64,000 nucleotides of DNA from NCBI RefSeq assembly GCF_035917995.1, contig NZ_CP109131.1, positions 4,836,001 through 4,900,000 on the forward strand, in the 5' to 3' direction. The notes beneath the pieces were generated by a model, which was not told the origin of the DNA, made no database searches, and saw only the letters and a program-made list of their open reading frames with translations. A program made the position numbers and the translations under genes. Origin of the DNA: Streptosporangium sp. NBC_01755 (GTDB taxonomy: Bacteria; Actinomycetota; Actinomycetes; Streptosporangiales; Streptosporangiaceae). Positions 1-64,000 of this stretch are shown here, piece after piece; position 1 is the stretch's first letter; each line of letters opens with the position of its first letter.

Positions 1-1
1 G

Positions 2-1036
2 CGCCTGCGTCCGATGACGCTCGACACCCCGAAACCGTTGCTGCCCACGGCGGGAGTCCCCTTCCTCTCCCACCAACTCGCCCGCGCCAGGGCCTTCGGC
101 GTGCGGCGCATCGTGTTCGCCACCTCCTACCGCGCGGAGATGTTCTCCGAGGCGTTCGGGAACGGTGAGGCGTTCGGCCTCGAACTCGAATACATGACGG
201 AGGAGGTCCCGCTCGGCACCGGCGGGGCCATCCGCAATGCCGCCAAGGCGCTGACCTGCGGCCCGGACGATCCGGTGCTGGTGCTCAACGGCGACATCCT
301 GTCCGGTCACGACATCGGCGACCAGATCGCGACGCACGTCTCGCGGGGGGCGGCCCTCACCCTGCACCTGACCGAGGTGGACGACCCCTCGCGATTCGGC
401 TGCGTGCCGACCGACGACGACGGGAGGGTGACCGCCTTCCTGGAGAAGACCCCGAACCCGGTCACCAACCGGATCAACGCCGGATGCTACGTCTTCACCC
501 GTTCGGTGATCGACACGATCCCGGAGGGGCAGGTCGTCTCGGTCGAGCGCGAGACCTTCCCCGGCCTGATCGAGGACGGCGCCCTGGTGCTCGGCTACGC
601 CGACGCGTCCTACTGGCTCGACGTGGGCACGCCCGCCGCCTTCGTGAAGGGCTCCCGCGACCTGGTCCTCGGCCGGCTCGTCTCACCCGCGCTGCCAGGT
701 CCCACCGGCGACTTCCTCGCCCTGCCCGGTGCCATGATCTCGCCCGAGGCCGAGGTCTCCGGAGGTTCCGTGATCGGCGCCCGCGCGATCGTGGAGTCGG
801 GGGCGCAGGTCACCGGCAGCGTGCTCGGAGACGACTGCATCGTGCACTCGGGGGCGGTCGTGGTCGACTCGGTGGTCGGCATCGGCGCGCGCGTCGATTG
901 TGGAGCGGTCCTGCGAGACGTGGTCGTCGGCGACGGCGCCGTGGTCGGCCCCGGAAACGAACTGCTCGCGGGCAGCCGGGTCTGGCCCGGTGTCGTGCTC
1001 CCCGAGTCCGCGATCCGCTTCTCCAGCGACATCTGA
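2..1036 (+). CDS. manC: Mannose-1-phosphate guanylyltransferase (GDP-mannose pyrophosphorylase), 5' end outside window
   Basis: Cytoplasmic enzyme that joins mannose-1-phosphate and GTP to give GDP-mannose, the donor for mannosylated envelope glycans. The reading frame is open from base 2 and begins in the middle of the nucleotidyltransferase signature (RLRPMTLDTPKPLLP), whose glycine-rich start must lie upstream, so the ATG at 14 is internal and the gene is 5'-partial. The first ~225 visible residues form the sugar nucleotidyltransferase domain (LVLNGDIL, LGTGGAIRNA). The C-terminal ~110 residues are a left-handed beta-helix of hexapeptide repeats (VIGARAIVESGAQV and similar). The same gene (Rv3264c type) sits near fbiA/fbiB in mycobacteria. 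manB and the isomerase-like gene of the same pathway are at 25479-28118. ADP-glucose or dTDP-glucose pyrophosphorylase is possible but less likely from context. Confidence 0.88.
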   Translation, partial: RLRPMTLDTPKPLLPTAGVPFLSHQLARARAFGVRRIVFATSYRAEMFSEAFGNGEAFGLELEYMTEEVPLGTGGAIRNAAKALTCGPDDPVLVLNGDILSGHDIGDQIATHVSRGAALTLHLTEVDDPSRFGCVPTDDDGRVTAFLEKTPNPVTNRINAGCYVFTRSVIDTIPEGQVVSVERETFPGLIEDGALVLGYADASYWLDVGTPAAFVKGSRDLVLGRLVSPALPGPTGDFLALPGAMISPEAEVSGGSVIGARAIVESGAQVTGSVLGDDCIVHSGAVVVDSVVGIGARVDCGAVLRDVVVGDGAVVGPGNELLAGSRVWPGVVLPESAIRFSSDI

Positions 1037-1134
1037 CCTCACCGCGGCACGGCCGGCTCCTTCCGCCGCACCCGCCGTGCGGTGTACGGCGGGCCGGTCG
1101 CGTTCTGACACGGATTCGCACCCGGTGGGTTGAC

Positions 1135-1278
1135 GTGCTCGCTCTTCGCAGTGCTCGTTCTTCGTCGTGCTCGCTCTTCGCAGTGCTCGCTCTTCGTCGT
1201 GCTCGCTCTTCGCAGTGCTCGCTCTTCGTCGTGCTCGCTCTTCGCAGTGCTCGCTCTTCGTCGTGCTCGCTCTTCGCC
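1135..1278. repeat. Tandem array: nine copies of a 16-bp unit
   Basis: Nine head-to-tail copies of GTGCTCGCTCTTCGYM. The last two bases alternate CA, TC, CA, TC and so on, so the higher-order period is 32 bp; the final copy ends CC. Only one internal substitution is seen (a T in copy 2). The array lies in the ~250-bp gap between the manC stop and the convergent small gene at 1288-1488. It carries no convincing coding signal although it is open in several frames. Function unknown. Confidence 0.95.
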
Positions 1279-1287
1279 GGGGCCGGG

Positions 1288-1488
1288 TCAGCCGGCTGCC
1301 GGGGTCGGGCGGTGTGCGGCCACCCGCTCGCGGGCCGCGGGCACCCGCGCGTGGCCGGCGGTCGTGTCGAGCATCCCCTCGTCGGGGGAGGGTTCCCGGT
1401 GATGCCAGTCGAGGCTGTCGCGTGTGTCGGCGCCCACCAGCGGGGCGAGGATGGCGACGGCGACGAGGGCGAGAAGAAACCAGATCAT
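1288..1488 (-). CDS. Small single-pass membrane protein, unknown function
   Basis: 66-residue protein with an N-terminal hydrophobic helix (residues 2-20, WFLLALVAVAILAPLVGA), then a charged tail starting with DTRDSLDW and rich in Ala, Arg and His. The arrangement suggests an N-terminally anchored peptide with a short soluble domain. The ATG is preceded by CAGGAG six bases upstream, a good ribosome binding site, which supports it as a real gene despite its size. It converges on manC and points away from fbiC. No family is recognised with certainty, though actinobacterial genomes often carry such small proteins with this N-terminal pattern. Confidence 0.6.
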   Translation of the reverse strand: MIWFLLALVAVAILAPLVGADTRDSLDWHHREPSPDEGMLDTTAGHARVPAARERVAAHRPTPAAG

Positions 1489-1697
1489 TTTCGGCTCCTG
1501 AGGGTGGGATCCGAGGCGGGGTGCCCCGGAGAGAGGCCGGGGGCTCCTGCGGATGCGGGGGTTCCGGCTGATGCATCCAATTTATGTATATGCAAGCATT
1601 TATGTCCATCGAGATCTGCTTGACCGAACTGTTTAGCAGATCTGAATCGTTGGGCCACGGCAGGGCACCCGCTGCTCCGTGCGCCGCCGCCGCGCCG

Positions 1698-1703
1698 TAC
1701 TGT
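1698..1703 (+). promoter_or_regulatory. Candidate -10 element of a leaderless fbiC transcript
   Basis: TACTGT fits the actinobacterial TANNNT -10 consensus and lies exactly six bases before the A of the fbiC ATG at 1710. No Shine-Dalgarno sequence precedes that ATG. The simplest reading is that transcription starts at or next to the start codon. No clear -35 box was found. Confidence 0.45.
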
Positions 1704-1709
1704 GCCGTC

Positions 1710-4325
1710 ATGAGCGCCAACCCCACCGACAACGCGATGCGCCGGGCTCTGGCTAGGGCCCGCGACGGCAAAGCTCTCGATGTCGCCGAGGTCACAACCC
1801 TGTTGCACGCCCGGGACACGCATCTACAGACCCTCCTCGATCACGCCGGGAGGGTCAGGGACGCGGGCCTGGAGGCGGTCGGGCGGCAAGGGATCATCAC
1901 CTACAGCCGCAAGGTCTTCATCCCCCTGACGAGGCTCTGCCGGGACCGCTGCGGATACTGCACGTTCGCCACCGCCCCGCACAAGCTGGAGAGCATGTTC
2001 CTGAGCCCCGACGAGGTGCTGGAGATCGCCAGGCAGGGCGCGGCCATCGGGTGCAAGGAGGCCCTGTTCACCCTGGGGGACCGGCCGGAGGACCGCTGGC
2101 ACCAGGCCCGCGAGTGGCTGGACGCGCACGGCTACGACGACACGCTCTCCTACGTCCGTGCGATGGCCGTGCGGGTGCTTGAGGAGACAGGGCTGCTGCC
2201 GCACCTGAATCCGGGCGCCATGACCTGGCAGGACCTGCAGCGCCTCAAGCCGGTCGCGCCCTCCATGGGCATGATGCTGGAGACGACCTCGCGGCGGCTC
2301 TTCGAGGAGAAGGGGCAGCCGCACTACGGCTCGCCCGACAAGGACCCCGCCGTGCGGCTGCGCGTGCTGGAGGACGCCGGGCGGACGAACGTGCCGTTCA
2401 CCAGCGGCATCCTCATCGGCATCGGGGAGACGGTCGCCGACCGCGCCGAGTCGCTGTTCGCGCTGCGCAGGGTGGCGCGCGAGTACGGTGGCATCCAGGA
2501 GATCATCGTCCAGAACTTCCGCGCCAAGCCGGACACCGCGATGCGCGGCATGCCCGACGCCGACCTGCAGGAGCTGGCCGCCACCATCGCGGTGACCCGG
2601 CTGGTGCTGGGGCCGAAGATGAGGGTGCAGGCCCCGCCGAACCTGGTCGACTCCGAGTACGAGCTGATGATCAGGGCGGGCATCGACGACTGGGGCGGTG
2701 TCTCGCCGCTGACGCCCGACCACGTCAACCCCGAGCGTCCCTGGCCGCAGATCGACGACCTCGCCGCCCGCACCGCCGCCGCCGGGTTCACGCTGCGCGA
2801 GCGGCTGACCATCTATCCCGAGTTCGTGCTGGCGGGGGAGCCCTGGCTCGACCCCAGGCTCAACGCGCACGTGGCCGCCCTGGCGGACCCCGACACCGGC
2901 CTCGCCCGCGAGGACGCGGTCGTGACCGGCCGTCCCTGGCAGGAGCCCGACGGGGGCTTCGTCTCCCTGGGCCGCGTCGACCTGCACACGGCGGTCGACA
3001 CGGAGGGCCGTACCGCCGACCGCCGTGACGACTTCGACCACGTCTACGGAGACTGGGAGGCGCTGAAGGAGCGCCTGCCCGCAGCCGTGGGCGGCGGCGC
3101 CGTCAGGGGCGATGTGCGGGAGGCACTGCGGCAGGCCGAAAGCGACCCGGCGGGGCTGAGCGACGCACAGGCGCTCGTCCTCCTCGACCTCGCCGGAGAC
3201 CCGTCGGGCGCGGGCGCCGACGACGCCGCGCTGGACGAGCTCTGCCGGATCGCCGACGGCCTGCGCAGGGAGGCGGCCGGTGACGACGTCACCTACGTGG
3301 TGAACAGGAACATCAACTTCACGAACGTCTGCTACACGGGCTGCCGCTTCTGCGCCTTCGCGCAGCGCCGCACCGACGCCGACGCCTACACCCTCTCGCT
3401 GGAGCAGGTCGCCGACCGCGCCGGGGAGGGTTGGCAGGCAGGGGCGACCGAGGTGTGCATGCAGGGCGGCATCCACCCCGACCTGCCCGGCACCGCGTAC
3501 TTCGACATCGCCAGGGCGGTCAAGGCCAGGGTGCCCGAGATGCACGTCCACGCGTTCTCGCCGATGGAGGTCATCAACGGGGCCAGCCGCACCAACCTGT
3601 CCATCAAGGACTGGCTGGTCGCCGCCAGGGAGGCGGGTGTCGACTCGCTGCCGGGCACCGCGGCCGAGATCCTCGACGACGACGTCCGCTGGGTGCTGAC
3701 CAAGGGCAAGCTGCCCACCGCCGAGTGGGTCGAGGTCATCTCCACCGCGCACCGGGTCGGCATCCCGACGACCTCCACGATGATGTACGGCCACGTGGAC
3801 AACCACGCGCACTGGGTGCAGCACATCCGGCTGATCCGCCGCATCCAGGAGGAGACCGGTGGGTTCTCCGAGTTCGTGCTGCTGCCGTTCGTCCACCACA
3901 GCGCGCCCATCTACCTGGCGGGGATCGCCCGCCCGGGGCCGACGGCGCGGGAGAACCGGGCGGTGCACGCGCTGGCCCGGGTCCTGCTGCACGGCGCGAT
4001 CGCCAACATCCAGTGCTCCTGGGTGAAGCTCCAGGACGGTCTCTGCCGTGAGGTGCTCCTGGGCGGGGTCAACGACCTCGGCGGCACGCTGATGGAGGAG
4101 ACGATCAGCAGGATGGCCGGGTCGGAGAACGGCTCCTTCAAGACGATCAGCGAGATCGAGGCCATGGTCGCCCCGACCGGGCGGCCGGTCCGGCAGCGGA
4201 CCACCTCCTACGGCGTACCGGACGCCGGACGGCTGGCCGCGGCCAGGGCGAGCGACGGGGTCTGCCGGAGCGTCCGCCTCAACGCCCTTCCACTGCTCCC
4301 GCTGGAGGCGTCGACAAAAATGTAA
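1710..4325 (+). CDS. fbiC: FO synthase (7,8-didemethyl-8-hydroxy-5-deazariboflavin synthase), two radical-SAM domains
   Basis: 871-residue fusion of CofG and CofH that makes FO, the chromophore of coenzyme F420, from tyrosine and a ribitylaminouracil, using two SAM-dependent radical steps. Both iron-sulfur motifs are visible: C77-x3-C81-x2-C84 (CRDRCGYC) in the CofG half and C541-x3-C545-x2-C548 (CYTGCRFC) in the CofH half. Length agrees with the actinobacterial FbiC family (~850 residues). A longer frame opens at 1584, but its extra 42 residues look non-coding. The ATG at 1710 ([14 protein letters not shown]) matches the family start and has a -10 element placed for leaderless transcription. 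The partner genes fbiB and fbiA lie 9.6 kb downstream on the other strand, beyond an accessory island. Confidence 0.96.
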
Positions 4326-4362
4326 CGAGTTCTATAGTTGCTTGCCTTCCGTGAGGGGTTCG

Positions 4363-4391
4363 TTGACACAGTCGTCTTTCTCCTCTAGCGA
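4363..4391 (+). promoter_or_regulatory. Possible sigma-70-type promoter
   Basis: TTGACA (4363-4368) is followed after 17 bases by TAGCGA (4386-4391). The -35 box is perfect and the -10 weak. It would start transcription just before the GTG at 4403. Confidence 0.3.
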
Positions 4392-4402
4392 GAGGTCTCC
4401 GC

Positions 4403-4933
4403 GTGCCCTCCTCCGGTCGACACCGTGTGGCCGTCGGCGCTGAGCGGCGTCGGCGTCAGGTTCTGCTGCGTCTGTCGCCGGCGGTGGTCGCGATGGCGGT
4501 CGCCCCGGCGGGAGGCGCCGTCCTGGTGCTCGACCAGGCGGGGGGTTCGTGCTCGACCCGCGACCCGGTGCGCCTCGGCCCGATCACCGAACCCGACGGC
4601 GGCCAGGTCATCCGGCGCAGCCGCCTGGAGGAGCTGACCCAGACCCTGCGCGCCGACCCGAAGGAGCCCGGCGCCCAGAGGAGATCATCGACGTCTTCCT
4701 CTCCGCCCTGGCCCGCCGCCTCTGTCACCCCACCTGTGCCAAGGCCCCGTAACCAGCTGTCGCCGGGTGGCGGACGGTTGCTCCGGCCGGAGGTCTGGAT
4801 CGTTCCGGCGAGGAGATCGGAGAGGGTGCCTGGAGTTTCGGTAGTCATTGACTTACTCTTGGTGACGAAATCCTGCTTCTCTTCAGGTAGGAGTACATCG
4901 GTCAACGACCCTGGCCCAAAGGCCAGGGCTTGA
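4403..4933 (+). pseudogene. Unrecognised open frame, probably a decayed gene remnant
   Basis: A GTG at 4403 follows GAGAGG at a suitable distance and opens a 176-codon frame. Residues ~20-50 contain a hydrophobic stretch (LLRLSPAVVAMAVAPAGGAV), then a hydrophilic part (ITEPDGGQVIRRSRLEELTQ). After about 4670 the frame loses protein-like character (runs of Ser and Pro), while the +1-shifted frame continues more plausibly (EEIIDVFLSALARRLCHP). This suggests a frameshifted exported-protein gene. The last ~30 bases run into the hairpin at the left side of the IscB element. No family recognised; it could also be fully non-coding. Confidence 0.3.
4909..4928. repeat. Left hairpin of the IscB element
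   Basis: Perfect 8-bp inverted repeat CCCTGGCC/GGCCAGGG with a CAAA loop. It sits upstream of the omega-RNA region and mirrors the hairpin at 5609-5628 downstream of the IscB frame. Confidence 0.7.
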
Positions 4934-4989
4934 GGTGCCACACCGCGCACTGATAGCCCCGCGTTGACCAGCCCAAGTCGATCGTCTTG

Positions 4990-5251
4990 AAGGAGGTGCA
5001 TTCGATTGACTACGTTTCACGTAGGTCAGCAGACCCACCAGTCCGTGCTTCCTCAGCGGGCTGCTCTGGAATCCGCGTCAGCAGACACGCCCGAGGGTGG
5101 GCACGAAACGGGACGCGGACACCGCTTCAGCGCGGTAACCGGCGTGGAACCTGGGCGAGGGGAGACCACGGCAGACGGCACCCGTCTGCCGCGGCGTCAC
5201 CCTGAAGACACTGCGGTGTCCGAGGGAGCGAACCGTGAGGTTCACCCGGTC
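4990..5251 (+). ncRNA. HEARO / omega-RNA leader of the IscB locus (approximate ends)
   Basis: The ~250 bases before the IscB frame look like the HEARO class (HNH-endonuclease-associated RNA and ORF), now known as the omega-RNA that guides IscB. Support: the position directly abutting the N-terminal PLMP/RRXRR domain, a high density of short inverted repeats (for example GACTACG/CGTAGGTC at 5008-5027), and conserved-looking blocks such as CAGCAGACCCACCAGTCCGT and ACACCGCTTCAGCGCGGT. In known systems the guide is the segment 5' of the scaffold. Here the scaffold probably starts near 5025, so the guide would be just upstream. The stretch is also open in frame with IscB from a TTG at 5006 preceded by AAGGAGG, which may be chance. 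Recognition is from memory of the family, not from a covariance search. Confidence 0.65.
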
Positions 5252-5650
5252 GTGTTCGTCCTGGACGCCCGCGGCCACCCGCTCGACCCCTGCCACCCCG
5301 CCCGCGCCCGCCGTCTGCTGGCGGCCGGTAGGGCGGTGGTGGTCCGCCACACCCCGTTCGTCATCCGGCTGCGCGACCGCGTGGCCGCCGACTCCACCGG
5401 CGACCTGGTCCGCGCGACCGTCCCGACCGGCAAGAAGGCCGGAGTCCACACCGGACGGGTCGCGGTCCGCACCACCGGAAGCTTCAACATCACCACCCGG
5501 CACGGCACCGTGCAGGGCATCGGCCACCGCCACGTCCGCCTGCTCCAACGAGCCGATGGCTACGGCTACACCACCCATCCGGAAGCGCGGCACCGTGCCG
5601 CGTTTCCTCCCCCGCCTGAAGGCGGGGGTATCCACGCTGGAGGTATCTGA
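5252..5650 (+). pseudogene. IscB-derived mini-protein: PLMP (RRXRR) domain fused directly to the IscB C-terminal domain
   Basis: 132 residues from the GTG at 5252. The N-terminus (MFVLDARGHPLDPCHPARAR to HTPFVIRLRDR) is the PLMP/RRXRR domain that opens IscB and Cas9-ancestor proteins. After RDRVAADS, where full IscB would continue into RuvC-I, the chain passes straight to TGDLVRATVPTGKKAGVHTG and QGIGHRHVRLLQRADGYGY, which resemble the C-terminal domain of IscB. Roughly 300 residues holding RuvC I-III, the bridge helix and HNH are therefore missing, with the frame kept. It cannot cut DNA by the known mechanism. It may be a simple deletion remnant or a retained RNA/DNA-binding derivative. The stop (TGA 5648-5650) shares its last base with the next ATG. 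Confidence 0.75.
5609..5628. repeat. Right hairpin of the IscB element
   Basis: CCCCCGCC-TGAA-GGCGGGGG, an 8-bp perfect stem with a TGAA tetraloop near the 3' end of the IscB-derived frame. Comparable hairpins end many IS200/IS605-type elements. Confidence 0.7.
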
Positions 5651-5724
5651 TGGAAAGTGCCGACGGTCGGATCATGGCGCTCATCGTGATCGCAATGATC
5701 GTGTTCGCCGTCTCACAGCTCTGA
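5650..5724 (+). CDS. 24-residue hydrophobic peptide, truncated relative of the next gene
   Basis: The ATG at 5650 overlaps the TGA of the IscB-derived frame by one base and has GGAGG seven bases upstream. The 24-residue product (MESADGRIMALIVIAMIVFA, ending VSQL) is one short transmembrane helix. It closely resembles the first 24 residues of the protein at 5782 (MDSSNGRILTLVVVAAIVFA), so the two genes look like a tandem duplication in which this copy is cut short. Alternatively it is a functional membrane micro-protein. Function unknown. Confidence 0.5.
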   Translation: MESADGRIMALIVIAMIVFAVSQL

Positions 5725-5781
5725 CAGCCCCCGTATGCCGGCAGTGATGAGGACCCTGCTTCCCCCCGGTAGGAGTGCGAC

Positions 5782-6036
5782 GTGGACAGCTCGAACGGCC
5801 GGATCCTGACCCTTGTCGTAGTGGCCGCGATCGTGTTCGCCGTCGGACGGCTTTTCCAGCGGACGATGGACACCTGGGCGGGATGGGGCAACGCGATCAA
5901 AGCGGCCGCCGAGGCCGCATCGAAGATCCCTGACGCCAAGTCGGCGGCCTGGAAGGCGGTCCGCCGCATGATCGGGGTTGGCCTGATAGCACTGATCGTG
6001 CTCGCGGCGGCCGTGAACGTGATCCGCTACGGCTGA
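5782..6036 (+). CDS. Small protein with two membrane helices, unknown function
   Basis: 84 residues from a GTG preceded by TAGGAG at a good distance. Hydrophobic helices lie at residues ~8-24 and ~63-82, separated by an amphipathic, Ala/Lys-rich stretch (AIKAAAEAASKIPDAKSAAW). Its N-terminus matches the 24-residue peptide encoded 57 bases upstream. No known family recognised. It could be an accessory peptide linked to the neighbouring island genes, but nothing in the sequence assigns a role. Confidence 0.6.
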   Translation: MDSSNGRILTLVVVAAIVFAVGRLFQRTMDTWAGWGNAIKAAAEAASKIPDAKSAAWKAVRRMIGVGLIALIVLAAAVNVIRYG

Positions 6037-6214
6037 GCCGCCGAATCCCAGGTTGGGCCCCGGAGCCTTGCGGTGACCGGAACCGGTGTCGGCTCCTGTG
6101 ATGGCCGGGCGCCTGGTCGCACCGACAAGGCCCCTGATCGCTCCCCCTCTTCGCGCTGCGCGGCATGGGGGATCGGTGTCGCGGGAATGCGCCTGTGAGC
6201 GGGGAGAAGTGGAG

Positions 6215-6275
6215 CCCTCGGTAGGGCGTGGTCGATCGGGTGTGACCGTCCTGTGGGAAGGAGCCCTACCGAGGG
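6215..6275. terminator. 13-bp inverted repeat between convergent genes
   Basis: CCCTCGGTAGGGC (6215-6227) pairs perfectly with GCCCTACCGAGGG (6263-6275) across a 35-base loop. It lies just before the end of the minus-strand gene at 6280 and downstream of the plus-strand gene ending at 6036, so it may end transcription from both sides. There is no T tract. Confidence 0.4.
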
Positions 6276-6279
6276 GGTC

Positions 6280-7008
6280 TCAACCGGTCTTGCTCGCCAG
6301 GCGCGGCGCGGGCTGGAGGTCGTGAAGACGGACGATCAACTGGGTGGCGAGGACCCTGCGCAGCAGGGCGGTCTCGTCCAGGCCGACGAAGACGTTGTGC
6401 CGTTCTGTGTGAATCGCCGTTCTGTCGGGGCCGGGACGGAAGACGTCGGCCAGGATTGCGGCGGGCTCGCTGCGGGCCACCGTGGCGACGGCGGAGGACT
6501 TGCGGAGTTGCGGGCAGGTGGCGAGCGCCTCGGGAATGCAGTCCCGGCAGGTCGCGGGGGCGCTGGTGTAGCCGCTGCCCTCAACCCCTCGGATCGCGCG
6601 GAATGCGGTGGCGGTGATGATCCAGGGGATACGCCCGGTCTCCGGGTCGGTCGCCTCCTGGCCGCAGAGCTGGCAGAGGGCGCGTTCCATGCATCGCCAC
6701 TGGCGGGCGGTGTTGAGCATCCGCCACAGCGGTGCACCCTGACGGTTGTCCAGAATGCGAGCGCGCAGCACCCCGTTGTCGGCCCGGTCTCCAGGGCGTG
6801 GGGTGACGTAGGTGAGTCGTGGAGTGGTGAACGGCCTGCGTACGAACAGCAGGGGGTGTGGCAGCGCCTCGTCGGCATGTGCGATGACGTACGGGACGCG
6901 AAGCCGCGTCGTCACCTCGTTCTTTCCTCCAGGCGAGCCGTCAGAGGCTGCCTCGCCCGGCCCGCTCTTTCCCCGGACCTGCTCGTGAGGGCCGGTCGCA
7001 CCGGTCAT
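6280..7008 (-). CDS. Hypothetical protein with two CxxC zinc-binding pairs
   Basis: 242 residues. The first ~35 residues are low-complexity and probably disordered. The core contains C112-x2-C115 (CQLCGQE) and C154-x2-C157 (CRDC), with C106 and C165 nearby, a pattern expected of a structural zinc site resembling HNH-like or treble-clef folds. No catalytic His-Asn-His triplet is clear, so no nuclease call is made. The ATG overlaps the stop of the upstream gene (7005-7379) by four bases (ATGA), so the two are translationally coupled. A GTG 30 codons further in, with GGAGG upstream, is an alternative start. The pair is divergent from the XRE/DUF397 genes. Function unknown. Confidence 0.65.
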   Translation of the reverse strand: MTGATGPHEQVRGKSGPGEAASDGSPGGKNEVTTRLRVPYVIAHADEALPHPLLFVRRPFTTPRLTYVTPRPGDRADNGVLRARILDNRQGAPLWRMLNTARQWRCMERALCQLCGQEATDPETGRIPWIITATAFRAIRGVEGSGYTSAPATCRDCIPEALATCPQLRKSSAVATVARSEPAAILADVFRPGPDRTAIHTERHNVFVGLDETALLRRVLATQLIVRLHDLQPAPRLASKTG

Positions 7009-7379
7009 GGCCTTCCTTCGGGATGGGCCGACAGGATCAGCTGCGCCACCTTCTCGGGCCGCTCCCTCCTGATGTTCCGGAGACCGGGAACGTTGGGAAG
7101 GGACACCAGATAGCCGCCGGGACGCGGCCCTATGGTCACCGACGCGACCGCTCGCCCACCCTCATCGCAGGCCACCAACTCGGGGGCATACCGGGTGCGC
7201 TGTCCCAAGGGCCATGGCTTCCCGCCCTCGGACAGCTTCAAGCCGATCGTGTGCACGGCGTAGGAATGAACTCCCTTCGCCTTCAGCAGCTTCTGCACGA
7301 CAGCCAGTGCCCTGTCGTGGTTCTCCGCCGTCGCGTCGGTCACGGCGGTTTTTTGATCCGTTCCCCTTGCGGGGACCAT
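7005..7379 (-). CDS. Hypothetical protein, first gene of a coupled two-gene unit
   Basis: 124 residues from an ATG preceded by AGGAAAG; a longer frame to 7430 lacks a comparable ribosome site. The visible core (ALAVVQKLLKAKGVHSYAVH, then RYAPELVACDEGGRAVASV and GYLVSLPNVPGLRNIRRERP) looks like a compact alpha/beta protein without signal peptide or membrane helix. It ends with an ATGA overlap onto the zinc-site protein at 6280-7008, implying joint expression. No family is recognised. Its place opposite an XRE/DUF397 regulator pair could hint at a regulator-controlled accessory unit, but that is inference only. Confidence 0.6.
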   Translation of the reverse strand: MVPARGTDQKTAVTDATAENHDRALAVVQKLLKAKGVHSYAVHTIGLKLSEGGKPWPLGQRTRYAPELVACDEGGRAVASVTIGPRPGGYLVSLPNVPGLRNIRRERPEKVAQLILSAHPEGRP

Positions 7380-7739
7380 TGCTCTTTCCTGTCTGGTGGT
7401 CACTTTCCCTGCCCTTTCTGTCCTCCACATTGAGCCGGTGAATTGCGACGTCGTCGCGGGGTTTCAGAACGCCGGCCTCAGTCGGCTTTGATTCTGAATA
7501 AGCGCATCGCCGCACCTGTCCTCTATGTCCGATAAACGGCTTACAGGTGCCGCATCGGCAGTAGATTTCGGTGTGGGACGAGACTTATGGCGTCCGCCGA
7601 TTTCTCGCTTCCCCTTCATAGCTTGCTGCTTGGGGAGTACTTTGTGGGAAAACTCGAAAGGGCAATCGCCCTGCAAGCTGTGCTTTAGATGTCTGACGGA
7701 TGTGTTGGATGTCGCCGGATACCCCACCGGGAGGTAGCT
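7380..7739. other. 360-bp divergent intergenic region
   Basis: Lies between the divergent unknown pair (minus strand) and the XRE regulator (plus strand), so it should hold both promoters. It is noticeably more A+T-rich than its surroundings (for example GCTTTGATTCTGAATAAGCG). No clear -35/-10 pair, operator palindrome or small gene was identified. A GGGAGG ribosome site for the regulator ends it (7729-7734). Confidence 0.4.
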
Positions 7740-8570
7740 ATGCCTGCACCACGCGAGCTGGACCCAAAGGCGGGGAGAAACGCGGCATTCGGCGTTGAAC
7801 TGCGGCGCTTGCGTTTAGGGGCGGGCCTGACCCAGGAAGAACTGGGGAACCGGATCGGATATTCGACGAGCCAGGTCGGTTCCGTCGAAGTCGGGAAGCG
7901 CGCTCCCACGGAGCCGTTCATTGCGGGGTGCGAGGTGGGCTTCGGGCCGGGGCTGCGGGAAGTGTGGGCCGATCTCTCAAAACACAGGGACGAAGCGCCC
8001 AAATGGTTCCGACCCTGGCTGGAGGAGGAAGCGGAGGCGCTGTCGATCACGACATGTCAACCACTGGTCGTCCCGGGACTCCTCCAGACTGCGGCCTACG
8101 CACATGCATTGCTGAAGTGCGAGTGTCGCTACAGTGATGATCAGATCGAAGCCCTCGTTGCGGCCCGACTGGCCCGACAGAAGATCTTCACCCGTACCAA
8201 CCCGCCCCGCTACCTCGTGCTGCTCGACGAGGGTGTCCTGAGTCGCCCCATTGGAGGGCCGAAGGTCATGTGTGAGCAGCTAAAACGACTCCTGGAAGTC
8301 GTTGATCTCCCACACATCACCATCCAGATCACGCCACTGGGCGCCAACCCCGGTCTGAGCGGCGGTATCGTCATCGCGCAAGCTCCCAAGGGTCACCGTC
8401 ACACGGTCTACCTGGAAACTGCTGCGGAGCCCGTCGTGACCAGCAATCCCGAGGTAGTCAATGCGGTTACCATAAAGATGGACATCATCAGGGCGGAATC
8501 CCTCCCTCACAGCGCGTCGGTCGAGTTCATCGGGAAGATGGTGGAGAAGTGGACCTCACGGCTGAACTAG
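7740..8570 (+). CDS. XRE-family regulator with DUF5753 (Scr1-type)
   Basis: 276 residues. The ATG follows GGGAGG by five bases. Residues ~14-65 form a helix-turn-helix of the Cro/C1 type (LRRLRLGAGLTQEELGNRIG, YSTSQVGSVEVGKRAPTEPF). The rest is the DUF5753 effector region common in actinobacteria (VPGLLQTAAYAHALL, RLARQKIFTR, LLDEGVLSRPIGG, HITIQITPLGANPGLSG). Such regulators are almost always followed by a DUF397 gene, as here with a 22-base overlap, and the pairs have been compared to antitoxin-like systems and developmental switches (BldB/WhiJ relatives). Probable DNA-binding cytoplasmic regulator; targets unknown. Confidence 0.9.
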   Translation: MPAPRELDPKAGRNAAFGVELRRLRLGAGLTQEELGNRIGYSTSQVGSVEVGKRAPTEPFIAGCEVGFGPGLREVWADLSKHRDEAPKWFRPWLEEEAEALSITTCQPLVVPGLLQTAAYAHALLKCECRYSDDQIEALVAARLARQKIFTRTNPPRYLVLLDEGVLSRPIGGPKVMCEQLKRLLEVVDLPHITIQITPLGANPGLSGGIVIAQAPKGHRHTVYLETAAEPVVTSNPEVVNAVTIKMDIIRAESLPHSASVEFIGKMVEKWTSRLN

Positions 8571-8761
8571 AGACGGCGGCCTGGCGCAAGGCAAGGCGCT
8601 CGACCGGTAACGGTGGCGACTGCATCGAGGTCGCTCCGCTGTCCCAGGGCCGCGTCGCCATCCGTGACACGGAAGCTCCTGGCCAGGCCCCCTATGTGGT
8701 GCGGGGCGAGGTCTGGGCGGCGTTCGTTGACGGTGCCAAGAAGGGCGAATTCGACTTCTAA
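8549..8761 (+). CDS. DUF397 protein, partner of the XRE regulator
   Basis: 70-residue protein with the DUF397 hallmarks: W12-R-K-A-R-R-S near the start (WRKARRSTGNGGDCIEVA), a VAIRDTE strand, and a C-terminal W-x-AFVDGAKKGEFDF. The GTG start lies inside the end of the preceding regulator gene, giving translational coupling. DUF397 proteins are small acidic partners of WhiJ/Scr1-like regulators. A strong terminator follows 17 bases after the stop. Confidence 0.9.
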   Translation: MDLTAELETAAWRKARRSTGNGGDCIEVAPLSQGRVAIRDTEAPGQAPYVVRGEVWAAFVDGAKKGEFDF

Positions 8762-8777
8762 GCCTCCCCAAGCTGAG

Positions 8778-8811
8778 AAGACCCCCGGCTGTGCGGCCGG
8801 GGGTCTTCGTT
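8778..8811 (+). terminator. Intrinsic terminator after the XRE/DUF397 pair
   Basis: AAGACCCCCGGC (8778-8789) pairs with GCCGGGGGTCTT (8796-8807) around a six-base loop, a 12-bp perfect stem, followed by CGTTTT. Confidence 0.85.
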
Positions 8812-8823
8812 TTGGATCACACA

Positions 8824-8851
8824 GCCGTGTCTGTCGTACGACAGACACGGC
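8824..8851. promoter_or_regulatory. 28-bp perfect palindrome upstream of the RiPP locus
   Basis: Perfect, loop-free palindrome with half-site GCCGTGTCTGTCGT, centred at 8837/8838. It lies between the DUF397 terminator and the start of the ATP-grasp gene remnant and has no following T tract. An operator for a dimeric regulator is more likely than a second terminator. The regulator is unknown; the XRE protein just upstream is one candidate. Confidence 0.5.
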
Positions 8852-9981
8852 CGACACCTGGCATGCCCCACTGCTCGCCCCTAGCGTCGGTGGAGATCCG
8901 TTCCCCACACGGAGATCTGTTCGCCGGCGCCCCATGCGCCGCCTGACGAAGGAGCGCATGACATGTCGAACGGAACTTGCCGCAGATCGTACTGGTCATC
9001 ACGTCGGCGGAGGACGTCACCGCCAATCTGGTCATCGAAGCGCTGAACGAGCGCCAAGCGTACGTCGCCCGCGTCGATCCCGCCGATGTCGGCCCCGAGC
9101 TGATGTTCAGCGCCTACATCAATAGCCATCGCCCGGAGTGGATCGGTCGGCTCCGTTCGCCGAGTCGTGACATCGCGCTGGAGGACGTCGGGGCGGTGTA
9201 TTACCGCCGCCCCAGCTCTTGGCGTTTCGAGAGCCTGGAAAAGCCGGCTCGGGATTTCGCCGTGACGGAGGCCAGACATGGGCTGGGCGGGCTGCTGGCG
9301 AGCCTGCCGAACTGTCGCTACGTCAACCATCCCGCCAATATCGGAAGGGCTGATTTCAAAGTCACGCAGCTACAGGTGGCTACTGAGCCGATCATGTGCG
9401 CCCAGTAGAACTGGAGGTGAAGCCGTGACATAGCGGCTGATCTGCATGTTCGTAAGCTCGTCGTCGCTTGCCGGTGAAAGTCCGGTCCGGGTAGCTGCCA
9501 GGAGGCCCGGTAGCAGGCTGGCGGCTTCGTCTGGAAACGGGCGGGGTCGAAGCCCAGCGTCAAAAGCCCTTAAGGGGGAGCGACGATGCGGTCCGTAGCA
9601 TGACGCGAAGCCTGCGGCGTCGTTACTCAGCCGTCTTCGGACGGGACAAGGGAGAGCCGAGCCCCTCGTGATCGGGGTGAAGGCCATGGAAGCGGCGAAG
9701 AGCCTGGAAATTGCAGCCGCGAAGAACTCCCCGGCGTATGGGGCGCGGAACGTATCGATAGTGACGGCGGGAACTGGGGAGGCCCTCCCCGGCCCGGTGA
9801 CCTGCGGAAGGTGTTACCGGAGCGTGGCGTCCTATAACCGGTCAACGCCGGGAAGTGGATTGCTGGCCGGGTGGGCGTCGGAGGCGGCCGTAGTACTGCT
9901 TGAGCCGACCGGACAACATAACCGGCGGTGAGGGAAGGGCCGCTACTTCGTCGATGCATATTGAGGTGGAGGAGGGGCTCG

Positions 9982-11361
9982 GTGAGTGCCGTTTTGGCTA
10001 TTCCCGCCGCCGTGGGGCCGCGTGTTCCGCGTGATCCGGTCCGCGCCTTGCAGCATGTGCTCTACCGGGCGGCCAAGGCCGATCCCGGACGTCGGTTCCA
10101 CGCGCTCATGGACAAGGTCTATCGCAGAGACGTTCTGGAGCGCGGGTGGGTCATGGTGCGCAGCAACAACGGCGCACCGGGCATCGACGCGACCACGCTG
10201 GCCGACATCGAGGAGTACGGGATCGTCCGGCTTCTTGAGGAGTTGGCCGCGGAACTTCGGCAGGGCCGGTATCGGCCATTGCCCGCGCGCCGGGTGATGA
10301 TCCCCAAGCCTGGGCTGAAGGACGAGTACCGGCCGTTGTCGATTCCCGCTGTTCGGGATCGGATCGTGCAGGCCGCTGTGAAGATCGTGTTCGAACCGGT
10401 CTTCGAGGCGGACATGGCTGATTGCTCATTCGGGTTTCGCCCGAAGCGCTCAGCACACGATGCTCTGCAAGTGCTCATTGAGGAGCAGGCGCGGGGCCGC
10501 CGGTGGGTGGTCGAGACGGACATCGCCAACTGCTTTTCGGCGATTCCGCACGATGAGTTGATGCGTGCGATCGAGGAACGCGTCTGCGATCAGTCGCTCC
10601 TGAAGCTCCTGCGGGTGATTCTGCGCGCCGGGGTGATGGAGGACGGACAGATCCGGCGAGAGGTCACCGGCACGCCACAAGGCGGCGTGGTTTCACCCGT
10701 CCTCTGTAACGTCTACCTGCACCGATTGGATCGGGCGTGGGACGAGGCGGACGGCGTGCTGGCCCGCTATGCCGACGACGCGATCGTGATGTGCTGGTCC
10801 CGCGGTCAAGCCGAGCGGGCCCTGGCCCGCCTGACGGAGCTGCTGGCGGCACTCGGTTTGGAGCCGAAGGCCGCCAAGACCCGCATCGTGCACCTGGAGG
10901 TCGGTGGGGAAGGCCTGGACTTCCTGGGCTTTCACCACCGGCTGGTGCGCTCACGCGGGTTCAACGGGAAACGGCCGTTCGTTTTCCTCGCTCGCTGGCC
11001 CTCAGACAGGGCGATGCAACACGCCCGCGACCGGATCCGTGACCTCACGGACGGCCGCAGGCTGCTGCTTCGCACCGAAGCGATCACCAAGGAGGTCAAC
11101 CTGTTCCTGCGGGGATGGGCTGGCTATTTCCGGTACGGGCATTCTGCCCGGCGCTTTAGCAAGATCAGAGAGTTCGCCTGGATGCGCCTGGCGCTGTTCC
11201 TCAGCCGAAAACACCGGCGCAGCCGGAGCTACGGCCGGGGCGTGCTGAAACGCTCGCTCAGCGATCTCGGCTTGATCAGCCTGTATGGAATCGTCGTCGC
11301 GCCCAGGGCGGGCAAGCCCTGGCGGGAAAGGCCGAATGCCGGCGGTGAACGACGTCGGTGA
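9982..11361 (+). CDS. ltrA: Group II intron reverse transcriptase/maturase
   Basis: 459 residues from a GTG with GGAGGAGG just upstream. The reverse transcriptase blocks are complete: NNGAPGIDATT, RPLPARRVMIPKPGLKDEYR, FGFRPKRSAHDAL, DIANCFSAIPH, TGTPQGGVVSPVLCNVYLH and the catalytic YADD at residues 263-266. They are followed by a maturase X region (FLRGWAGYFRYG). No HNH endonuclease domain is evident after the X region; the C-terminus ends in basic residues. It binds intron RNA for splicing and reverse-transcribes it during mobility. Its stop codon touches domain V, as expected for an ORF in domain IV. The protein looks intact. Confidence 0.95.
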   Translation: MSAVLAIPAAVGPRVPRDPVRALQHVLYRAAKADPGRRFHALMDKVYRRDVLERGWVMVRSNNGAPGIDATTLADIEEYGIVRLLEELAAELRQGRYRPLPARRVMIPKPGLKDEYRPLSIPAVRDRIVQAAVKIVFEPVFEADMADCSFGFRPKRSAHDALQVLIEEQARGRRWVVETDIANCFSAIPHDELMRAIEERVCDQSLLKLLRVILRAGVMEDGQIRREVTGTPQGGVVSPVLCNVYLHRLDRAWDEADGVLARYADDAIVMCWSRGQAERALARLTELLAALGLEPKAAKTRIVHLEVGGEGLDFLGFHHRLVRSRGFNGKRPFVFLARWPSDRAMQHARDRIRDLTDGRRLLLRTEAITKEVNLFLRGWAGYFRYGHSARRFSKIREFAWMRLALFLSRKHRRSRSYGRGVLKRSLSDLGLISLYGIVVAPRAGKPWRERPNAGGERRR

Positions 11362-11393
11362 GCCGTGTGCGGGAGAACCGCATGCACGGATCG
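11360..11393 (+). ncRNA. Group II intron domain V
   Basis: A 34-base hairpin beginning GAGCCGTGTGCG, with a GAGAA-type loop and CGCATGCACGG on the return strand. The catalytic AGC triad is at 11361-11363. This is the most conserved part of the ribozyme and confirms the intron. Confidence 0.85.
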
Positions 11394-11768
11394 AGGTGGC
11401 GGGGGTTGGAAACGGAGCGAAGAACCTGGTCACGGCCACTGGGGTGGCACACCCGTCCGGGAAACCGACGGAAGGAAGGCCCCAGGCCCTCCCGCCAGGA
11501 GAAGCCACCGCGCCAGCCCCCGACCCTACAAGTTCTGGGACTTTTGAGAAGATCGGAAGGCGCGTCGGCCCTGCTGGAGTGGCAGGCGGACCACCTGGAC
11601 CTCCGGAAAATCTCAATATTTATGATCGCCTCAGTACCAGGCTGGGGCTGCGGGTGCCCCCGACGGTGGTATCGAAGAATGCAACCCCAACGGGCAGTGG
11701 GGCTGGCTGCCTGATTCCGATGCGATGGCGGACGCCTTCGCCGATGTACTGCTGGAAGGATGGTGGCC

Positions 11769-12902
11769 GTGAGCGATACGGCCGCAAAACTTCGCCTCGC
11801 ACTGGCGGATCATGTGGGTTCTCCCGGCTGGCGTCAGGCGCTGGAAGCGGTGCCGCGAGAGTTGTTCCTGGGCGATGCCGTTTACCGGGCAGATGAGAGC
11901 CGTGGTGATCGGTGGATTCCCGTCCGGCGCGCGGAGGTGGGTGCGGACGAGTGGCTCTCCTTGGCCTACACCGACGCCACATGGGTGACGCAGATCGACG
12001 GAGTGATGGCCGGGGACGCGACCGGCGTCATGGTGGGACAACCCAGTTCGTCCTCCACCTTCCCGAGCCTGGTCGTACGGATGCTGGAGGCCGCCCAGAT
12101 CAGCGAGGGCGACACGGTGCTGGAAATCGGTACGGGCACCGGTTACTCAACGTCGTTGATGTGTCAGCGACTCGGCGAGGAGGCCGTCACCTCGATCGAG
12201 TACGACCAGGAGGTCGCCGCTCGGGCCAGGAAGGCGATCACCGAGGCCGGGTACGCGCCGACCCTCGTGGTAGGGGATGGACTGCTCGGGTATGGCGAGG
12301 ACGCCGAATACGACCGGCTGATCGCCACGTGCTCGGTGCGGACCATTCCGTGGGCGTGGATGTGGCAGGTCCGCGAAGGGGGAACCATCACCGCCCCCAT
12401 GTGGGGTTGGATGGGCGGGGTTGCCTTTGCCCATCTGACCTTGGCTGACGACGGCAGTGCCAGCGGTCGTTTCCTCAAGGACGATCTGTACTTCATGACC
12501 GCCCGTTCCCACCTGCCACCGCCACGGCCGCCGGTGACGACCGGTTTCGGAGATGCCCGCAGGAGCAGGATTGACCCGTCGATTCTCAGGGACGACGATA
12601 CGGCCCTGTGGGTCGCCCAACTCGCAGCCCCGCAGGTTCAGTGCTCCTGGGGTGAGGACAAAACGATCCTGCTGGATGTCAGCACCGGTTCGTGGGCTGA
12701 CACCACGCCAGATCCCGCAGGCGGGTGGACGGTGCATCAGCACGGGCCGATCAAGCTGTGGGACGAGGCGGAGAAGGCACTCCTGGTCTGGGAGGAGGCC
12801 GGGCGTCCGCATCAGTCCGGGTTCGGGCTCACCGTCACCCATGATCGCCAGTACGTCTGGCTGGGCGACCCGGACGGCCCGAGCTGGGACCTGCCCGCGT
12901 AG
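11769..12902 (+). CDS. PIMT-like methyltransferase of an ATP-grasp peptide maturase system
   Basis: 377 residues. The GTG overlaps the stop of the ATP-grasp remnant (GTGA), showing the two were once coupled. The SAM-binding motif I is VLEIGTGTGYST at residues 117-128, preceded by QPSSSSTFPSLVVRMLE, the signature of protein L-isoaspartyl methyltransferases. The C-terminal ~120 residues (WVAQLAAPQVQCSW, HQHGPIKLWDEAEKAL, QYVWLGDPDGPSWDLPA) are typical of the family paired with graspetide ligases. Members methylate an Asp in the cross-linked precursor to form aspartimide. With the ligase gene broken and no precursor gene recognised, this enzyme has no evident local substrate. Confidence 0.88.
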   Translation: MSDTAAKLRLALADHVGSPGWRQALEAVPRELFLGDAVYRADESRGDRWIPVRRAEVGADEWLSLAYTDATWVTQIDGVMAGDATGVMVGQPSSSSTFPSLVVRMLEAAQISEGDTVLEIGTGTGYSTSLMCQRLGEEAVTSIEYDQEVAARARKAITEAGYAPTLVVGDGLLGYGEDAEYDRLIATCSVRTIPWAWMWQVREGGTITAPMWGWMGGVAFAHLTLADDGSASGRFLKDDLYFMTARSHLPPPRPPVTTGFGDARRSRIDPSILRDDDTALWVAQLAAPQVQCSWGEDKTILLDVSTGSWADTTPDPAGGWTVHQHGPIKLWDEAEKALLVWEEAGRPHQSGFGLTVTHDRQYVWLGDPDGPSWDLPA

Positions 12903-13022
12903 CGGCCGGTTGAGAAGGTTCCGCATTTCCGTATCGCTCGAACGTATCGGGAAGATTTGAGACGGCGACGTGATCTTTGCCTGGAAGGATCCTCTTTCCC
13001 TCCGGGCGCCAAAGGAAATCGA

Positions 13023-13832
13023 ATGAGACGGATCACCACCGGTCTTGTCGTGAGCCTCCTCCTGCTCACGCCGCTGCCCGCCCGTGCCGACGCGCCCGAT
13101 CCGATCAAGGCGCTCCGCGCCCAGGTCGTACCGGGCAGGGGCGTCACCGTCTCCGCGGTCACCCGCATGTTGGCCGACGGCAAGCACCTGTTCACCAGCC
13201 GGACCACGCGGGTCGCCGGATTCCGTAAGGGGGGGCTGGTGGAAACGGACGACATCAGCACACTCTCCTCGCCGATCCGCTCTGAGACCCCGGAATTGGA
13301 CTCTTCCGTCCTCTTCCCGGTGCTGCTCATCAAAGTCGACGGCGCGTACTACACCTCGGGTGGTGATCTGATCGGCACGTTGCCGCTGGGCAAGCAGTGG
13401 GTGCGCAGCCGATGGCCCGAGTCCAGTCCCATGGATGTCACGGTCGATCTCTTCGAACCCGGTACGCTGCGGGCGCTGCTCGCCACCGCCTCCTCCGTCG
13501 GCCCGCGCGCGGCCAAGGGCACCATCTATGCCTCCAAGATCCCCGGCCGGCCCCTCGGCGGGTGGTTTGGACGCGGGGAGAAGGTCGCCTGGGCGCTCTG
13601 GTTCGACGCCAAGGGCAGGGTCACCCGCCTGACCACCACGACCTCTCAGCAGACGAACGACAACTACGAGCTGGGTATCCGTTCCGACCTGCGCTTCACC
13701 GGCTGGGGCACCAAGGTGACGATCGAGCCGCCGCCCGAGGACCGGGTCGTCGATGCCGAGGACCTTCCCGAGGAGGAAGGCCTGTTCTGGGAGCCGCCGG
13801 TGACGATCGAGGCTCCCCCGAAGGGGAAGTGA
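13023..13832 (+). CDS. Secreted protein of unknown function
   Basis: 269 residues with a classic Sec signal peptide (MRRITTGLVVSLLLLTPLPA, cleavage likely after ARA). The mature part begins DAPDPIKALRAQVVPGRGVT and has repeated beta-type segments. It resembles lipoprotein-like exported proteins of the LolA/LppX fold (bound surface ligand, ISTLSSPIRSETPELDSSV), but without a lipobox Cys. This fold assignment is tentative. Upstream AAAGGAAA could serve as ribosome site. It is not coupled to the methyltransferase gene (120-bp gap) and ends before a strong bidirectional terminator. Confidence 0.65.
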   Translation: MRRITTGLVVSLLLLTPLPARADAPDPIKALRAQVVPGRGVTVSAVTRMLADGKHLFTSRTTRVAGFRKGGLVETDDISTLSSPIRSETPELDSSVLFPVLLIKVDGAYYTSGGDLIGTLPLGKQWVRSRWPESSPMDVTVDLFEPGTLRALLATASSVGPRAAKGTIYASKIPGRPLGGWFGRGEKVAWALWFDAKGRVTRLTTTTSQQTNDNYELGIRSDLRFTGWGTKVTIEPPPEDRVVDAEDLPEEEGLFWEPPVTIEAPPKGK

Positions 13833-13897
13833 GGCCGGGGCCGCAGGGTGAGGCCGACAACGCGGATGCGCCGGGGCGGGTCGTCGGGGCCTGGACG

Positions 13898-13940
13898 CGT
13901 GACATCGCGGTGGTACTCGCGGTACCACCGCGATGTCACG
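13898..13940. terminator. Bidirectional terminator, 19-bp perfect stem
   Basis: CGTGACATCGCGGTGGTAC (13898-13916) and its exact complement (13922-13940) flank a TCGCG loop. It lies between the convergent secreted-protein gene and fbiB. Confidence 0.75.
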
Positions 13941-13978
13941 CGACCTCGGCCGGGTGAGCGGAGGATCCGCCGCGGACC

Positions 13979-15298
13979 CTAGCGGACGACGACGAAGTCG
14001 GACGCCTGCCGGGGGGCGCGGTCGCGGGGTGGGGCGGCGGGGTGGCCGATGGCGACGGCCCCCATCGGGTCCCAGCCGGCGGGCAGGTCGAGGACCTCGC
14101 GGACCACGTCGCGGCAGAACATGGTGGAGGACACCCATGCGGAGCCCAGACCCTCCACCGCGAGCTGGATGAGGAAGTTCTGCACCCCCGCGCCGGTCGC
14201 GACCACGAACATCTCCCGCTCGGCGGCGTTGCGCCGGTCGTCGCGGTAGGTGTGCGAGCCGTCCATGACCAGGCAGGGCACCGCCAGGTACGGGGCAGCG
14301 CGCAGCACGTCGCCCCGCCTGACCCGCCTGGCCACCGACTCCTCGGAGAAGCCGTCGCCGCGCAGGTCGTTGATCCAGGCCTCGCGCATGGCGTCGAGTA
14401 GCTTCTCCCGGGCGCCGGCGGACTCCAGCAGGACGAACCGCCACGGAGTCGTGTGGTGCGGGGCGGGCGCGGCGATCGCGGCGTCGACGGCCCTGCGGAC
14501 CTTGGCGCCGTCCACGGGTTCGGCGGAGAACTCGCGGATGGTTCTGCGGGCGAAGACCACGTCGCGCGAGCCGTACCGGAACATGTCGTCGGCGGACGGG
14601 CGGACCAGTTCGCGGATGCCCGGCCCGTCATCCGCGGTGGTGTACTCGGCCAGGCCCCTGATCACCGCCACCGGGGTCTGCGCGACCTTCCCCTTGACCA
14701 GGTCTCCGGCAGCGGCGAACTCGTCGGCGACGGCGGTCAGGGTGACCTCGAGCGCGTTGCCGTAGTCGTCGGACATGCCCCGGTAGTCGAGCGCGGGGGT
14801 CACCCCGGCGAGGCCGACGGCCATGTCGGTCTGGCCGTTGCGCCAGGGGCGGCCGAAGGTGTCGGAGAGGACCACCCCGACCGAGACGCCGAGCAGTTCC
14901 GCGATACGCGCTCTGACGGCCGAGGCGGAGGCGTCCGGGTCGACGGGTAGCAGGACCACCGTGTCCGGCCTGGTGTTGGAGGCGTCGACCCCGGCGGCGG
15001 CCATGACGAACCCGTGCGCCGTCTCGGCGATCACGGTGTCGCCCCTGCGGGCGACCACCCGCCTCGTCTCCGCGCCGACGGCCTCGGCGCGGGGCACGCC
15101 GTGCAGGACCCGGCCCTCGGCCTTGCTTGAGATCTTGGAGGTGACCACGAGGATGTCGCCGTCACGCAGGTCGGGCAGGGCCGCTGCGATCAGCTCCCCG
15201 ACGTCGTCGCCCTCGCGGACCTCGGGTATGCCTGGAACGGCGAAGATCTCCACCTTGACGTCGGCGGAATTCCGCCGTCCGCGCCCGACGCGGCTCAT
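13979..15298 (-). CDS. fbiB: Coenzyme F420-0:L-glutamate ligase / dehydro-F420-0 reductase
   Basis: 439 residues in two domains. Residues ~14-250 are the CofE-type ligase that adds gamma-linked glutamates with GTP ([58 protein letters not shown]). Residues ~255-439 are the FMN-dependent nitroreductase-like domain that reduces dehydro-F420-0 ([36 protein letters not shown]). The fused form is usual in actinobacteria. Its ATG overlaps the fbiA stop by four bases, so both are one operon. It ends facing a bidirectional terminator at the edge of the accessory island. Confidence 0.96.
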
Positions 15299-16260
15299 CG
15301 CGAACCCTCCCCGTGTGCGGAGGAGGACGCGAGCCGCGCGGCCATGTCCAGGGCGGCGCGGGCGATGGCGGCGGCGGCCTCGACGTCGTGCATGATCAGC
15401 GGGCGGGCCTCGACGTCGACGTCGGCGAGGGTCACCCCGGCATCCTCCTCCGCGACCAGCCAGCCGTTCACCAGTGGCGACCCGTACAGCTCCAGGACCG
15501 CCTGCGCGGTGGTCTGCACGCCGATCGCGGCCAGGCAGGCGTCGGCCATGCCGTGGACGGGGGCGCCGCCGACGATGGGGGAGACACCGACGACCGTCTT
15601 GCGCTCAAGGGCCTCGCGGATGCCCTTGATCTGCAGAATCGTGCCGATGCTGACGACCGGGTTGGACGGCGGGAGGATGACCGCGTCGGCGGCGGCGATG
15701 GCCTCAAGCACGCCGGGCGCCGGGGTGGCGTCGTCCGCGCCGACCAGGATGATCTGCTCGGCGGGAACCGAGGCGCGCAGCCGCACCCACCACTCCTGGA
15801 AGTGGACGGCGCGGCGGCCCCGCTCGTCGGTGACGACCACGTGGGTCTCGGTCCGGTCGTCGCTCATCGGGATCAGGCGCACGCCCGGCTGCCAGCGCTC
15901 GCACAGTGCCTCGGTGACCGCCGACAGCGGATATCCGGCGTCGAGCATCTGGGTACGTACGATGTGGGTGGCGAAGTCGCGGTCGCCGAGGCCGAACCAC
16001 TGCGGCTCGACGCCGTAGGCGGCCAGCTCCTCCTTGACGACGTGCGATTCCTGCCGCCGCCCCCAGCCCTGTTCCTCGTCGATACCGCCGCCCAGGGTGT
16101 ACATCACGGTGTCGAGGTCGGGGCAGACCCGCAGGCCGTAGAGACTGATGTCGTCACCGGTGTTGCCGATGACGGTGATCTCGGAGTCGGGGGCAGCGGT
16201 GAGGAGACCCCGCAGGAAGCGGGCGCCACCGATTCCGCCGGCGAGGGACACGATGCGCAT
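15295..16260 (-). CDS. fbiA: 2-phospho-L-lactate / phosphoenolpyruvate transferase for F420 synthesis
   Basis: 321 residues. CofD-family enzyme that joins FO to a phosphoenolpyruvyl (or 2-phospholactyl) group from a guanosine diphosphate donor, giving dehydro-F420-0. The family start [19 protein letters not shown] forms the nucleotide-binding loop, followed by [20 protein letters not shown] and [40 protein letters not shown] and [20 protein letters not shown] are conserved core segments. It is the first gene of the fbiA-fbiB unit, transcribed away from the repetitive membrane protein gene at 16511. Confidence 0.96.
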
Positions 16261-16510
16261 GCCGTTCAGTGTTCCACTAGGTCATCACGGATGTCGGCGG
16301 GGTGCCGGGAAAGAGGCGGCGCAGTCTTTTCATGATCGTTATGATGGTCGTCCGCGCTGGCGGAATCGCCTAACCCGATGTCCGAATTATGGATGTATAA
16401 GGTGCAATGGAGCACTTATGAGGTTGGTGGGCTTCCTGGGACTACCAACCTCAAAGTCAGCCATGTGCAAAACTGACCCGGGTTTACCTAAAGACCCTAT
16501 GGGGGTAGTT

Positions 16511-19084
16511 GTGATCAATGTCGAGGCGGGCCGGCTCCGAGAACCGGCGGCGTGGCTCATGGTAGCCGTTGCCTCCGCGAGCGTTCTCGTCGGCATCGAA
16601 CGCCTGCTGTTCGGTGGATCGTCCTTCGCCGCGCGCGCGGCGGGCTACCTGGGTCAGCTCACCTCGCCGGTCGCCGCCGCGCTGCTCGTCGGCGCCGTGC
16701 TGCTGGCCACCCACCTCGGTCCGGTGATCGAGCGGCTGAAGCCGATGGCCCTCGTGGCGGCCGGCACGCTCGTGCTCTCCGTGCTCTTCGGCGTGATCGG
16801 CCTGCTCACCGCGCTGTTCGGTGGTGCGACGGACCTCCGAGAGAAGATCGAACTCCTCCTCGTCCACCTGCCCGCCCTCGCGCTGACCGCGGTCGCACTG
16901 CTCTACGTGCTGCCGAAGGCGGTCCCCGCCGGTTCGCGCGCCGGGTCCCTCCGCGCCGAGGACGGCTTCGGCCGCTCCCCTGAGCCTTCCAGGGAGCAGG
17001 GGTACGCCTACCAGCCGCCCGTCCCCGGACAGGGGCCGGTTTCCTTCCAGGAGCATCCGCAGGGGCAGGGCGCGTACCCCCAGGGCCAGATGGCGCAGCA
17101 GGGCGTTCACCACCCGCAGGATCAGGCTCTGCGGGGCGGCCACGGCTACCCGCAGGGCCAGATGGCGCAGCAGGGCGTTCACCACCCGCAGGATCAGGCT
17201 CTGCGGGGCGGCCACGGCTACCCGCAGGGCCAGATGGCGCAGCAGGGCGTTCACCACCCGCAGGACCAGGCTTCGCAGGGCGGCCACGGCTACCCGCAGG
17301 AGGCGCCGCCCGTCCAGAACCCGCAGCCCCGGCACAACCTCCCCGCGCTTCCGCCCGCGCCCGCGCACGGCTCCGCCGGAGTCCCCGAGGGGTACGGGCA
17401 GCAGGCGGCCTCCTACGCGCCGCCCACGCCGCAGGCGGGCGACGGGCACCCCCAGGCGCCGCCCTACACGCCGCCCGCCGAGAGCCAGCCCTACGCTCCC
17501 CCGCCCGGCGCCTACGCGCCGTCACCTCAGCAGCCGGAGCCGCAGGGGCAGGGTTACGCGCAGCCCGTGCCGCAGGCACCGCAGCCCGCCTCCCCGACCG
17601 CCGCGCAGCCCGGGGGCTACACCCCGAGCCCGTACGTCGCGGCCGATGTCCAGCCCCCGGTCCCGGCCAAGCCGTACGAGCCGCCGGACGTCGCCTACGA
17701 CCCACCGGCCGCTGCCTATGACCCGCCGGTCTACGCCGCTCACGTGGAGCAGCAGCCCCAGACGGAATCCCGACTGCCGAGCTATCCGCAGTTCCCCGAC
17801 TCTCCGGCGTACGGGCAGCCCGAGCCGCAGGGCTTCGGCCGGCAGCCCGATTCCCCGGCGTACGGTCAGGAGCCGCAGGGCTTCGGCCGGGAGGCCGACT
17901 CTCCGGCGTACGGTCAGGAGTCGCAGCCGGCGAGTTCCGGGCGGCACTCCAGCCCGAGGCTGCCGAGCTATCCGCAGTTCCCCGACTCTCCGGCGTACGG
18001 GCAGCCCGAGCCGCAGGGCTTCGGCCGGCAGCCCGACTCCTCGGCGTACGGCCTCCGCTCGGAGCAGCGGCAGCCGGACTACGGACAGGCCGATCTTCCC
18101 GCGTACGGGCAGTCCGAGCCGCATGATTTCGGCCGGCAGGCCGACTCTCCGGCATACGGTCAGGAGCCGCAGCCGGCGAACTCGGGCTGGCACTCGGAGC
18201 CGCAGATGCCGGGCTACCAGCAGTCTGAGCCGCCGGGCTACCAGCAGTCTGAGCCGCCGGGCTACCAGCAGTCTGAGCCGCTGAGTTACCAGCAGTCTGA
18301 GCCGCCGGGCTACCAGCAGTCCGAGCCGCTGAGTTACCAGCGGCCTGAGCCACAGGGCTTCGGGCAGCAGGACTCGCAGCCGCCCGGTTACGGTCACCAG
18401 TCCGAGCAGCAGGCCCCCGTGCCCTACCCGCCGGCCGACGGCCGGCAGAGCCCGGCGTTCGACGGCCAGCCGCCGCAGTCCTTCCCGCAGCCTCCGGAGA
18501 ACTACGGTCAGCCGTTCAGCGGTTACCCCGGCGCGGAGTTCGGCCGGTCGGCCGAGCCGGACCCGCAGTATCCCGCGCCCGACCCGGTGGACCTCAGGTC
18601 ACAGCAGATGGCTCAGGCCTACCAGCAGGCGGAGAGCTACCAGCAGCAGGCCCAGGGCACCGAGCCGCAGATTCGCGTCCCCGAGTACGGCTCCTCCGGC
18701 TACGACGGCCCGTTCGGGCATCCGCAGCAGGCACCCCAGGTCCCCGCTCCGCAGAACCTCCAGGCTCCACAGAACCTCCAGGCTCCACAGAACCTCCAGG
18801 CCCCGCAGGCCCCGTACCAGCCGCAGGGCGGCGGGCACCAGTGGGACCCGCGGTCGGAGGCGACGCTCAGGTTCGACCCGAGTGCCTACTCCGGAGACCC
18901 GCTGAGCGACCCCGCGCTCCCCGTCAGGACGTGGGACTCGCAGCCGATAGACCCCACGGCGATCTACAAGCCCGAACAACGCCCAGGTCAGGGCATGGAT
19001 GAGGAAAGCCCGGATAGAGAGAGGGTGGGCCCCGGTCAGGATCAGAACATGTCCTGGTACGGTTCCGACCGCCGAGAGCACTGA
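16511..19084 (+). CDS. Membrane protein with long Q/P/Y/G-rich repetitive cytoplasmic tail
   Basis: 857 residues from the GTG at 16511, which follows GGGGG by five bases; an ATG at 16499 is the alternative. Residues ~10-140 contain four or five hydrophobic helices (AAWLMVAVASASVLVG, VAAALLVGAVLLATHLG, MALVAAGTLVLSVLFG, ALALTAVALLYVLP). From ~150 on the protein is low-complexity. It has three nearly identical 24-residue repeats (YPQGQMAQQGVHHPQDQALR...), several AYGQPEPQGFGRQ-type units, six GYQQSEPP octapeptides and QAPQNL repeats. Composition resembles prion-like or phase-separating tails and the intrinsically disordered Q/P tails of some actinobacterial membrane proteins. No enzymatic domain seen. 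It is divergent from fbiA and upstream of whiB. Confidence 0.8.
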   Translation: MINVEAGRLREPAAWLMVAVASASVLVGIERLLFGGSSFAARAAGYLGQLTSPVAAALLVGAVLLATHLGPVIERLKPMALVAAGTLVLSVLFGVIGLLTALFGGATDLREKIELLLVHLPALALTAVALLYVLPKAVPAGSRAGSLRAEDGFGRSPEPSREQGYAYQPPVPGQGPVSFQEHPQGQGAYPQGQMAQQGVHHPQDQALRGGHGYPQGQMAQQGVHHPQDQALRGGHGYPQGQMAQQGVHHPQDQASQGGHGYPQEAPPVQNPQPRHNLPALPPAPAHGSAGVPEGYGQQAASYAPPTPQAGDGHPQAPPYTPPAESQPYAPPPGAYAPSPQQPEPQGQGYAQPVPQAPQPASPTAAQPGGYTPSPYVAADVQPPVPAKPYEPPDVAYDPPAAAYDPPVYAAHVEQQPQTESRLPSYPQFPDSPAYGQPEPQGFGRQPDSPAYGQEPQGFGREADSPAYGQESQPASSGRHSSPRLPSYPQFPDSPAYGQPEPQGFGRQPDSSAYGLRSEQRQPDYGQADLPAYGQSEPHDFGRQADSPAYGQEPQPANSGWHSEPQMPGYQQSEPPGYQQSEPPGYQQSEPLSYQQSEPPGYQQSEPLSYQRPEPQGFGQQDSQPPGYGHQSEQQAPVPYPPADGRQSPAFDGQPPQSFPQPPENYGQPFSGYPGAEFGRSAEPDPQYPAPDPVDLRSQQMAQAYQQAESYQQQAQGTEPQIRVPEYGSSGYDGPFGHPQQAPQVPAPQNLQAPQNLQAPQNLQAPQAPYQPQGGGHQWDPRSEATLRFDPSAYSGDPLSDPALPVRTWDSQPIDPTAIYKPEQRPGQGMDEESPDRERVGPGQDQNMSWYGSDRREH
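17075..17290 (+). repeat. Three 72-bp tandem repeats inside the coding sequence
   Basis: Units start at 17075, 17147 and 17219, each 24 codons (TAC CCS CAG GGC CAG ATG...). The first two differ at only one base, while the third carries a few changes near its end. Near-identity at DNA level points to recent expansion by slippage or recombination. Confidence 0.95.
18212..18355 (+). repeat. Six 24-bp tandem repeats inside the coding sequence
   Basis: Octapeptide units of the type G/S-Y-Q-Q-S-E-P-P/L start at 18212, 18236, 18260, 18284, 18308 and 18332. The last diverges (YQRPEPQ). They lie in the disordered tail of the membrane protein at 16511-19084. Confidence 0.9.
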
Positions 19085-19210
19085 GCCCCTGGCGATCGAG
19101 GCGATCACCTGGTGCAATTGCCGTCGTGGCAGGCACACGACCCACAACCGGGGAGAGCAGGTCTTTCCCCGGATACCAGCATGCCGCTTGACGCCACACC
19201 GGGCACGCGC

Positions 19211-19222
19211 GTGTAATTACAC
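19211..19222. promoter_or_regulatory. 12-bp A+T-rich palindrome upstream of whiB
   Basis: GTGTAATTACAC is a perfect palindrome about 90 bases before the whiB start codon, in the only strongly A+T-rich part of this intergenic region. It may be an operator; no regulator can be named from the sequence. Confidence 0.35.
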
Positions 19223-19310
19223 ACGTGTTGTTACGCCTTTCTCTGGGTGGGTAAGGGGGAGGCGTTCATAGGGGGGCTCCATTTGCGGGCGTGCGGCAGG
19301 GAGGTGTGCA

Positions 19311-19571
19311 GTGGCCGACCTGGTCATCGCACAGGAGAGCATCGCTGAAGAGCAGCTTGGCTGGCAGGAGCGCGCCTTGTGCGCGCAGACCGACCCGGAG
19401 GCGTTCTTCCCGGAGAAGGGAGGCTCCACCCGCGAGGCCAAGAAGGTTTGCCGCTCCTGCGAGGTGCGTGCCGAGTGTCTTGAGTACGCGCTGGAACACG
19501 ACGAGCGGTTTGGAATCTGGGGTGGACTGTCGGAACGGGAACGACGGCGGATCAAGCGTGAGGCGGTCTGA
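19311..19571 (+). CDS. whiB: WhiB-family iron-sulfur transcription factor (WhiB2/WhmD type)
   Basis: 86 residues from a GTG preceded by AGGGAGG. The four cluster-binding cysteines are C24, C47, C50 and C56 (C-x22-C-x2-C-x5-C), followed by the GIWGG turn at 68-72 and a basic C-terminus (SERERRRIKREAV) for contact with sigma factor and DNA. The N-terminal sequence (EEQLGWQERALCAQTDPEAF) and the genomic position between fbiA and the Rv3259-like gene correspond to WhiB/WhiB2, the essential regulator of septation and sporulation, rather than to WblA or WhiD. A double-palindrome terminator follows. Confidence 0.93.
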   Translation: MADLVIAQESIAEEQLGWQERALCAQTDPEAFFPEKGGSTREAKKVCRSCEVRAECLEYALEHDERFGIWGGLSERERRRIKREAV

Positions 19572-19724
19572 GTCGTCCGGGAAACGGATGGCTGGAAGGC
19601 TTGGGCGCTTCGAGGTCCGGGCGGTCTGGAAATCCGGCCGCCGAAGAAGCACTGAAGAAGTTCGAATGATCTGACAGCAAGTACGTGACGCCCTCTCGGG
19701 GGCGCTTGACGAATATGTCCACGG

Positions 19725-19757
19725 GGTCACGTGACCATCGGTCACGTGACCCTTTTT
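19725..19757 (+). terminator. Double palindrome acting as whiB terminator (or tandem operator)
   Basis: GGTCACGTGACC occurs twice, at 19725-19736 and 19740-19751. Each copy is itself a perfect palindrome, and the two can also pair with each other around an ATC loop. A CTTTTT tract follows directly, supporting an intrinsic terminator. The repeated CACGTG-centred palindrome could also be a binding site for a regulator of the next gene. Confidence 0.6.
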
Positions 19758-19847
19758 CGGTTGCGCGACCAGGTATAAGACATAGTCCAACACAGGGTGT
19801 CGTATCGTTGTCGCGCCGATCACTACCACCTCCTGAACACGGGACGT

Positions 19848-22730
19848 ATGTCCATCACCGACTCCCAGCGCCCCCACCGTCCCCACCACACGGTCACCGC
19901 GATCGTCGTCTCCCACGACGGCTCCCGCTGGCTGGGGGAGACCCTGGAAGCCCTGCTCCGGCAGACCCGTCCCGCGGACCGGGTCGTCGGGGTCGACAAC
20001 GGCAGCAGGGACGGCAGCGCCGCGCTGCTGACCGGAGCTCTCGGCTCCAGGGCCGTACTCACCCTGCCGCGCTCGACCGGTTTCGGTGAGGCCGTCGCCG
20101 AGGTGCTCGACAGGCTCGGTCCCGGTGGGGGGCAGGAGTGGATCTGGCTGCTGCACGACGACTGCGCGCCGGACGTCCACGCCCTGCGGATCCTGCTGGA
20201 GGCCGCCGAGGCGGATCCCAAGGCGGTGGTGCTCGGCCCCATGCTGCGGGACTGGCTGGACCGGCGGATCCTGTTGGAGGTCGGCGTCACCGTCGACCGC
20301 ACCGGCCGCAGGAACACCGAGCTGGAGGCCCGCGAGTTCGACCAGGGGCAGTACGACGGGATCAGGGACGTGCTCTCGGTCTCCACCGCGGGCATGCTGA
20401 TCCGCAGGGACGTCTGGGACGAGGTCGGCGGCCTCGACCCCGCTCTGCCGCTCTTCCGTGACGACCTCGACCTGTGCTGGCGGGTCAGGGCCGCCGGATA
20501 CCGCGTGCAGAACGTCACCCGGGCGGTCGCCTGGCACGCCGAGGCCGCCGCCAGACGGCGTCGCCGCATCACCGCCAGCGGTGACCACCCCCGCCGCCTG
20601 GACCGGCGTAACGCCCTCTTCGTCGTCATGGCGAACCTGCCGCTGAGGCCGCTGCTGTGGGCGCTGGTACGTAACGCGTTCGGGTCGATCTTCCGCACGC
20701 TGCTGTTCCTCGTGGCCAAGCAGCCCGCCAACGCGCTGGACGAGTTTCTCGCGTTCGGCTCGGTGTTCGGCCATCCCATTCGGATGGTCAAGGCTCGGCG
20801 GGCACGGGCCAAGGGGCGCAGGCAGGGGTACGCGGCGATCAGCCGGTTGCTCACCCCGCCCGGTGCCGGCTATCGGCGGCTCGTCGACCGGGCCCAGAAC
20901 TACCTGGCCGGGGGCGGGTTCGTGGAGTCCGCGGGGCGCCACCACGCGATGGCCGCCTCGCCGCACTCGCAGGAGGACGGCGAGGAGCTGCTCACCGACG
21001 CCGGCATGACGCAGCGCCTCTTCGGTAACCCGGGTGTCCTGCTCTTCCTGGCGCTCGCGGCGGTCACGCTGGTCGCCGAGCGCGCCCTGACCGGCGGCGC
21101 CAGGCTGGGCGGCGGCGCGCTCGTCCCGGTGATCGGCGGGGCCTCCGACCTGTGGGATCTCTACCTCGAGAGCCGCCACCAGACGGGCCTGGGCACCGAC
21201 GCGTGGGCTCCGCCGTACGTGGCGGTGCTGGCCGTGCTCTCCACTGTGCTGTTTGGCAAGACGTGGCTCGCGGTCTCGCTGCTGCTGCTCGGCTGCGTGC
21301 CGCTGGCGGGGATCTCCGCGTACGCGGCCACCCGGTCGATGATCCCGGGCCACTGGACCCGGGTCTGGCTGGCCTCCTCCTACGCCCTCCTGCCGGTGGC
21401 CACCGGCGCGGTCGCCGCAGGCCGGCTCGGCACCGCGGTGGTCTTCGTGCTGCTTCCCGTCTACGCGGCGCTCGCCACCACGGTGCTCACCGGGGAACGG
21501 CGCCGTGCCCGCCGCGCAGCCTGGGGGCTGGGGCTCCTGCTGGCCGTCGGCACCGCCTTCGCCCCGCTGGTCTACCCGCTGACCGCGATCCTCGGCGCGC
21601 TGGCGGCACTGGCCTTCCCGCGCAGGGGCGTCGCCGTCTCGATGCTCGTGGCGTTCACCGTGCCCGTGGTCCTGCTGTTCCCCTGGCTGGCCCAGATGGT
21701 CGCGGATCCCAGGCGGCTGCTACTGGAGGCCGGGCTGCACCAGCCCGCGCTGGTCGACCCCGGACTGCCCGCGCTGTCGTTGCTGCTGCTCAGCCCGGGC
21801 GGCCCCGGCATGCCGCCACTCTGGGTGACCGGTGGCCTCATCGCCGCCTGCCTGTTCGCGCTGCTGATGCGCCGCAACCGGATGGTCATCGCGGTCGGCT
21901 GGGGCGTCGCCCTCTTCGGGGTGCTGGTGGCCATCCTGGTCAGCAGGACCCCCGTCACCTCGGTCAACGGCGACGTCGAGGCCCCCGCGTGGCCGGGCGT
22001 GCCACTGGCCTTCGCGGCCACCGGCATGCTCGTGGTGGCCGCGCTCACCTCCGACCGGGTCGTGGAGTTCCGGGCGGCCGGCGGGCTGCGCAGGCTCGCC
22101 GCGCTCGGGGTCGTGCTGGTCGCGTTCTCCACGCCGCTGCTCGCCGCGGGCATGTGGATCGTCGAGGGCGTGGACGGCCCGATCCGCGGAACCGTACGCG
22201 ATGTCATGCCCGCCCTCGCGGCGGACAACTCCGCCGGTGGCGAGCGGACCCTGCTGCTGCGCACCTCGCCGAACGGCCTGCTCTTCACGGTGCTGCGCGG
22301 GCGCACCCCGGTGATCGGCGAGGCCGACATCCCCACGCCCGAGGGTCCCAGGGAGCGGGTCCGCATCGCCGCGGCCGGGCTGGTGTCCGGCAGGGGCGGT
22401 GACGACGCCCGGGTGCTGGCGGCCCACGGCGTCCGGTTCGTCGTGGTGACCGCGCCCGTCGACGCGGAGGTCAGCGCCGCCCTCGACTCACAGCCCTCGC
22501 TGGCGAGGATGAGCCTGTCCCGCTCGGTCGGCGTGTGGCGGCTGACCCAGCCGATCGCCGTTCCCGTCACCCCGCCCGGCGACCCCTGGCACAGCCGCTG
22601 GCTCTGGATCCAGGCCGCGCTGGTGCTGGTCGTCTCGGTCCTGGCAGCGCCCGGCTCGCGTACCGAGCCCGACCAGCCCGCCGCACCACAGGACCTGCCC
22701 GATTCCCGTAGAGAGCTGGCCGGCCGGTGA
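19848..22730 (+). CDS. Family 2 glycosyltransferase fused to a large membrane region
   Basis: 960 residues from the ATG at 19848 ([20 protein letters not shown]); no strong ribosome site is visible. Residues ~15-250 are a GT-A domain: [39 protein letters not shown] (metal-binding Asp region) and [20 protein letters not shown]. Residues ~390-780 contain ten or more hydrophobic helices, then an extracytoplasmic domain and a final helix near 920-945. Likely adds a sugar to a lipid-linked or exported envelope polymer. Neighbouring mannose genes suggest a GDP-mannose- or rhamnose-related donor, but that is inference. The stop overlaps the next gene (GTGA), so the two proteins probably work together. 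Confidence 0.85.
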
Positions 22731-24142
22731 AATCCCTGATCGAGAATCGGTTCAGCCTGCTGGTGCTGGTCCTGGTGGCCCTGCTCGCCCTGTACGGGGT
22801 GGCCTCCGCCACCCAGCCGCAGGCGGTCGCCACCCCCGCGCCACAGGTTCAGAAGGTCCCGGTCGCCTCGGTGACGACGGTCTGCCCGTCGCCGGGCGAC
22901 ACCTCGGTCGGCGTGGTGGCCCCGCCGGGCAGCCGGGAGCAGGGGGTCGCGGCCCTCGTCACCGGCGACAAGACCCTCGCCACCCTCGACACCCCCGGCC
23001 GTCTCTGGCACGAGAAGGTCCCCGCCTCGTCACCGCCCCTTGTCATCACGGCCACCGGGAGCATGGCGGCGGGGCTGGAGGTGGCGCAGACCCGCGGGGA
23101 GAAGTCGGGCAGGCAGCGGGGGCTGGCCGGGGTGCGCTGCACCGAGCCGGTGGCGAGCACCTGGCTGGTCGGCCCGGGGCCGGCCGCGGCCGACGTCACG
23201 CTCTACCTGACCAACGCCGACCTCGCCCCAGCCATCGCGGAGATCATGGTCTACTCGGGCGAGGGGCCCGTGGTGGCCGACAGCGGCGGAGTGCTCACCC
23301 TGAAACCCGGTGCGAGCCGTGCGGTCAAGGTCGTGGATCTCGCGCCCTCGGCACTCGTCCTGGCGATCCAGGTGCGCACCAGCTCCGGGCGGGTCACCGC
23401 CGCGGCCAGGGCGATCATGAACGGCGGGCGCGGCGTCGACTGGTTGCCGGCCTCCACGGCCCCCGCCACCCGCGTCGTCGTGCCGGGCATCCCCGGCGGC
23501 GGCGGGAAACGTGAGCTGCTCGTCGCCTCCGACGCCGAGGCCGACACGCTGGTCGAGGTCAGGGCACTCACCCCCGACGGGACGTACGCGCTCAAGGGCA
23601 GCGAGTTCGTCGAGGTGCCCGCCGGTTCCGTCGCCACCCTCGATGTGTCCACCGGGGTCGGCGGCCAGCCGTCCGCGCTGGTGCTCACCTCGGAAACCCC
23701 GATCGTCGCGGGGCTCGTCGCCACGGGTACCGGCGCGAAGGTCGACGTGGCCTTCACCGCCGGGGCGGATCCCGTCGATCTGGGAAGCGTCGTCGCCGAC
23801 AACCGGACGGGAGGCAAGGCGACCTCCCGGCTGCTGCTGACCGCGCCGGACACGGCGGGCAAGGTGAGCGTGCAGGTGGTTCCGCGCAAGGGCGAGCCGC
23901 ACGAGCCGTTCCAGGTGGACATCTCCGCCTCGCGTACCAAGCAGGTCAAGCTGCCCAAGGTGGACGGGGTCTTCGCGGTGGTCGTGCAGCCGCTGCCCGG
24001 CTCGGGGCCGGTCTACGGCGGGCGCGTCATGGACGAGCGGCGGAAGGGCGGGCCGGCGCTGACCGTGCAGCCACTGGCCGCCGCCCGGATGTGGGCGCTG
24101 ATCCCGCCGATCGCCGAGTCCGCCGCGACGGTCCTGCCCTGA
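22727..24142 (+). CDS. DUF5719 family membrane-anchored extracytoplasmic protein
   Basis: 471 residues. One N-terminal membrane helix (residues ~8-30, RFSLLVLVLVALLALYGVAS) anchors a large all-beta, Ala/Val/Gly-rich domain outside the membrane (VCPSPGDTSVGVVAPPGSRE, RVVVPGIPGGGGKRELLVAS, LVLTSETPIVAGLVATGTGA). It is translationally coupled to the glycosyltransferase gene, and this pairing with the whiB region appears conserved in actinomycetes. No enzymatic motif is visible. It may assist the glycosyltransferase on the outer face of the membrane. Confidence 0.8.
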   Translation: MKSLIENRFSLLVLVLVALLALYGVASATQPQAVATPAPQVQKVPVASVTTVCPSPGDTSVGVVAPPGSREQGVAALVTGDKTLATLDTPGRLWHEKVPASSPPLVITATGSMAAGLEVAQTRGEKSGRQRGLAGVRCTEPVASTWLVGPGPAAADVTLYLTNADLAPAIAEIMVYSGEGPVVADSGGVLTLKPGASRAVKVVDLAPSALVLAIQVRTSSGRVTAAARAIMNGGRGVDWLPASTAPATRVVVPGIPGGGGKRELLVASDAEADTLVEVRALTPDGTYALKGSEFVEVPAGSVATLDVSTGVGGQPSALVLTSETPIVAGLVATGTGAKVDVAFTAGADPVDLGSVVADNRTGGKATSRLLLTAPDTAGKVSVQVVPRKGEPHEPFQVDISASRTKQVKLPKVDGVFAVVVQPLPGSGPVYGGRVMDERRKGGPALTVQPLAAARMWALIPPIAESAATVLP

Positions 24143-24243
24143 GACCCCGCTCCGAGGCGTGGCGTTGCGGGTCGCGGCAGGCAGATCGTGGCAGGCAGGT
24201 CGCGACCGGTGAGACGGGTGGCCGGGGGCGCTGGGACGGTGGA

Positions 24244-24699
24244 TCAGTCGTGGTCGTCGAAGCCGGGGTCGATCGATTCAGGAGAGAGCCCGAGAAGACC
24301 CGCGACCTGCTCGACCACCGCCTCGTGCACCATCGCGCCCAGGTGGTCACGGTCGCGGGACCGGCTCTCCAGGGGGCGACGGTAAATGATCACAACGGCC
24401 GGGTGACTCCCGTCGGCGGGCTCGGCCCGCCCGAACGGGATCGGCTCGCCGGTCAGCAGCCCGGGGCCGTCGCCCAGCTCGCTGACCGGAGGGACCTCCT
24501 CGACCGCGAACTCCACGGCCGCCAGCTGCTTGGCCCAGCGGGGCTTGAGCCGGTCGACGGCGTCCAGGACGAGATCGTCGAACCGCTCGCTGCGGGACTT
24601 GGCGATCGGCACGTGCGAGGGCGCGAGCGGACCGCGCAGGCCGCGGCCGTGCCTGTCGCGTCTGCGAGGAGAACGAGGTCTGCCGGGTGCCGGGCTCAC
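24244..24699 (-). CDS. Metallopeptidase-family (zincin-like, Rv3259-type) protein with degraded zinc motif
   Basis: 151 residues. The core (SRSERFDDLVLDAVDRLKPR, VEFAVEEVPP, PAVVIIYRRPLESRSRDRDH) matches the small zincin-like family found next to whiB and DUF3499 in actinobacteria. The family motif HExxH is only partly present: HEAVVEQ lacks the second His, so zinc binding by the usual triad is doubtful. The protein may be non-catalytic or use other ligands. The first ~30 residues are Arg/Pro-rich and the true start may be further in. It is transcribed convergently to the DUF5719 gene and divergently from DUF3499. Confidence 0.75.
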   Translation of the reverse strand: MSPAPGRPRSPRRRDRHGRGLRGPLAPSHVPIAKSRSERFDDLVLDAVDRLKPRWAKQLAAVEFAVEEVPPVSELGDGPGLLTGEPIPFGRAEPADGSHPAVVIIYRRPLESRSRDRDHLGAMVHEAVVEQVAGLLGLSPESIDPGFDDHD

Positions 24700-24743
24700 G
24701 GCCCCAGCTTAGACGTGACCCGAGCGGGGGCGGGAGTGCCGAT

Positions 24744-24861
24744 GACGGAAGGTGGCGTACCGGTTACGTGGGCGAGATAGGTCGCACGGCGGGGGTGCGG
24801 AGGACGGAAGGTGGCGTACCGGGTATGCGAGCGAGATAGGTCGCACGGCGGGAGTGCGGAG
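24744..24861. repeat. Two direct repeats of 59 bp
   Basis: GACGGAAGGTGGCGTACCGG begins copies at 24744 and 24803. Each copy contains GCGAGATAGGTCGCACGGCG, and a partial third copy fades after 24862. The repeats fill the divergent gap between the zincin-like gene and DUF3499 and could carry duplicated regulatory sites. Each contains inverted elements (GCGAGATAGGTCGC). Confidence 0.85.
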
Positions 24862-24967
24862 GAGGGGCGTAGCCATACAGGCGGGTGGAAGCCGGGACAC
24901 GTGTCCGAATTGTGGCGACACGCTCGTTAAGAGCGCTCAGATAGTGGCGCCCCGGACGCTTACCGGA

Positions 24968-24973
24968 TACGGT
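24968..24973 (+). promoter_or_regulatory. Candidate -10 element of a leaderless DUF3499 transcript
   Basis: TACGGT, fitting TANNNT, ends six bases before the GTG at 24980. No ribosome binding site precedes the start codon. Confidence 0.45.
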
Positions 24974-24979
24974 CCCACC

Positions 24980-25348
24980 GTGAGCCCCGTCCGCCGCTGT
25001 TCCCGCACCGCGTGCAGTCAGCCTGCCGTTTTCACGCTCACGTACGTCTACGCCGATTCGACCGCTGTTCTCGGGCCCTTGGCTACGTACGCCGAGCCGC
25101 ACTGCTACGACCTGTGTGCCGAGCACGCCGAGCGGCTCACCGCCCCCCGCGGCTGGGAGGTGGTCCGCCTGCCGACCGACGGCGCCACACCGAGTACGGA
25201 CGACCTGGAGGCCCTCGCCAACGCGGTCCGCGAGGCCGCCAGACCCGCCCCCAGCGGCGGTACCGAGCCGGTCGGCCAGGGCGTCGAGGTCGGACGCCGA
25301 GGTCATCTGCGGGTGCTTCGCTCCGCTCAGCCCCAGCGCGACCGCTGA
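24980..25348 (+). CDS. DUF3499 family protein (Rv3258c type)
   Basis: 122 residues. The start MSPVRRCSRTACSQPAVFTL and the continuation TYVYADSTAVLGPLATYAEP, HCYDLCAEHAERLTAPRGWE are the conserved DUF3499 core. Paired cysteines (C7, C12 and C42-region YDLC with HAERL) suggest a small zinc-binding fold. The function of the family is unknown. It stands next to manB throughout actinobacteria. The GTG at 24980 is supported by the family N-terminus and by the -10 element six bases upstream. Confidence 0.9.
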   Translation: MSPVRRCSRTACSQPAVFTLTYVYADSTAVLGPLATYAEPHCYDLCAEHAERLTAPRGWEVVRLPTDGATPSTDDLEALANAVREAARPAPSGGTEPVGQGVEVGRRGHLRVLRSAQPQRDR

Positions 25349-25478
25349 CCCTGCCGGGCACTGCCCAGTGGGTCCTTGGCGCGGTGAGGCGCCGTTTGAC
25401 CGGCCGCTGTGGGCAAAAGATCCAGGGGACAGGGCCTAGGCTGGAGGCAGCGGACACGACGCAAAGGGCGGAGCTGAA

Positions 25479-26834
25479 GTGGGCGACCTTGTCAAGATCT
25501 TCAAAGCGTACGACGTTCGTGGCGTCGTGCCGGACGAGCTCGACGAGGAGACCGCCGAGGCGGTCGGCGCGGCCTTCGTGGAAGTGACCGGGGCCGGGAC
25601 CGTCGTGGTGGCACATGACATGCGCGAGTCGTCGGCGCCCCTGGCGGCGGCCTTCACCAGGGGGGCCACCTCGCGGGGGGCCGACGTGATCTGCGCGGGG
25701 CTGGGGTCCACGGACCTGCTCTACTACGCGAGCGGCAGTCTCGGCCTGCCCGGGGTGATGTTCACGGCCAGCCACAACCCGGCCCGCTACAACGGCATGA
25801 AGATGTGCAGGGCCGGCGCGGTGCCGGTCGGCGGCGACACCGGACTCGTCGAGATCCGTGACCGGGCCACCGCGATCCTGGCGTCGGGCGCTCTCGGCGG
25901 CGAGGGGGGCGGGACGCTCTCCGAGCGCGACCTGCTGCGCGGCTACGCCGACCACCTGCGCGGCCTGGTCGATCTTTCCGGCATCCGGCCGCTGCGGGTC
26001 GTGGTCGACGCCGGGAACGGGATGGGCGGGTACACGGTCCCGACCGTGTTCGAGGGGCTGCCCATCGAGCTGACCGCCCTCTACTTCGAGCTCGACGGCA
26101 CCTTCCCCAACCACGAGGCCAACCCCATCGAGCCGGACAACCTGCGCGACCTGCAGAAGGCGGTGCTCGATGTGGGCGCCGACATCGGGCTGGCCTTCGA
26201 CGGCGACGCCGACCGCTGCTGGGTCGTCGACGAGCGAGGCGAATCGGTCTCCCCGTCCACGATCACCGCGCTGGTCGCCGCCCGCGAACTGGGTAAGCAC
26301 CCCGGCGCTGTGATCATCCATAACCTGATCACCTCCATGGGCGTTCCGGAGATCGTCGCCGAGCACGGTGGCCGGCCGGTCCGTACCCGGGTGGGTCACT
26401 CGTTCATCAAGGCCGAGATGGCCGAGACCGGCGCGGTCTTCGGCGGCGAGCACTCCGCCCACTACTACTTCGGGGACTTCTGGTTCGCCGACTCCGGCAT
26501 GCTGGCCGCGCTGCACGTGCTGGCCGCGCTGGGCGAGCAGGAGAAGCCGCTCTCGGAGATCCTGACCGAATACACCCGCTATGCGGCCTCCGGAGAGATC
26601 AACAGTACGGTCGCCGACCAGGCAGCGGCGACGGAGCGGGTTCGCGAGACGTTCGCGGCCCGCGACGGCGTTACCTTCGACGAGCTGGACGGCCTGACCG
26701 TCTCCGGCTCAGGATGGTGGTTCAACCTCCGTCCGTCCAACACCGAGCCGCTGCTCAGGCTGAACGCCGAGGCGGCAGACGAGATGCAGATGGCAGCGAT
26801 CAGGGACGAGGTCCTTGCTGTCGTGAGGAGCTGA
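25479..26834 (+). CDS. manB: Phosphomannomutase (phosphoglucomutase family)
   Basis: 451 residues. Interconverts mannose-6-phosphate and mannose-1-phosphate, feeding ManC. The catalytic phosphoserine loop is TASHNPARYNG with Ser98. The Mg-binding loop DGDADR is at 241-246, the sugar-binding loop GEHSAHYYFGDF and the phosphate-binding loop RPSNTEPLLRLN near the C-terminus complete the set. The start LVKIFKAYDVRGVVPDEL is the family N-terminus. It is followed after four bases by the Trm112-like gene and then the isomerase-like gene, forming one operon for GDP-mannose supply. Confidence 0.95.
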   Translation: MGDLVKIFKAYDVRGVVPDELDEETAEAVGAAFVEVTGAGTVVVAHDMRESSAPLAAAFTRGATSRGADVICAGLGSTDLLYYASGSLGLPGVMFTASHNPARYNGMKMCRAGAVPVGGDTGLVEIRDRATAILASGALGGEGGGTLSERDLLRGYADHLRGLVDLSGIRPLRVVVDAGNGMGGYTVPTVFEGLPIELTALYFELDGTFPNHEANPIEPDNLRDLQKAVLDVGADIGLAFDGDADRCWVVDERGESVSPSTITALVAARELGKHPGAVIIHNLITSMGVPEIVAEHGGRPVRTRVGHSFIKAEMAETGAVFGGEHSAHYYFGDFWFADSGMLAALHVLAALGEQEKPLSEILTEYTRYAASGEINSTVADQAAATERVRETFAARDGVTFDELDGLTVSGSGWWFNLRPSNTEPLLRLNAEAADEMQMAAIRDEVLAVVRS

Positions 26835-26838
26835 ACGA

Positions 26839-27012
26839 GTGAAGATCGACGACTGGTTGCTGGAGATCCTGGCCTGCCCCAAGTGCAAGTCTCCCCTGCG
26901 AGCCGAGCCCGAGGTGGACGAGCTGTTCTGCACCTCCGTCTCCTGTGGCCTGGTCTACCCGGTCCGGGACGACATCCCGGTCCTGCTGGTCGACGAGGCC
27001 CGGAAGTCGTGA
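26839..27012 (+). CDS. Trm112-family zinc-ribbon protein
   Basis: 57 residues; starts at a GTG behind GAGGAG, overlapping the end of manB's context. Four cysteines C13, C16, C31 and C36 (LACPKC...LFCTSVSC) form a zinc ribbon, and the end GLVYPVRDDIPVLLVDEAR is the Trm112/UPF0434 signature. In other bacteria such proteins bind and stabilise partners, often methyltransferases or glycosyl enzymes. Its stop overlaps the GTG of the isomerase-like gene. The steady place between manB and the isomerase suggests a structural or accessory role for them. Confidence 0.88.
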   Translation: MKIDDWLLEILACPKCKSPLRAEPEVDELFCTSVSCGLVYPVRDDIPVLLVDEARKS

Positions 27013-28118
27013 ATTGGGAGCCCGATCTGCTCGACGATCGGAAACGGCTGGCCGAGTATGACCCGTCGGACATGCTGCGGGCGGTGGCCGACTCGGCCGC
27101 GCAGGTCCGTACCTCTCACCGGGCTGCCATGGAGTCCGGCCTGTCCTCGCTCGCGAGGGACGGCCGGCCCCGGGCGGTCGTGGTCGCCGGTGTGGGCGCT
27201 TCGGGCATCGCCGGTGACATTCTCAACGTGGTGTGCGGTCACGGTGCCCCGCTGCCGATCGTGACGGTCAGGTCCTACCGGCTGCCCGGCTGGATCGGCG
27301 CGACCGACCTGGTGATCGCGGTGTCGCGCTCGGGCAGGACCGAGGAGACGCTCACGGTGGCCGCCGAGGCCGTCCGCCGCGGTTGCCGCCTGCTCGCCGT
27401 CGGCGCACCCGATTCGCCGCTCCACGCGATCGCCAGGCAGGCGGGGGCGCCGTTCGTGCCCGTCACGGACGGCGGCCGGCCGCGTGCCGAGGTGTGGGCG
27501 CTATCGGTTCCGCTGGTCGTCGCCGCCGCCGAGCTCGGCCTGGTCGAGGAGGCGGATGAGCAGGTGTTCGAGGGGGTGGCCAAGCGCCTTGAGGACCTCG
27601 CACACCGCTGCCGTCCGACGAGCGAGTCGTTCATCAATCCGGGCAAGTCGCTCGCGATGGAGATCGCCGAGACCGTGCCGATGATCTGGGGGTCCTCCCC
27701 GGTGGCGGCCGTCGCGGCCCACTGGTGGGCCTGTCAGCTCAATACGAACGGTAAATATCCGGCGATGTGGGGAGAACTCCCCGAGGTCGACCACAACCAG
27801 GTGGTCGCCCTCGACGGCCCGCTCGCCCACCGCGACATCTTCGCCGACGAGAGCGGCAGGTCGCTCCGGCTGTTCGTGCTGCGCGACGTGGAGGAGCACC
27901 CCCGGGTCGTACGGCACCGGGAGGCGTCGGTGCGCCTGGCGGAGAGCCGCGGTGTTCCGGTCACACAGATCGTCGCCGAGGGGGAGCACCCGCTGGAGCG
28001 GCTCGCCGCGCTGATCGCACTCGGAGACTTCGCAAGTACGTACCTCGCTCTCGGGTACGGGATCGATCCGACCCCTGTGTCGGCGATCACAGAAGTCAAG
28101 GCGAGGATTTCGCAATAG
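27009..28118 (+). CDS. SIS-domain phosphoglucose/phosphomannose isomerase
   Basis: 369 residues, Rv3256c type. Two SIS sugar-isomerase subdomains: VVVAGVGASGIAGDILNVVC and LVIAVSRSGRTEETLTVAAE in the first; VPMIWGSSPVAAVAAHWWAC and LPEVDHNQVVAL in the second, containing the catalytic Glu/His region. It would convert fructose-6-phosphate to mannose-6-phosphate (and glucose-6-phosphate), the entry into the GDP-mannose route with ManB and ManC. The GTG overlaps the Trm112 stop (GTGA). A separate type I ManA is not seen in this window. Confidence 0.88.
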   Translation: MNWEPDLLDDRKRLAEYDPSDMLRAVADSAAQVRTSHRAAMESGLSSLARDGRPRAVVVAGVGASGIAGDILNVVCGHGAPLPIVTVRSYRLPGWIGATDLVIAVSRSGRTEETLTVAAEAVRRGCRLLAVGAPDSPLHAIARQAGAPFVPVTDGGRPRAEVWALSVPLVVAAAELGLVEEADEQVFEGVAKRLEDLAHRCRPTSESFINPGKSLAMEIAETVPMIWGSSPVAAVAAHWWACQLNTNGKYPAMWGELPEVDHNQVVALDGPLAHRDIFADESGRSLRLFVLRDVEEHPRVVRHREASVRLAESRGVPVTQIVAEGEHPLERLAALIALGDFASTYLALGYGIDPTPVSAITEVKARISQ

Positions 28119-28166
28119 GATCATGTCTCGTCTTTACCGGAGCAAATGAGCTGAGCGGAGGCTGCC

Positions 28167-29096
28167 GTGAGCGCGGGCGGCGGTACCAAGGCAATCATCG
28201 CGGCATTGGCCGCCAACCTGGCGATCGCGGTGGCCAAATTCGTGGCGGCCTTCTTCACGGGGTCGTCATCCATGCTGGCCGAGGGGGTCCACTCGGTGGC
28301 CGACTCGGGTAATCAGGCGTTGCTGCTGCTAGGCGGGAAGCGCGCGCAGCGCGCGCGCACGCCGCAGCACCCGTTCGGGTACGGCCGGGAACGCTACTTC
28401 TACGCGTTCGTGGTCGCGGTCGTGCTGTTCACCATCGGCGCGGTGTTCTCGCTCTACGAGGGCTGGCACAAGATCTCCGCTCCTGAGGAGCTCAAGTCCC
28501 CGATCTGGGCCTTCGGCGTGCTGATCTTCGCGATCATCGCCGAGTCGTTCTCGTTCAGGACGGCGATCATCGAGTCCAACCACGTCCGGGGAGACCAGTC
28601 GTGGGTGCAGTTCATCCGCCGCTCCAAGTCGCCCGAGCTGCCGGTGATCGTGCTTGAGGACCTGGGCGCGCTGCTCGGCCTGATCTTCGCGCTCTTCGGC
28701 GTGACGATGGCCGTGGTGACCGGCGACCCCGTCTGGGACGGCATCGGCACCCTGATGATCGGTGTCCTGCTCGCCGTCATCGCGGTCGTGCTGGCGATCG
28801 AGACCAAGTCGCTGCTGATCGGCGAGGGCGCGGGCCCCGAGGTCGAGGTGCGCATCGCGCAGGCCCTGGAGAGCGCTCCCGAGGTGACCCGGGTCATCCA
28901 TATGCGCACGCTCCACCTGGGCCCGGAGGAGATCCTGGTCGCCGCCAAGATCGCGGTGGCGCACGACGACACGGCCGCGGATGTGGCCAGGGGCATCGAC
29001 GAGGCCGAGCAGCGCATCCGCGACGCCGTCCCCGAGGCCCGGGTCATCTACCTGGAGCCCGACCTGGACAGAGCCGGCGTCAACGGCTCAGTCTGA
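28167..29096 (+). CDS. Cation diffusion facilitator family metal efflux protein
   Basis: 309 residues with six predicted membrane helices. The metal-site segments are recognisable: MLAEGVHSVADSGNQALLLL in helix 2 and VIVLEDLGALLGLIFALFGV in helix 5 (here E-D in place of the common D-x3-D). The C-terminal ~80 residues form the cytoplasmic ferredoxin-like domain (GPEVEVRIAQALESAPEVTR, EEILVAAKIAVAHD). Exports Zn, Mn or Fe in exchange for protons; the exact metal is not clear. GTG start behind GGAGG. A hairpin terminator follows 10 bases after the stop. Confidence 0.88.
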   Translation: MSAGGGTKAIIAALAANLAIAVAKFVAAFFTGSSSMLAEGVHSVADSGNQALLLLGGKRAQRARTPQHPFGYGRERYFYAFVVAVVLFTIGAVFSLYEGWHKISAPEELKSPIWAFGVLIFAIIAESFSFRTAIIESNHVRGDQSWVQFIRRSKSPELPVIVLEDLGALLGLIFALFGVTMAVVTGDPVWDGIGTLMIGVLLAVIAVVLAIETKSLLIGEGAGPEVEVRIAQALESAPEVTRVIHMRTLHLGPEEILVAAKIAVAHDDTAADVARGIDEAEQRIRDAVPEARVIYLEPDLDRAGVNGSV

Positions 29097-29105
29097 GCCT
29101 CACCG

Positions 29106-29139
29106 GGTGGTCCGGGGCTGTGACAGGCTCCGGACCACC
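29106..29139. terminator. Bidirectional terminator between cation efflux and Fic genes
   Basis: GGTGGTCCGG (29106-29115) pairs with CCGGACCACC (29130-29139), with a 14-base loop, between two convergent genes. Confidence 0.65.
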
Positions 29140-29150
29140 TCCCGGGAGGA

Positions 29151-30623
29151 TCAGCCGAGCTGCTGACCCAACTGATCGACGGCCGCGGTCAGCACCTGGT
29201 CGATGACCTCGGTGATCTCGGACCAGCGCGCGTCGGGTGTGTCGCTGAAGACCAGTGTCACGCTGTCGTCCGGCGTCGGATGGCAGACCCAGACCGGTCC
29301 CGGGGGCTCCGTCCTCTCGGGCTCCCCGGGTGGTGACACGGCGGCCGAGACGGTGAAGACGAGGGCTCCCGTCTCCGCAGCCCCGGCCTTGATGATGGCG
29401 GTGTCGAAATGCAGCACGTATTCCATGATCTCGATATAGAGCTGTCCCCACCAGACGCCTTCGGTCAGGTTGGGCCGGAATCCCGCACCGCTCGCCATGC
29501 TCCGAAAGTGGTCTCTCCTGAGGAGAGAGCGCTGATTCGGTGGCTGAGCCTGCTCGACGAGAACGAGTGTCTCCGGGGCGATGGCCGAGAAGGCGTCACG
29601 CAGGGCGTCCCCCTGCTTTCGCAGGTAATGGATGATTTTGGTCTGAAGTGAGTCGGCCAGGTGGACGGCGGGAACCGCGCGGTTCGTGACGTCCTTGGAA
29701 AGATTCGCCCGGAGCCGGTCGACGTGCGCGCGTGCCACCTCCGCCGCCCCGCTCGCGGCCTCCCGGAGCACGGCGGGAGCCTCCAACTCGAACCGAAGCG
29801 CGCTGATCTCCAGCCGGGCGAAGAGCCGGACCAAAGGCGCCAGGTCGCCATCGTTCGCCTGGTCCAGCGCGTCGATGTATCTGGCCCGCTGGGATCGATC
29901 CACGACAAGGGGGGCGTAGTCGTCCCGCAGGAGAACCAGCAGGGTCAGAGCTCGGGCGACCCTGCCGTTGCCGTCCTCGAAAGGATGAACGCAGATGAAG
30001 CGGTGATGCAGCCACGCGGCCTTGACGATGGGGTGGACCCGCTCCATTGTCCGGTAGAGCGTGATCAGATGGTCCATCTGGGCCTGCACGTGCTCCGGCG
30101 GGGTGTACTCCAACAACGTGCCGTCTGGACGCATGACGTGGTTGGGGTGCTTCTTCCACTCTCCGTGCCGAAGGGGAGCGTCGAATGTACGGCCCAATGT
30201 GTCGGTGGCGCCGTAGACGTTCTGCCTTCGGGCGATGGCCTGGTGCAACTCTCTCACGAAGTGCACGCTCAGGTCCCTGCCTCCCCTGGCGGCGTCGGCG
30301 AGGAATTCCAGGGCGTCGTACTGCGAGCGGATGACCGCGAGCGTGTCATCGCTGATGCCGCCCTCTCTGGCGGCCACCTCCTGCGTCAGCCCTTCTGCGA
30401 CCAGAGCGAGTGTCACACCCCAGTCGACGTCGTAGAGACGCTCGATGATGCCGGTCTCGATGGCGTGCCTGCGCAGGCTGCGGCGTCGAGCCTGACGGAA
30501 CTCCTCTTCCGGGGCATGCTTCAGCCAGTCCTTCCAGGCGCCCTTCAGAGCGTCGGCCGACGCGAGGATCGCCGCGACGCCACCGTTGAGCTCTGGAAGG
30601 GCTTCGACCTCTCGCCAACGCAT
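29151..30623 (-). CDS. Fic-domain protein (probable AMPylase)
   Basis: 490 residues from the ATG at 30623 (MRWREVEALPELNG). The Fic core motif HPFEDGNGRVAR starts at H213 and has every catalytic residue of active AMP-transferases (His, Asp/Glu, Gly-Asn-Gly-Arg). Segments before it (FVRELHQAIARRQNVYGATD, YTPPEHVQAQMDHLITLYRT) are the standard Fic fold. An upstream helix with HAIETG could correspond to the inhibitory helix, although the usual Ser/Thr of S/TxxxEG/N is not evident. The C-terminal ~200 residues are not recognised. No SD sequence; TATCCT lies seven bases before the ATG. Located behind a MerR-type gene on the same strand. Confidence 0.85.
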   Translation of the reverse strand: MRWREVEALPELNGGVAAILASADALKGAWKDWLKHAPEEEFRQARRRSLRRHAIETGIIERLYDVDWGVTLALVAEGLTQEVAAREGGISDDTLAVIRSQYDALEFLADAARGGRDLSVHFVRELHQAIARRQNVYGATDTLGRTFDAPLRHGEWKKHPNHVMRPDGTLLEYTPPEHVQAQMDHLITLYRTMERVHPIVKAAWLHHRFICVHPFEDGNGRVARALTLLVLLRDDYAPLVVDRSQRARYIDALDQANDGDLAPLVRLFARLEISALRFELEAPAVLREAASGAAEVARAHVDRLRANLSKDVTNRAVPAVHLADSLQTKIIHYLRKQGDALRDAFSAIAPETLVLVEQAQPPNQRSLLRRDHFRSMASGAGFRPNLTEGVWWGQLYIEIMEYVLHFDTAIIKAGAAETGALVFTVSAAVSPPGEPERTEPPGPVWVCHPTPDDSVTLVFSDTPDARWSEITEVIDQVLTAAVDQLGQQLG

Positions 30624-30630
30624 ACGGTCG

Positions 30631-30636
30631 AGGATA
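30631..30636 (-). promoter_or_regulatory. Candidate -10 element of a leaderless fic transcript
   Basis: On the minus strand TATCCT (fits TANNNT) precedes the ATG at 30623 by seven bases, and no ribosome binding site is present. Confidence 0.4.
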
Positions 30637-30697
30637 GGGCTCGGCGGGGACAACGAGCCGTGCTTCGTGCCCCTTGGAGGGAATGGGATGCGCGGCG

Positions 30698-31039
30698 TCA
30701 CCGCTGGGTGCGGTGCTGGAGCAGTCGCAGCGCCTTCTCCTTCTCGAAGTCCAGGGCCCTGCGGGGTGCCTGGAGCCGGCCGATCCGCAGCCCCAGGTCC
30801 CGTACGGCCTGGGCGACCGCGGGCTCGCTCAGCGTTCGCAGCGCGAAGGCCAGCTCGGCGGGGGAGATGTCGAACCGTTTCTCCAGCTCGACGCCCTGAG
30901 CGACGGCGGAGAGCTCCTCGGGGCCGAACCGCCGGTGCGCGCCCTGGCCCCTGATCTCCGGGAGCAGGCCGAGCGCCTCGCGGTAGCGGAGCATCCGGGG
31001 GGACATGCCCAGTCTCCTGGCGGCCTCGGTGATCCGCAT
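30698..31039 (-). CDS. MerR-family transcriptional regulator
   Basis: 113 residues. N-terminal MerR winged helix-turn-helix: MRITEAARRLGMSPRMLRYR, EALGLLPEIRGQGAHRRFGP. The remaining ~45 residues are a helical segment. No cysteine pair for metal sensing is present, so the signal is unknown. It starts 220 bases upstream of, and divergent from, ahcY and is followed on its own strand by the fic gene after 74 bases. Control of ahcY, fic or itself is possible. The usual 19-20-bp spaced MerR promoter was not found. Confidence 0.85.
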   Translation of the reverse strand: MRITEAARRLGMSPRMLRYREALGLLPEIRGQGAHRRFGPEELSAVAQGVELEKRFDISPAELAFALRTLSEPAVAQAVRDLGLRIGRLQAPRRALDFEKEKALRLLQHRTQR

Positions 31040-31259
31040 CGCCGCCCCTCTCTGAGGATTTCCGGGAAATCTTACATTCTTGTGTCAGGTTACCCGCTCA
31101 GTGGGTGCGCGGAGTCTCTCCAGCCGCCTAAACTCGCAATCGTCGACTTTTCCGGTGGAGCGGTGAGCCCGGCCCGAGAGCGAAGCACGGTCGCGAGACG
31201 AGCGCGATCGGCGAGGGTGTGAGGCAGCGGCCGCCCATCAACCAGAGGGGTAACCACAC

Positions 31260-32687
<1,428 letters not shown>

Positions 32688-32709
32688 TACCTGCGGCTGA
32701 GGTTCATCG

Positions 32710-32736
32710 GGCCCCCGCGGCTTCGCGGGGGCCTTC
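32710..32736 (+). terminator. Hairpin after ahcY
   Basis: GGCCCCCGCG (32710-32719) and CGCGGGGGCC (32724-32733) with a GCTT loop, followed by TTC. A G+C-rich 10-bp stem typical of high-GC terminators. Confidence 0.6.
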
Positions 32737-32767
32737 GGGCGATCTGGCGGGCGATCTGGCGGGCAAT

Positions 32768-34021
32768 GTGGGGAGGGACGTGGACGGCGCTCTGGTGGCC
32801 GCGGGTGAGCGGAGGATCGGGTGGGCGGCGCGGGCGATGCCGGTGCTCACCGCCCTCGGCGAGCGGTTCGCCGCCGAGCGGCCGCTGGAAGGGTTGCGGA
32901 TCGCCGCGTGCCTGCACGTCACCGCCGAGACCGCCGTGCTCATGGGCACGCTCAGGGCGGGCGGGGCCGAGATCGCCCTGGCCGCGTCGAACCCCCTGTC
33001 CACCCAGGACGACGTCGCCGAGGCGCTCCGTGACTACGGCGTCGTCGTGCACGCGCGGGCGGGGGTTACCAGGGACGTCTACTACCGCCACATCCACCAG
33101 GCGCTCGACATCGTCCCCGACATCGTCCTGGACGACGGCTGCGACCTGGTCAACATCCTGCACACCGAGCGGACCGAACTGCTGGAGACGGTGTCCGGGG
33201 GGTGCGAGGAGACCACCACCGGCATCATCCGGCTCCGCCAGATGGCCGCGGAGAAGGCCCTGAGGTTCCCCGTGGTGGCGGTCAACGACACGCGGACGAA
33301 GCGGATGTTCGACAACCGGTACGGCACCGGCCAGTCGACCATGGACGGCATCATGCGCGCCACGAACACCCTGCTCGCGGGTAAGACCGTGGTGGTCGCC
33401 GGCTTCGGCTACTGCGGCCGGGGCGTCGCCGAACGGGCCAGGGGCCTGGGCGCGCGGGTGGTGGTGACCGAGATCGACCCCGTCAAGGCGTTGGACGCCC
33501 TGCTGCAGGGCTACGACGTGCGGTCGATGGCGGCGGCCGCCCGCGCCGGAGACGTGTTCGTCACGGTCACGGGCAACCGCGACGTGATCAGGGGCGAGCA
33601 CCTGGTGGAGATGAAGGACGGCGCGATCCTGGCCAACGCCGGACACTTCGACGTCGAGATCGACGTCCGTGCCCTGGACGACCTGGCACAGGCGGTCCAC
33701 CGGGGGGTACGTCCCAACACCGATGAGTACGTTCTCGCGGACGGTCGCAGGATCCTGCTGCTCGCCGAGGGCCGTCTGGTGAACCTGACGGCCGCGGAGG
33801 GGCATCCCGCCGCGGTCATGGACATGTCCTTCTCCGCGCAGGCGCTCTCGGTGGCGTGGCTGGCCCGCGAGCGGGCGCGGCTGGAGCCGGGGGTCTACGA
33901 CGTGCCGGGGGAGGTCGACGTGGAGGTGGCGCGGCTCAAGCTGGCCGCGGCCGGGATCGAGGTGGACGAGCTCACCCCCGAGCAGGAGGAGTATCTCCAT
34001 TCGTGGCGGCTCGGCTCGTAG
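32768..34021 (+). CDS. Short-type adenosylhomocysteinase paralogue (archaeal / S-inosylhomocysteinase-like)
   Basis: 417 residues from the GTG at 32768; a GTG at 32795 is also possible. Clearly homologous to AhcY but of the shorter class lacking the ~40-residue insertion of the bacterial form and the KPEHYRY tail. Visible: [100 protein letters not shown] and [20 protein letters not shown]. This class is usual in archaea and thermophiles, where a member prefers S-inosylhomocysteine. It lies 80 bases after ahcY, so the two may share a substrate pathway or have been brought together by chance. Confidence 0.85.
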
Positions 34022-34132
34022 TCACGCCCGCGATCCACGCGTCGACCTGAACGGGCGAGCAGGCCGCACAGGGGAGGAGTCTCCTCGTGCATGACTCTGT
34101 CGCCCTCCTCGCGACCTGGGTGCCCCGCATCG

Positions 34133-34172
34133 GCCGGCGGAGTCGTTCCCGAGCCGGCGGAGTCGTTCCCGA
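34133..34172. repeat. Two adjacent 20-bp direct repeats
   Basis: GCCGGCGGAGTCGTTCCCGA occurs at 34133-34152 and 34153-34172, in the gap between convergent genes. No known role. Confidence 0.85.
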
Positions 34173-34183
34173 AGGGAAGCGGT

Positions 34184-34837
34184 TCAGCGCCCGGCCTGCA
34201 TCTCCCGCATCCTGCGGATCTCGGCGCTCTGGGTGACCGAGACGTCGTTGGCCAGCTCCTCGATCCGCACGTGTGAGCCGGAGGTCAGGACCTGCTCGGA
34301 CATCGTGATGGCGCCCTGGTGGTGCGCGGTCATGAGCTGGAGGAAGAGCCGGTCGAAATCCTTGCCCGAGGCGGCCTTGAGCGCCTCCATCTGCTCCGGC
34401 GTGGCCATGCCGGGCATGTCGCCGTGCCCGGCGTGGTGTTCGGGAACCCGCTGCCCCTGCTGCTGGAGCCAAGAGGTCATGTACTGGATCTCCGGCCCCT
34501 GCGCGTCCTTGATCCGGGAGGCCAGGCCCTTCAGCTTGGTGTGCTCGGACCGGGTCGGGGCCAGGGAGGACATGTCGAGAGCCTGACGGTGATGAACGAT
34601 CATGTCCTGGACGTACTTCACGTCGGCCGCGTTGGCGGTGGGCAGGGGCACGAGCGTGGCGGCCTCGCTCGGGTCGACGGTCCTGGCGACCTCACCCGGC
34701 CTGCCCGGGGCGATCACCGGCGCCGAGGCCGAGGCCTGGGACTGGGCGCCGGCCTGGGGGGCCGCGGCCGGTTCCGGCTCCGAGGTGCACGCGCTGAGAG
34801 ACAGCGCGGCGATCACGGCGATGAGCGCGACGCGCAC
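34184..34837 (-). CDS. DUF305 lipoprotein
   Basis: 217 residues from the GTG at 34837, which has AAGGAGG immediately before it; an ATG eight codons upstream lacks a ribosome site. Signal peptide VRVALIAVIAALSLSAC ends in a lipobox with the modified Cys at residue 17. The mature part is a four-helix, ferritin-like DUF305 domain built of two similar halves, with His-rich signatures YVQDMIVHHRQALDMSSLAP and LFLQLMTAHHQGAITMSEQV plus HHAGHGDMPGM. Such proteins are surface proteins, often tied to copper or other metal handling; metal binding by the His pairs is inferred. Confidence 0.85.
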   Translation of the reverse strand: MRVALIAVIAALSLSACTSEPEPAAAPQAGAQSQASASAPVIAPGRPGEVARTVDPSEAATLVPLPTANAADVKYVQDMIVHHRQALDMSSLAPTRSEHTKLKGLASRIKDAQGPEIQYMTSWLQQQGQRVPEHHAGHGDMPGMATPEQMEALKAASGKDFDRLFLQLMTAHHQGAITMSEQVLTSGSHVRIEELANDVSVTQSAEIRRMREMQAGR

Positions 34838-35249
34838 CCGGCCTCCTTGGTGAATGTCCATTGACGTCCTTCAACGGCTTGAGAGCCTGGGGTTTTTAAG
34901 CCCCCGACCTGCCGGTTCACAGGTCGGGCACGCCCGAAGCCTCCTCGCCTGGACACGGCACGTCCTACCTCGTTTTTGAATGCCATGTCCAACGTGGCTG
35001 TCGCGGAACACCCCAACCTTAATGGGTCGGGCTGATACGACTAGAGGGGCCCCGCACCGAAATTGCAGGGTATTTCGGTCTGTATGTCCAGTGCCGCAAG
35101 ACCGTAACCCCTGTCGGGGCGGTCCGTAAAGGCGGCATATCGAAAACAGTTGCTGACACAGTGATGGCTTGCCTGACCGACCACACAGGATGAACGATTT
35201 AGGCATTTATGCACCCTTTATTGGTGCAGGTAGCTAGGAGGTTCAGCGA
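34838..35249. other. 412-bp intergenic region with possible structured leader
   Basis: Holds the divergent control regions of the DUF305 and first LVIVD genes. Two hairpins are visible in the plus-strand orientation: CCGAAAT/ATTTCGG at 35057-35078, and a nested GACCG...CGGTC with CCCC/GGGG inside at 35100-35124. An A+T-rich stretch with GCATTTATG follows (35203-35211). No coding sequence seen. No known riboswitch class recognised. Confidence 0.4.
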
Positions 35250-36737
35250 GTGTTCACCCCCTCTGGGAAGGGCCTGACCGGCCGTTTCCTGTTCGTGGCC
35301 GGAGTCGCCGTCGCCACGGTGCTGGCCGCGGTACCCGCGCAGGCCGCCGACATTCCGGCGCCGGGCGAGATCGCCAAGAGCGCGAACATCGAGCACGTCC
35401 TCAACGTGCCCAAGCCCGCCCCCCTGACGGACATCAACACCGACATGGCGTTCCAGGGCAACTACGCCTTCGTCGGTAACTACAGCGGCTTCTCGATCTA
35501 CGACATCAAGAAGCCGAGCAAGACCTTGGTGGTCAGCTCGGTCGTCTGCCCCGGCGGCCAGATGGACCTGTCGGTCTACGGCAACCTGCTCTTCGCCGCG
35601 GTCGACTCCTCCCGCAACAACGACTCCTGCAGCAGCGTCGGCCAGAGTGCCGCGAACAAGGACTCGTGGGAGGGCGTCCGGATCTTCGACGTCAGCGACA
35701 AGAAGAACCCCAAGTACGTCAAGGCGGTCGAGACCAACTGTGGCTCGCACACCCTGACGCTGGTTCCGGGCAAGGGCAGGGACAAGAAGAACGTCTACGT
35801 CTACGTCTCCTCCTACAGCCCGAGCGCGTCGTTCCCGGACTGCCAGCCGCCGCACGACAAGATCTCGATCATCAAGGTACCGGTGAAGAACCCGGCGTCC
35901 GCCGCGGTCGTCGCCACGCCGGTCCTGTTCCCGGACGGTGGTAACCCCGGCGAGAGCCAGCCGTACCCCTACCGCACCTCGGCGACGAGCGGCTGCCACG
36001 ACATCACCGCCTACCCGGAGAAGAACGTCGCGGCCGGCGCCTGCATGGGCGAGGGCGTCCTGATGGACATCTCCAACCCGGTCGACCCGAAGGTCACCGC
36101 CACGGTCCGTGACGACGAGAACTTCGCGTTCTGGCACTCGGCGACCTTCAACAACGAGGGCACCAAGGTCATCTTCACCGACGAGCTCGGCGGCGGCAGT
36201 GCGGCCACCTGCAACGAGGCGATCGGCCCGAACCGCGGCGCCAACGCCTACTACGACATCGAGGACGGCCAGTTCGCCTTCAAGGGTTACTTCAAGATTT
36301 CCCGCCACCAGGACGACACCGAGAACTGTGTCGCGCACAACGGCTCGCTGATCCCGGTCAAGGGCAAGGACCTCATGGTCCAGGCCTGGTACCAGGGTGG
36401 CATCTCGGTCGTGGACTTCACCGACTCGGCCAACGCCAAGGAGATCGCCTTCTTCGAGCGTGGCCCCGACAGCGCCCACAGGCTCAGCGGTGGCTTCTGG
36501 TCGGCGTACTACTACGACGGCCACATCTACGGCAGCGACTTCAACCTTGGTCTTGACGTTCTGAAGATCAATGACCGGCGCACGGGCAAGGCCGACAAGG
36601 TCAAGTTCGGCGACCTGAACGCACAGACCCAGGCCTCCTACCACGAGGGTGGCCGCGGCCACGACCACGACGACCACGACGACGACCGCGACGACGATGA
36701 CGATGACGATGACCGCGACAACGGCCGCGATCACTGA
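35250..36737 (+). CDS. Secreted LVIVD-repeat protein with acidic Asp/His tail
   Basis: 495 residues from a GTG with AGGAGG eight bases upstream. Signal peptide ~1-33 (GVAVATVLAAVPAQAADIPA). The mature chain has LVIVD-type beta-propeller blades (YAFVGNYSGFSIYDIKKPSK, WEGVRIFDVSDKKNPKYVKA, GVLMDISNPVDPKVTATV, GISVVDFTDSANAKEIAFFE) and several Cys that may form disulfides in the exported protein. The last ~28 residues are almost only Asp, His, Arg and Gly (GRGHDHDDHDDDRDDDDDDD...), a likely cation-binding tail absent from its paralogue. It is followed by a 20-bp-stem terminator. Biological role unknown. Confidence 0.88.
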   Translation: MFTPSGKGLTGRFLFVAGVAVATVLAAVPAQAADIPAPGEIAKSANIEHVLNVPKPAPLTDINTDMAFQGNYAFVGNYSGFSIYDIKKPSKTLVVSSVVCPGGQMDLSVYGNLLFAAVDSSRNNDSCSSVGQSAANKDSWEGVRIFDVSDKKNPKYVKAVETNCGSHTLTLVPGKGRDKKNVYVYVSSYSPSASFPDCQPPHDKISIIKVPVKNPASAAVVATPVLFPDGGNPGESQPYPYRTSATSGCHDITAYPEKNVAAGACMGEGVLMDISNPVDPKVTATVRDDENFAFWHSATFNNEGTKVIFTDELGGGSAATCNEAIGPNRGANAYYDIEDGQFAFKGYFKISRHQDDTENCVAHNGSLIPVKGKDLMVQAWYQGGISVVDFTDSANAKEIAFFERGPDSAHRLSGGFWSAYYYDGHIYGSDFNLGLDVLKINDRRTGKADKVKFGDLNAQTQASYHEGGRGHDHDDHDDDRDDDDDDDDRDNGRDH

Positions 36738-36745
36738 CCTTTGAT

Positions 36746-36788
36746 GTGATGGTCACCGGGCGCCCGACGGGCGCCCGGTGACCATCAC
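36746..36788 (+). terminator. Terminator after first LVIVD gene, 20-bp perfect stem
   Basis: GTGATGGTCACCGGGCGCCC (36746-36765) and its exact complement (36769-36788) around a GAC loop. Confidence 0.8.
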
Positions 36789-36974
36789 CCGTGACGGGGT
36801 GGAGTGCCGGGGCGAATCGAAAGAAGGAGGTAGACCGTAAACTTTTCTGGGTCCTCAGTAAAGGGTTTGAATCACATTTTATTGTGACAAAGTCATGCTT
36901 TGTTGGCCTGGGTGTCAGTGCGGATGGTTTGCTAATTTATGCATGCCTTATGTCCGTTCCAAGGAGGCACCCGA

Positions 36975-38357
36975 GTGTTCACTCCACGAAGGACCGTCAG
37001 GGCATTGGTCATGGCGGCGACGGCCGCCGCGATGCTGATGACCACGATCTCCGCGCAGGCCGCCGACATTCCCCCGCCCGGTGAGGTCGTCACCAGCCCA
37101 AACGTGACGCATGTGGCCACCCTGCCCAAGCTCCCCGGCCTTGAGGCCACCGTCAACAGCGACATCGCCTTCCAAGGCGACTACGCCTACGTCGGCAACT
37201 ACGGTGGTTTCTCGATCTACGACATCAGGAACCCGAAGCGGGCCAAGCTGGTCAGCGGCGTGCTGTGCCCCGGTTCCCAGATGGACGTCTCCGTCTACGG
37301 CGACCTGTTGTTCAGCGCGGTCGACAACTCCCGCAGCGACGACTCGTGCAACAGCGTCGGTCAGGGCGCCGACATCAAGGAGTCGTGGGAAGGGGTTCGG
37401 ATCTTCGACGTCAGTGACAAGAAGAACCCCAAGTACATCAAGGCGGTGGAAACCGCCTGTGGCTCGCACACCCTGACGCTGGTTCCCGGCAGGGGCAGGG
37501 ACAAGAAGAACGTCTATCTCTACGTCTCCTCCTACGCCCCGAGCGAGTCGTTCCCGGACTGCCGGCCGCCGCACGACAAGATCTCGATCATCAAGGTGCC
37601 GCTGCGCAAGCCGACCGACGCGGCCGTGGTCAGCACGCCGGTCGTCTTCCCCGACGGCGGCAACGAGACGCAGCCCGGCCTGCTGCGCCCGACCAGTGGC
37701 TGCCACGACATCACCGTCTACGCGGAGAAGGACATCGCGGCCGGAGCCTGCATGGGGGACGGCGTCCTGTTCGACATCTCCGACCGGGAGAACCCGGTGG
37801 TCACCGCGCGGACCACCGACCCGAACTTCGCGTTCTGGCACTCGGCGACGTTCAACAACAAGGGCACCAAGGTCATCTTCACCGACGAGCTCGGCGGCGG
37901 TGGCGCGGCCACCTGCAACGAGGCGGTCGGCCCGAACCGCGGCGCCGACGCCATCTATGACATCGTCCGCGGCAAGCTGGTCTTCAGGAGCTACTTCAAG
38001 ATCGGCCGCTACCAGGCCGACACGGAGAACTGTGTCGCGCACAACGGCTCGCTGATCCCGGTCAAGGGCAAGGACATCCTGGTCCAGGCCTGGTACCAGG
38101 GCGGCGTCTCCTTCGTGGACTTCACCGACTCGGCCCGCCCGCAGGAGTTCGGCTTCTTCGAGCGCGGCCCCGAGCCGAGCGGCGGAGGCGGCGGCATCTG
38201 GTCGGCGTACTACTACAACGGCTATGTCTACGCCAGCGACTTCTACCGGGGCCTGGAGGTCATCAAGATCGACGACCGCCGTACCGACCCGGCCAGGAAC
38301 GTTCACCTGGACCGGCTGAACGTGCAGACCCAGGCCTCCTACCGGGGAGGGCACTGA
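36975..38357 (+). CDS. Secreted LVIVD-repeat protein, tandem paralogue
   Basis: 460 residues from a GTG preceded by AAGGAGG (spacing 7). Signal peptide ~1-30 (VMAATAAAMLMTTISAQAAD). It aligns along nearly its whole length with the protein at 35250-36737 (YAYVGNYGGFSIYDIRNPKR, WEGVRIFDVSDKKNPKYIKA, ENCVAHNGSLIPVKGKDILV) but ends at SYRGGH without the acidic tail. Each copy has its own upstream region and terminator, so they can be expressed separately. Upstream there is an A+T-rich tract with AATTTATG (36934-36941), similar to that before the first copy. A 15-bp-stem terminator follows. Confidence 0.88.
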   Translation: MFTPRRTVRALVMAATAAAMLMTTISAQAADIPPPGEVVTSPNVTHVATLPKLPGLEATVNSDIAFQGDYAYVGNYGGFSIYDIRNPKRAKLVSGVLCPGSQMDVSVYGDLLFSAVDNSRSDDSCNSVGQGADIKESWEGVRIFDVSDKKNPKYIKAVETACGSHTLTLVPGRGRDKKNVYLYVSSYAPSESFPDCRPPHDKISIIKVPLRKPTDAAVVSTPVVFPDGGNETQPGLLRPTSGCHDITVYAEKDIAAGACMGDGVLFDISDRENPVVTARTTDPNFAFWHSATFNNKGTKVIFTDELGGGGAATCNEAVGPNRGADAIYDIVRGKLVFRSYFKIGRYQADTENCVAHNGSLIPVKGKDILVQAWYQGGVSFVDFTDSARPQEFGFFERGPEPSGGGGGIWSAYYYNGYVYASDFYRGLEVIKIDDRRTDPARNVHLDRLNVQTQASYRGGH

Positions 38358-38416
38358 CCGCGCCCTGAGGCCGGTCGACGGTGAGAGACCGGTGGCGAGT
38401 TCGCGGGTCTCGTGAC

Positions 38417-38449
38417 AGGAGGGATGGCGGGTCTCCCGCCATCCCTCCT
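38417..38449. terminator. Bidirectional terminator, 15-bp perfect stem
   Basis: AGGAGGGATGGCGGG (38417-38431), loop TCT, then the exact complement (38435-38449), between convergent LVIVD and RDD genes. Confidence 0.8.
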
Positions 38450-38491
38450 CGGCTGCCGGGCACCCGTGGCACCGCGTGCCGGGCGGGAAGG

Positions 38492-39589
38492 TCAGGCGGG
38501 AGGGACGAAACCACCCGGTGTGGGGCCGGGCGCCTGCTCGGCGTGCCGGGCTGCGGGCGGCGGGGGTGCCGGGTATGGCGACCCGGCCGGGGGCGGGAGC
38601 GGGATCTGCGGCTGTGCGGGCCGGTAGGCGGGCTGAACGTAGGGCTCGGGAGCGGACCCGGGAGGTGCGTACGGCCGGCCTCCGCCTCCGGGAGGCGGGT
38701 AGGGCTGGGTGCCCGGGCCCGGCTGGGGTGGTGGCACGGGCGGGTAGGGCTGGGTGCCCGGGCCCGGCTGGGGTGGTGGCACGGGCGGGTGGGACTGGGG
38801 CGAGGCATGGCCGGGCCACTGCTGGGCGGCCCACCCCGTGCCGATCTGCTGCGCCAGACGAGCCTGCTCGCGGCGCCGGCGCTCGGCCAGGACTGCGGTC
38901 AGGTAGGCGAACGGCGGCACGCCGGGTGGGGCGGGCGGGGAGACGAAGGCCGACATCTCGGTGGCGATGCGCACTCCCATACCGTGCTGCACGGCGGGGG
39001 CCAGGTCGTGCCAGCGCATGAGGTACTGCCTCGCGGTGGCCGCGACCTGCTCGGGTAGCCGTGACAGCTCCAGCGTCGCCGCCCAGGGGGCGAGCTGCGG
39101 CGGCATGTCCAGCGGTGGCCCGTACTGCCGCGGAGCGCGCTCGGAGATCACGATGGTGCCGGAGAAGACGTCGCCGAGCCGCTTGCCCTTCTCCGAGATC
39201 AGCGAGCTGATCAGCGCGGGGGCGCCGCTGAGCATCCAGAGCTCCAGGACCCCGGCCAGCCCGCGGAACAGGGCCTGCCGGAACCGTTCGGGACCGCCGT
39301 CGTCGCTGACGACCCGGAGTCCGAGGGCGAGCTTGCCCAGACTGCGCCCGCGCGTGAGCGTCTCGAACGCCACCGGGTATCCCACGATCACGAGCACGGT
39401 GAGCACGATGTAGACCATCGTCGTCAGCGCCGGGTCGCTCAGCAGGGCCAGGCTGCCGACCAGCAGGGAGACGCCCAGCAGCGTCAGGACCTGGACGGTC
39501 ATGTCGATCAGCAGCGCCGCGGCCCTGCTCGGGAGCTGGGCGACGCGGACCTCGACGACCACGGCCTCGCCGGTTACGACATCGGACAC
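38492..39589 (-). CDS. RDD-family membrane protein with Pro-rich tail
   Basis: 365 residues from a GTG at 39589. Residues ~15-155 are the RDD domain: the opening R-A-A-A-L-L-I-D-M, helices LTLLGVSLLVGSLALLS and MVYIVLTVLVIVGYPV, the GRSLGKLALGLRVV loop and GKRLGDVFSGTIVI. A middle helical region is followed by a ~110-residue tail rich in Pro, Gly and Tyr with the repeat PPVPPPQPGPGTQPY twice. RDD proteins have been linked to transport, and such genes accompany the SpoIIM/MoxR/DUF58 cluster in actinobacteria. It is divergent from spoIIM. Confidence 0.88.
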   Translation of the reverse strand: MSDVVTGEAVVVEVRVAQLPSRAAALLIDMTVQVLTLLGVSLLVGSLALLSDPALTTMVYIVLTVLVIVGYPVAFETLTRGRSLGKLALGLRVVSDDGGPERFRQALFRGLAGVLELWMLSGAPALISSLISEKGKRLGDVFSGTIVISERAPRQYGPPLDMPPQLAPWAATLELSRLPEQVAATARQYLMRWHDLAPAVQHGMGVRIATEMSAFVSPPAPPGVPPFAYLTAVLAERRRREQARLAQQIGTGWAAQQWPGHASPQSHPPVPPPQPGPGTQPYPPVPPPQPGPGTQPYPPPGGGGRPYAPPGSAPEPYVQPAYRPAQPQIPLPPPAGSPYPAPPPPAARHAEQAPGPTPGGFVPPA

Positions 39590-39693
39590 ACTCAGACCTT
39601 ACCTTCGACCTGGATTTTCGAACGGCTCGGACATCGTCCCCCGGGGCGGTACGGATCCGAAATGGTCTCGCGCTGCGGGAAGAGGTCAACGGA

Positions 39694-39699
39694 TAGGCT
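39694..39699 (+). promoter_or_regulatory. Candidate -10 element of a leaderless spoIIM transcript
   Basis: TAGGCT (TANNNT) lies exactly six bases before the GTG at 39706, which has no ribosome binding site. Confidence 0.45.
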
Positions 39700-39705
39700 G
39701 CCCGC

Positions 39706-40701
39706 GTGGACATCGACGCCTTCGTCACCGCGCACCGGCCCGTCTGGGACCGCCTTGAGGATCTGGTCCGGCGGCGCGGCTCGCTGGACGGCGCCGAGGT
39801 CGACGAGCTCGTCGACCTCTACCAGCGGGTGGCCACGCACCTGTCCCTGGTCCGCTCGGCCTCGGCGGACCCGATCCTGGTGGGCCGCCTGTCGGCACTC
39901 GTCGCCCGCGCCCGCTCGGCGGTGACCGGGGCGCACACCCCGGCCTGGCGGGAGTTCATCCGCTTCTTCACGGTCTCCTTCCCGGTGGTCGCCTACCGGG
40001 CCCGCTGGTGGTGGATGGCCACCACCGCCGCGTTCCTGCTGGTCTCCACGGTCGTCGCCGTCTGGGTGGCGGAAAACCCCGGCGTCCAGGCGGCGATCGC
40101 CACCCCGGAACAGATCACCCAGCTCGTCGACCACGACTTCGCCGACTACTACTCGGAGAACCCGGCGACCTCCTTCGCCGGCCAGGTCTGGGTGAACAAC
40201 GCCTGGGTCTCGATGCAGGTCATCATCATGTCCATCCTGCTCGGCCTGCCGATCCCGTACGTCCTGTGGGAGAACGCGGTCAACGTGGCCGTCTCCGCGG
40301 GGTTGATGGCCTCGCGCGGCAAGCTCGACATCTTCTTCGGCCTGATCACCCCGCACGGCCTGCTGGAACTGACCGCGGTGTTCCTCGCCGCCGCCGTCGG
40401 CATGCGCCTCGGCTGGACGGTCGTCGACCCCGGCCCGCGCAGGCGCGTCGAGGTCCTGGCCGAGCAGGGCAGGGCCGTGATGAGCGTGGCCCTCGGCCTG
40501 GTCGTGGTGCTGCTGATCTCCGGGCTGATCGAGGGGCTGGTCACCCCCTCGGGGCTGCCCACCTGGGCGCGGATCGGCATCGGGGTGGTCGCGGAGGTCG
40601 CCTTCCTGGCCTACGTGATCTTCTTTGGCCGCCGGGCCGTGGCCGCGGGCGAGACCGGCGACGTGGAGCGCGCCCCCGACCTCGCCCCGAGCGTCGGCTG
40701 A
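39706..40701 (+). CDS. spoIIM: SpoIIM/DUF95-family membrane protein
   Basis: 331 residues. The first ~85 residues are helical and soluble (MDIDAFVTAHRPVWDRLEDL). Five or more membrane helices follow (WWWMATTAAFLLVSTVVAVW, WVSMQVIIMSILLGLPIPYV, ITPHGLLELTAVFLAAAVGM, VALGLVVVLLISGLIEGLV). The motif GLITPHGLLELTAVF with the preceding N-N-x-x-V region is typical for SpoIIM. In Bacillus SpoIIM acts in engulfment; in actinobacteria the gene accompanies RDD, MoxR and DUF58 genes and its role is unknown. Confidence 0.9.
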   Translation: MDIDAFVTAHRPVWDRLEDLVRRRGSLDGAEVDELVDLYQRVATHLSLVRSASADPILVGRLSALVARARSAVTGAHTPAWREFIRFFTVSFPVVAYRARWWWMATTAAFLLVSTVVAVWVAENPGVQAAIATPEQITQLVDHDFADYYSENPATSFAGQVWVNNAWVSMQVIIMSILLGLPIPYVLWENAVNVAVSAGLMASRGKLDIFFGLITPHGLLELTAVFLAAAVGMRLGWTVVDPGPRRRVEVLAEQGRAVMSVALGLVVVLLISGLIEGLVTPSGLPTWARIGIGVVAEVAFLAYVIFFGRRAVAAGETGDVERAPDLAPSVG

Positions 40702-40706
40702 GCGCC

Positions 40707-40837
40707 CGGACGACTGTCAGACCGATCGGACGACGGTCGGAGCCGATCGGACGACGGTCGGAGCCGATCGGACGACGGTCGGAGCCGCCCGGACGACTGT
40801 CAGACCGATCGGACGACCGTCAGAGCCGCCCGGACGC
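40707..40837. repeat. 20/21-bp tandem repeats between convergent genes
   Basis: CGGACGAC starts copies at 40707, 40727, 40748, 40769, 40790 and 40810, with a degenerate CGGACGCC at 40831. The fullest unit is CGGACGACGGTCGGAGCCGA. Neighbouring copies are partly complementary and can fold into stems, so the array may stop transcription from both sides. It runs over the last ~18 bases of the DUF58 gene. Confidence 0.9.
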
Positions 40838-42184
40838 CTTCAGCGCCAGGTAGGCGTCGGCCAGGGCGGGGGCGAGTTGCTCGGGGGCGGCGTCCACCAC
40901 CTCCACGCCCTGGCGGCGCAGCAGGGCGGTGATCCGCCGCCGCCCCGCGCTCAGCTGCTCGGCCGCGGCCGCGGCGTAGACCAGCTCGGAGGTGCCGCGC
41001 CCGGCGGCCATCTCGGCCACCTGAGGGTCGGAGACGGCGGCCAGGAGCACCAGATGCCGCGCGGAGAGCCGGGGCAGCACCGGCAGCAGGCCCTCCTCCA
41101 GCGCCGCCGGGTTGAGGTCGGTCAGCACGACGACCAGGCAGCGCCGCCTGGCTCGTGACATGACCGCCGCGACCATCCCGGCCGAGTCGGCCTCGACCAG
41201 TTCGGCCTCGATCGGAGCCATGGTGTTGACCAGCGAGGACAGCAGTTCCGTACGGCCGGTGCCGGACACCCAGGCGCGCACCGCGCGGTCGTGGGCCAGG
41301 AGGTCGACCCGGTCGCCCGCGCGGGAGGCCAGCGCGGCCAGGAGCAGTGCCGCGTCCATCGACCAGTCGAGGCGGGGCCAGCCGGGCACGATCTTCGGCA
41401 TTTCGCCCCGGCCGCCCCTTGGTACCTCGCCGGCCAGCGGGATCGGGGCGGTGCCCACCCGCCCGGCCGAGGTGCGGCCGGTGTCGAGCACGATCAGCAC
41501 CCGCCGGTCGCGCTCCGGCCGCCAGGTGCGGACCACGACGTCGTTGCGGCGCGCGGTGGCCCGCCAGTCGATCGAGCGGACGTCGTCGCCGACCACGTAC
41601 TCCCGCAGCGAGTCGAACTCGGTGCCCTGTCCCCTGACCATCGACGGGTGCCGGCCCTCCAGCTCCCTGAGTCTGGACAGCTTGGCGGGCAGGTGCTTGC
41701 GGCTGAGGAAGGGCGGTAGCACCCGGACCGACCAGGGCACCCGGTGCGAGCCCTGGCGGGCCGCGATGCCCAGCGGTCCCAGCGCCCGCACCGTCACCGT
41801 GACCGCCTCGCGGTCCCCCCTGCGGGTGGGGGTGAGCGTCGTGACCAGGCGGCGGCGCTCGCCGGCGGGCACGTTCAGCGGCAGGTGCCGGGGCGTGGCC
41901 CCGGCGGACGGAGGCCAGGCGTCCCTGAGCACGCCGCGCACCCTTCGGGAGCCGGGGTTCTCCACGATCAGCTCGACCGCGACCGACTCGCCGAGCCGTA
42001 CCAGCCGCTCGCCCGAGCGAGTGAGGCGCAGCGGGCGCACGCTCCCGGCCAGCAGCAGGTCGATCACGGCCAGCACCGCGATCAGCAGCGCCACCCCGGC
42101 CACGGCAAGCCCCGGGCGGGGGGCGAACAGCACGACCAGGGTGCCCAGCAGGGCCAGCAGCGCGGCCCGTCCTGTCAACGCCAT
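40820..42184 (-). CDS. DUF58 domain protein
   Basis: 454 residues. Two N-terminal membrane helices (LLALLGTLVVLFAPRPG, VAGVALLIAVLAVIDLLLAG), then a beta domain, then the DUF58 signature GTEFDSLREYVVGDDVRSID followed by WRATARRNDVVVRTWRPERD, and a von Willebrand A-like domain (RRVLIVLDTGRTSAG). Typically works with a MoxR ATPase, whose gene ends three bases upstream. The last codons lie in a tandem repeat array. Confidence 0.9.
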   Translation of the reverse strand: MALTGRAALLALLGTLVVLFAPRPGLAVAGVALLIAVLAVIDLLLAGSVRPLRLTRSGERLVRLGESVAVELIVENPGSRRVRGVLRDAWPPSAGATPRHLPLNVPAGERRRLVTTLTPTRRGDREAVTVTVRALGPLGIAARQGSHRVPWSVRVLPPFLSRKHLPAKLSRLRELEGRHPSMVRGQGTEFDSLREYVVGDDVRSIDWRATARRNDVVVRTWRPERDRRVLIVLDTGRTSAGRVGTAPIPLAGEVPRGGRGEMPKIVPGWPRLDWSMDAALLLAALASRAGDRVDLLAHDRAVRAWVSGTGRTELLSSLVNTMAPIEAELVEADSAGMVAAVMSRARRRCLVVVLTDLNPAALEEGLLPVLPRLSARHLVLLAAVSDPQVAEMAAGRGTSELVYAAAAAEQLSAGRRRITALLRRQGVEVVDAAPEQLAPALADAYLALKASGRL

Positions 42185-42187
42185 GGG

Positions 42188-43216
42188 TCAGCGGGGGACG
42201 GGGACGGAGGCGAGGATGGCGTCGATGAGGCCGTCGGCGGTCGCGCCCTCCAGTTCGGCCTCGGGGCGTAGCTGGATCCGGTGCCGCAGTGCGGGCCTGG
42301 CCAGTGCCTTGACGTCGTCGGGCGTCACGTAGGCGCGGCCCGACAGCCATGCCCAGGCTCGTGCTCCGGCCAGCAGCGCGGTCGCGCCACGCGGCGAGAC
42401 GCCGAGCTGGAGCGAGGGTGACTGACGGGTGGCCCTGGCGATGTCCACGATGTAGCCGAGCACCTCGGGACCCACGTGCACCTGGCTGACGGCCGCGCGT
42501 CCCGCGGCGAGGTCGGCGACGGTGGCCACGGCCCTGACGTGCGACAGGTCGCGCGGGTCGAAGCCGAGCGCGTGCCGCTCCAGCACCGCGATCTCCTGGT
42601 CGCGGGGCGGCAGCGGGACGGTCAGCTTGAGCAGGAACCGGTCTAGCTGCGCCTCGGGCAGCTGGTAGGTGCCCTCGTACTCGACGGGGTTCTGGGTGGC
42701 GGCCACGATGAACGGGTCCGGCAGCCCGCGCGCCGCCCCCTCCACGCTGACCTGGCGCTCCTCCATCGCCTCCAGCAGCGCGGCCTGAGTCTTCGGGGGT
42801 GTGCGGTTGATCTCGTCGGCGAGCAGGAGGTTGGTGAAGACCGGCCCCTCACGGAACTCGAACTCCGATGTCCTCGCGTCGTAGATCAGCGAACCGGTGA
42901 TGTCGCCCGGCATGAGGTCGGGGGTGAACTGCACCCGCTTGAAATCGAGGGAGAGCGCCGCCGCCAGGGTCCGCACCAGCAGGGTCTTGGCGACGCCAGG
43001 CACGCCTTCGAGTAGCACGTGGCCCCGGCAGAGCAGTGCGATCACCAGCCCGGTGACCACGGCGTCCTGGCCGACGACCGCCTTGGAGACCTCGGCGCGC
43101 AGGGCTCCCAGCGCCTCCCTGGCGCCGTCCGCGCTCTGCGCGGCGGGTGCGCCGGGCGCGGTCCTGACGACGGAGGTCGCCTCGGCGAGATCGCCGTTCC
43201 CCGGTGGTGTGGTCAC
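42188..43216 (-). CDS. MoxR-family AAA+ ATPase
   Basis: 342 residues from the GTG at 43216, which overlaps the stop of the DUF4350 gene (GTGA). Walker A is GVPGVAKT at residues 71-78; LLLADEINRTPPKTQAALLE carries Walker B; then MEERQVSVEGAARGLPDPFI, ATQNPVEYEGTYQLPEAQLD and the sensor/arginine region with VSPRGATALLAGARAWAWLS. A longer frame upstream is not protein-like. MoxR proteins act as chaperone-like ATPases for von Willebrand-type partners, here most likely the DUF58 protein. Confidence 0.93.
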   Translation of the reverse strand: MTTPPGNGDLAEATSVVRTAPGAPAAQSADGAREALGALRAEVSKAVVGQDAVVTGLVIALLCRGHVLLEGVPGVAKTLLVRTLAAALSLDFKRVQFTPDLMPGDITGSLIYDARTSEFEFREGPVFTNLLLADEINRTPPKTQAALLEAMEERQVSVEGAARGLPDPFIVAATQNPVEYEGTYQLPEAQLDRFLLKLTVPLPPRDQEIAVLERHALGFDPRDLSHVRAVATVADLAAGRAAVSQVHVGPEVLGYIVDIARATRQSPSLQLGVSPRGATALLAGARAWAWLSGRAYVTPDDVKALARPALRHRIQLRPEAELEGATADGLIDAILASVPVPR

Positions 43217-44388
43217 GACTTTCCGACCTGCCTTTCCACGATGTCCATGTATTCGGCCAGGGCTACCAGCCCCGCCTCGTCGACCGGCGGGGGCCCGTAC
43301 AGGGCGGCGCCCACATGTGGCGCCGCCTGGCCGGTCCGCTCGGCGATCGCGTTCACCAGCGCGTCGGCTCCCGCTCGTGAGGGCAGCCCGAGCCGGGGGG
43401 TCACCCGGTCGATGAAGCTCGTGCGCAGGGCCGCGGCGGCCCGGTCGCGGGCACGCCTCGCACGGTAGAGCCTGGCACGTCCCTCGACGGTCTCGGCCGC
43501 CCTGACGACGACGGGCAGCCGCTCGGCCACCACGGGGCCGAGCCTGCGGCCCCGCCAGAGCGCCAGCAGCAGCACCGCGACGAGCACCTGCACCACGGCC
43601 CACCTGACCCCTTCGGGGATCAGATCGTAGAAACCGGCCGTGCCGTCCGCCCGAGGGGCGGTCTCGGGGGCCGTCAGCCAGATCAGGGTGGGCCGCCCGC
43701 CGGCGAGGTTCATCGCCAGCGCGGCGTTGCCGTCCTCGGCGAGCCTCAGGTTGGTCATGAACTGCCCGTCGCCCATGACGGTGACCTGCCGGTCCCCAGT
43801 GGTCTGGGAGACCAGGGTGGGCCGTCCGTCGGCGGGGTAGCAGCCGGTCGCCCCGGCGGGCGGGGTGAAGGCCATGCCGCCGATGTGGGCGCTGCCTGCT
43901 CTCGTCGCGGCCGGCAGCGCGCATCGGGGCTCGCGGGAGCGCGCCCGCACCTCCCGCGCCGGGCTCACCCCCGGCGCGAGCCGCTCCAGATGTGACCGTA
44001 CGCCCACCAGCAGCAGGTCCGACGGTGTCGCGGCGAGCCGCTCCGCCTCCGCCTCGTCGAGCGGGGAGGTGTCGCTCACCAGCAGGGTGCTGCCCGCGGA
44101 ACCGGCCTGCCTGGCCTGGGACTCGGCCTCGGCGACCGAGGTGACCCGGGCGACCCGCACGTCCCGCGTCTGTAGCAGCCGGGCCAGGCCCTTGCCGCCC
44201 GACAGCGAGGTGTCGGCGGGATCGAGGGGCCTCCCCTCCTGGCCGGAGCCGCCGAGCAGCACGCCGGTGACGGCGACGGCGACCACGAGGAGCGCCACCA
44301 GGAAAACGCCCCTGCCGCCGAGCCAGAGGCCGCGGGCGGTCGGCGAGGTGGAGGTCGACCCGGCACGCTCGGGCGCGGCCAGGCTCAT
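43213..44388 (-). CDS. DUF4350 domain membrane protein
   Basis: 391 residues from the ATG at 44388, overlapping the DUF4129 stop by four bases. One N-terminal membrane helix (VFLVALLVVAVAVTGVLLGG), an outside DUF4350 domain (LDPADTSLSGGKGLARLLQT, VAEAESQARQAGSAGSTLLV, DGQFMTNLRLAEDGNAALAM), a second helix near 280-300 (AVVQVLVAVLLLALWRG) and a cytoplasmic helical tail. It belongs to the MoxR/DUF58 operon. Function unknown; possibly presents the complex at the membrane. Confidence 0.85.
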   Translation of the reverse strand: MSLAAPERAGSTSTSPTARGLWLGGRGVFLVALLVVAVAVTGVLLGGSGQEGRPLDPADTSLSGGKGLARLLQTRDVRVARVTSVAEAESQARQAGSAGSTLLVSDTSPLDEAEAERLAATPSDLLLVGVRSHLERLAPGVSPAREVRARSREPRCALPAATRAGSAHIGGMAFTPPAGATGCYPADGRPTLVSQTTGDRQVTVMGDGQFMTNLRLAEDGNAALAMNLAGGRPTLIWLTAPETAPRADGTAGFYDLIPEGVRWAVVQVLVAVLLLALWRGRRLGPVVAERLPVVVRAAETVEGRARLYRARRARDRAAAALRTSFIDRVTPRLGLPSRAGADALVNAIAERTGQAAPHVGAALYGPPPVDEAGLVALAEYMDIVERQVGKS

Positions 44389-45056
44389 GGCGCCTCCATC
44401 CGTACGACCGGCGCCGGGCGGGTGGTGCGCAGGTGCTCGTCGAGAGCGCACATCATCTCGTACGCCTGGGGCGTGCCGGGGACCTCGCCGTAGGTCACGT
44501 CGTCGAACACCCGGGCCGCCGCGGCCAGTTCGGCGGCGAGCGCGGGCAGCGCGCGCCCGGCCTCCGTGGCCAGCTCCCCGGCGGTGCGGCCGGGGGTGAA
44601 GTCGATGATCACGCGGTCCTCCAGGTCGCGGGCGACGGCCCGGAGCCGCTCGCGGACCGCCTCGGACCACCGTGCCTCCGCGGCCAGCCGCTCGGCGGCC
44701 TCGCGGTGCTCGGTGGCGGTGAGGCGACGGTCGCCGAAGAGCCCCTCCGTGCGCGCGGTGGCGCCCCTGGCGGTCCTGCGGGCGACCAGGAACACCGCGA
44801 CGATGATCCCGATCACGATCACGATGAGGACGGCTCGCGCCGCCAGGCTGCCGACGACGCCCGCGGACTCCTGGTCGAGCAGGTCGCCGAGGAACTGGTT
44901 CACTCCCCGCCAGAGGCGGTCGACCAGGGACTCCTTGGCGTACTCGGGTCTGAGCAGCTCCTGGATCGCCTGGCGCCGCGCCTCCTCACGCCCGATGTCG
45001 ATCGGGGACGTCGGGAACGGGGACGTCGGGAGTGGGGGCGTCAGGACTGGGACCAC
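44385..45056 (-). CDS. DUF4129 domain membrane protein
   Basis: 223 residues from the GTG at 45056, with GGGAG a few bases upstream, so the gene starts 16 bases inside the end of the preceding one. The N-terminal ~70 residues carry RRQAIQELLRPEYAKESLVD, then a membrane helix (VLIVIVIGIIVAVFLVA), then a cytoplasmic DUF4129 domain (EHREAAERLAAEARWSEAVR, VIIDFTPGRTAGELATEAGR, RVFDDVTYGEVPGTPQAYEM). Fits the conserved order membrane protein - DUF4129 - DUF4350 - MoxR - DUF58. Confidence 0.85.
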   Translation of the reverse strand: MVPVLTPPLPTSPFPTSPIDIGREEARRQAIQELLRPEYAKESLVDRLWRGVNQFLGDLLDQESAGVVGSLAARAVLIVIVIGIIVAVFLVARRTARGATARTEGLFGDRRLTATEHREAAERLAAEARWSEAVRERLRAVARDLEDRVIIDFTPGRTAGELATEAGRALPALAAELAAAARVFDDVTYGEVPGTPQAYEMMCALDEHLRTTRPAPVVRMEAP

Positions 45057-46360
45057 GGAGCTCCCTGATCGGGGAACCCGTGCCGCGCGGGGCCGGTGGG
45101 CGTGACGGCGGGGTCCCACAGGTCGTCGGCCGAGGCGTGGACCCAGCCCTGCCGCCGCTGCTCGATCGCCGCGGTCTGGAGCACCAGGTCGAACGCCTCG
45201 GTGCGCATCCGCCGGTCGGCGTAGAGCAGGCCGTTGACCGCCGCCTGGAAGGGATAGGTGATCATCGAGCCGACGGTGACGCCCACGGCGATGATGACCG
45301 CCGTGGCGATCTGCGCACCGGTGGAGCCCCCGCCCAGGAAGGCGAGGAGGCTCCCGCCGAGGGTGAACGGGAGGGAGAGCAGCGTGCCGACCAGGGCGGC
45401 GATGATCTGGGTGAGCAGCAGGATGCCGAGCGTCCGCCAGAAGCCGCCGGAGACCAGGTTCCATGACCTGCGCAGGGAGTCGACGACGCCGCGCCGCTCC
45501 AGTACCGCGGCCGCGGGGGCGAGCGCCAGCCGGGTGGTGATGAACAGGGCGTACGCCACGAAGGCCGGCAGCGCAGACACGCCCGCGATCACCACCATGG
45601 CGGGTCCGGCACCGGCCGCGTCAAGCGTGGCGAACAGCCCGACGATCAGGAGCATCGGGGCGAGCAGGGCCACCGTGCTGACGATCACCAGCCCGAACAG
45701 CGTGGGTACCCGGCTCCTGGTCAGCGTCCAGGCCTCGCCCGCCGTCATCTTGCCGCCGAACACGGCGCGGCCCAGGATGCGCGTCAGCACGCCGGTCAGC
45801 AGCGTCACCGCCACGAGCTGCAGCGCGTAGGAGAGCAGGGTGCCGCCGTACTGGGAGAGGAAGCTCGCCTCCGGGAGGTTCGCCGTCTCGGTGGGGTTCT
45901 CCAGGAACGAGGCGGTGGAGCTCAGCATGAGCGCCTGCCCGATCGCCACGGGGATCGCGCTCAGCGCCGCGGCGATCGCGGACAGGCCCAGGACGCTCTT
46001 GGGGTTGGAGCGCATCAGCTTGATCGCGCCGTCGAGGATGTCGCCCAGGCCGAGCGGGCGCAGCGGGATGATCCCGGGGCGCATCGCGGGGGGCTCCTGG
46101 CGCACGCCGTAAGGCGGCGGGCCGTAAGGTGCCTGGCCGTAGGGGCCTCGATCGTGCGGTGCCTGGCCGTGGGGCCGATCCTGAGGCCGATCCTGGGGCC
46201 GGCCGGGGAACGGCCCGGAAGGCGGCGGTGGGCCCGCCTGGGAGTCGGGCACCGAGCCGGGTGCGGTCCACGGTGACCCCGGGGCATCGCCGTACGGCGG
46301 AGGTTGGTTGGACGCCCAGCCCGGAGGCGTACCGGGAGCGGAGCCGTGACCTTCTGACAT
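45041..46360 (-). CDS. Multi-pass membrane protein, first gene of the MoxR/DUF58 operon
   Basis: 439 residues. The first ~95 are Pro/Gly/Gln-rich and probably disordered (MSEGHGSAPGTPPGWASNQP). The rest has about six long hydrophobic stretches (VLGLSAIAAALSAIPVAIGQ, LVIVSTVALLAPMLLIVGLF, TLGILLLTQIIAALVGTLLS, AVIIAVGVTVGSMITYPFQA). It resembles the membrane domain of glycerophosphodiester phosphodiesterase-like proteins (GLGDILDGAIKLMRSNPKSV), but no phosphodiesterase catalytic domain is present. It is divergent from mtrA with 343 bases between. Role unknown. Confidence 0.82.
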   Translation of the reverse strand: MSEGHGSAPGTPPGWASNQPPPYGDAPGSPWTAPGSVPDSQAGPPPPSGPFPGRPQDRPQDRPHGQAPHDRGPYGQAPYGPPPYGVRQEPPAMRPGIIPLRPLGLGDILDGAIKLMRSNPKSVLGLSAIAAALSAIPVAIGQALMLSSTASFLENPTETANLPEASFLSQYGGTLLSYALQLVAVTLLTGVLTRILGRAVFGGKMTAGEAWTLTRSRVPTLFGLVIVSTVALLAPMLLIVGLFATLDAAGAGPAMVVIAGVSALPAFVAYALFITTRLALAPAAAVLERRGVVDSLRRSWNLVSGGFWRTLGILLLTQIIAALVGTLLSLPFTLGGSLLAFLGGGSTGAQIATAVIIAVGVTVGSMITYPFQAAVNGLLYADRRMRTEAFDLVLQTAAIEQRRQGWVHASADDLWDPAVTPTGPARHGFPDQGAPWSQS

Positions 46361-46703
46361 ATCCCAATCCTGGCATGTGGCCACACTGTTTGTGGTGATC
46401 GGGCGATCACGCGGATGTTTCGTCTCCCGCAGAGCGGTGGAGATGCCGGAGGGATGGCCGAGACGCCGTCGTTTACCGCAGACTGGGACCGTGGTCATCG
46501 CCGCCCGGCGTTCGCAGTCGCCGGGGCCGGTGGCGGCCGTACGGGGGGCACTACTGTGCGTTTCACGTTGTGTGCGCCTGAAGTTCGTCGTTTGGATGCC
46601 TGGTGGTCAGCTGGTGTCATCTACTTGACGGACAAGGGTAATCTTCGACGACCGAGCGGTTTATCCCAATAACTCCCGAACTGCGTAAACCGAATGAGGG
46701 GCC
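46361..46703. other. 343-bp divergent intergenic region upstream of mtrA
   Basis: Separates the MoxR-type operon (minus) from mtrA (plus). TTGACG at 46625 could be a -35 box, but no matching -10 at the right distance was found. No small gene or strong hairpin recognised. Confidence 0.4.
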
Positions 46704-47381
46704 ATGAAAGGACGCGTGCTGGTCGTCGACGACGACGCCGCTCTCGCTGAGATGCTCGGTATCGTGCTGCGCGGGGAGGGTTTCGAACCTTCCTTCGTCT
46801 CCGATGGTGACAAGGCGCTTGACGCGTTCCGTGATACTCGGCCGGATCTTGTCCTGCTCGACCTGATGCTGCCCGGCGCCGACGGGATCGACGTCTGCCG
46901 CCGGATCCGGGCCGAGTCCGGGGTGCCGATCGTCATGCTGACGGCCAAGAGCGACACCATCGACGTGGTGCTCGGGCTGGAGTCCGGGGCCGACGACTAC
47001 ATCGTCAAGCCCTTCAAGCCCAAGGAACTCGTCGCCAGGGTGCGAGCCAGGCTGCGCCGCACCGACGAGCCGACGCCGGAGATCCTGCAGATCGGCGACA
47101 TCACCATCGACGTCGCCGGGCACTCGGTCAAGCGGGAGGACGAGACGATAAACCTCACCCCGCTGGAGTTCGACCTGCTGGTCGCCCTCGCCCGCAAGCC
47201 GCGCCAGGTCTTCACCCGCGAGGTTCTGCTGGAGCAGGTCTGGGGCTACCGTCACGCGGCCGACACCCGCCTGGTCAACGTGCACGTCCAGCGGCTGCGA
47301 GCGAAGATCGAGAAGGACCCCGAGCATCCCGAGATCGTCGTGACGGTCCGGGGAGTCGGTTACAAGGCCGGCCCGGCCTAG
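46704..47381 (+). CDS. mtrA: Response regulator MtrA (OmpR family)
   Basis: 225 residues. Receiver domain ~1-120 with acidic pocket D9-D11, phospho-acceptor D53 (LVLLDLMLPGADG) and K-P-F at KPFKPKELVAR. The OmpR-type winged helix follows (NLTPLEFDLLVALARKPRQV, FTREVLLEQVWGYRHAADTR, VNVHVQRLRAKIE). In actinobacteria MtrA controls cell-wall remodelling, division and development. The ATG is preceded by a weak GAGGGG. mtrB starts 24 bases after the stop, then lpqB: the standard operon. Confidence 0.97.
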   Translation: MKGRVLVVDDDAALAEMLGIVLRGEGFEPSFVSDGDKALDAFRDTRPDLVLLDLMLPGADGIDVCRRIRAESGVPIVMLTAKSDTIDVVLGLESGADDYIVKPFKPKELVARVRARLRRTDEPTPEILQIGDITIDVAGHSVKREDETINLTPLEFDLLVALARKPRQVFTREVLLEQVWGYRHAADTRLVNVHVQRLRAKIEKDPEHPEIVVTVRGVGYKAGPA

Positions 47382-47405
47382 TCGAGACTCCCCCCGGATC
47401 CCGAG

Positions 47406-49142
47406 ATGCCTCCCGCACCGAAGAAACGCCGCCGCACCCCGCGCCAGCTGCTGCGGGGTGTCCGGCGTCGTACCCGGCGGGCGGCCGGGCGGGTGCGCCG
47501 TGTCTTCTGGCGCTCGCTCCAGCTGCGCGTGGTCACCAGCACGATGGTCATCTCCATCGTGGTCGTCGTCGTGCTCGGCGTCTTCCTCATGCAGCAGATC
47601 GTCAGGGCCACCCTGGAGACCAGGGAGAGCGCGGCGAAGAGCGAGGCCCAGGCCGACAGGAACGCGGTGCTCGGCTACCTCAACCAGCCGGCCGAGGCCG
47701 CCAAGCAGCCCGTCGAGCCGGGCCAGGTGCTCCAGCCGGGGGGGAGCGGCCCGCTCAGCCAGGCCACCGAGGCGCTCGCGCGGCGGGCCGGGTCCGCCAG
47801 CCGCTACTCGGTGATCATCCGTAACGAGGGGCTACCGGGGGAGTTCTACGGCACCACGAACATCGACCCCGTCAGCATCCCGCCCAGGCAGCGCGACGAG
47901 CTGTTCAAGAAGGAGGCGGGCAAGGACAGCACCTGGTACACCCCGCTGTACTACAAGGGGCAGCCCGATCCGGTGCCCGGGATGATCATCGGCACCCGCC
48001 TGGACACCTGGGGGACCAGGCTCGACTCGTCGTACGAGATCTACCACCTCGTCCCGCTGGACAAGGAGGAGCAGACGCTCGCCTACGTCCAGCAGATGCT
48101 CATCCTTGTCGGCGCCGGCCTGGTGCTGCTGCTGGCCGCGATCTCCTCCCTGGTCACCCGCCAGGTCGTCACGCCGGTGCGGCTGGCCAGGCAGGCCGCC
48201 GAGCGGCTGGCCGCCGGGCGCCTGGACGAGCGTCTGAAGGTCCGCGGCGAGGACGACCTGGCCCGCCTGGCCACCTCCTTCAACGAGATGGCCGCCAACC
48301 TGGCACTGAAGATCCACCAGCTGGAGGAGCTCTCCCAGGTACAGCGGCAGTTCGTCTCGGACGTCTCGCACGAGCTGCGCACCCCGCTGACCACCGTGCG
48401 GATGGCCGCCGACCTGCTCTACGACGCCCGTGAGGACTTCGACCCGATGGCCGCGCGCTCGGCCGAGCTGATGCAGAACCAGCTCAACCGGTTCGAGGCG
48501 ATGCTCGCCGATCTCCTGGAGATCAGCCGCTACGACGCGGGCGCGGCCGACCTCGACGTCGACCCCGTGGACGTCAGGGACGTGGTGCTCCGCGCCGTCG
48601 CCGACTCCGAGGCGCTGGCCGAGCGCCACGCCACCCGCTTCGACCTGCGCCTGCCCGGTGAGCCCTGCATGGCGGAGATGGACAGCCGCAGGGTCGAGCG
48701 CATCCTGCGCAACCTGCTGTTCAACGCGATAGAGCACGGCGAGGGCCGGGACATCGTCGTCTCGGTCGCCGCCGACAGGGACGCGGTGGCGGTGGCGGTA
48801 CGCGACCACGGGGTGGGGTTGAAACCCGGCGAGGAGAACCTGGTCTTCGACCGGTTCTGGCGGGCCGACCCGTCTCGGGCGCGCACAATCGGCGGTACGG
48901 GCCTTGGGCTGGCCATCTCCAGGGAGGACGCCATCCTGCACGGCGGCTGGCTGCAGGCCTGGGGCTCGCACGGGGAGGGGGCGCAGTTCCGGCTCTCGCT
49001 GCCCAGGGTGGCGGGGGCGGTGCTTCGGGGCTCGCCGCTGCCGCTGGTCCCGCCGGAGGTGGAGATGCGCCGCACGTGGCGGGGACACATGACGCCGGTG
49101 CTGTCGCCGGCGGTGGCCGACGGGGGACGCGATGCCGGCTGA
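47406..49142 (+). CDS. mtrB: Sensor histidine kinase MtrB
   Basis: 578 residues. Arg-rich start, first membrane helix ~42-62 (VVTSTMVISIVVVVVLGVFL), an external sensor segment (~65-230), second helix ~234-254 (MLILVGAGLVLLLAAISSLV), then HAMP (TPVRLARQAAERLAAGRLDE). The HisKA domain has phospho-acceptor H322 in FVSDVSHELRTPLTT, and the HATPase domain has the N box (NLLFNAIEHGEG) and G boxes (DHGVGLKPGEENLVFDRFW, GGTGLGLAISRE). Phosphorylates MtrA. Overlaps the start of lpqB by 11 bases. Confidence 0.97.
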   Translation: MPPAPKKRRRTPRQLLRGVRRRTRRAAGRVRRVFWRSLQLRVVTSTMVISIVVVVVLGVFLMQQIVRATLETRESAAKSEAQADRNAVLGYLNQPAEAAKQPVEPGQVLQPGGSGPLSQATEALARRAGSASRYSVIIRNEGLPGEFYGTTNIDPVSIPPRQRDELFKKEAGKDSTWYTPLYYKGQPDPVPGMIIGTRLDTWGTRLDSSYEIYHLVPLDKEEQTLAYVQQMLILVGAGLVLLLAAISSLVTRQVVTPVRLARQAAERLAAGRLDERLKVRGEDDLARLATSFNEMAANLALKIHQLEELSQVQRQFVSDVSHELRTPLTTVRMAADLLYDAREDFDPMAARSAELMQNQLNRFEAMLADLLEISRYDAGAADLDVDPVDVRDVVLRAVADSEALAERHATRFDLRLPGEPCMAEMDSRRVERILRNLLFNAIEHGEGRDIVVSVAADRDAVAVAVRDHGVGLKPGEENLVFDRFWRADPSRARTIGGTGLGLAISREDAILHGGWLQAWGSHGEGAQFRLSLPRVAGAVLRGSPLPLVPPEVEMRRTWRGHMTPVLSPAVADGGRDAG

Positions 49143-50931
49143 GAGCATGCGGAAGGCGGGGACGGCGACCCTGGCCGTCGCCCTGGCCGTCGCCCTGGTC
49201 TTCGGGGTGACCGCCTGCTCGGTCATCCCCACCGGGGGCAAGTCCGTCGTCGCGGTCGACAACGAGCGCAAGGGCAACCCGCTGGACAACCCATACGCGC
49301 GGGTCATCGCCATGCCGCCGAAGGCCGCGTGGTCGCCCCAGGAGGTCGTCACCGGCTTCCGCGCCGCGATGGCGAGCCCCGACGACCCCGACTTCCGGGT
49401 CGCCCGCGAATACCTCACCGACGACTTCGCGGACAAGTGGAACCCGCACAGCGGTGTCACGGTCTACCGGCAGGGCGACTACGAGAGGTTCGCGCCGCTG
49501 CGGGATGAGGACAAGCATGCCCAGGTCACGCTCAAGGGCACCAAAACCGCCGTCATCGATCAGGACGGTCGCTACCGTCCGAGCGGCGGTCTCCTGAATC
49601 AGCCCTTCACGCTCGCCAAGGACGCGGGCGGGGAGTGGCGCATCAGCGCGGCCCCCGACGGTCTCCTGCTCTCCGAGGCCGACGTCGCCCGCGGCTACCT
49701 CCCCGTGGATCTCTACTTTCTCGACTCCCAGTGGAAGGGGCTGGTGGTCGATCAGGTGCGGGTACCGATCGACCCGGGCGCCAACTTCGCCAAGACGACC
49801 GTGGAGCGGCTGCTTCGGGGGCCGAGCAGCTCCCTCAAGGGCGCGGTGCGCTCCGCCTTCGCCGGCACCGAGCTCATCGACGTCACCACCGAGAACAACC
49901 GGGTCGTCGTCGACCTCACCGAGCGGGTGGACCCCGGCCTGATCGACCCGATGTCGGCCCAGCTGGCCGCGACGCTCACCGCGCTCACCCAGGGCGGCTG
50001 GGGCTTCGAGGTCAAGGTGAACGGCGAGTCGTACTACGCCGACACGCCTCTGCAGATCGACGCCCAGGAGCAGTCGAACTTCGACCCGTGGACGAGCCCC
50101 GACACCGCCGCCTCGTTCTATCTCGCCGACGGCGCGCTCTGGCTGCTGGACAAGGAGAACGTCGGGCGACCCGTGCCGGGCAGGGCCGGCCAGAAGGAGA
50201 GCGGGCTCACCCGCCCGGCGATCAGCGGCCAGTCGGTGCAGCAGGTGGCGGCGCTCTCCCGGGACGGCAGGAGCGTCTCCGTCGCGCCGCTCGCCGCGGG
50301 CGGCGAGTGGCGGGTGTGGACCACCGGCGAATCCCTCATCCCGCCGTCCTGGGACCGCCACCACACGCTCTGGACCGTCGACCGGCCCAACGACCACGCC
50401 TCGATCGTGACCCGGCACGACGGCGACAACAAGCACCGCTACCGGGTGTCGGCCCCCGACCTGGAGACGGTCTACGTCAAGTCGCTGAAGGTCGCGCGGG
50501 ACGGCGTGCACGTCGCGGTGGTCGTCAAGGACGGGCTGGGCGAGCAGGTCCACGTCGGCACCGTCATCGGTGAGCGGGAGAACACGCGCATCACCAACCT
50601 TCAGGTCGTGGTGGACAGTGAGAACAAGCGGACGATCGAGGACATCGCCTGGAAGGACGGCAAGACCCTCTACGCGCTCACCGGTAAGTCGGAGCTGCTG
50701 GAGGCGTCGGTCACCGCCGAGCCGAAGCCCCTGGCCTTCGACTCGCGGATAGGGATAGAGAGCATCACCGCGCTGGACGGCATCCTGCTGGCCGGAGCCA
50801 AGGACGACCAGGACAACCGGCAGGTCCTGTACTGGAACTCCACCAAGTGGGAACCGCTGGTCAAGAACGAGACCGGTTCGACGGACTTCACGGAGAACGG
50901 CCCGTCCTCGCCGGCCTTCCCCCTGGGCTGA
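49132..50931 (+). CDS. lpqB: Lipoprotein LpqB (MtrAB accessory)
   Basis: 599 residues. Signal peptide with lipobox GVTAC, lipid-modified Cys at 29 counted from the ATG at 49132; an ATG five codons later is an alternative. A GerMN domain lies at ~200-310 (KTTVERLLRGPSSSLKGAVR, NNRVVVDLTERVDPGLIDPM), followed by a beta-propeller-like C-terminal half. In mycobacteria LpqB contacts the MtrB sensor domain and modulates signalling. The gene starts within mtrB, as usual. Confidence 0.95.
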   Translation: MPAESMRKAGTATLAVALAVALVFGVTACSVIPTGGKSVVAVDNERKGNPLDNPYARVIAMPPKAAWSPQEVVTGFRAAMASPDDPDFRVAREYLTDDFADKWNPHSGVTVYRQGDYERFAPLRDEDKHAQVTLKGTKTAVIDQDGRYRPSGGLLNQPFTLAKDAGGEWRISAAPDGLLLSEADVARGYLPVDLYFLDSQWKGLVVDQVRVPIDPGANFAKTTVERLLRGPSSSLKGAVRSAFAGTELIDVTTENNRVVVDLTERVDPGLIDPMSAQLAATLTALTQGGWGFEVKVNGESYYADTPLQIDAQEQSNFDPWTSPDTAASFYLADGALWLLDKENVGRPVPGRAGQKESGLTRPAISGQSVQQVAALSRDGRSVSVAPLAAGGEWRVWTTGESLIPPSWDRHHTLWTVDRPNDHASIVTRHDGDNKHRYRVSAPDLETVYVKSLKVARDGVHVAVVVKDGLGEQVHVGTVIGERENTRITNLQVVVDSENKRTIEDIAWKDGKTLYALTGKSELLEASVTAEPKPLAFDSRIGIESITALDGILLAGAKDDQDNRQVLYWNSTKWEPLVKNETGSTDFTENGPSSPAFPLG

Positions 50932-51036
50932 ACCGCCTTCGCCGCGGGCCGCCTCCGGCCTCTCGCAGCGGGGCGGGGATCCCCGCCGGTGCCCTGGGCT
51001 GGGCTTTTTGTCGGTGTGACATGACATCTTGGACGG

Positions 51037-51741
51037 GTGACGACCGCCATGCTCGACCTGATCCTGCCGCCCCGCTGCGCCGGATGCGACGCGCCGGGCT
51101 CCCTCGTCTGTCCCCGCTGCGCGGCCGAGCTGCACGGCAGGCCCGCGCGCCGGATGCCCGACCCCGCCCCGCCGGGCCTGCCGGAGTGCTGGTCGGCGGC
51201 CGAGTACACCCCCGCCGTGCGGCGGGCGGTCATCGCCTACAAGGAGCGCGGCCGCACGGCCCTCGCCTCTCCCCTGGCCGGGGCGCTGGCCCTGGCCGTC
51301 GCCACGGCGGCCGGTGAGCGGCCGGTGCTGCTCGTGCCGGTGCCCAGCGCCCGCCCGGCCTTGAGGCGACGCGGGCACGACCCGGTGGCCCGGCTCGCGG
51401 AGCTGGCGGCCGGTTGCCTCCGCCAGGCCGGCTGGCCCGCGACGGTGGCGAGGGTTCTCGCCCAGCGTCGCCGTGTCGCCGACCAGGCGGGGCTGAGTTC
51501 CCTCCAGCGGGCCGAGAACCTGTCCGCGGCCTTCTCTGTCACGCTCGGCCGCAACGCGCCTGTGCCGCGATCCTGGGGTGGCACAGAGGTGATTGTGCTG
51601 GTCGACGACATCGTCACCACCGGGGCGACGCTCGCGGAGGCGGCGAGGGCGATGCGCGAGGTGGGCGTGACGCCTTCCCTCGCCGCCACGGTCGCCGCTA
51701 CACGCCGGAGAGTCCGAACTCACAACCATGACGGAGAGTAA
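51037..51741 (+). CDS. comF: ComF-family phosphoribosyltransferase-like protein
   Basis: 234 residues from a GTG at 51037. N-terminal double zinc-finger with C14-x2-C17 and C25-x2-C28 (PPRCAGCDAPGSLVCPRC), then YTPAVRRAVIAYKERGRTAL, VLLVPVPSARPALRRRGHDP and the PRPP-binding motif VIVLVDDIVTTGATLAEAAR. Related to ComF/GntX; in Bacillus needed for DNA uptake. In actinobacteria the gene follows lpqB and precedes hpf; its substrate is unknown. No SD sequence; CATCTT lies six bases before the GTG, a weak leaderless signal. Confidence 0.93.
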   Translation: MTTAMLDLILPPRCAGCDAPGSLVCPRCAAELHGRPARRMPDPAPPGLPECWSAAEYTPAVRRAVIAYKERGRTALASPLAGALALAVATAAGERPVLLVPVPSARPALRRRGHDPVARLAELAAGCLRQAGWPATVARVLAQRRRVADQAGLSSLQRAENLSAAFSVTLGRNAPVPRSWGGTEVIVLVDDIVTTGATLAEAARAMREVGVTPSLAATVAATRRRVRTHNHDGE

Positions 51742-52260
51742 GGGGCGATTTGACGCCCCGTCTCACTCCGGCGCCACACATCACTGTCTCGATCGTGCCT
51801 TCTGAGCTGCTCAACGGATGTGAGAAGCCCTCACACCCGGCGGTGCCCGCGCGTGGGGCAGGGGTCTTTGAAGATCGGCAGCCCGGCCGTGAACCACACA
51901 AAGTGATTTTCGGCCCGACCACCAAGCTGACATTCGGCCGGGATGCGGATAGCGTCTGAGCCATGGCACCCGCTCGGGTCCGTGGTTGCGCCGGACCGAC
52001 CTCCGACAGGAGGCCGGCCCGGCTAGCCGATGCCAGCCGCAGGCCAAACGGTCCACGTAAGACGACTTTTCGTCGATCGATCACGGTGCGGCTTAGAGGT
52101 AAGTCCTGCCTTCCCGGGGAGCCAGATGTTCCTCGCCAGAAGAGAAGGGCATGTAGTGGCAAAGAGCTGCGAAACCCTCAGCAGGCGGATGTGGGGACGA
52201 AGACCAGGTCGGCCGAGCGGGTGCCGAAATACCACCGTCGAGATTCGAAGGGGGCTGTGC
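51742..52260. other. 519-bp leader region upstream of hpf
   Basis: No convincing gene on either strand. A 69-codon frame from a TTG at 51750 has no ribosome site or family resemblance. hpf genes are commonly controlled by stress sigma factors from long leaders. Several A+T-richer patches (for example near 51900 and 52080) could hold promoters, but no consensus pair was identified. Confidence 0.4.
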
Positions 52261-52902
52261 ATGGAGATCATCGTCAAGGGTCGGCACACCGGAGTGAGTG
52301 ACCGATTCCGTGACCACGTGAACACCAAGCTGGCCAGGATCGAGCGTTTGGATCACAAGCTCATTCGCGTTGACGTGGAGGTGTCCAAAGAACGTAATCC
52401 CCGTATCGTCGATCAGCGAGAGCGTGTTGAGCTCACCATCCATTCACGTGGTCCAGCGGTCCGGGCGGAGGCCTCGGCCGACGACCGTTTCGCCGCCCTT
52501 GACATCGCACTCGGCAAGCTCGAAGGACGGCTGCGGCGCCTCGCCGACCGCAGGAAGATCCACCACGGCAACCACTGCCCTCCTTCGGTCGCCGAACTGA
52601 CGGCCACCGCGCTCGCGGAGACGTTCGAAAGCGCCCCGGCCCGGTCGTTCACCGAGCAGGCCGAAGCCGAACCTCCCGAGGACAAGGACATCATCCCGAT
52701 CCAGATGGACGGGGATGGGCCGCTGATGGTCAGGGAGAAGTTCCACAAGGCCGATCCCATCACGATCGACCAGGCACTTCTCGAGATGGAGTTGGTGGGA
52801 CACGACTTCTACCTATTCCGTGACAAGGAGAGCGGGCAGCCGAGCGTCGTATACCTGCGTCAGGGGTACAACTACGGCGTGCTGCGGCTCGTCGAGCCCT
52901 GA
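52261..52902 (+). CDS. hpf: Long-form ribosome hibernation promoting factor
   Basis: 213 residues. N-terminal S30AE domain ~1-105 (MEIIVKGRHTGVSDRFRDHV, RLDHKLIRVDVEVSKERNPR, VELTIHSRGPAVRAEASADD), which binds the decoding centre of the 30S subunit. A linker follows, then a C-terminal dimerisation domain ~150-213 (GDGPLMVREKFHKADPITID, QALLEMELVGHDFYLFRDKE, GYNYGVLRLVEP) that joins two ribosomes into 100S particles. The ATG at 52261 matches the family start; upstream frame extension is not protein-like. Confidence 0.95.
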   Translation: MEIIVKGRHTGVSDRFRDHVNTKLARIERLDHKLIRVDVEVSKERNPRIVDQRERVELTIHSRGPAVRAEASADDRFAALDIALGKLEGRLRRLADRRKIHHGNHCPPSVAELTATALAETFESAPARSFTEQAEAEPPEDKDIIPIQMDGDGPLMVREKFHKADPITIDQALLEMELVGHDFYLFRDKESGQPSVVYLRQGYNYGVLRLVEP

Positions 52903-52996
52903 CGAACGCGCTCAAAGATCCTCTCCGACCAACCGAGGACCATGAAACCCGTGTAATCATGGCGGTCCACCGGCTCTGGCCCCCCGAGGAGGAGGC

Positions 52997-53701
52997 GTGA
53001 CGGAACCCGACGACGCAACCAGCCCGACCGGGCACGGCGAACCGATCCGCGTGCTGATCGTTGACGATCACGCGCTGATCCGTCGCAGTCTGGAGATGGC
53101 GCTGGCCGCGGAGACGGACATCGAGGTTGTCGGCGAGGCGAGCGACGGGCAGGAAGCGGTCGAACTCGCCGACCGCCTCACTCCGGATGTCATGCTCATG
53201 GACGTCCGGATGCCACGCAGGAGCGGTATCGAGGCCACTCGTGAGATCAAGGCCTCGGTACCGAGTACGCGGATCATCATGTTGACCGTGAGTGACGAGG
53301 AAGAGGATCTCTTCGAGGCGATCAAGGCGGGTGCCACCGGCTACCTGTTGAAGAACGTCCAGCTCGACGAGGTGCCGGAGGCCGTACGCGGCGTCCACGA
53401 AGGGCAGTCGCTGATCAATCCGGCGATGGCCGCCAAACTCATCAGTGAGTTCGCCAACATGAGCCGCAAGGAGGCCGAGCGGCCCCCGCAGCTCCCCGTC
53501 CCGCGCCTGACCGAGCGGGAGATGGAGGTGCTCCGTCTGGTCGCGAAGGGGATGAACAACCGCGAGATCGCCAAGCAGCTGTTCATCTCCGAGAACACAG
53601 TGAAGAACCACGTCAGGAACATCCTGGACAAGCTCCAGCTCCACTCCCGGATGGAGGCGGTGGTCTACGCGGTCCGTGAGCGGATGCTTGAGATCACCTG
53701 A
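52997..53701 (+). CDS. NarL/LuxR-type response regulator (orphan)
   Basis: 234 residues from a GTG behind GGAGGAGG. Receiver domain ~16-135 with D23, D24 and phospho-acceptor D69 (VMLMDVRMPRRSGIEATREI). The LuxR helix-turn-helix follows (LTEREMEVLRLVAKGMNNRE, IAKQLFISENTVKNHVRNIL). No kinase gene is adjacent. An equivalent regulator sits between hpf and secA in streptomycetes, so it belongs to the conserved core. Followed by a bidirectional terminator. Confidence 0.93.
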   Translation: MTEPDDATSPTGHGEPIRVLIVDDHALIRRSLEMALAAETDIEVVGEASDGQEAVELADRLTPDVMLMDVRMPRRSGIEATREIKASVPSTRIIMLTVSDEEEDLFEAIKAGATGYLLKNVQLDEVPEAVRGVHEGQSLINPAMAAKLISEFANMSRKEAERPPQLPVPRLTEREMEVLRLVAKGMNNREIAKQLFISENTVKNHVRNILDKLQLHSRMEAVVYAVRERMLEIT

Positions 53702-53709
53702 TCCGCCCC

Positions 53710-53740
53710 GGTGCGGTGACCGCAGGACGGTCACCGCACC
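53710..53740. terminator. Bidirectional terminator, 13-bp perfect stem
   Basis: GGTGCGGTGACCG (53710-53722) and CGGTCACCGCACC (53728-53740) around a CAGGA loop, between convergent genes. Confidence 0.75.
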
Positions 53741-53806
53741 CGTGCCGCCGAGCGGGCGCGGCGGCCGGTGCCTCCCGGTGCCTCGGCGGCCCACTGGACC
53801 GATGGC

Positions 53807-54994
53807 TCAGCGCGCCCGGCCCAGGGCGTCCTGAAGGGGGCCGGCCAGCAGAGGATCCACCCGCTCGACCCGGACGGCGTCGCAGCCGACCCAGCTCGCC
53901 GCCTCCCAGAGCGCCTCGGCCATCCAGGTCGCGCCCCTGCCGGGCGTGACGCCGGGTTCAAGGCTCACCTGGCGGGCCACCAGCGTGGCACCCTCGCGGG
54001 CGGGGTCGACGCGCCCGATCAGCCGGCCTCCGGCCAGGACCGGCATCGTGAAGTAACCGTGGACACGCCTCTCCCTGGGAACGTACGCCTCAAGCCGGTG
54101 GTTGAAACCGAACACGCGGGCGGTGCGCGCGCGATCCCAGACAAGGGAGTCGAACGGGGAGAGCGGGGTCGTACGGTGACGGCCCCTGGGCCCGGTCTCC
54201 AGCGCGACGGGATCGGCCCAGGCGTCGGCGGCACGCTCGGGCCATTCGGGGACGCGGACGGGGACCAGCCCGGCGGACCCGTCGCGCAGGCAGCCGTCGA
54301 GCAGCAGCGCCGCGGGCGCCTTCAGACGCAGGAAGTCGACGAGGTCGGCGCGGGTGGCCACACCGAGCGCGCGCCCGGCGATCCCGGCGAGCCGGGTGAC
54401 GCACTCGGTGTCGGAAAGCTCCTCGGCCAGCAGGTGTGCGGGAACCGTGCGCTCGGCCAGGTCGTAGACGCGGCGCCAGCCCACCCTGCGCGTGCAGACG
54501 ACCTCGCCGGTGTCGAGCAGCCACTCAATGGCGATCTTGGAGTCGGACCAGTCCCACCACGGGCCGCCCTTCTTGGCGCCGCCGATGTCGGCGGTGGTGA
54601 TCGGGCCGTTCTCGCGGACCCGCCGCAGCACCGCCTCGACACTGTCGGGCACCTCGTGCCAGCGGAACTTCCTGGCCCGGAAATACCTCCGCCTGAAGGC
54701 GTACAGCGGCCAGTCGTCGATCGGCAGGACACAGGCGGCATGACACCAGTACTCGAAGGCCCTGGCGGGCTCGTCCCAGTAGGCCCGCTCGACCTCCGCC
54801 CTGCCGACCGCGCCGAGGCGTGCGTACGCGACCAGTTCGTGGGAGCGGGCCAGCACGGAGATCGTGTCGAGCTGGACGGCCCCCAGGCGGCGCAGGGCCG
54901 CGCCCGCGCCGCCGCGCCGGGACTGCGCGCCGAGGAACCCCTGGGCGCGCAGGATGACGCGGCGGGCCTCGTCTGAGGAGAGGGAGAGCTTCAT
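53807..54994 (-). CDS. Winged-helix YcaQ/AlkX-like DNA glycosylase family protein
   Basis: 395 residues from the ATG at 54994. Features of the HTH_42/YcaQ family: LRRLGAVQLDTISVLARSHE carrying the Q-L-D catalytic motif, RFRHLVAY-like helix (ELVAYARLGAV), FEYWCHAACVLPIDDWPLYA, FRRRYFRARKFRWHEVPDSV, winged-helix part GPITTADIGG and FDSLVWDRARTARVFGFNHR. Family members unhook DNA interstrand crosslinks or excise bulky alkyl bases. Some actinobacterial members protect producers of DNA-damaging antibiotics; no such cluster is visible here. Confidence 0.85.
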   Translation of the reverse strand: MKLSLSSDEARRVILRAQGFLGAQSRRGGAGAALRRLGAVQLDTISVLARSHELVAYARLGAVGRAEVERAYWDEPARAFEYWCHAACVLPIDDWPLYAFRRRYFRARKFRWHEVPDSVEAVLRRVRENGPITTADIGGAKKGGPWWDWSDSKIAIEWLLDTGEVVCTRRVGWRRVYDLAERTVPAHLLAEELSDTECVTRLAGIAGRALGVATRADLVDFLRLKAPAALLLDGCLRDGSAGLVPVRVPEWPERAADAWADPVALETGPRGRHRTTPLSPFDSLVWDRARTARVFGFNHRLEAYVPRERRVHGYFTMPVLAGGRLIGRVDPAREGATLVARQVSLEPGVTPGRGATWMAEALWEAASWVGCDAVRVERVDPLLAGPLQDALGRAR

Positions 54995-55331
54995 TGACCG
55001 CCCCGGGGGAAGACAACACGGTGTGCGGCTGAGGCTAGCGCCTGACACCGACAAAAATGCTATGCCGGTGTCTGAACATCCCTGAACATCCCCGGGGTGG
55101 TGCCGTCTTCACACGACTACCAGCTGCGGACAGGGCAAAAGACGACATACCCTTTGGAGCTCGGTCGTACTCTCTCAAAGAAGCGGGCAAGGAACTCCAC
55201 AGGCCGCAAGAGCGTCTTTCAGGGTGGCTGTGTCTGGTGGCGGAACCGCCTACGATGGCAGCGGAGAACCATGTCTCGTCCTCAGCCGGGCCGGTCCGGC
55301 CGCGGAAGACCTGCGAGGAGCTTTACCTAAA
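54995..55331. other. 337-bp divergent intergenic region upstream of secA
   Basis: No gene recognised. Contains two adjacent copies of CTGAACATC (55072-55080 and 55082-55090) and a GAGGAG (55315-55320), which probably serves as the secA ribosome site with longer than usual spacing. Confidence 0.4.
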
Positions 55332-58145
<2,814 letters not shown>

Positions 58146-58157
58146 TCGCCGCCTGCG

Positions 58158-58182
58158 GGGCCCGCACACGTGGTGCGGGCCC
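58158..58182. terminator. Terminator between secA and the Rv3235-like gene
   Basis: GGGCCCGCAC (58158-58167) and GTGCGGGCCC (58173-58182), loop ACGTG. Outer bases CGCCGC and GCGGCG extend the pairing. Convergent genes, so probably bidirectional. Confidence 0.75.
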
Positions 58183-58191
58183 TGCGGCGTG

Positions 58192-58701
58192 TCAGGGCGT
58201 CGTCTCGAACTCGGTGCACAGCCACCGCACGCCCCTGCGCTCCAGCCTCAGCGCCAGGACGCGCGAGCGGTCACCGCAGTCGACCACGGCGCACATCTCC
58301 ACCACCCCGTCCTCGGGCTGGGAGACATGGGCTCTGCCCGCCCGGGGCGGGCGCGCGCTGTTGATGATCTTCCCGCTCCTGGCCAGCTCGGCCTGGGCCC
58401 TGCCGGTCATGTGACAGGAGACGCTCGCCGGGGGCCGCCTGCCGGACAGGATCTCGGCGACGGCCTGCGCGAGTGCCCGCAGCCGCCGCTCGTCGGGGAT
58501 CGCCCCCGGCGGGCCCCAGATCAGCGGCTTCCCGGTCGGAGGTGCCGGCACCTCGGGTTCGAGGGTGAGGGCCAGGGTTCCCTGCACGTACGGAGGCATG
58601 GCCGGGGTGTCTGTCGCGGGGCGGTCATCGTCGTAGGGTGGCTCGGCGGCGGGTGACGGCGCGATCCGGGGGAGTGGTGCCGGACGTCGTGGGGGCGACA
58701 T
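58192..58701 (-). CDS. Rv3235-family protein
   Basis: 169 residues from the ATG at 58701 (GGAG upstream). The first ~60 residues are Pro-rich and probably disordered; the core runs from RRLRALAQAVAEILSGRRPP through CHMTGRAQAELARSGKIINS and RAHVSQPEDGVVEMCAVVDC to ALRLERRGVRWLCTEFETTP. The family is small, found downstream of secA in actinobacteria, and has no known function. No signal peptide or membrane helix. Confidence 0.85.
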   Translation of the reverse strand: MSPPRRPAPLPRIAPSPAAEPPYDDDRPATDTPAMPPYVQGTLALTLEPEVPAPPTGKPLIWGPPGAIPDERRLRALAQAVAEILSGRRPPASVSCHMTGRAQAELARSGKIINSARPPRAGRAHVSQPEDGVVEMCAVVDCGDRSRVLALRLERRGVRWLCTEFETTP

Positions 58702-58927
58702 GGGGACTCCGATTGTGCTCGGCTTACGGGCGGGGAAACTGACGCATGAAGGAGTTTCCGGCCCGCTGCCCAGATACGTGGTCCGCCAACTTTCTGAAAA
58801 TCCGGGTTGTTTCCTCCCTTGGGGCGGAGAAGGTGACCTTGGGCTGGAGTGGTCCATTCCCGAGGGAAGCGGGTTCCGGCCCGAGTCGTGATCTTCGCTG
58901 GACGGCCGAAACCACTCGGCGGGTCGT

Positions 58928-60295
58928 TCAGGAGCCGGACGGCCCGGCGTCAGGACCACCCGGCGCCGTGCCTGGAGGTACGGCCGACTCGCCGGAGTCG
59001 ACGTCGGGTTCGGGCTCGCGACCGGGGGTCATGATGTTCAGTCTCCTGATCAGGAAGCTGAACACGGAGTAGTAGATCACCGCGTAGACCAGCCCCATCA
59101 CGATGATGATCGGTATCCCCTGGGCGTTGGGTGCGGTCCCGTACAGGCCGAGGTCGATCAGCCCCGAGGAGAAGCCGAAGGCGAGCTTGGCACCCAGGGC
59201 GGAGGCGAGGGCCATGGAGATGCCGGTCAGCACGATGTGGATCACGAACAGCACCGGAGCCACGAAGATGAAGGCGAACTCGATCGGCTCGGTGATCCCG
59301 GTGAGGAAGGCGGTGAGCGCCGCGGAGATCATGATCGAGCCGACCGCGGTGCGCCGGTGCGGCGGTGCGGCCCGCCAGATGGCGATCGCGGCGGCCGGCA
59401 GGCCGAACATGAGGACCGGGTAGAAACCGGCCTCGAATCCGCCGTAGCCGACGGCGCCGTTGTTGAAGCAGATCAGGTCCCCGGCGAGCTTCTTGCCGTC
59501 GACCACGCACTCGGGGACCTGGGTCCAGATCACGTTGTTGACGATGTGGTGCATACCGAGCGGGAGCAGGGCGCGGTTGACCATGCCGTAGACCCCGGCG
59601 CCGAGTTCGCTGTTGGAGGCGAGCCAGGTCCCGGAGGCGCGGACCCAGCCGCCGAGCACCGGCCAGACGAGGCCAAGGAACACCCCGATCACCAGCCCGG
59701 CGAAGGCGGTGAGGATCGGCACCAGGCGGCGCCCGCCGAAGAAGGCCAGCCAGGTCGGCAGCTTGGTGCGGTGGTAGCGCTGCCAGAGCAGTGCCGAGAC
59801 CAGGCCCATGACGATGCCGCCGAGCACCCTGGTCGGGTTCTGCGCGCCGAGGTCGAGCACCACGTCGGGAACGCCCGGGGTGGCCCGCTCGAACACCTCC
59901 GTGGTGATGGACTCCCTCAGGTCGGCGTCGAAGAGGATGAAGAACATGTTCATGCTGACGGCGTGGAAGACCAGATAGCCGACGAGCGCAGCCAGGGCGG
60001 TGGAGCCGTCGGCCTTGCGGGCGAACCCGATGGCGACACCGATCGCGAACAGGATGGGCAGGTTGTCGAAGAGCGCTCCGCCCGCGGTGCCGACGACACG
60101 GGCCACATCGTCGAGCAGGACGCTGTCGGTCCGGCCGAGGAGGTCGTCCTGTCCGAGCCTGAACAGCAGGCCGGCGGCCGGCAGGACCGCGATCGGCAGC
60201 ATCAGAGAACGTCCCAGGCGCTGGAGCACGCTCATCGCGGCGGACCCGGACCGGTGGGCGGCGGGCAGGCCCGCGTCCGCCGAGGGGGGACTCAT
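58928..60295 (-). CDS. nagE2: PTS EIIC membrane permease, N-acetylglucosamine type
   Basis: 455 residues from an ATG behind GGAGG (spacing 8). Multi-helix EIIC domain of the glucose/GlcNAc superfamily: LMLPIAVLPAAGLLFRLGQD, LPILFAIGVAIGFARKADGS, the substrate-site GMHHIVNNVIWTQV, FMFGLPAAAIAIWRAAPPHR region and ITEPIEFAFIFVAPVLFVIH. Imports GlcNAc with phosphorylation, taking phosphate from the separate EIIB (62347) and EIIA (62626). Followed on the same strand upstream by the DasR-type gene, 51 bases apart, likely one operon. The C-terminal ~35 residues are a disordered Pro/Gly tail. Confidence 0.93.
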   Translation of the reverse strand: MSPPSADAGLPAAHRSGSAAMSVLQRLGRSLMLPIAVLPAAGLLFRLGQDDLLGRTDSVLLDDVARVVGTAGGALFDNLPILFAIGVAIGFARKADGSTALAALVGYLVFHAVSMNMFFILFDADLRESITTEVFERATPGVPDVVLDLGAQNPTRVLGGIVMGLVSALLWQRYHRTKLPTWLAFFGGRRLVPILTAFAGLVIGVFLGLVWPVLGGWVRASGTWLASNSELGAGVYGMVNRALLPLGMHHIVNNVIWTQVPECVVDGKKLAGDLICFNNGAVGYGGFEAGFYPVLMFGLPAAAIAIWRAAPPHRRTAVGSIMISAALTAFLTGITEPIEFAFIFVAPVLFVIHIVLTGISMALASALGAKLAFGFSSGLIDLGLYGTAPNAQGIPIIIVMGLVYAVIYYSVFSFLIRRLNIMTPGREPEPDVDSGESAVPPGTAPGGPDAGPSGS

Positions 60296-60346
60296 CGGGC
60301 TTTCCTCCAGGGGGTGGAAGGGAGGAGTGCGGCGAAGGGCAGGGGG

Positions 60347-61087
60347 TCAGGCGCGGCGAGTCGGTAGCTCCAGGATCGTACGGAGCTGGTAGCGGTCGGC
60401 GCGATAGGTGGAGACCCCGAGTTCGGCGCAGACACCTCCCGCGAAGGAGCGCCGCTGTAGCAGCAGCACGGCCCCGCCGCGTGGCAGCTTCAGCAGGTCG
60501 GCGTCACCGGGGTCGGCGATGCCGCCGTCGATGGTGAGCTCGCCGGCATCGAGCACCAGGCCGTAACGGGTCTCCAGAAGGGCGTAGAGGGAGCGGCCCG
60601 TCAGGCCGTGGGTGTCGAGGTCGGGCGCGATGGAGACGGGAATGTGGGCCCGCTCGATGCACATGGGCTCGCCCGCCGCGGTCCGCAGCCGTTCGATGAA
60701 GTGGACCTCGTCGCCCGGCTGGATGCCGAGCTCCCTGGCCAGGTGCGCGCTGGCCCTGACCACCCGGCGGTCCAGGTCACGGGAGCCGGGTTCCATGCCC
60801 CTGGTGCGCATCTCCTCGCTGAAGGAGGTCAGCCGCAGGGCCATCTCGATCTTGGGGCGGGCCACGAAGGTGCCCTTGCCCGCGACCCGCTGGAGCCTGC
60901 CCTCGGAGACCAGGTGGTCGACGGCCTGCCGGACGGTCATGCGGGACAGTCCGAAGCGCTGGCAGAGCTCGCGCTCGGACGGGATCGCCGTACCGATCGC
61001 CAGCTCGTTGTTCTCGATGAGATCGAGCAGTATCTCCCGTAGCTGGAAGTACTTGGGCACCGGGCTGTCCGGATCGATCTGGGCCAC
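60347..61087 (-). CDS. dasR: DasR-type GntR/HutC regulator of GlcNAc metabolism
   Basis: 246 residues from a GTG with GGGGAGG upstream. N-terminal GntR winged helix: KYFQLREILLDLIENNELAI, GTAIPSERELCQRFGLSRMT, VRQAVDHLVSEGRLQRVAGK. C-terminal UTRA effector domain (~90-240: VHFIERLRTAAGEPMCIERA, YGLVLDAGELTIDGGIADPG), which binds amino-sugar phosphates. The sequence start and the match of nearby palindromes to the dre operator identify it as a DasR orthologue. It lies between nagE2 and the divergent SIS gene and probably represses both and itself when GlcN-6-P is low. Confidence 0.92.
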   Translation of the reverse strand: MAQIDPDSPVPKYFQLREILLDLIENNELAIGTAIPSERELCQRFGLSRMTVRQAVDHLVSEGRLQRVAGKGTFVARPKIEMALRLTSFSEEMRTRGMEPGSRDLDRRVVRASAHLARELGIQPGDEVHFIERLRTAAGEPMCIERAHIPVSIAPDLDTHGLTGRSLYALLETRYGLVLDAGELTIDGGIADPGDADLLKLPRGGAVLLLQRRSFAGGVCAELGVSTYRADRYQLRTILELPTRRA

Positions 61088-61137
61088 GGGATCCTCCCCT
61101 CTCGATCTGGGATGTCTAAATGAGTTATGGTTCGTAC

Positions 61138-61159
61138 TGGTCTAGTCCGGACTAGACCA
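61138..61159. promoter_or_regulatory. DasR-responsive element (dre), extended palindrome
   Basis: Perfect 22-bp palindrome with half-site TGGTCTAGTCC in the divergent gap between dasR and the SIS gene. Each end carries the perfect half of the known dre consensus TGGTCTAGACCA, so it may hold two overlapping DasR sites controlling both directions. Confidence 0.8.
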
Positions 61160-61247
61160 CAGGCCGGAAAAGGGTGTCAACGTACGGACCGGAGACGGAT
61201 CGATAACGGCCCGATCTCGTTCGTCCGAGCCGAAGGATGAGCGCGAG

Positions 61248-62282
61248 ATGACGACCAAGATGCGCAGCGAGATCGCCGAGCAGCCCGCCGCGTTGCGAGC
61301 CACGCTTGACGCCCTCCTCCCCAGGGTCGGGGAGGTGGAGCGGCTCGCGGGGCAGACCCGCCAGCTGTTGTTCATCGCCCGTGGCACCTCCGACAACGCC
61401 GCAGTCTACGGCCGTTACCTGGCCGAGGCGCACACGGGCAGGCTCTCCACGCTCGCCGCTCCCTCGATCGCCACCACCTACCGGCGCAGGCTGGACCTCG
61501 ACGGTGTGCTGGCCGTCGCCCTCTCCCAGTCGGGCAGGACCGAGGAGATCGTCGAGACCCTCGCCTGGGCGAAGGACTGTGGTGCCAGGACCGTGGCCAT
61601 CACCAACGGCGGCGAGCAGAGCCCCCTGGCCCAGGCCGCGGACCTCGCCCTGTGCACGGTCGCGGGCGAGGAGAAGGCCGTCCCCGCCACCAAGACCTAC
61701 ACCACCCAGCTCGCCGCCCTCGCCGTGCTCGCCCTCGGCCTCGGTGCGGACGTCGACCCCGGCGACCTGCGACGGGTCCCGGACGCAGTCGAGAAGCTGG
61801 TCGACGACCCGGGCGACATGGAGGCGATCGTCGAGGGCCTGGCGGACAAGCCGGGCGTCGTGGTCTCCGGCCGGGGGCTGGCCTTCTCCACCGCGCTGGA
61901 GCTGGCGCTCAAGCTCAAGGAGGCGTGCTACCTGCACGCCATGGGCCTGTCGTACGCGGACCTGCTGCACGGCCCGATCGCCGTGGTCGACTCCGACACC
62001 CCGGCCATCCTGGTCGCGGCGGGCGAGGGGCCGACCTTGGCCGGCACCGTGGCGCTCGCCGAGCGGGTGACCGGCGCGGGCGCCTCGGCCTACACGGTCG
62101 GCGGCGGTACCGCGCTCTCCTCGGTCTCCACCGCCGCGCTGAACGGCCCCGACCTCCCCGAATGGGTCGCGCCGCTGGGCCTGATCGTCCCCGGTCAGCT
62201 GCTCACCGAGGCGCTCGCGCGCAGGCTGGGGATCGACCCGGACGCCCCTCGCGGTCTCAACAAGGTGACTCAGACCGACTGA
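61248..62282 (+). CDS. SIS-domain amino-sugar phosphate enzyme (NagB-II / GlmS isomerase-like)
   Basis: 344 residues. Two SIS domains: LLFIARGTSDNAAVYGRYLA, LAVALSQSGRTEEIVETLAW, CTVAGEEKAVPATKTYTTQL in the first; GVVVSGRGLAFSTALELALK, LKEACYLHAMGLSYADLLHG in the second. This is the isomerase half of GlmS without the glutaminase domain, the architecture of type II glucosamine-6-phosphate deaminases. It would turn GlcN-6-P into fructose-6-P and ammonia. It stands behind a dre operator, divergent from dasR, in a GlcNAc PTS locus. AgaS-like activity is the alternative. Confidence 0.85.
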   Translation: MTTKMRSEIAEQPAALRATLDALLPRVGEVERLAGQTRQLLFIARGTSDNAAVYGRYLAEAHTGRLSTLAAPSIATTYRRRLDLDGVLAVALSQSGRTEEIVETLAWAKDCGARTVAITNGGEQSPLAQAADLALCTVAGEEKAVPATKTYTTQLAALAVLALGLGADVDPGDLRRVPDAVEKLVDDPGDMEAIVEGLADKPGVVVSGRGLAFSTALELALKLKEACYLHAMGLSYADLLHGPIAVVDSDTPAILVAAGEGPTLAGTVALAERVTGAGASAYTVGGGTALSSVSTAALNGPDLPEWVAPLGLIVPGQLLTEALARRLGIDPDAPRGLNKVTQTD

Positions 62283-62346
62283 TCGCGGTACCTCCCCTAG
62301 CCTGCCCATAGCCCTGGGGACAGGGTGATCACAACTGGAGGGCGAC

Positions 62347-62583
62347 ATGGCGGCCGACGCCGACGCGATCATCGCTGGACTCGGTGGTGTGGACAACATC
62401 ATCGAGATCGAACCGTGCATCACCCGGCTCCGCACCGAGGTGCGTGACGCCTCCAAGGTCGACCAGGCGGCCCTGCGGGCGGCCGGCGCGCACGGCGTGA
62501 TGGTGGCGGGCTGCGTCGTGCAGGTGGTGGTGGGTCCCGAGGCCGACATGATCGCCGGCGACATCGAGGACATCATCGGCTGA
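62347..62583 (+). CDS. nagF: PTS EIIB component, GlcNAc/glucose type
   Basis: 78 residues, ATG behind GGAGG. EIIB fold with the phosphocysteine C24 in IIEIEPCITRLRTEVRD, and AAGAHGVMVAGCVVQVVVGP. It takes the phosphoryl group from EIIA and passes it to the sugar carried by the EIIC permease. A separate EIIB is the streptomycete arrangement. Lies between the SIS gene and the EIIA gene. Confidence 0.93.
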   Translation: MAADADAIIAGLGGVDNIIEIEPCITRLRTEVRDASKVDQAALRAAGAHGVMVAGCVVQVVVGPEADMIAGDIEDIIG

Positions 62584-62625
62584 GGGAGGTGTTCTCGCGG
62601 ACGGAGGCATGCCGAGGGGAGTGCG

Positions 62626-63081
62626 GTGACCACGGTTCTGGCGCCGGTCACGGGGGTGGCCGTGAGACTCGACTCGGTACCCGACCCGGTCTTCTCCGAG
62701 GGCCTGGTCGGGCCCGGCATGGCGATCGAGCCGGACAGGGCGCCCGGCCGGGTGTTCTCTCCCATCGCGGGCACCATCGTCAAGCTGCACCCGCACGCGT
62801 TCGTGGTCGTCGGCGACGACGACAGGGGAGTCCTCGTCCACCTGGGCATCGACACGGTCCAGCTCAGGGGCGAGGGTTTCGAACCGCTGGTCGCGGAGGG
62901 CGACCGGGTGAGCGCCGGGCAGCCGGTGGTGGCGTGGGATCCGGCCGGGATCGAAGCGGGTGGGCGCCGCCCGATCTGCCCGGTCGTGGCGCTGGACGCC
63001 GTCGCGAGCGCCGTCACCGGCCTCGCCGAGGGGGTCGTGGACGCCGGTGACCGGCTCTTCGAGTGGGGCGATCCGGCCTGA
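62626..63081 (+). CDS. crr: PTS EIIA component (glucose-type, Crr)
   Basis: 151 residues, GTG start. Duplicated-hybrid-motif fold: VLAPVTGVAVRLDSVPDPVF, GMAIEPDRAPGRVFSPIAGT, the assisting H57 (LHPHAFVVVG) and the phospho-acceptor H72 in GVLVHLGIDTVQLRGEGFEP. Receives phosphate from HPr (63265) and hands it to EIIB. Forms part of the import chain of this locus; no EI (ptsI) gene is in the window. Confidence 0.94.
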   Translation: MTTVLAPVTGVAVRLDSVPDPVFSEGLVGPGMAIEPDRAPGRVFSPIAGTIVKLHPHAFVVVGDDDRGVLVHLGIDTVQLRGEGFEPLVAEGDRVSAGQPVVAWDPAGIEAGGRRPICPVVALDAVASAVTGLAEGVVDAGDRLFEWGDPA

Positions 63082-63119
63082 CGGTCCGCGGAACCGGAAA
63101 ATGGCGAAGAATGTGAAAT

Positions 63120-63212
63120 GTTGTTGAGGTCATCAGAGGGCATAGGGGAAGTTGTTGAGGTCATCAGATGGCACTGGGGAAGTCGTTGAGGTCATCAGAT
63201 GGCACAGTGGAA
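63120..63212. repeat. Three 31-bp tandem repeats upstream of ptsH
   Basis: Copies start at 63120, 63151 and 63182. The shared core is GTTGAGGTCATCAGATGGCA with a trailing GGGGAA or GTGGAA. The array fills most of the gap between crr and the dre palindrome of ptsH. It may hold repeated regulator sites or be a minisatellite. Confidence 0.95.
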
Positions 63213-63222
63213 GAAAAATACG

Positions 63223-63244
63223 CCGTGCGGTCTAGACCGCACGG
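63223..63244. promoter_or_regulatory. DasR-responsive element (dre) upstream of ptsH
   Basis: Perfect 22-bp palindrome with half-site CCGTGCGGTCT, containing the dre core GGTCTAGACC, 20 bases before the ptsH start codon. Occupation by DasR would block ptsH transcription. Confidence 0.8.
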
Positions 63245-63264
63245 TCGACTCTGAGGAGGAACAC

Positions 63265-63522
63265 GTGGCCGAGCGCCATGTCACCGTCATGTCGAAGGTC
63301 GGCCTGCACGCCCGGCCCGCCGCGACGTTCGTGCAGACGGCGACTAAGGCGTCCCTGGACGTCACCATCGCCAAGGGGGCCGGCCTGCCGGTGAACGCCA
63401 AGAGCATCCTGTCGGTCCTCGCACTCGATGTCAGGAGGGGGGAGGTGGTGGTGATCAGGGCAGAGGGTGAGGGCGCCGAGGAGCTTCTCGACCGGTTGGC
63501 GGACATCGCGTCGGCGCCGTGA
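63265..63522 (+). CDS. ptsH: HPr phosphocarrier protein
   Basis: 85 residues from the GTG at 63265, five bases after GAGGAGG; an in-frame ATG at 63199 would add an unrelated stretch across the dre site. The active-site H15 is in SKVGLHARPAATFVQ, and the NAKSILSVLALDV segment with Ser47 corresponds to the regulatory-serine region. Relays phosphate from EI to the EIIA encoded just upstream. Directly preceded by a dre palindrome. Confidence 0.95.
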   Translation: MAERHVTVMSKVGLHARPAATFVQTATKASLDVTIAKGAGLPVNAKSILSVLALDVRRGEVVVIRAEGEGAEELLDRLADIASAP

Positions 63523-63596
63523 GCGGAGGTGCCCCGGGGGCGCCGGACGGTTTGCTGCGCGGGCACCGGGGCGTTCGCCCGGATAGCGTAAGAGGC

Positions 63597-64000
63597 ATGG
63601 TTCGGTGGATGCGTGTGACGGGGATCGCAGTGATCGCGACGATGGCGGCCGGGTGTGCCGACACCGGAAGGACCGCTTCACAGGCGTCCGGTGCGGCCCG
63701 GGGCGGTGAGGCGTCCGCGAACGCGGCCCCGGCGGAGCCCACGAACTCGGCGGCCGAGCCTTCCGGGACGGCGAAGCCCGGGACGGCAGAGCCCGGGGCG
63801 GCAGAGCCCGGGGCGGCAGAGCAGACCGGCGTGGAGACCGTCCTCGCCTCGATGAGCCTGGAGGAGAAGGTCGGCCAGCTCTTCATGCCGGTGTTGTACG
63901 GCGAGGCGGCCGACACGGTGTCGGGGGAGAACCAGGCGCGGTTCGGCGTGGACACCCCGGCGAAGATGGTCGCCCGCTACCGTCCCGGCGGGGTGATCCT
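63597..64000 (+). CDS. Glycoside hydrolase family 3 lipoprotein, probable beta-N-acetylhexosaminidase (3' end outside window)
   Basis: 134 residues visible from the ATG at 63597. Lipoprotein signal with lipobox ending MAAGC (Cys20), a ~55-residue Ala/Pro/Glu-rich linker (repeated PGAAEP), then the start of a GH3 domain (LASMSLEEKVGQLFMPVLYG, then RYRPGGVI). The family includes NagZ-type enzymes that release GlcNAc from muropeptides or chitooligosaccharides, which would suit the GlcNAc uptake locus. The catalytic residues lie beyond the window, so beta-glucosidase cannot be excluded. Confidence 0.85.
   Translation, partial: MVRWMRVTGIAVIATMAAGCADTGRTASQASGAARGGEASANAAPAEPTNSAAEPSGTAKPGTAEPGAAEPGAAEQTGVETVLASMSLEEKVGQLFMPVLYGEAADTVSGENQARFGVDTPAKMVARYRPGGVI

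What the first reader, a model, noticed from the sequence alone, without database searches (positions are those of the whole stretch)
5252..5650. In-frame IscB lacking RuvC and HNH but retaining both ends
The N-terminal PLMP/RRXRR domain (about 45 residues) continues at RDRVAADS directly into the IscB C-terminal domain (TGDLVRATVPTGKKAG...). Known natural variants are IsrB (no HNH) and IshB (HNH, no RuvC). A form keeping only the two nucleic-acid-binding ends, with frame preserved and an RNA gene upstream, is to my knowledge not described. It could be a dead remnant, or an RNA-guided binder without nuclease comparable to the nuclease-dead TnpB-derived regulators.
Basis: partly seen in the sequence, partly recalled or inferred. 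Interest (0 to 1): 0.75.

Follow-up and report, generated by a model that had tools for sequence, protein, structure and literature searches.

The report
Freshly gutted IscB transposon copy
A mobile element that normally carries a Cas9-like RNA-guided DNA cutter has here lost the cutter's whole middle but kept its guide-RNA gene and both protein ends; a nearly identical intact copy sits elsewhere in the same genome, so this is most likely a recent deletion product rather than a new kind of RNA-guided protein.

Summary
Window 4901-5649 is a 749-bp IscB/HEARO element. Its ORF (GTG 5252, stop 5648-5650, 132 aa) joins PLMP residues 1-48 directly to the TAM-interacting end, residues 368-451.

The same genome holds a 1706-bp full-length copy differing by one base outside an exact 957-bp (319-codon) gap with 2-bp microhomology. 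So this is a young deletion; RuvC, bridge helix and HNH are gone. With no coding substitutions dN/dS cannot be computed. The sister itself carries a RuvC D58N change.

A second, independent PLMP+C-terminus form lies on Allochromatium tepidum plasmid pAt1, again beside an intact sister. Other deleted IscBs have other breakpoints. Large internal deletions keep frame more often than the expected third (11 of 16, p=0.004, post hoc).

The element sits between the ribosome-binding site and start codon of a small host gene, brings its own GGAGG, and its stop overlaps the host start (TGATG). Preserved frame may therefore serve host-gene translation.

An RNA-guided binder is not supported but not excluded.

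The parts
4885..4900 (+). predicted 16-nt guide, i.e. the flank just 5' of the element; in two relatives without the element the same stretch (one base different) is followed directly by ATGGAAAG
   Evidence: empty sites L129 and L137; that the guide is the 5' flank is established knowledge of IscB omegaRNAs
4901..5649 (+). whole deletion derivative of an IscB/HEARO element (749 bp; ends uncertain by one G)
   Evidence: comparison with the 1706-bp full-length copy and with empty sites
4901..5169 (+). HEARO RNA / omegaRNA, one loop base (4917) different from the sister
   Evidence: RF02033 85.5 bits; sister 89 bits
5252..5650 (+). short IscB ORF, 132 aa, GTG start, TGA stop 5648-5650
5252..5395 (+). 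N-terminal PLMP part, residues 1-48 of the sister
   Evidence: Pfam RRXRR positions 2-62; alignment
5394..5395 (+). deletion junction: 957 bp missing, 2-bp CC shared
5396..5647 (+). C-terminal TAM-interacting part, residues 368-451 of the sister
   Evidence: domain name by analogy with IsrB/IscB structures (passages of PMC9581776, PMC9640706)
5636..5649 (+). right end of the element with GGAGG (5639-5643) upstream of the host start codon
5650..5724 (+). host gene of 24 aa (MESADGRIMALIVIAMIVFAVSQL) whose ATG overlaps the IscB stop (TGATG)
   Evidence: a 24-25-aa ORF with a similar start, directly behind its own ribosome-binding-site-like stretch, in 7 of 12 relatives' loci looked at

Best explanation
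This is a recent internal-deletion (non-autonomous) derivative of an IscB/HEARO mobile element. Shown: a full-length 1706-bp element is present elsewhere in the genome; the window copy lacks 957 bp of it between two points sharing only CC, which takes away residues 49-367 (by motif: RuvC-I, bridge helix, RuvC-II, HNH, RuvC-III) and leaves both element ends, the omegaRNA gene and an in-frame PLMP-TI fusion. Shown: it sits exactly between the ribosome-binding-site stretch and the ATG of a 24-aa host gene, and its right end has GGAGG and a TGATG stop-start overlap. Inferred: the 132-aa protein has no nuclease and most likely no RNA-guided DNA binding of its own; the intact omegaRNA could still load onto full-length IscB made by other copies; the frame survived either by chance (one in three) or because translation through the element serves the downstream gene.
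For: One mismatch in 749 bp against the intact copy, exact 957-bp gap, CC microhomology. Six full-length copies and one C-terminal remnant in the same genome, and only one copy of the junction. Empty site at the same locus in two relatives. Of 26 genome contigs relatives, 15 gave DNA matches on both sides and all 15 have near-full-length spacing; the other 11 gave one side or no DNA match. Related loci show many different internal deletions, i.e. a recurring process. The genome has Y1 transposase genes that could act in trans: 10 PF01797 matches, 5 near full length.
Against: In-frame deletions are commoner than chance across related loci (11 of 16), and the same two-ended architecture arose independently in Allochromatium tepidum; simple decay does not predict this. 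In A. tepidum the retained coding parts differ from the sister on the same plasmid by 5 synonymous and 3 non-synonymous codons, not clearly relaxed.
Confidence: 0.82

Rival explanations
1. The frame is kept by selection for host-gene translation, not for the protein. The element lands between host ribosome-binding site and start codon; ribosomes run through the IscB ORF to a stop at or near the host start (ATGA or TGATG). Out-of-frame deletions would stop translation early and reduce host expression (polarity).
For: In 21 parsed right ends (of 53 C-termini looked at) the base after RTG is A in 20 and G only in the window; the IscB stop overlaps the host start by 1 or 4 nt in 11 of 21; 17 of 21 downstream ORFs are at least 150 aa. 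The A. tepidum short copy also sits directly before the start of a DUF29 gene. In-frame excess 11 of 16.
Against: In 10 of 21 parsed copies the stop does not overlap the start; in two in-frame deleted copies it is clearly upstream (L128, 29 nt; A. tepidum, ORF end 4336 and host start 4401 in L143), and most other deleted copies were not parsed. My pattern imposed RTG at the target, and long ORFs are common by chance in G+C-rich DNA. No expression data. The window copy is too young to show selection.
Confidence: 0.35
2. The locus is an omegaRNA-only guide donor: its RNA loads onto full-length IscB from other copies and marks the empty site, keeping the deleted copy in the population.
For: OmegaRNA identical to the sister's but for one loop base. 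Five other full-length copies keep the RuvC-I aspartate. PMC9581776 section 6 (read) cites standalone omegaRNAs that work with IscB. The predicted guide matches the empty-site flank of two relatives apart from one base.
Against: The 3' flank is ATGG, where the 20 other parsed sites have RTGA; DtIsrB did not cut ATGG (PMC9581776 passages), although two other IsrBs were assayed there on ATGG. The closest sister has D58N.
Confidence: 0.25
3. A functional PLMP-TI microprotein: binds the 3' hairpin/Shine-Dalgarno part of omegaRNA, or TAM-like DNA, and regulates IscB in trans.
For: Independent second case in A. tepidum. PMC9581776 section 6 (read): in IsrB the PLMP domain contacts the terminal hairpins, one of which carries the Shine-Dalgarno sequence, and this may regulate expression; its section 5 passages say PLMP touches the TI domain. 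In-frame excess.
Against: In OgeuIscB the PLMP motif and TI beta6 pack on RuvC (PMC9640706 passages), which is gone. Other in-frame deletions keep different domains. No conservation of this form was found.
Confidence: 0.1
4. Assembly artefact.
For: Near-identical repeat copies exist, which can mislead assemblers; no reads were available to me.
Against: Single-contig genome. The junction is clean, and the flanks match the empty site of relatives. An unrelated genome has the same kind of deletion.
Confidence: 0.03

Closest known systems
IscB (OMEGA) elements with HEARO RNA, IS200/IS605 superfamily
   Same: omegaRNA, right-end hairpin, PLMP start and TI end; nearly identical to a full-length copy in the genome
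   Different: no RuvC, bridge helix or HNH
IsrB (PLMP-RuvC-TI, no HNH; passages of PMC9581776)
   Same: smaller IscB relative with omegaRNA
   Different: IsrB keeps RuvC and bridge helix and nicks DNA; here both are lost
IshB (recalled: HNH without RuvC)
   Same: a domain-loss relative of IscB
   Different: no HNH here
TldR, TnpB-derived RNA-guided transcription factors (seen as the start of the abstract of PMC13418256 in the listing; otherwise recalled)
   Same: nuclease-free relative of an OMEGA effector
   Different: from the TnpB branch; recalled to keep the guided-binding core; here that core is deleted and the guide has no other fitting genomic target
Non-autonomous internal-deletion derivatives of transposons (recalled)
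   Same: both ends kept, inside lost, intact relative in the genome
   Different: here the reading frame is open across the junction and an RNA gene is kept
Allochromatium tepidum pAt1 short IscB (L143:3995-4336)
   Same: PLMP joined to TI, HEARO 100.7 bits, intact sister on the same plasmid
   Different: independent deletion of 1008 nt, K43 and V381 joined through one G, 113 aa

Membership tests
IscB RNA-guided endonuclease | PLMP/RRXRR N-terminus | tested here: met
   Pfam RRXRR 3.7e-16, positions 2-62 of 174
IscB RNA-guided endonuclease | RuvC-I/II/III, bridge helix and HNH | tested here: not met
   residues 49-367 absent; NCBIfam guided_IscB 63.2 bits against cut-off 175
IscB/HEARO element | HEARO RNA directly upstream of the ORF | tested here: met
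   RF02033 85.5 bits over gathering 83
IscB/HEARO element | defined element ends with an empty site in relatives | tested here: met
   L129, L137
IscB/HEARO element | insertion 5' of RTGA (usual in these relatives, not a defining feature) | tested here: not met
   ATGG here; the 20 other parsed sites are RTGA
IsrB | RuvC and bridge helix present, HNH absent | tested here: not met
   RuvC and bridge helix absent
RNA-guided regulator without nuclease (TldR-like) | conserved guided-binding core and a guide with a host target | tested here: not met
   core deleted; of 3 matches within 3 mismatches one is the element itself and two lack a fitting NTGR flank; the backwards control gave 1
RNA-guided regulator without nuclease (TldR-like) | binds omegaRNA and DNA | not testable with these tools
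   needs a binding assay
non-autonomous deletion derivative | intact near-identical relative in the genome, both ends kept | tested here: met
non-autonomous deletion derivative | moved after the deletion | tested here: inconclusive
   only one copy of the junction found

The most novel reading that the evidence does not exclude
Internally deleted IscBs are not plain wreckage: the reading frame is selectively kept, and the extreme form that keeps only PLMP and TI, arisen at least twice (in a Streptosporangium relative and in Allochromatium), is a small trans-acting protein that binds the Shine-Dalgarno-bearing hairpin of omegaRNA and tunes IscB expression or activity, like self-regulating deletion derivatives of other transposons.
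Probability: 0.08. Interest if true: 0.8.

Novelty: new variant of a known kind. Interest (0 to 1): 0.4.

Why it matters
It shows how IscB elements lose their nuclease while keeping ends and omegaRNA, giving natural omegaRNA-only donors. The frame bias, the start-codon targeting and the stop-start overlap make a testable proposal: these elements are tolerated in front of host genes because they are translated through.

Tried and rejected
Considered and rejected: an IsrB-like lineage (RuvC is absent); the same short form conserved in relatives (none found with this junction among the listed matches); a regulatory guide with another genomic target (none fitting). A dN/dS for the window is impossible, with zero coding differences from the sister.

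Frame count details. Rule: the matches on both sides of the deletion at least 60 bits, deletion at least 99 nt (coordinates). In frame 11: L112, L113, L114, L115, L120, L144, L160, L161, L166, L167 and the second deletion of L119. Out of frame 5: the first deletion of L119, L162 (its frame is restored by a second indel), L163 (one alignment in frame, one not; counted against), L164, L165. L144 and L165 lack the N-terminal part; L161 starts at a contig edge; L113 and L163 have a further small frameshift; L166 and L167 are two loci of one genome. Dropped: the window and A. tepidum as seeds (both in frame; with them 13 of 18, p=0.0009); L128, L146, L168 for a weak N part (all in frame); L145 as too divergent; a further in-frame gap in L120. 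Loci with a single stretch, one-base frameshifts and insertions (L124, L125, L169, L170) were not counted, and not every partial match in the lists was fetched. The test is post hoc. In one search and only four candidates per genome were scored, so copies were missed there; the 24 new family genomes were rescored.

The right-end table parsed 21 of 53 C-termini; the others did not fit my pattern, and the pattern imposed RTG. The sister L015 was merged there with the window; its own target reads ATGA. Structure prediction of the short and full proteins could not be run.

Full report
WHAT IS THERE. The stretch lies in an 8.15-Mb single-contig genome. The genus is inferred to be Streptosporangium: contig C4 of the same-genus genome G202 has the length of an S. 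amethystogenes contig (708,896), and contig C2 of the same-genus G142 has the length of Streptosporangium plasmid NZ_CP109431.1 (358,303). At 4901-5169 there is a HEARO RNA (RF02033, 85.5 bits, gathering 83). It is followed by an ORF from GTG 5252 to the TGA at 5648-5650 that joins a PLMP/RRXRR start to an IscB C-terminus.

ORIGIN. The genome holds six full-length IscB loci, this short one, and one C-terminal remnant. The copy at C1:7139292-7140644 is the sister. Element against element, 1706 and 749 bp, they differ by one base (window 4917) and one gap of exactly 957 bp, with CC shared at the junction 5394-5395. In sister numbering the window keeps residues 1-48 and 368-451. It loses RuvC-I (position 58), E157, HNH H213, H311 and D314 (the catalytic roles are assigned by motif and by passages of PMC9640706). 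The sister itself has N where nearly all others have D at position 58 (GINPGSK), so its RuvC is probably inactive; of the other loci compared, S. canum L025 shows the same change.

INSERTION SITE. Relatives G202 and G142 lack the element and read AGGTAGGGGTACATCG followed by ATGGAAAG. The element therefore sits between the ribosome-binding-site stretch and the ATG of a 24-aa gene; 7 of 12 relatives' loci looked at show a 24-25-aa ORF with a similar start. Its right end has GGAGG, and the IscB stop overlaps the host ATG as TGATG. Of 53 IscB C-termini looked at, 21 right ends were parsed: the base after RTG is A in 20 and G only here; the IscB stop overlaps the host start by 1 or 4 nt in 11 of 21; and 17 of 21 downstream ORFs have at least 150 aa (my pattern imposed RTG). 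I recall, from no call, that HEARO elements were reported next to ATGA/GTGA; a library search for HEARO with these words found 30 papers, and none of the 20 listed contains HEARO.

IS THE FORM UNIQUE? Of 26 genome contigs relatives, 15 gave DNA matches on both sides and all 15 have near-full-length spacing; 11 gave one side or none. The same junction was not among the listed matches in 250 family genomes (capped list), in 76 family genomes rescored with nearly all candidates (the list of 32 capped), in 2 viral relatives, in a viral pattern scan, or in the 1 phage record with a match. Among 47 plasmid records with a match, one has a place covering at least 80% of the query: Allochromatium tepidum pAt1. 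There a 113-aa ORF joins residues 1-43 to 381-449 of an intact IscB on the same plasmid (1008 nt lost, in frame), with HEARO RNAs of 100.7 and 103.6 bits before the two. Coding differences from the sister are 5 synonymous and 3 non-synonymous codons. It too sits before a host start codon, that of a DUF29 gene. So the two-ended form has arisen at least twice.

FRAME. Related loci show many other internal deletions with different breakpoints. With matches of at least 60 bits on both sides and a deletion of at least 99 nt, and the two seeds left out, 11 of 16 deletions are in frame (one-sided binomial against one third, p=0.004; rule and dropped rows under Tried and rejected). Of 16 deleted loci given to Rfam (three of them dropped from the count; L163 and L165 not given), 14 have a HEARO match at E up to 1e-4, 4 of these above gathering. 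The test was made after seeing the data. It suggests selection on the reading frame but does not say for what.

HOW IT MOST LIKELY WORKS. As a protein it most likely does little. In solved relatives the PLMP motif and the last TI strand pack on RuvC, and RuvC and bridge helix belong to the core that binds the guide-target duplex (passages of PMC9640706 and PMC9581776); all of that is missing. As an RNA gene it may still act: the omegaRNA is intact, full-length IscBs exist in trans, and standalone omegaRNAs that work with IscB are cited in PMC9581776 (section 6 read). Its target, the empty site, carries ATGG rather than RTGA, which DtIsrB does not cut, although two other IsrBs were assayed on ATGG (passages of PMC9581776). 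The predicted guide has no other fitting target in the genome: of three matches within 3 mismatches, one is the element itself and two lack an NTGR flank; the backwards control gave one match. As a piece of host leader it supplies a ribosome-binding-site-like GGAGG and a stop-start overlap, and this is my preferred candidate for why frame is kept where it is kept; against it, the stop is 29 nt (L128) and about 64 nt (A. tepidum) upstream of the host start in two other in-frame cases.

LITERATURE. The listed entries (20 of 20; 20 of 30; 20 of 55; 20 of 1,692; 20 of 75; 20 of 1,326; 20 of 21; 10 of 393) show no title or abstract start describing an IscB that keeps only PLMP and TI. I read section 6 and passages of PMC9581776, and passages of PMC9640706, PMC9755519 and PMC13180657. 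Absence from these lists is weak evidence of novelty.

VERDICT. A confirmed observation with an ordinary origin, a recent non-autonomous deletion derivative, set in an interesting pattern: independent recurrence and a frame bias.

Noticed in passing
window 5636-5652; L016-L020 and family loci: IscB elements here insert exactly 5' of host start codons (RTGA), many with GGAGG at their right end, and in 11 of 21 parsed copies the IscB stop overlaps the host start by 1 or 4 nt.
   Followed up: partly
L015 (G000:C1:7139292-7140644) and L025: Full-length IscBs with a RuvC-I D-to-N change (GINPGSK, VGVNPGSK): possible natural HNH-only nickases.
   Followed up: partly
L112, L114, L115, L120, L128, L160, L161, L166-L168: Further in-frame internally deleted IscBs with various domains missing, all but L161 with a HEARO match.
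   Followed up: partly
G000:C1:4990006-4990242 (-) and 5445786-5445874 (+), outside the window: Two HEARO matches below gathering (60.5 and 36.7 bits) where and one search list no IscB: possible standalone omegaRNAs or remnants.
   Followed up: no
window 5650-5724 and 5782-6036: Two adjacent small genes with similar starts (24 and 84 aa), with relatives in the genus; the 84-aa one has no Pfam match.
   Followed up: partly
window 9468-11361: Group II intron RNA match and reverse transcriptase/maturase ORF.
   Followed up: no
window 51969-52221: raiA RNA, 149.6 bits.
   Followed up: no
window 1584-4325: Two-domain radical-SAM protein with a CofH C-terminal region, FO-synthase-like (name recalled).
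   Followed up: no
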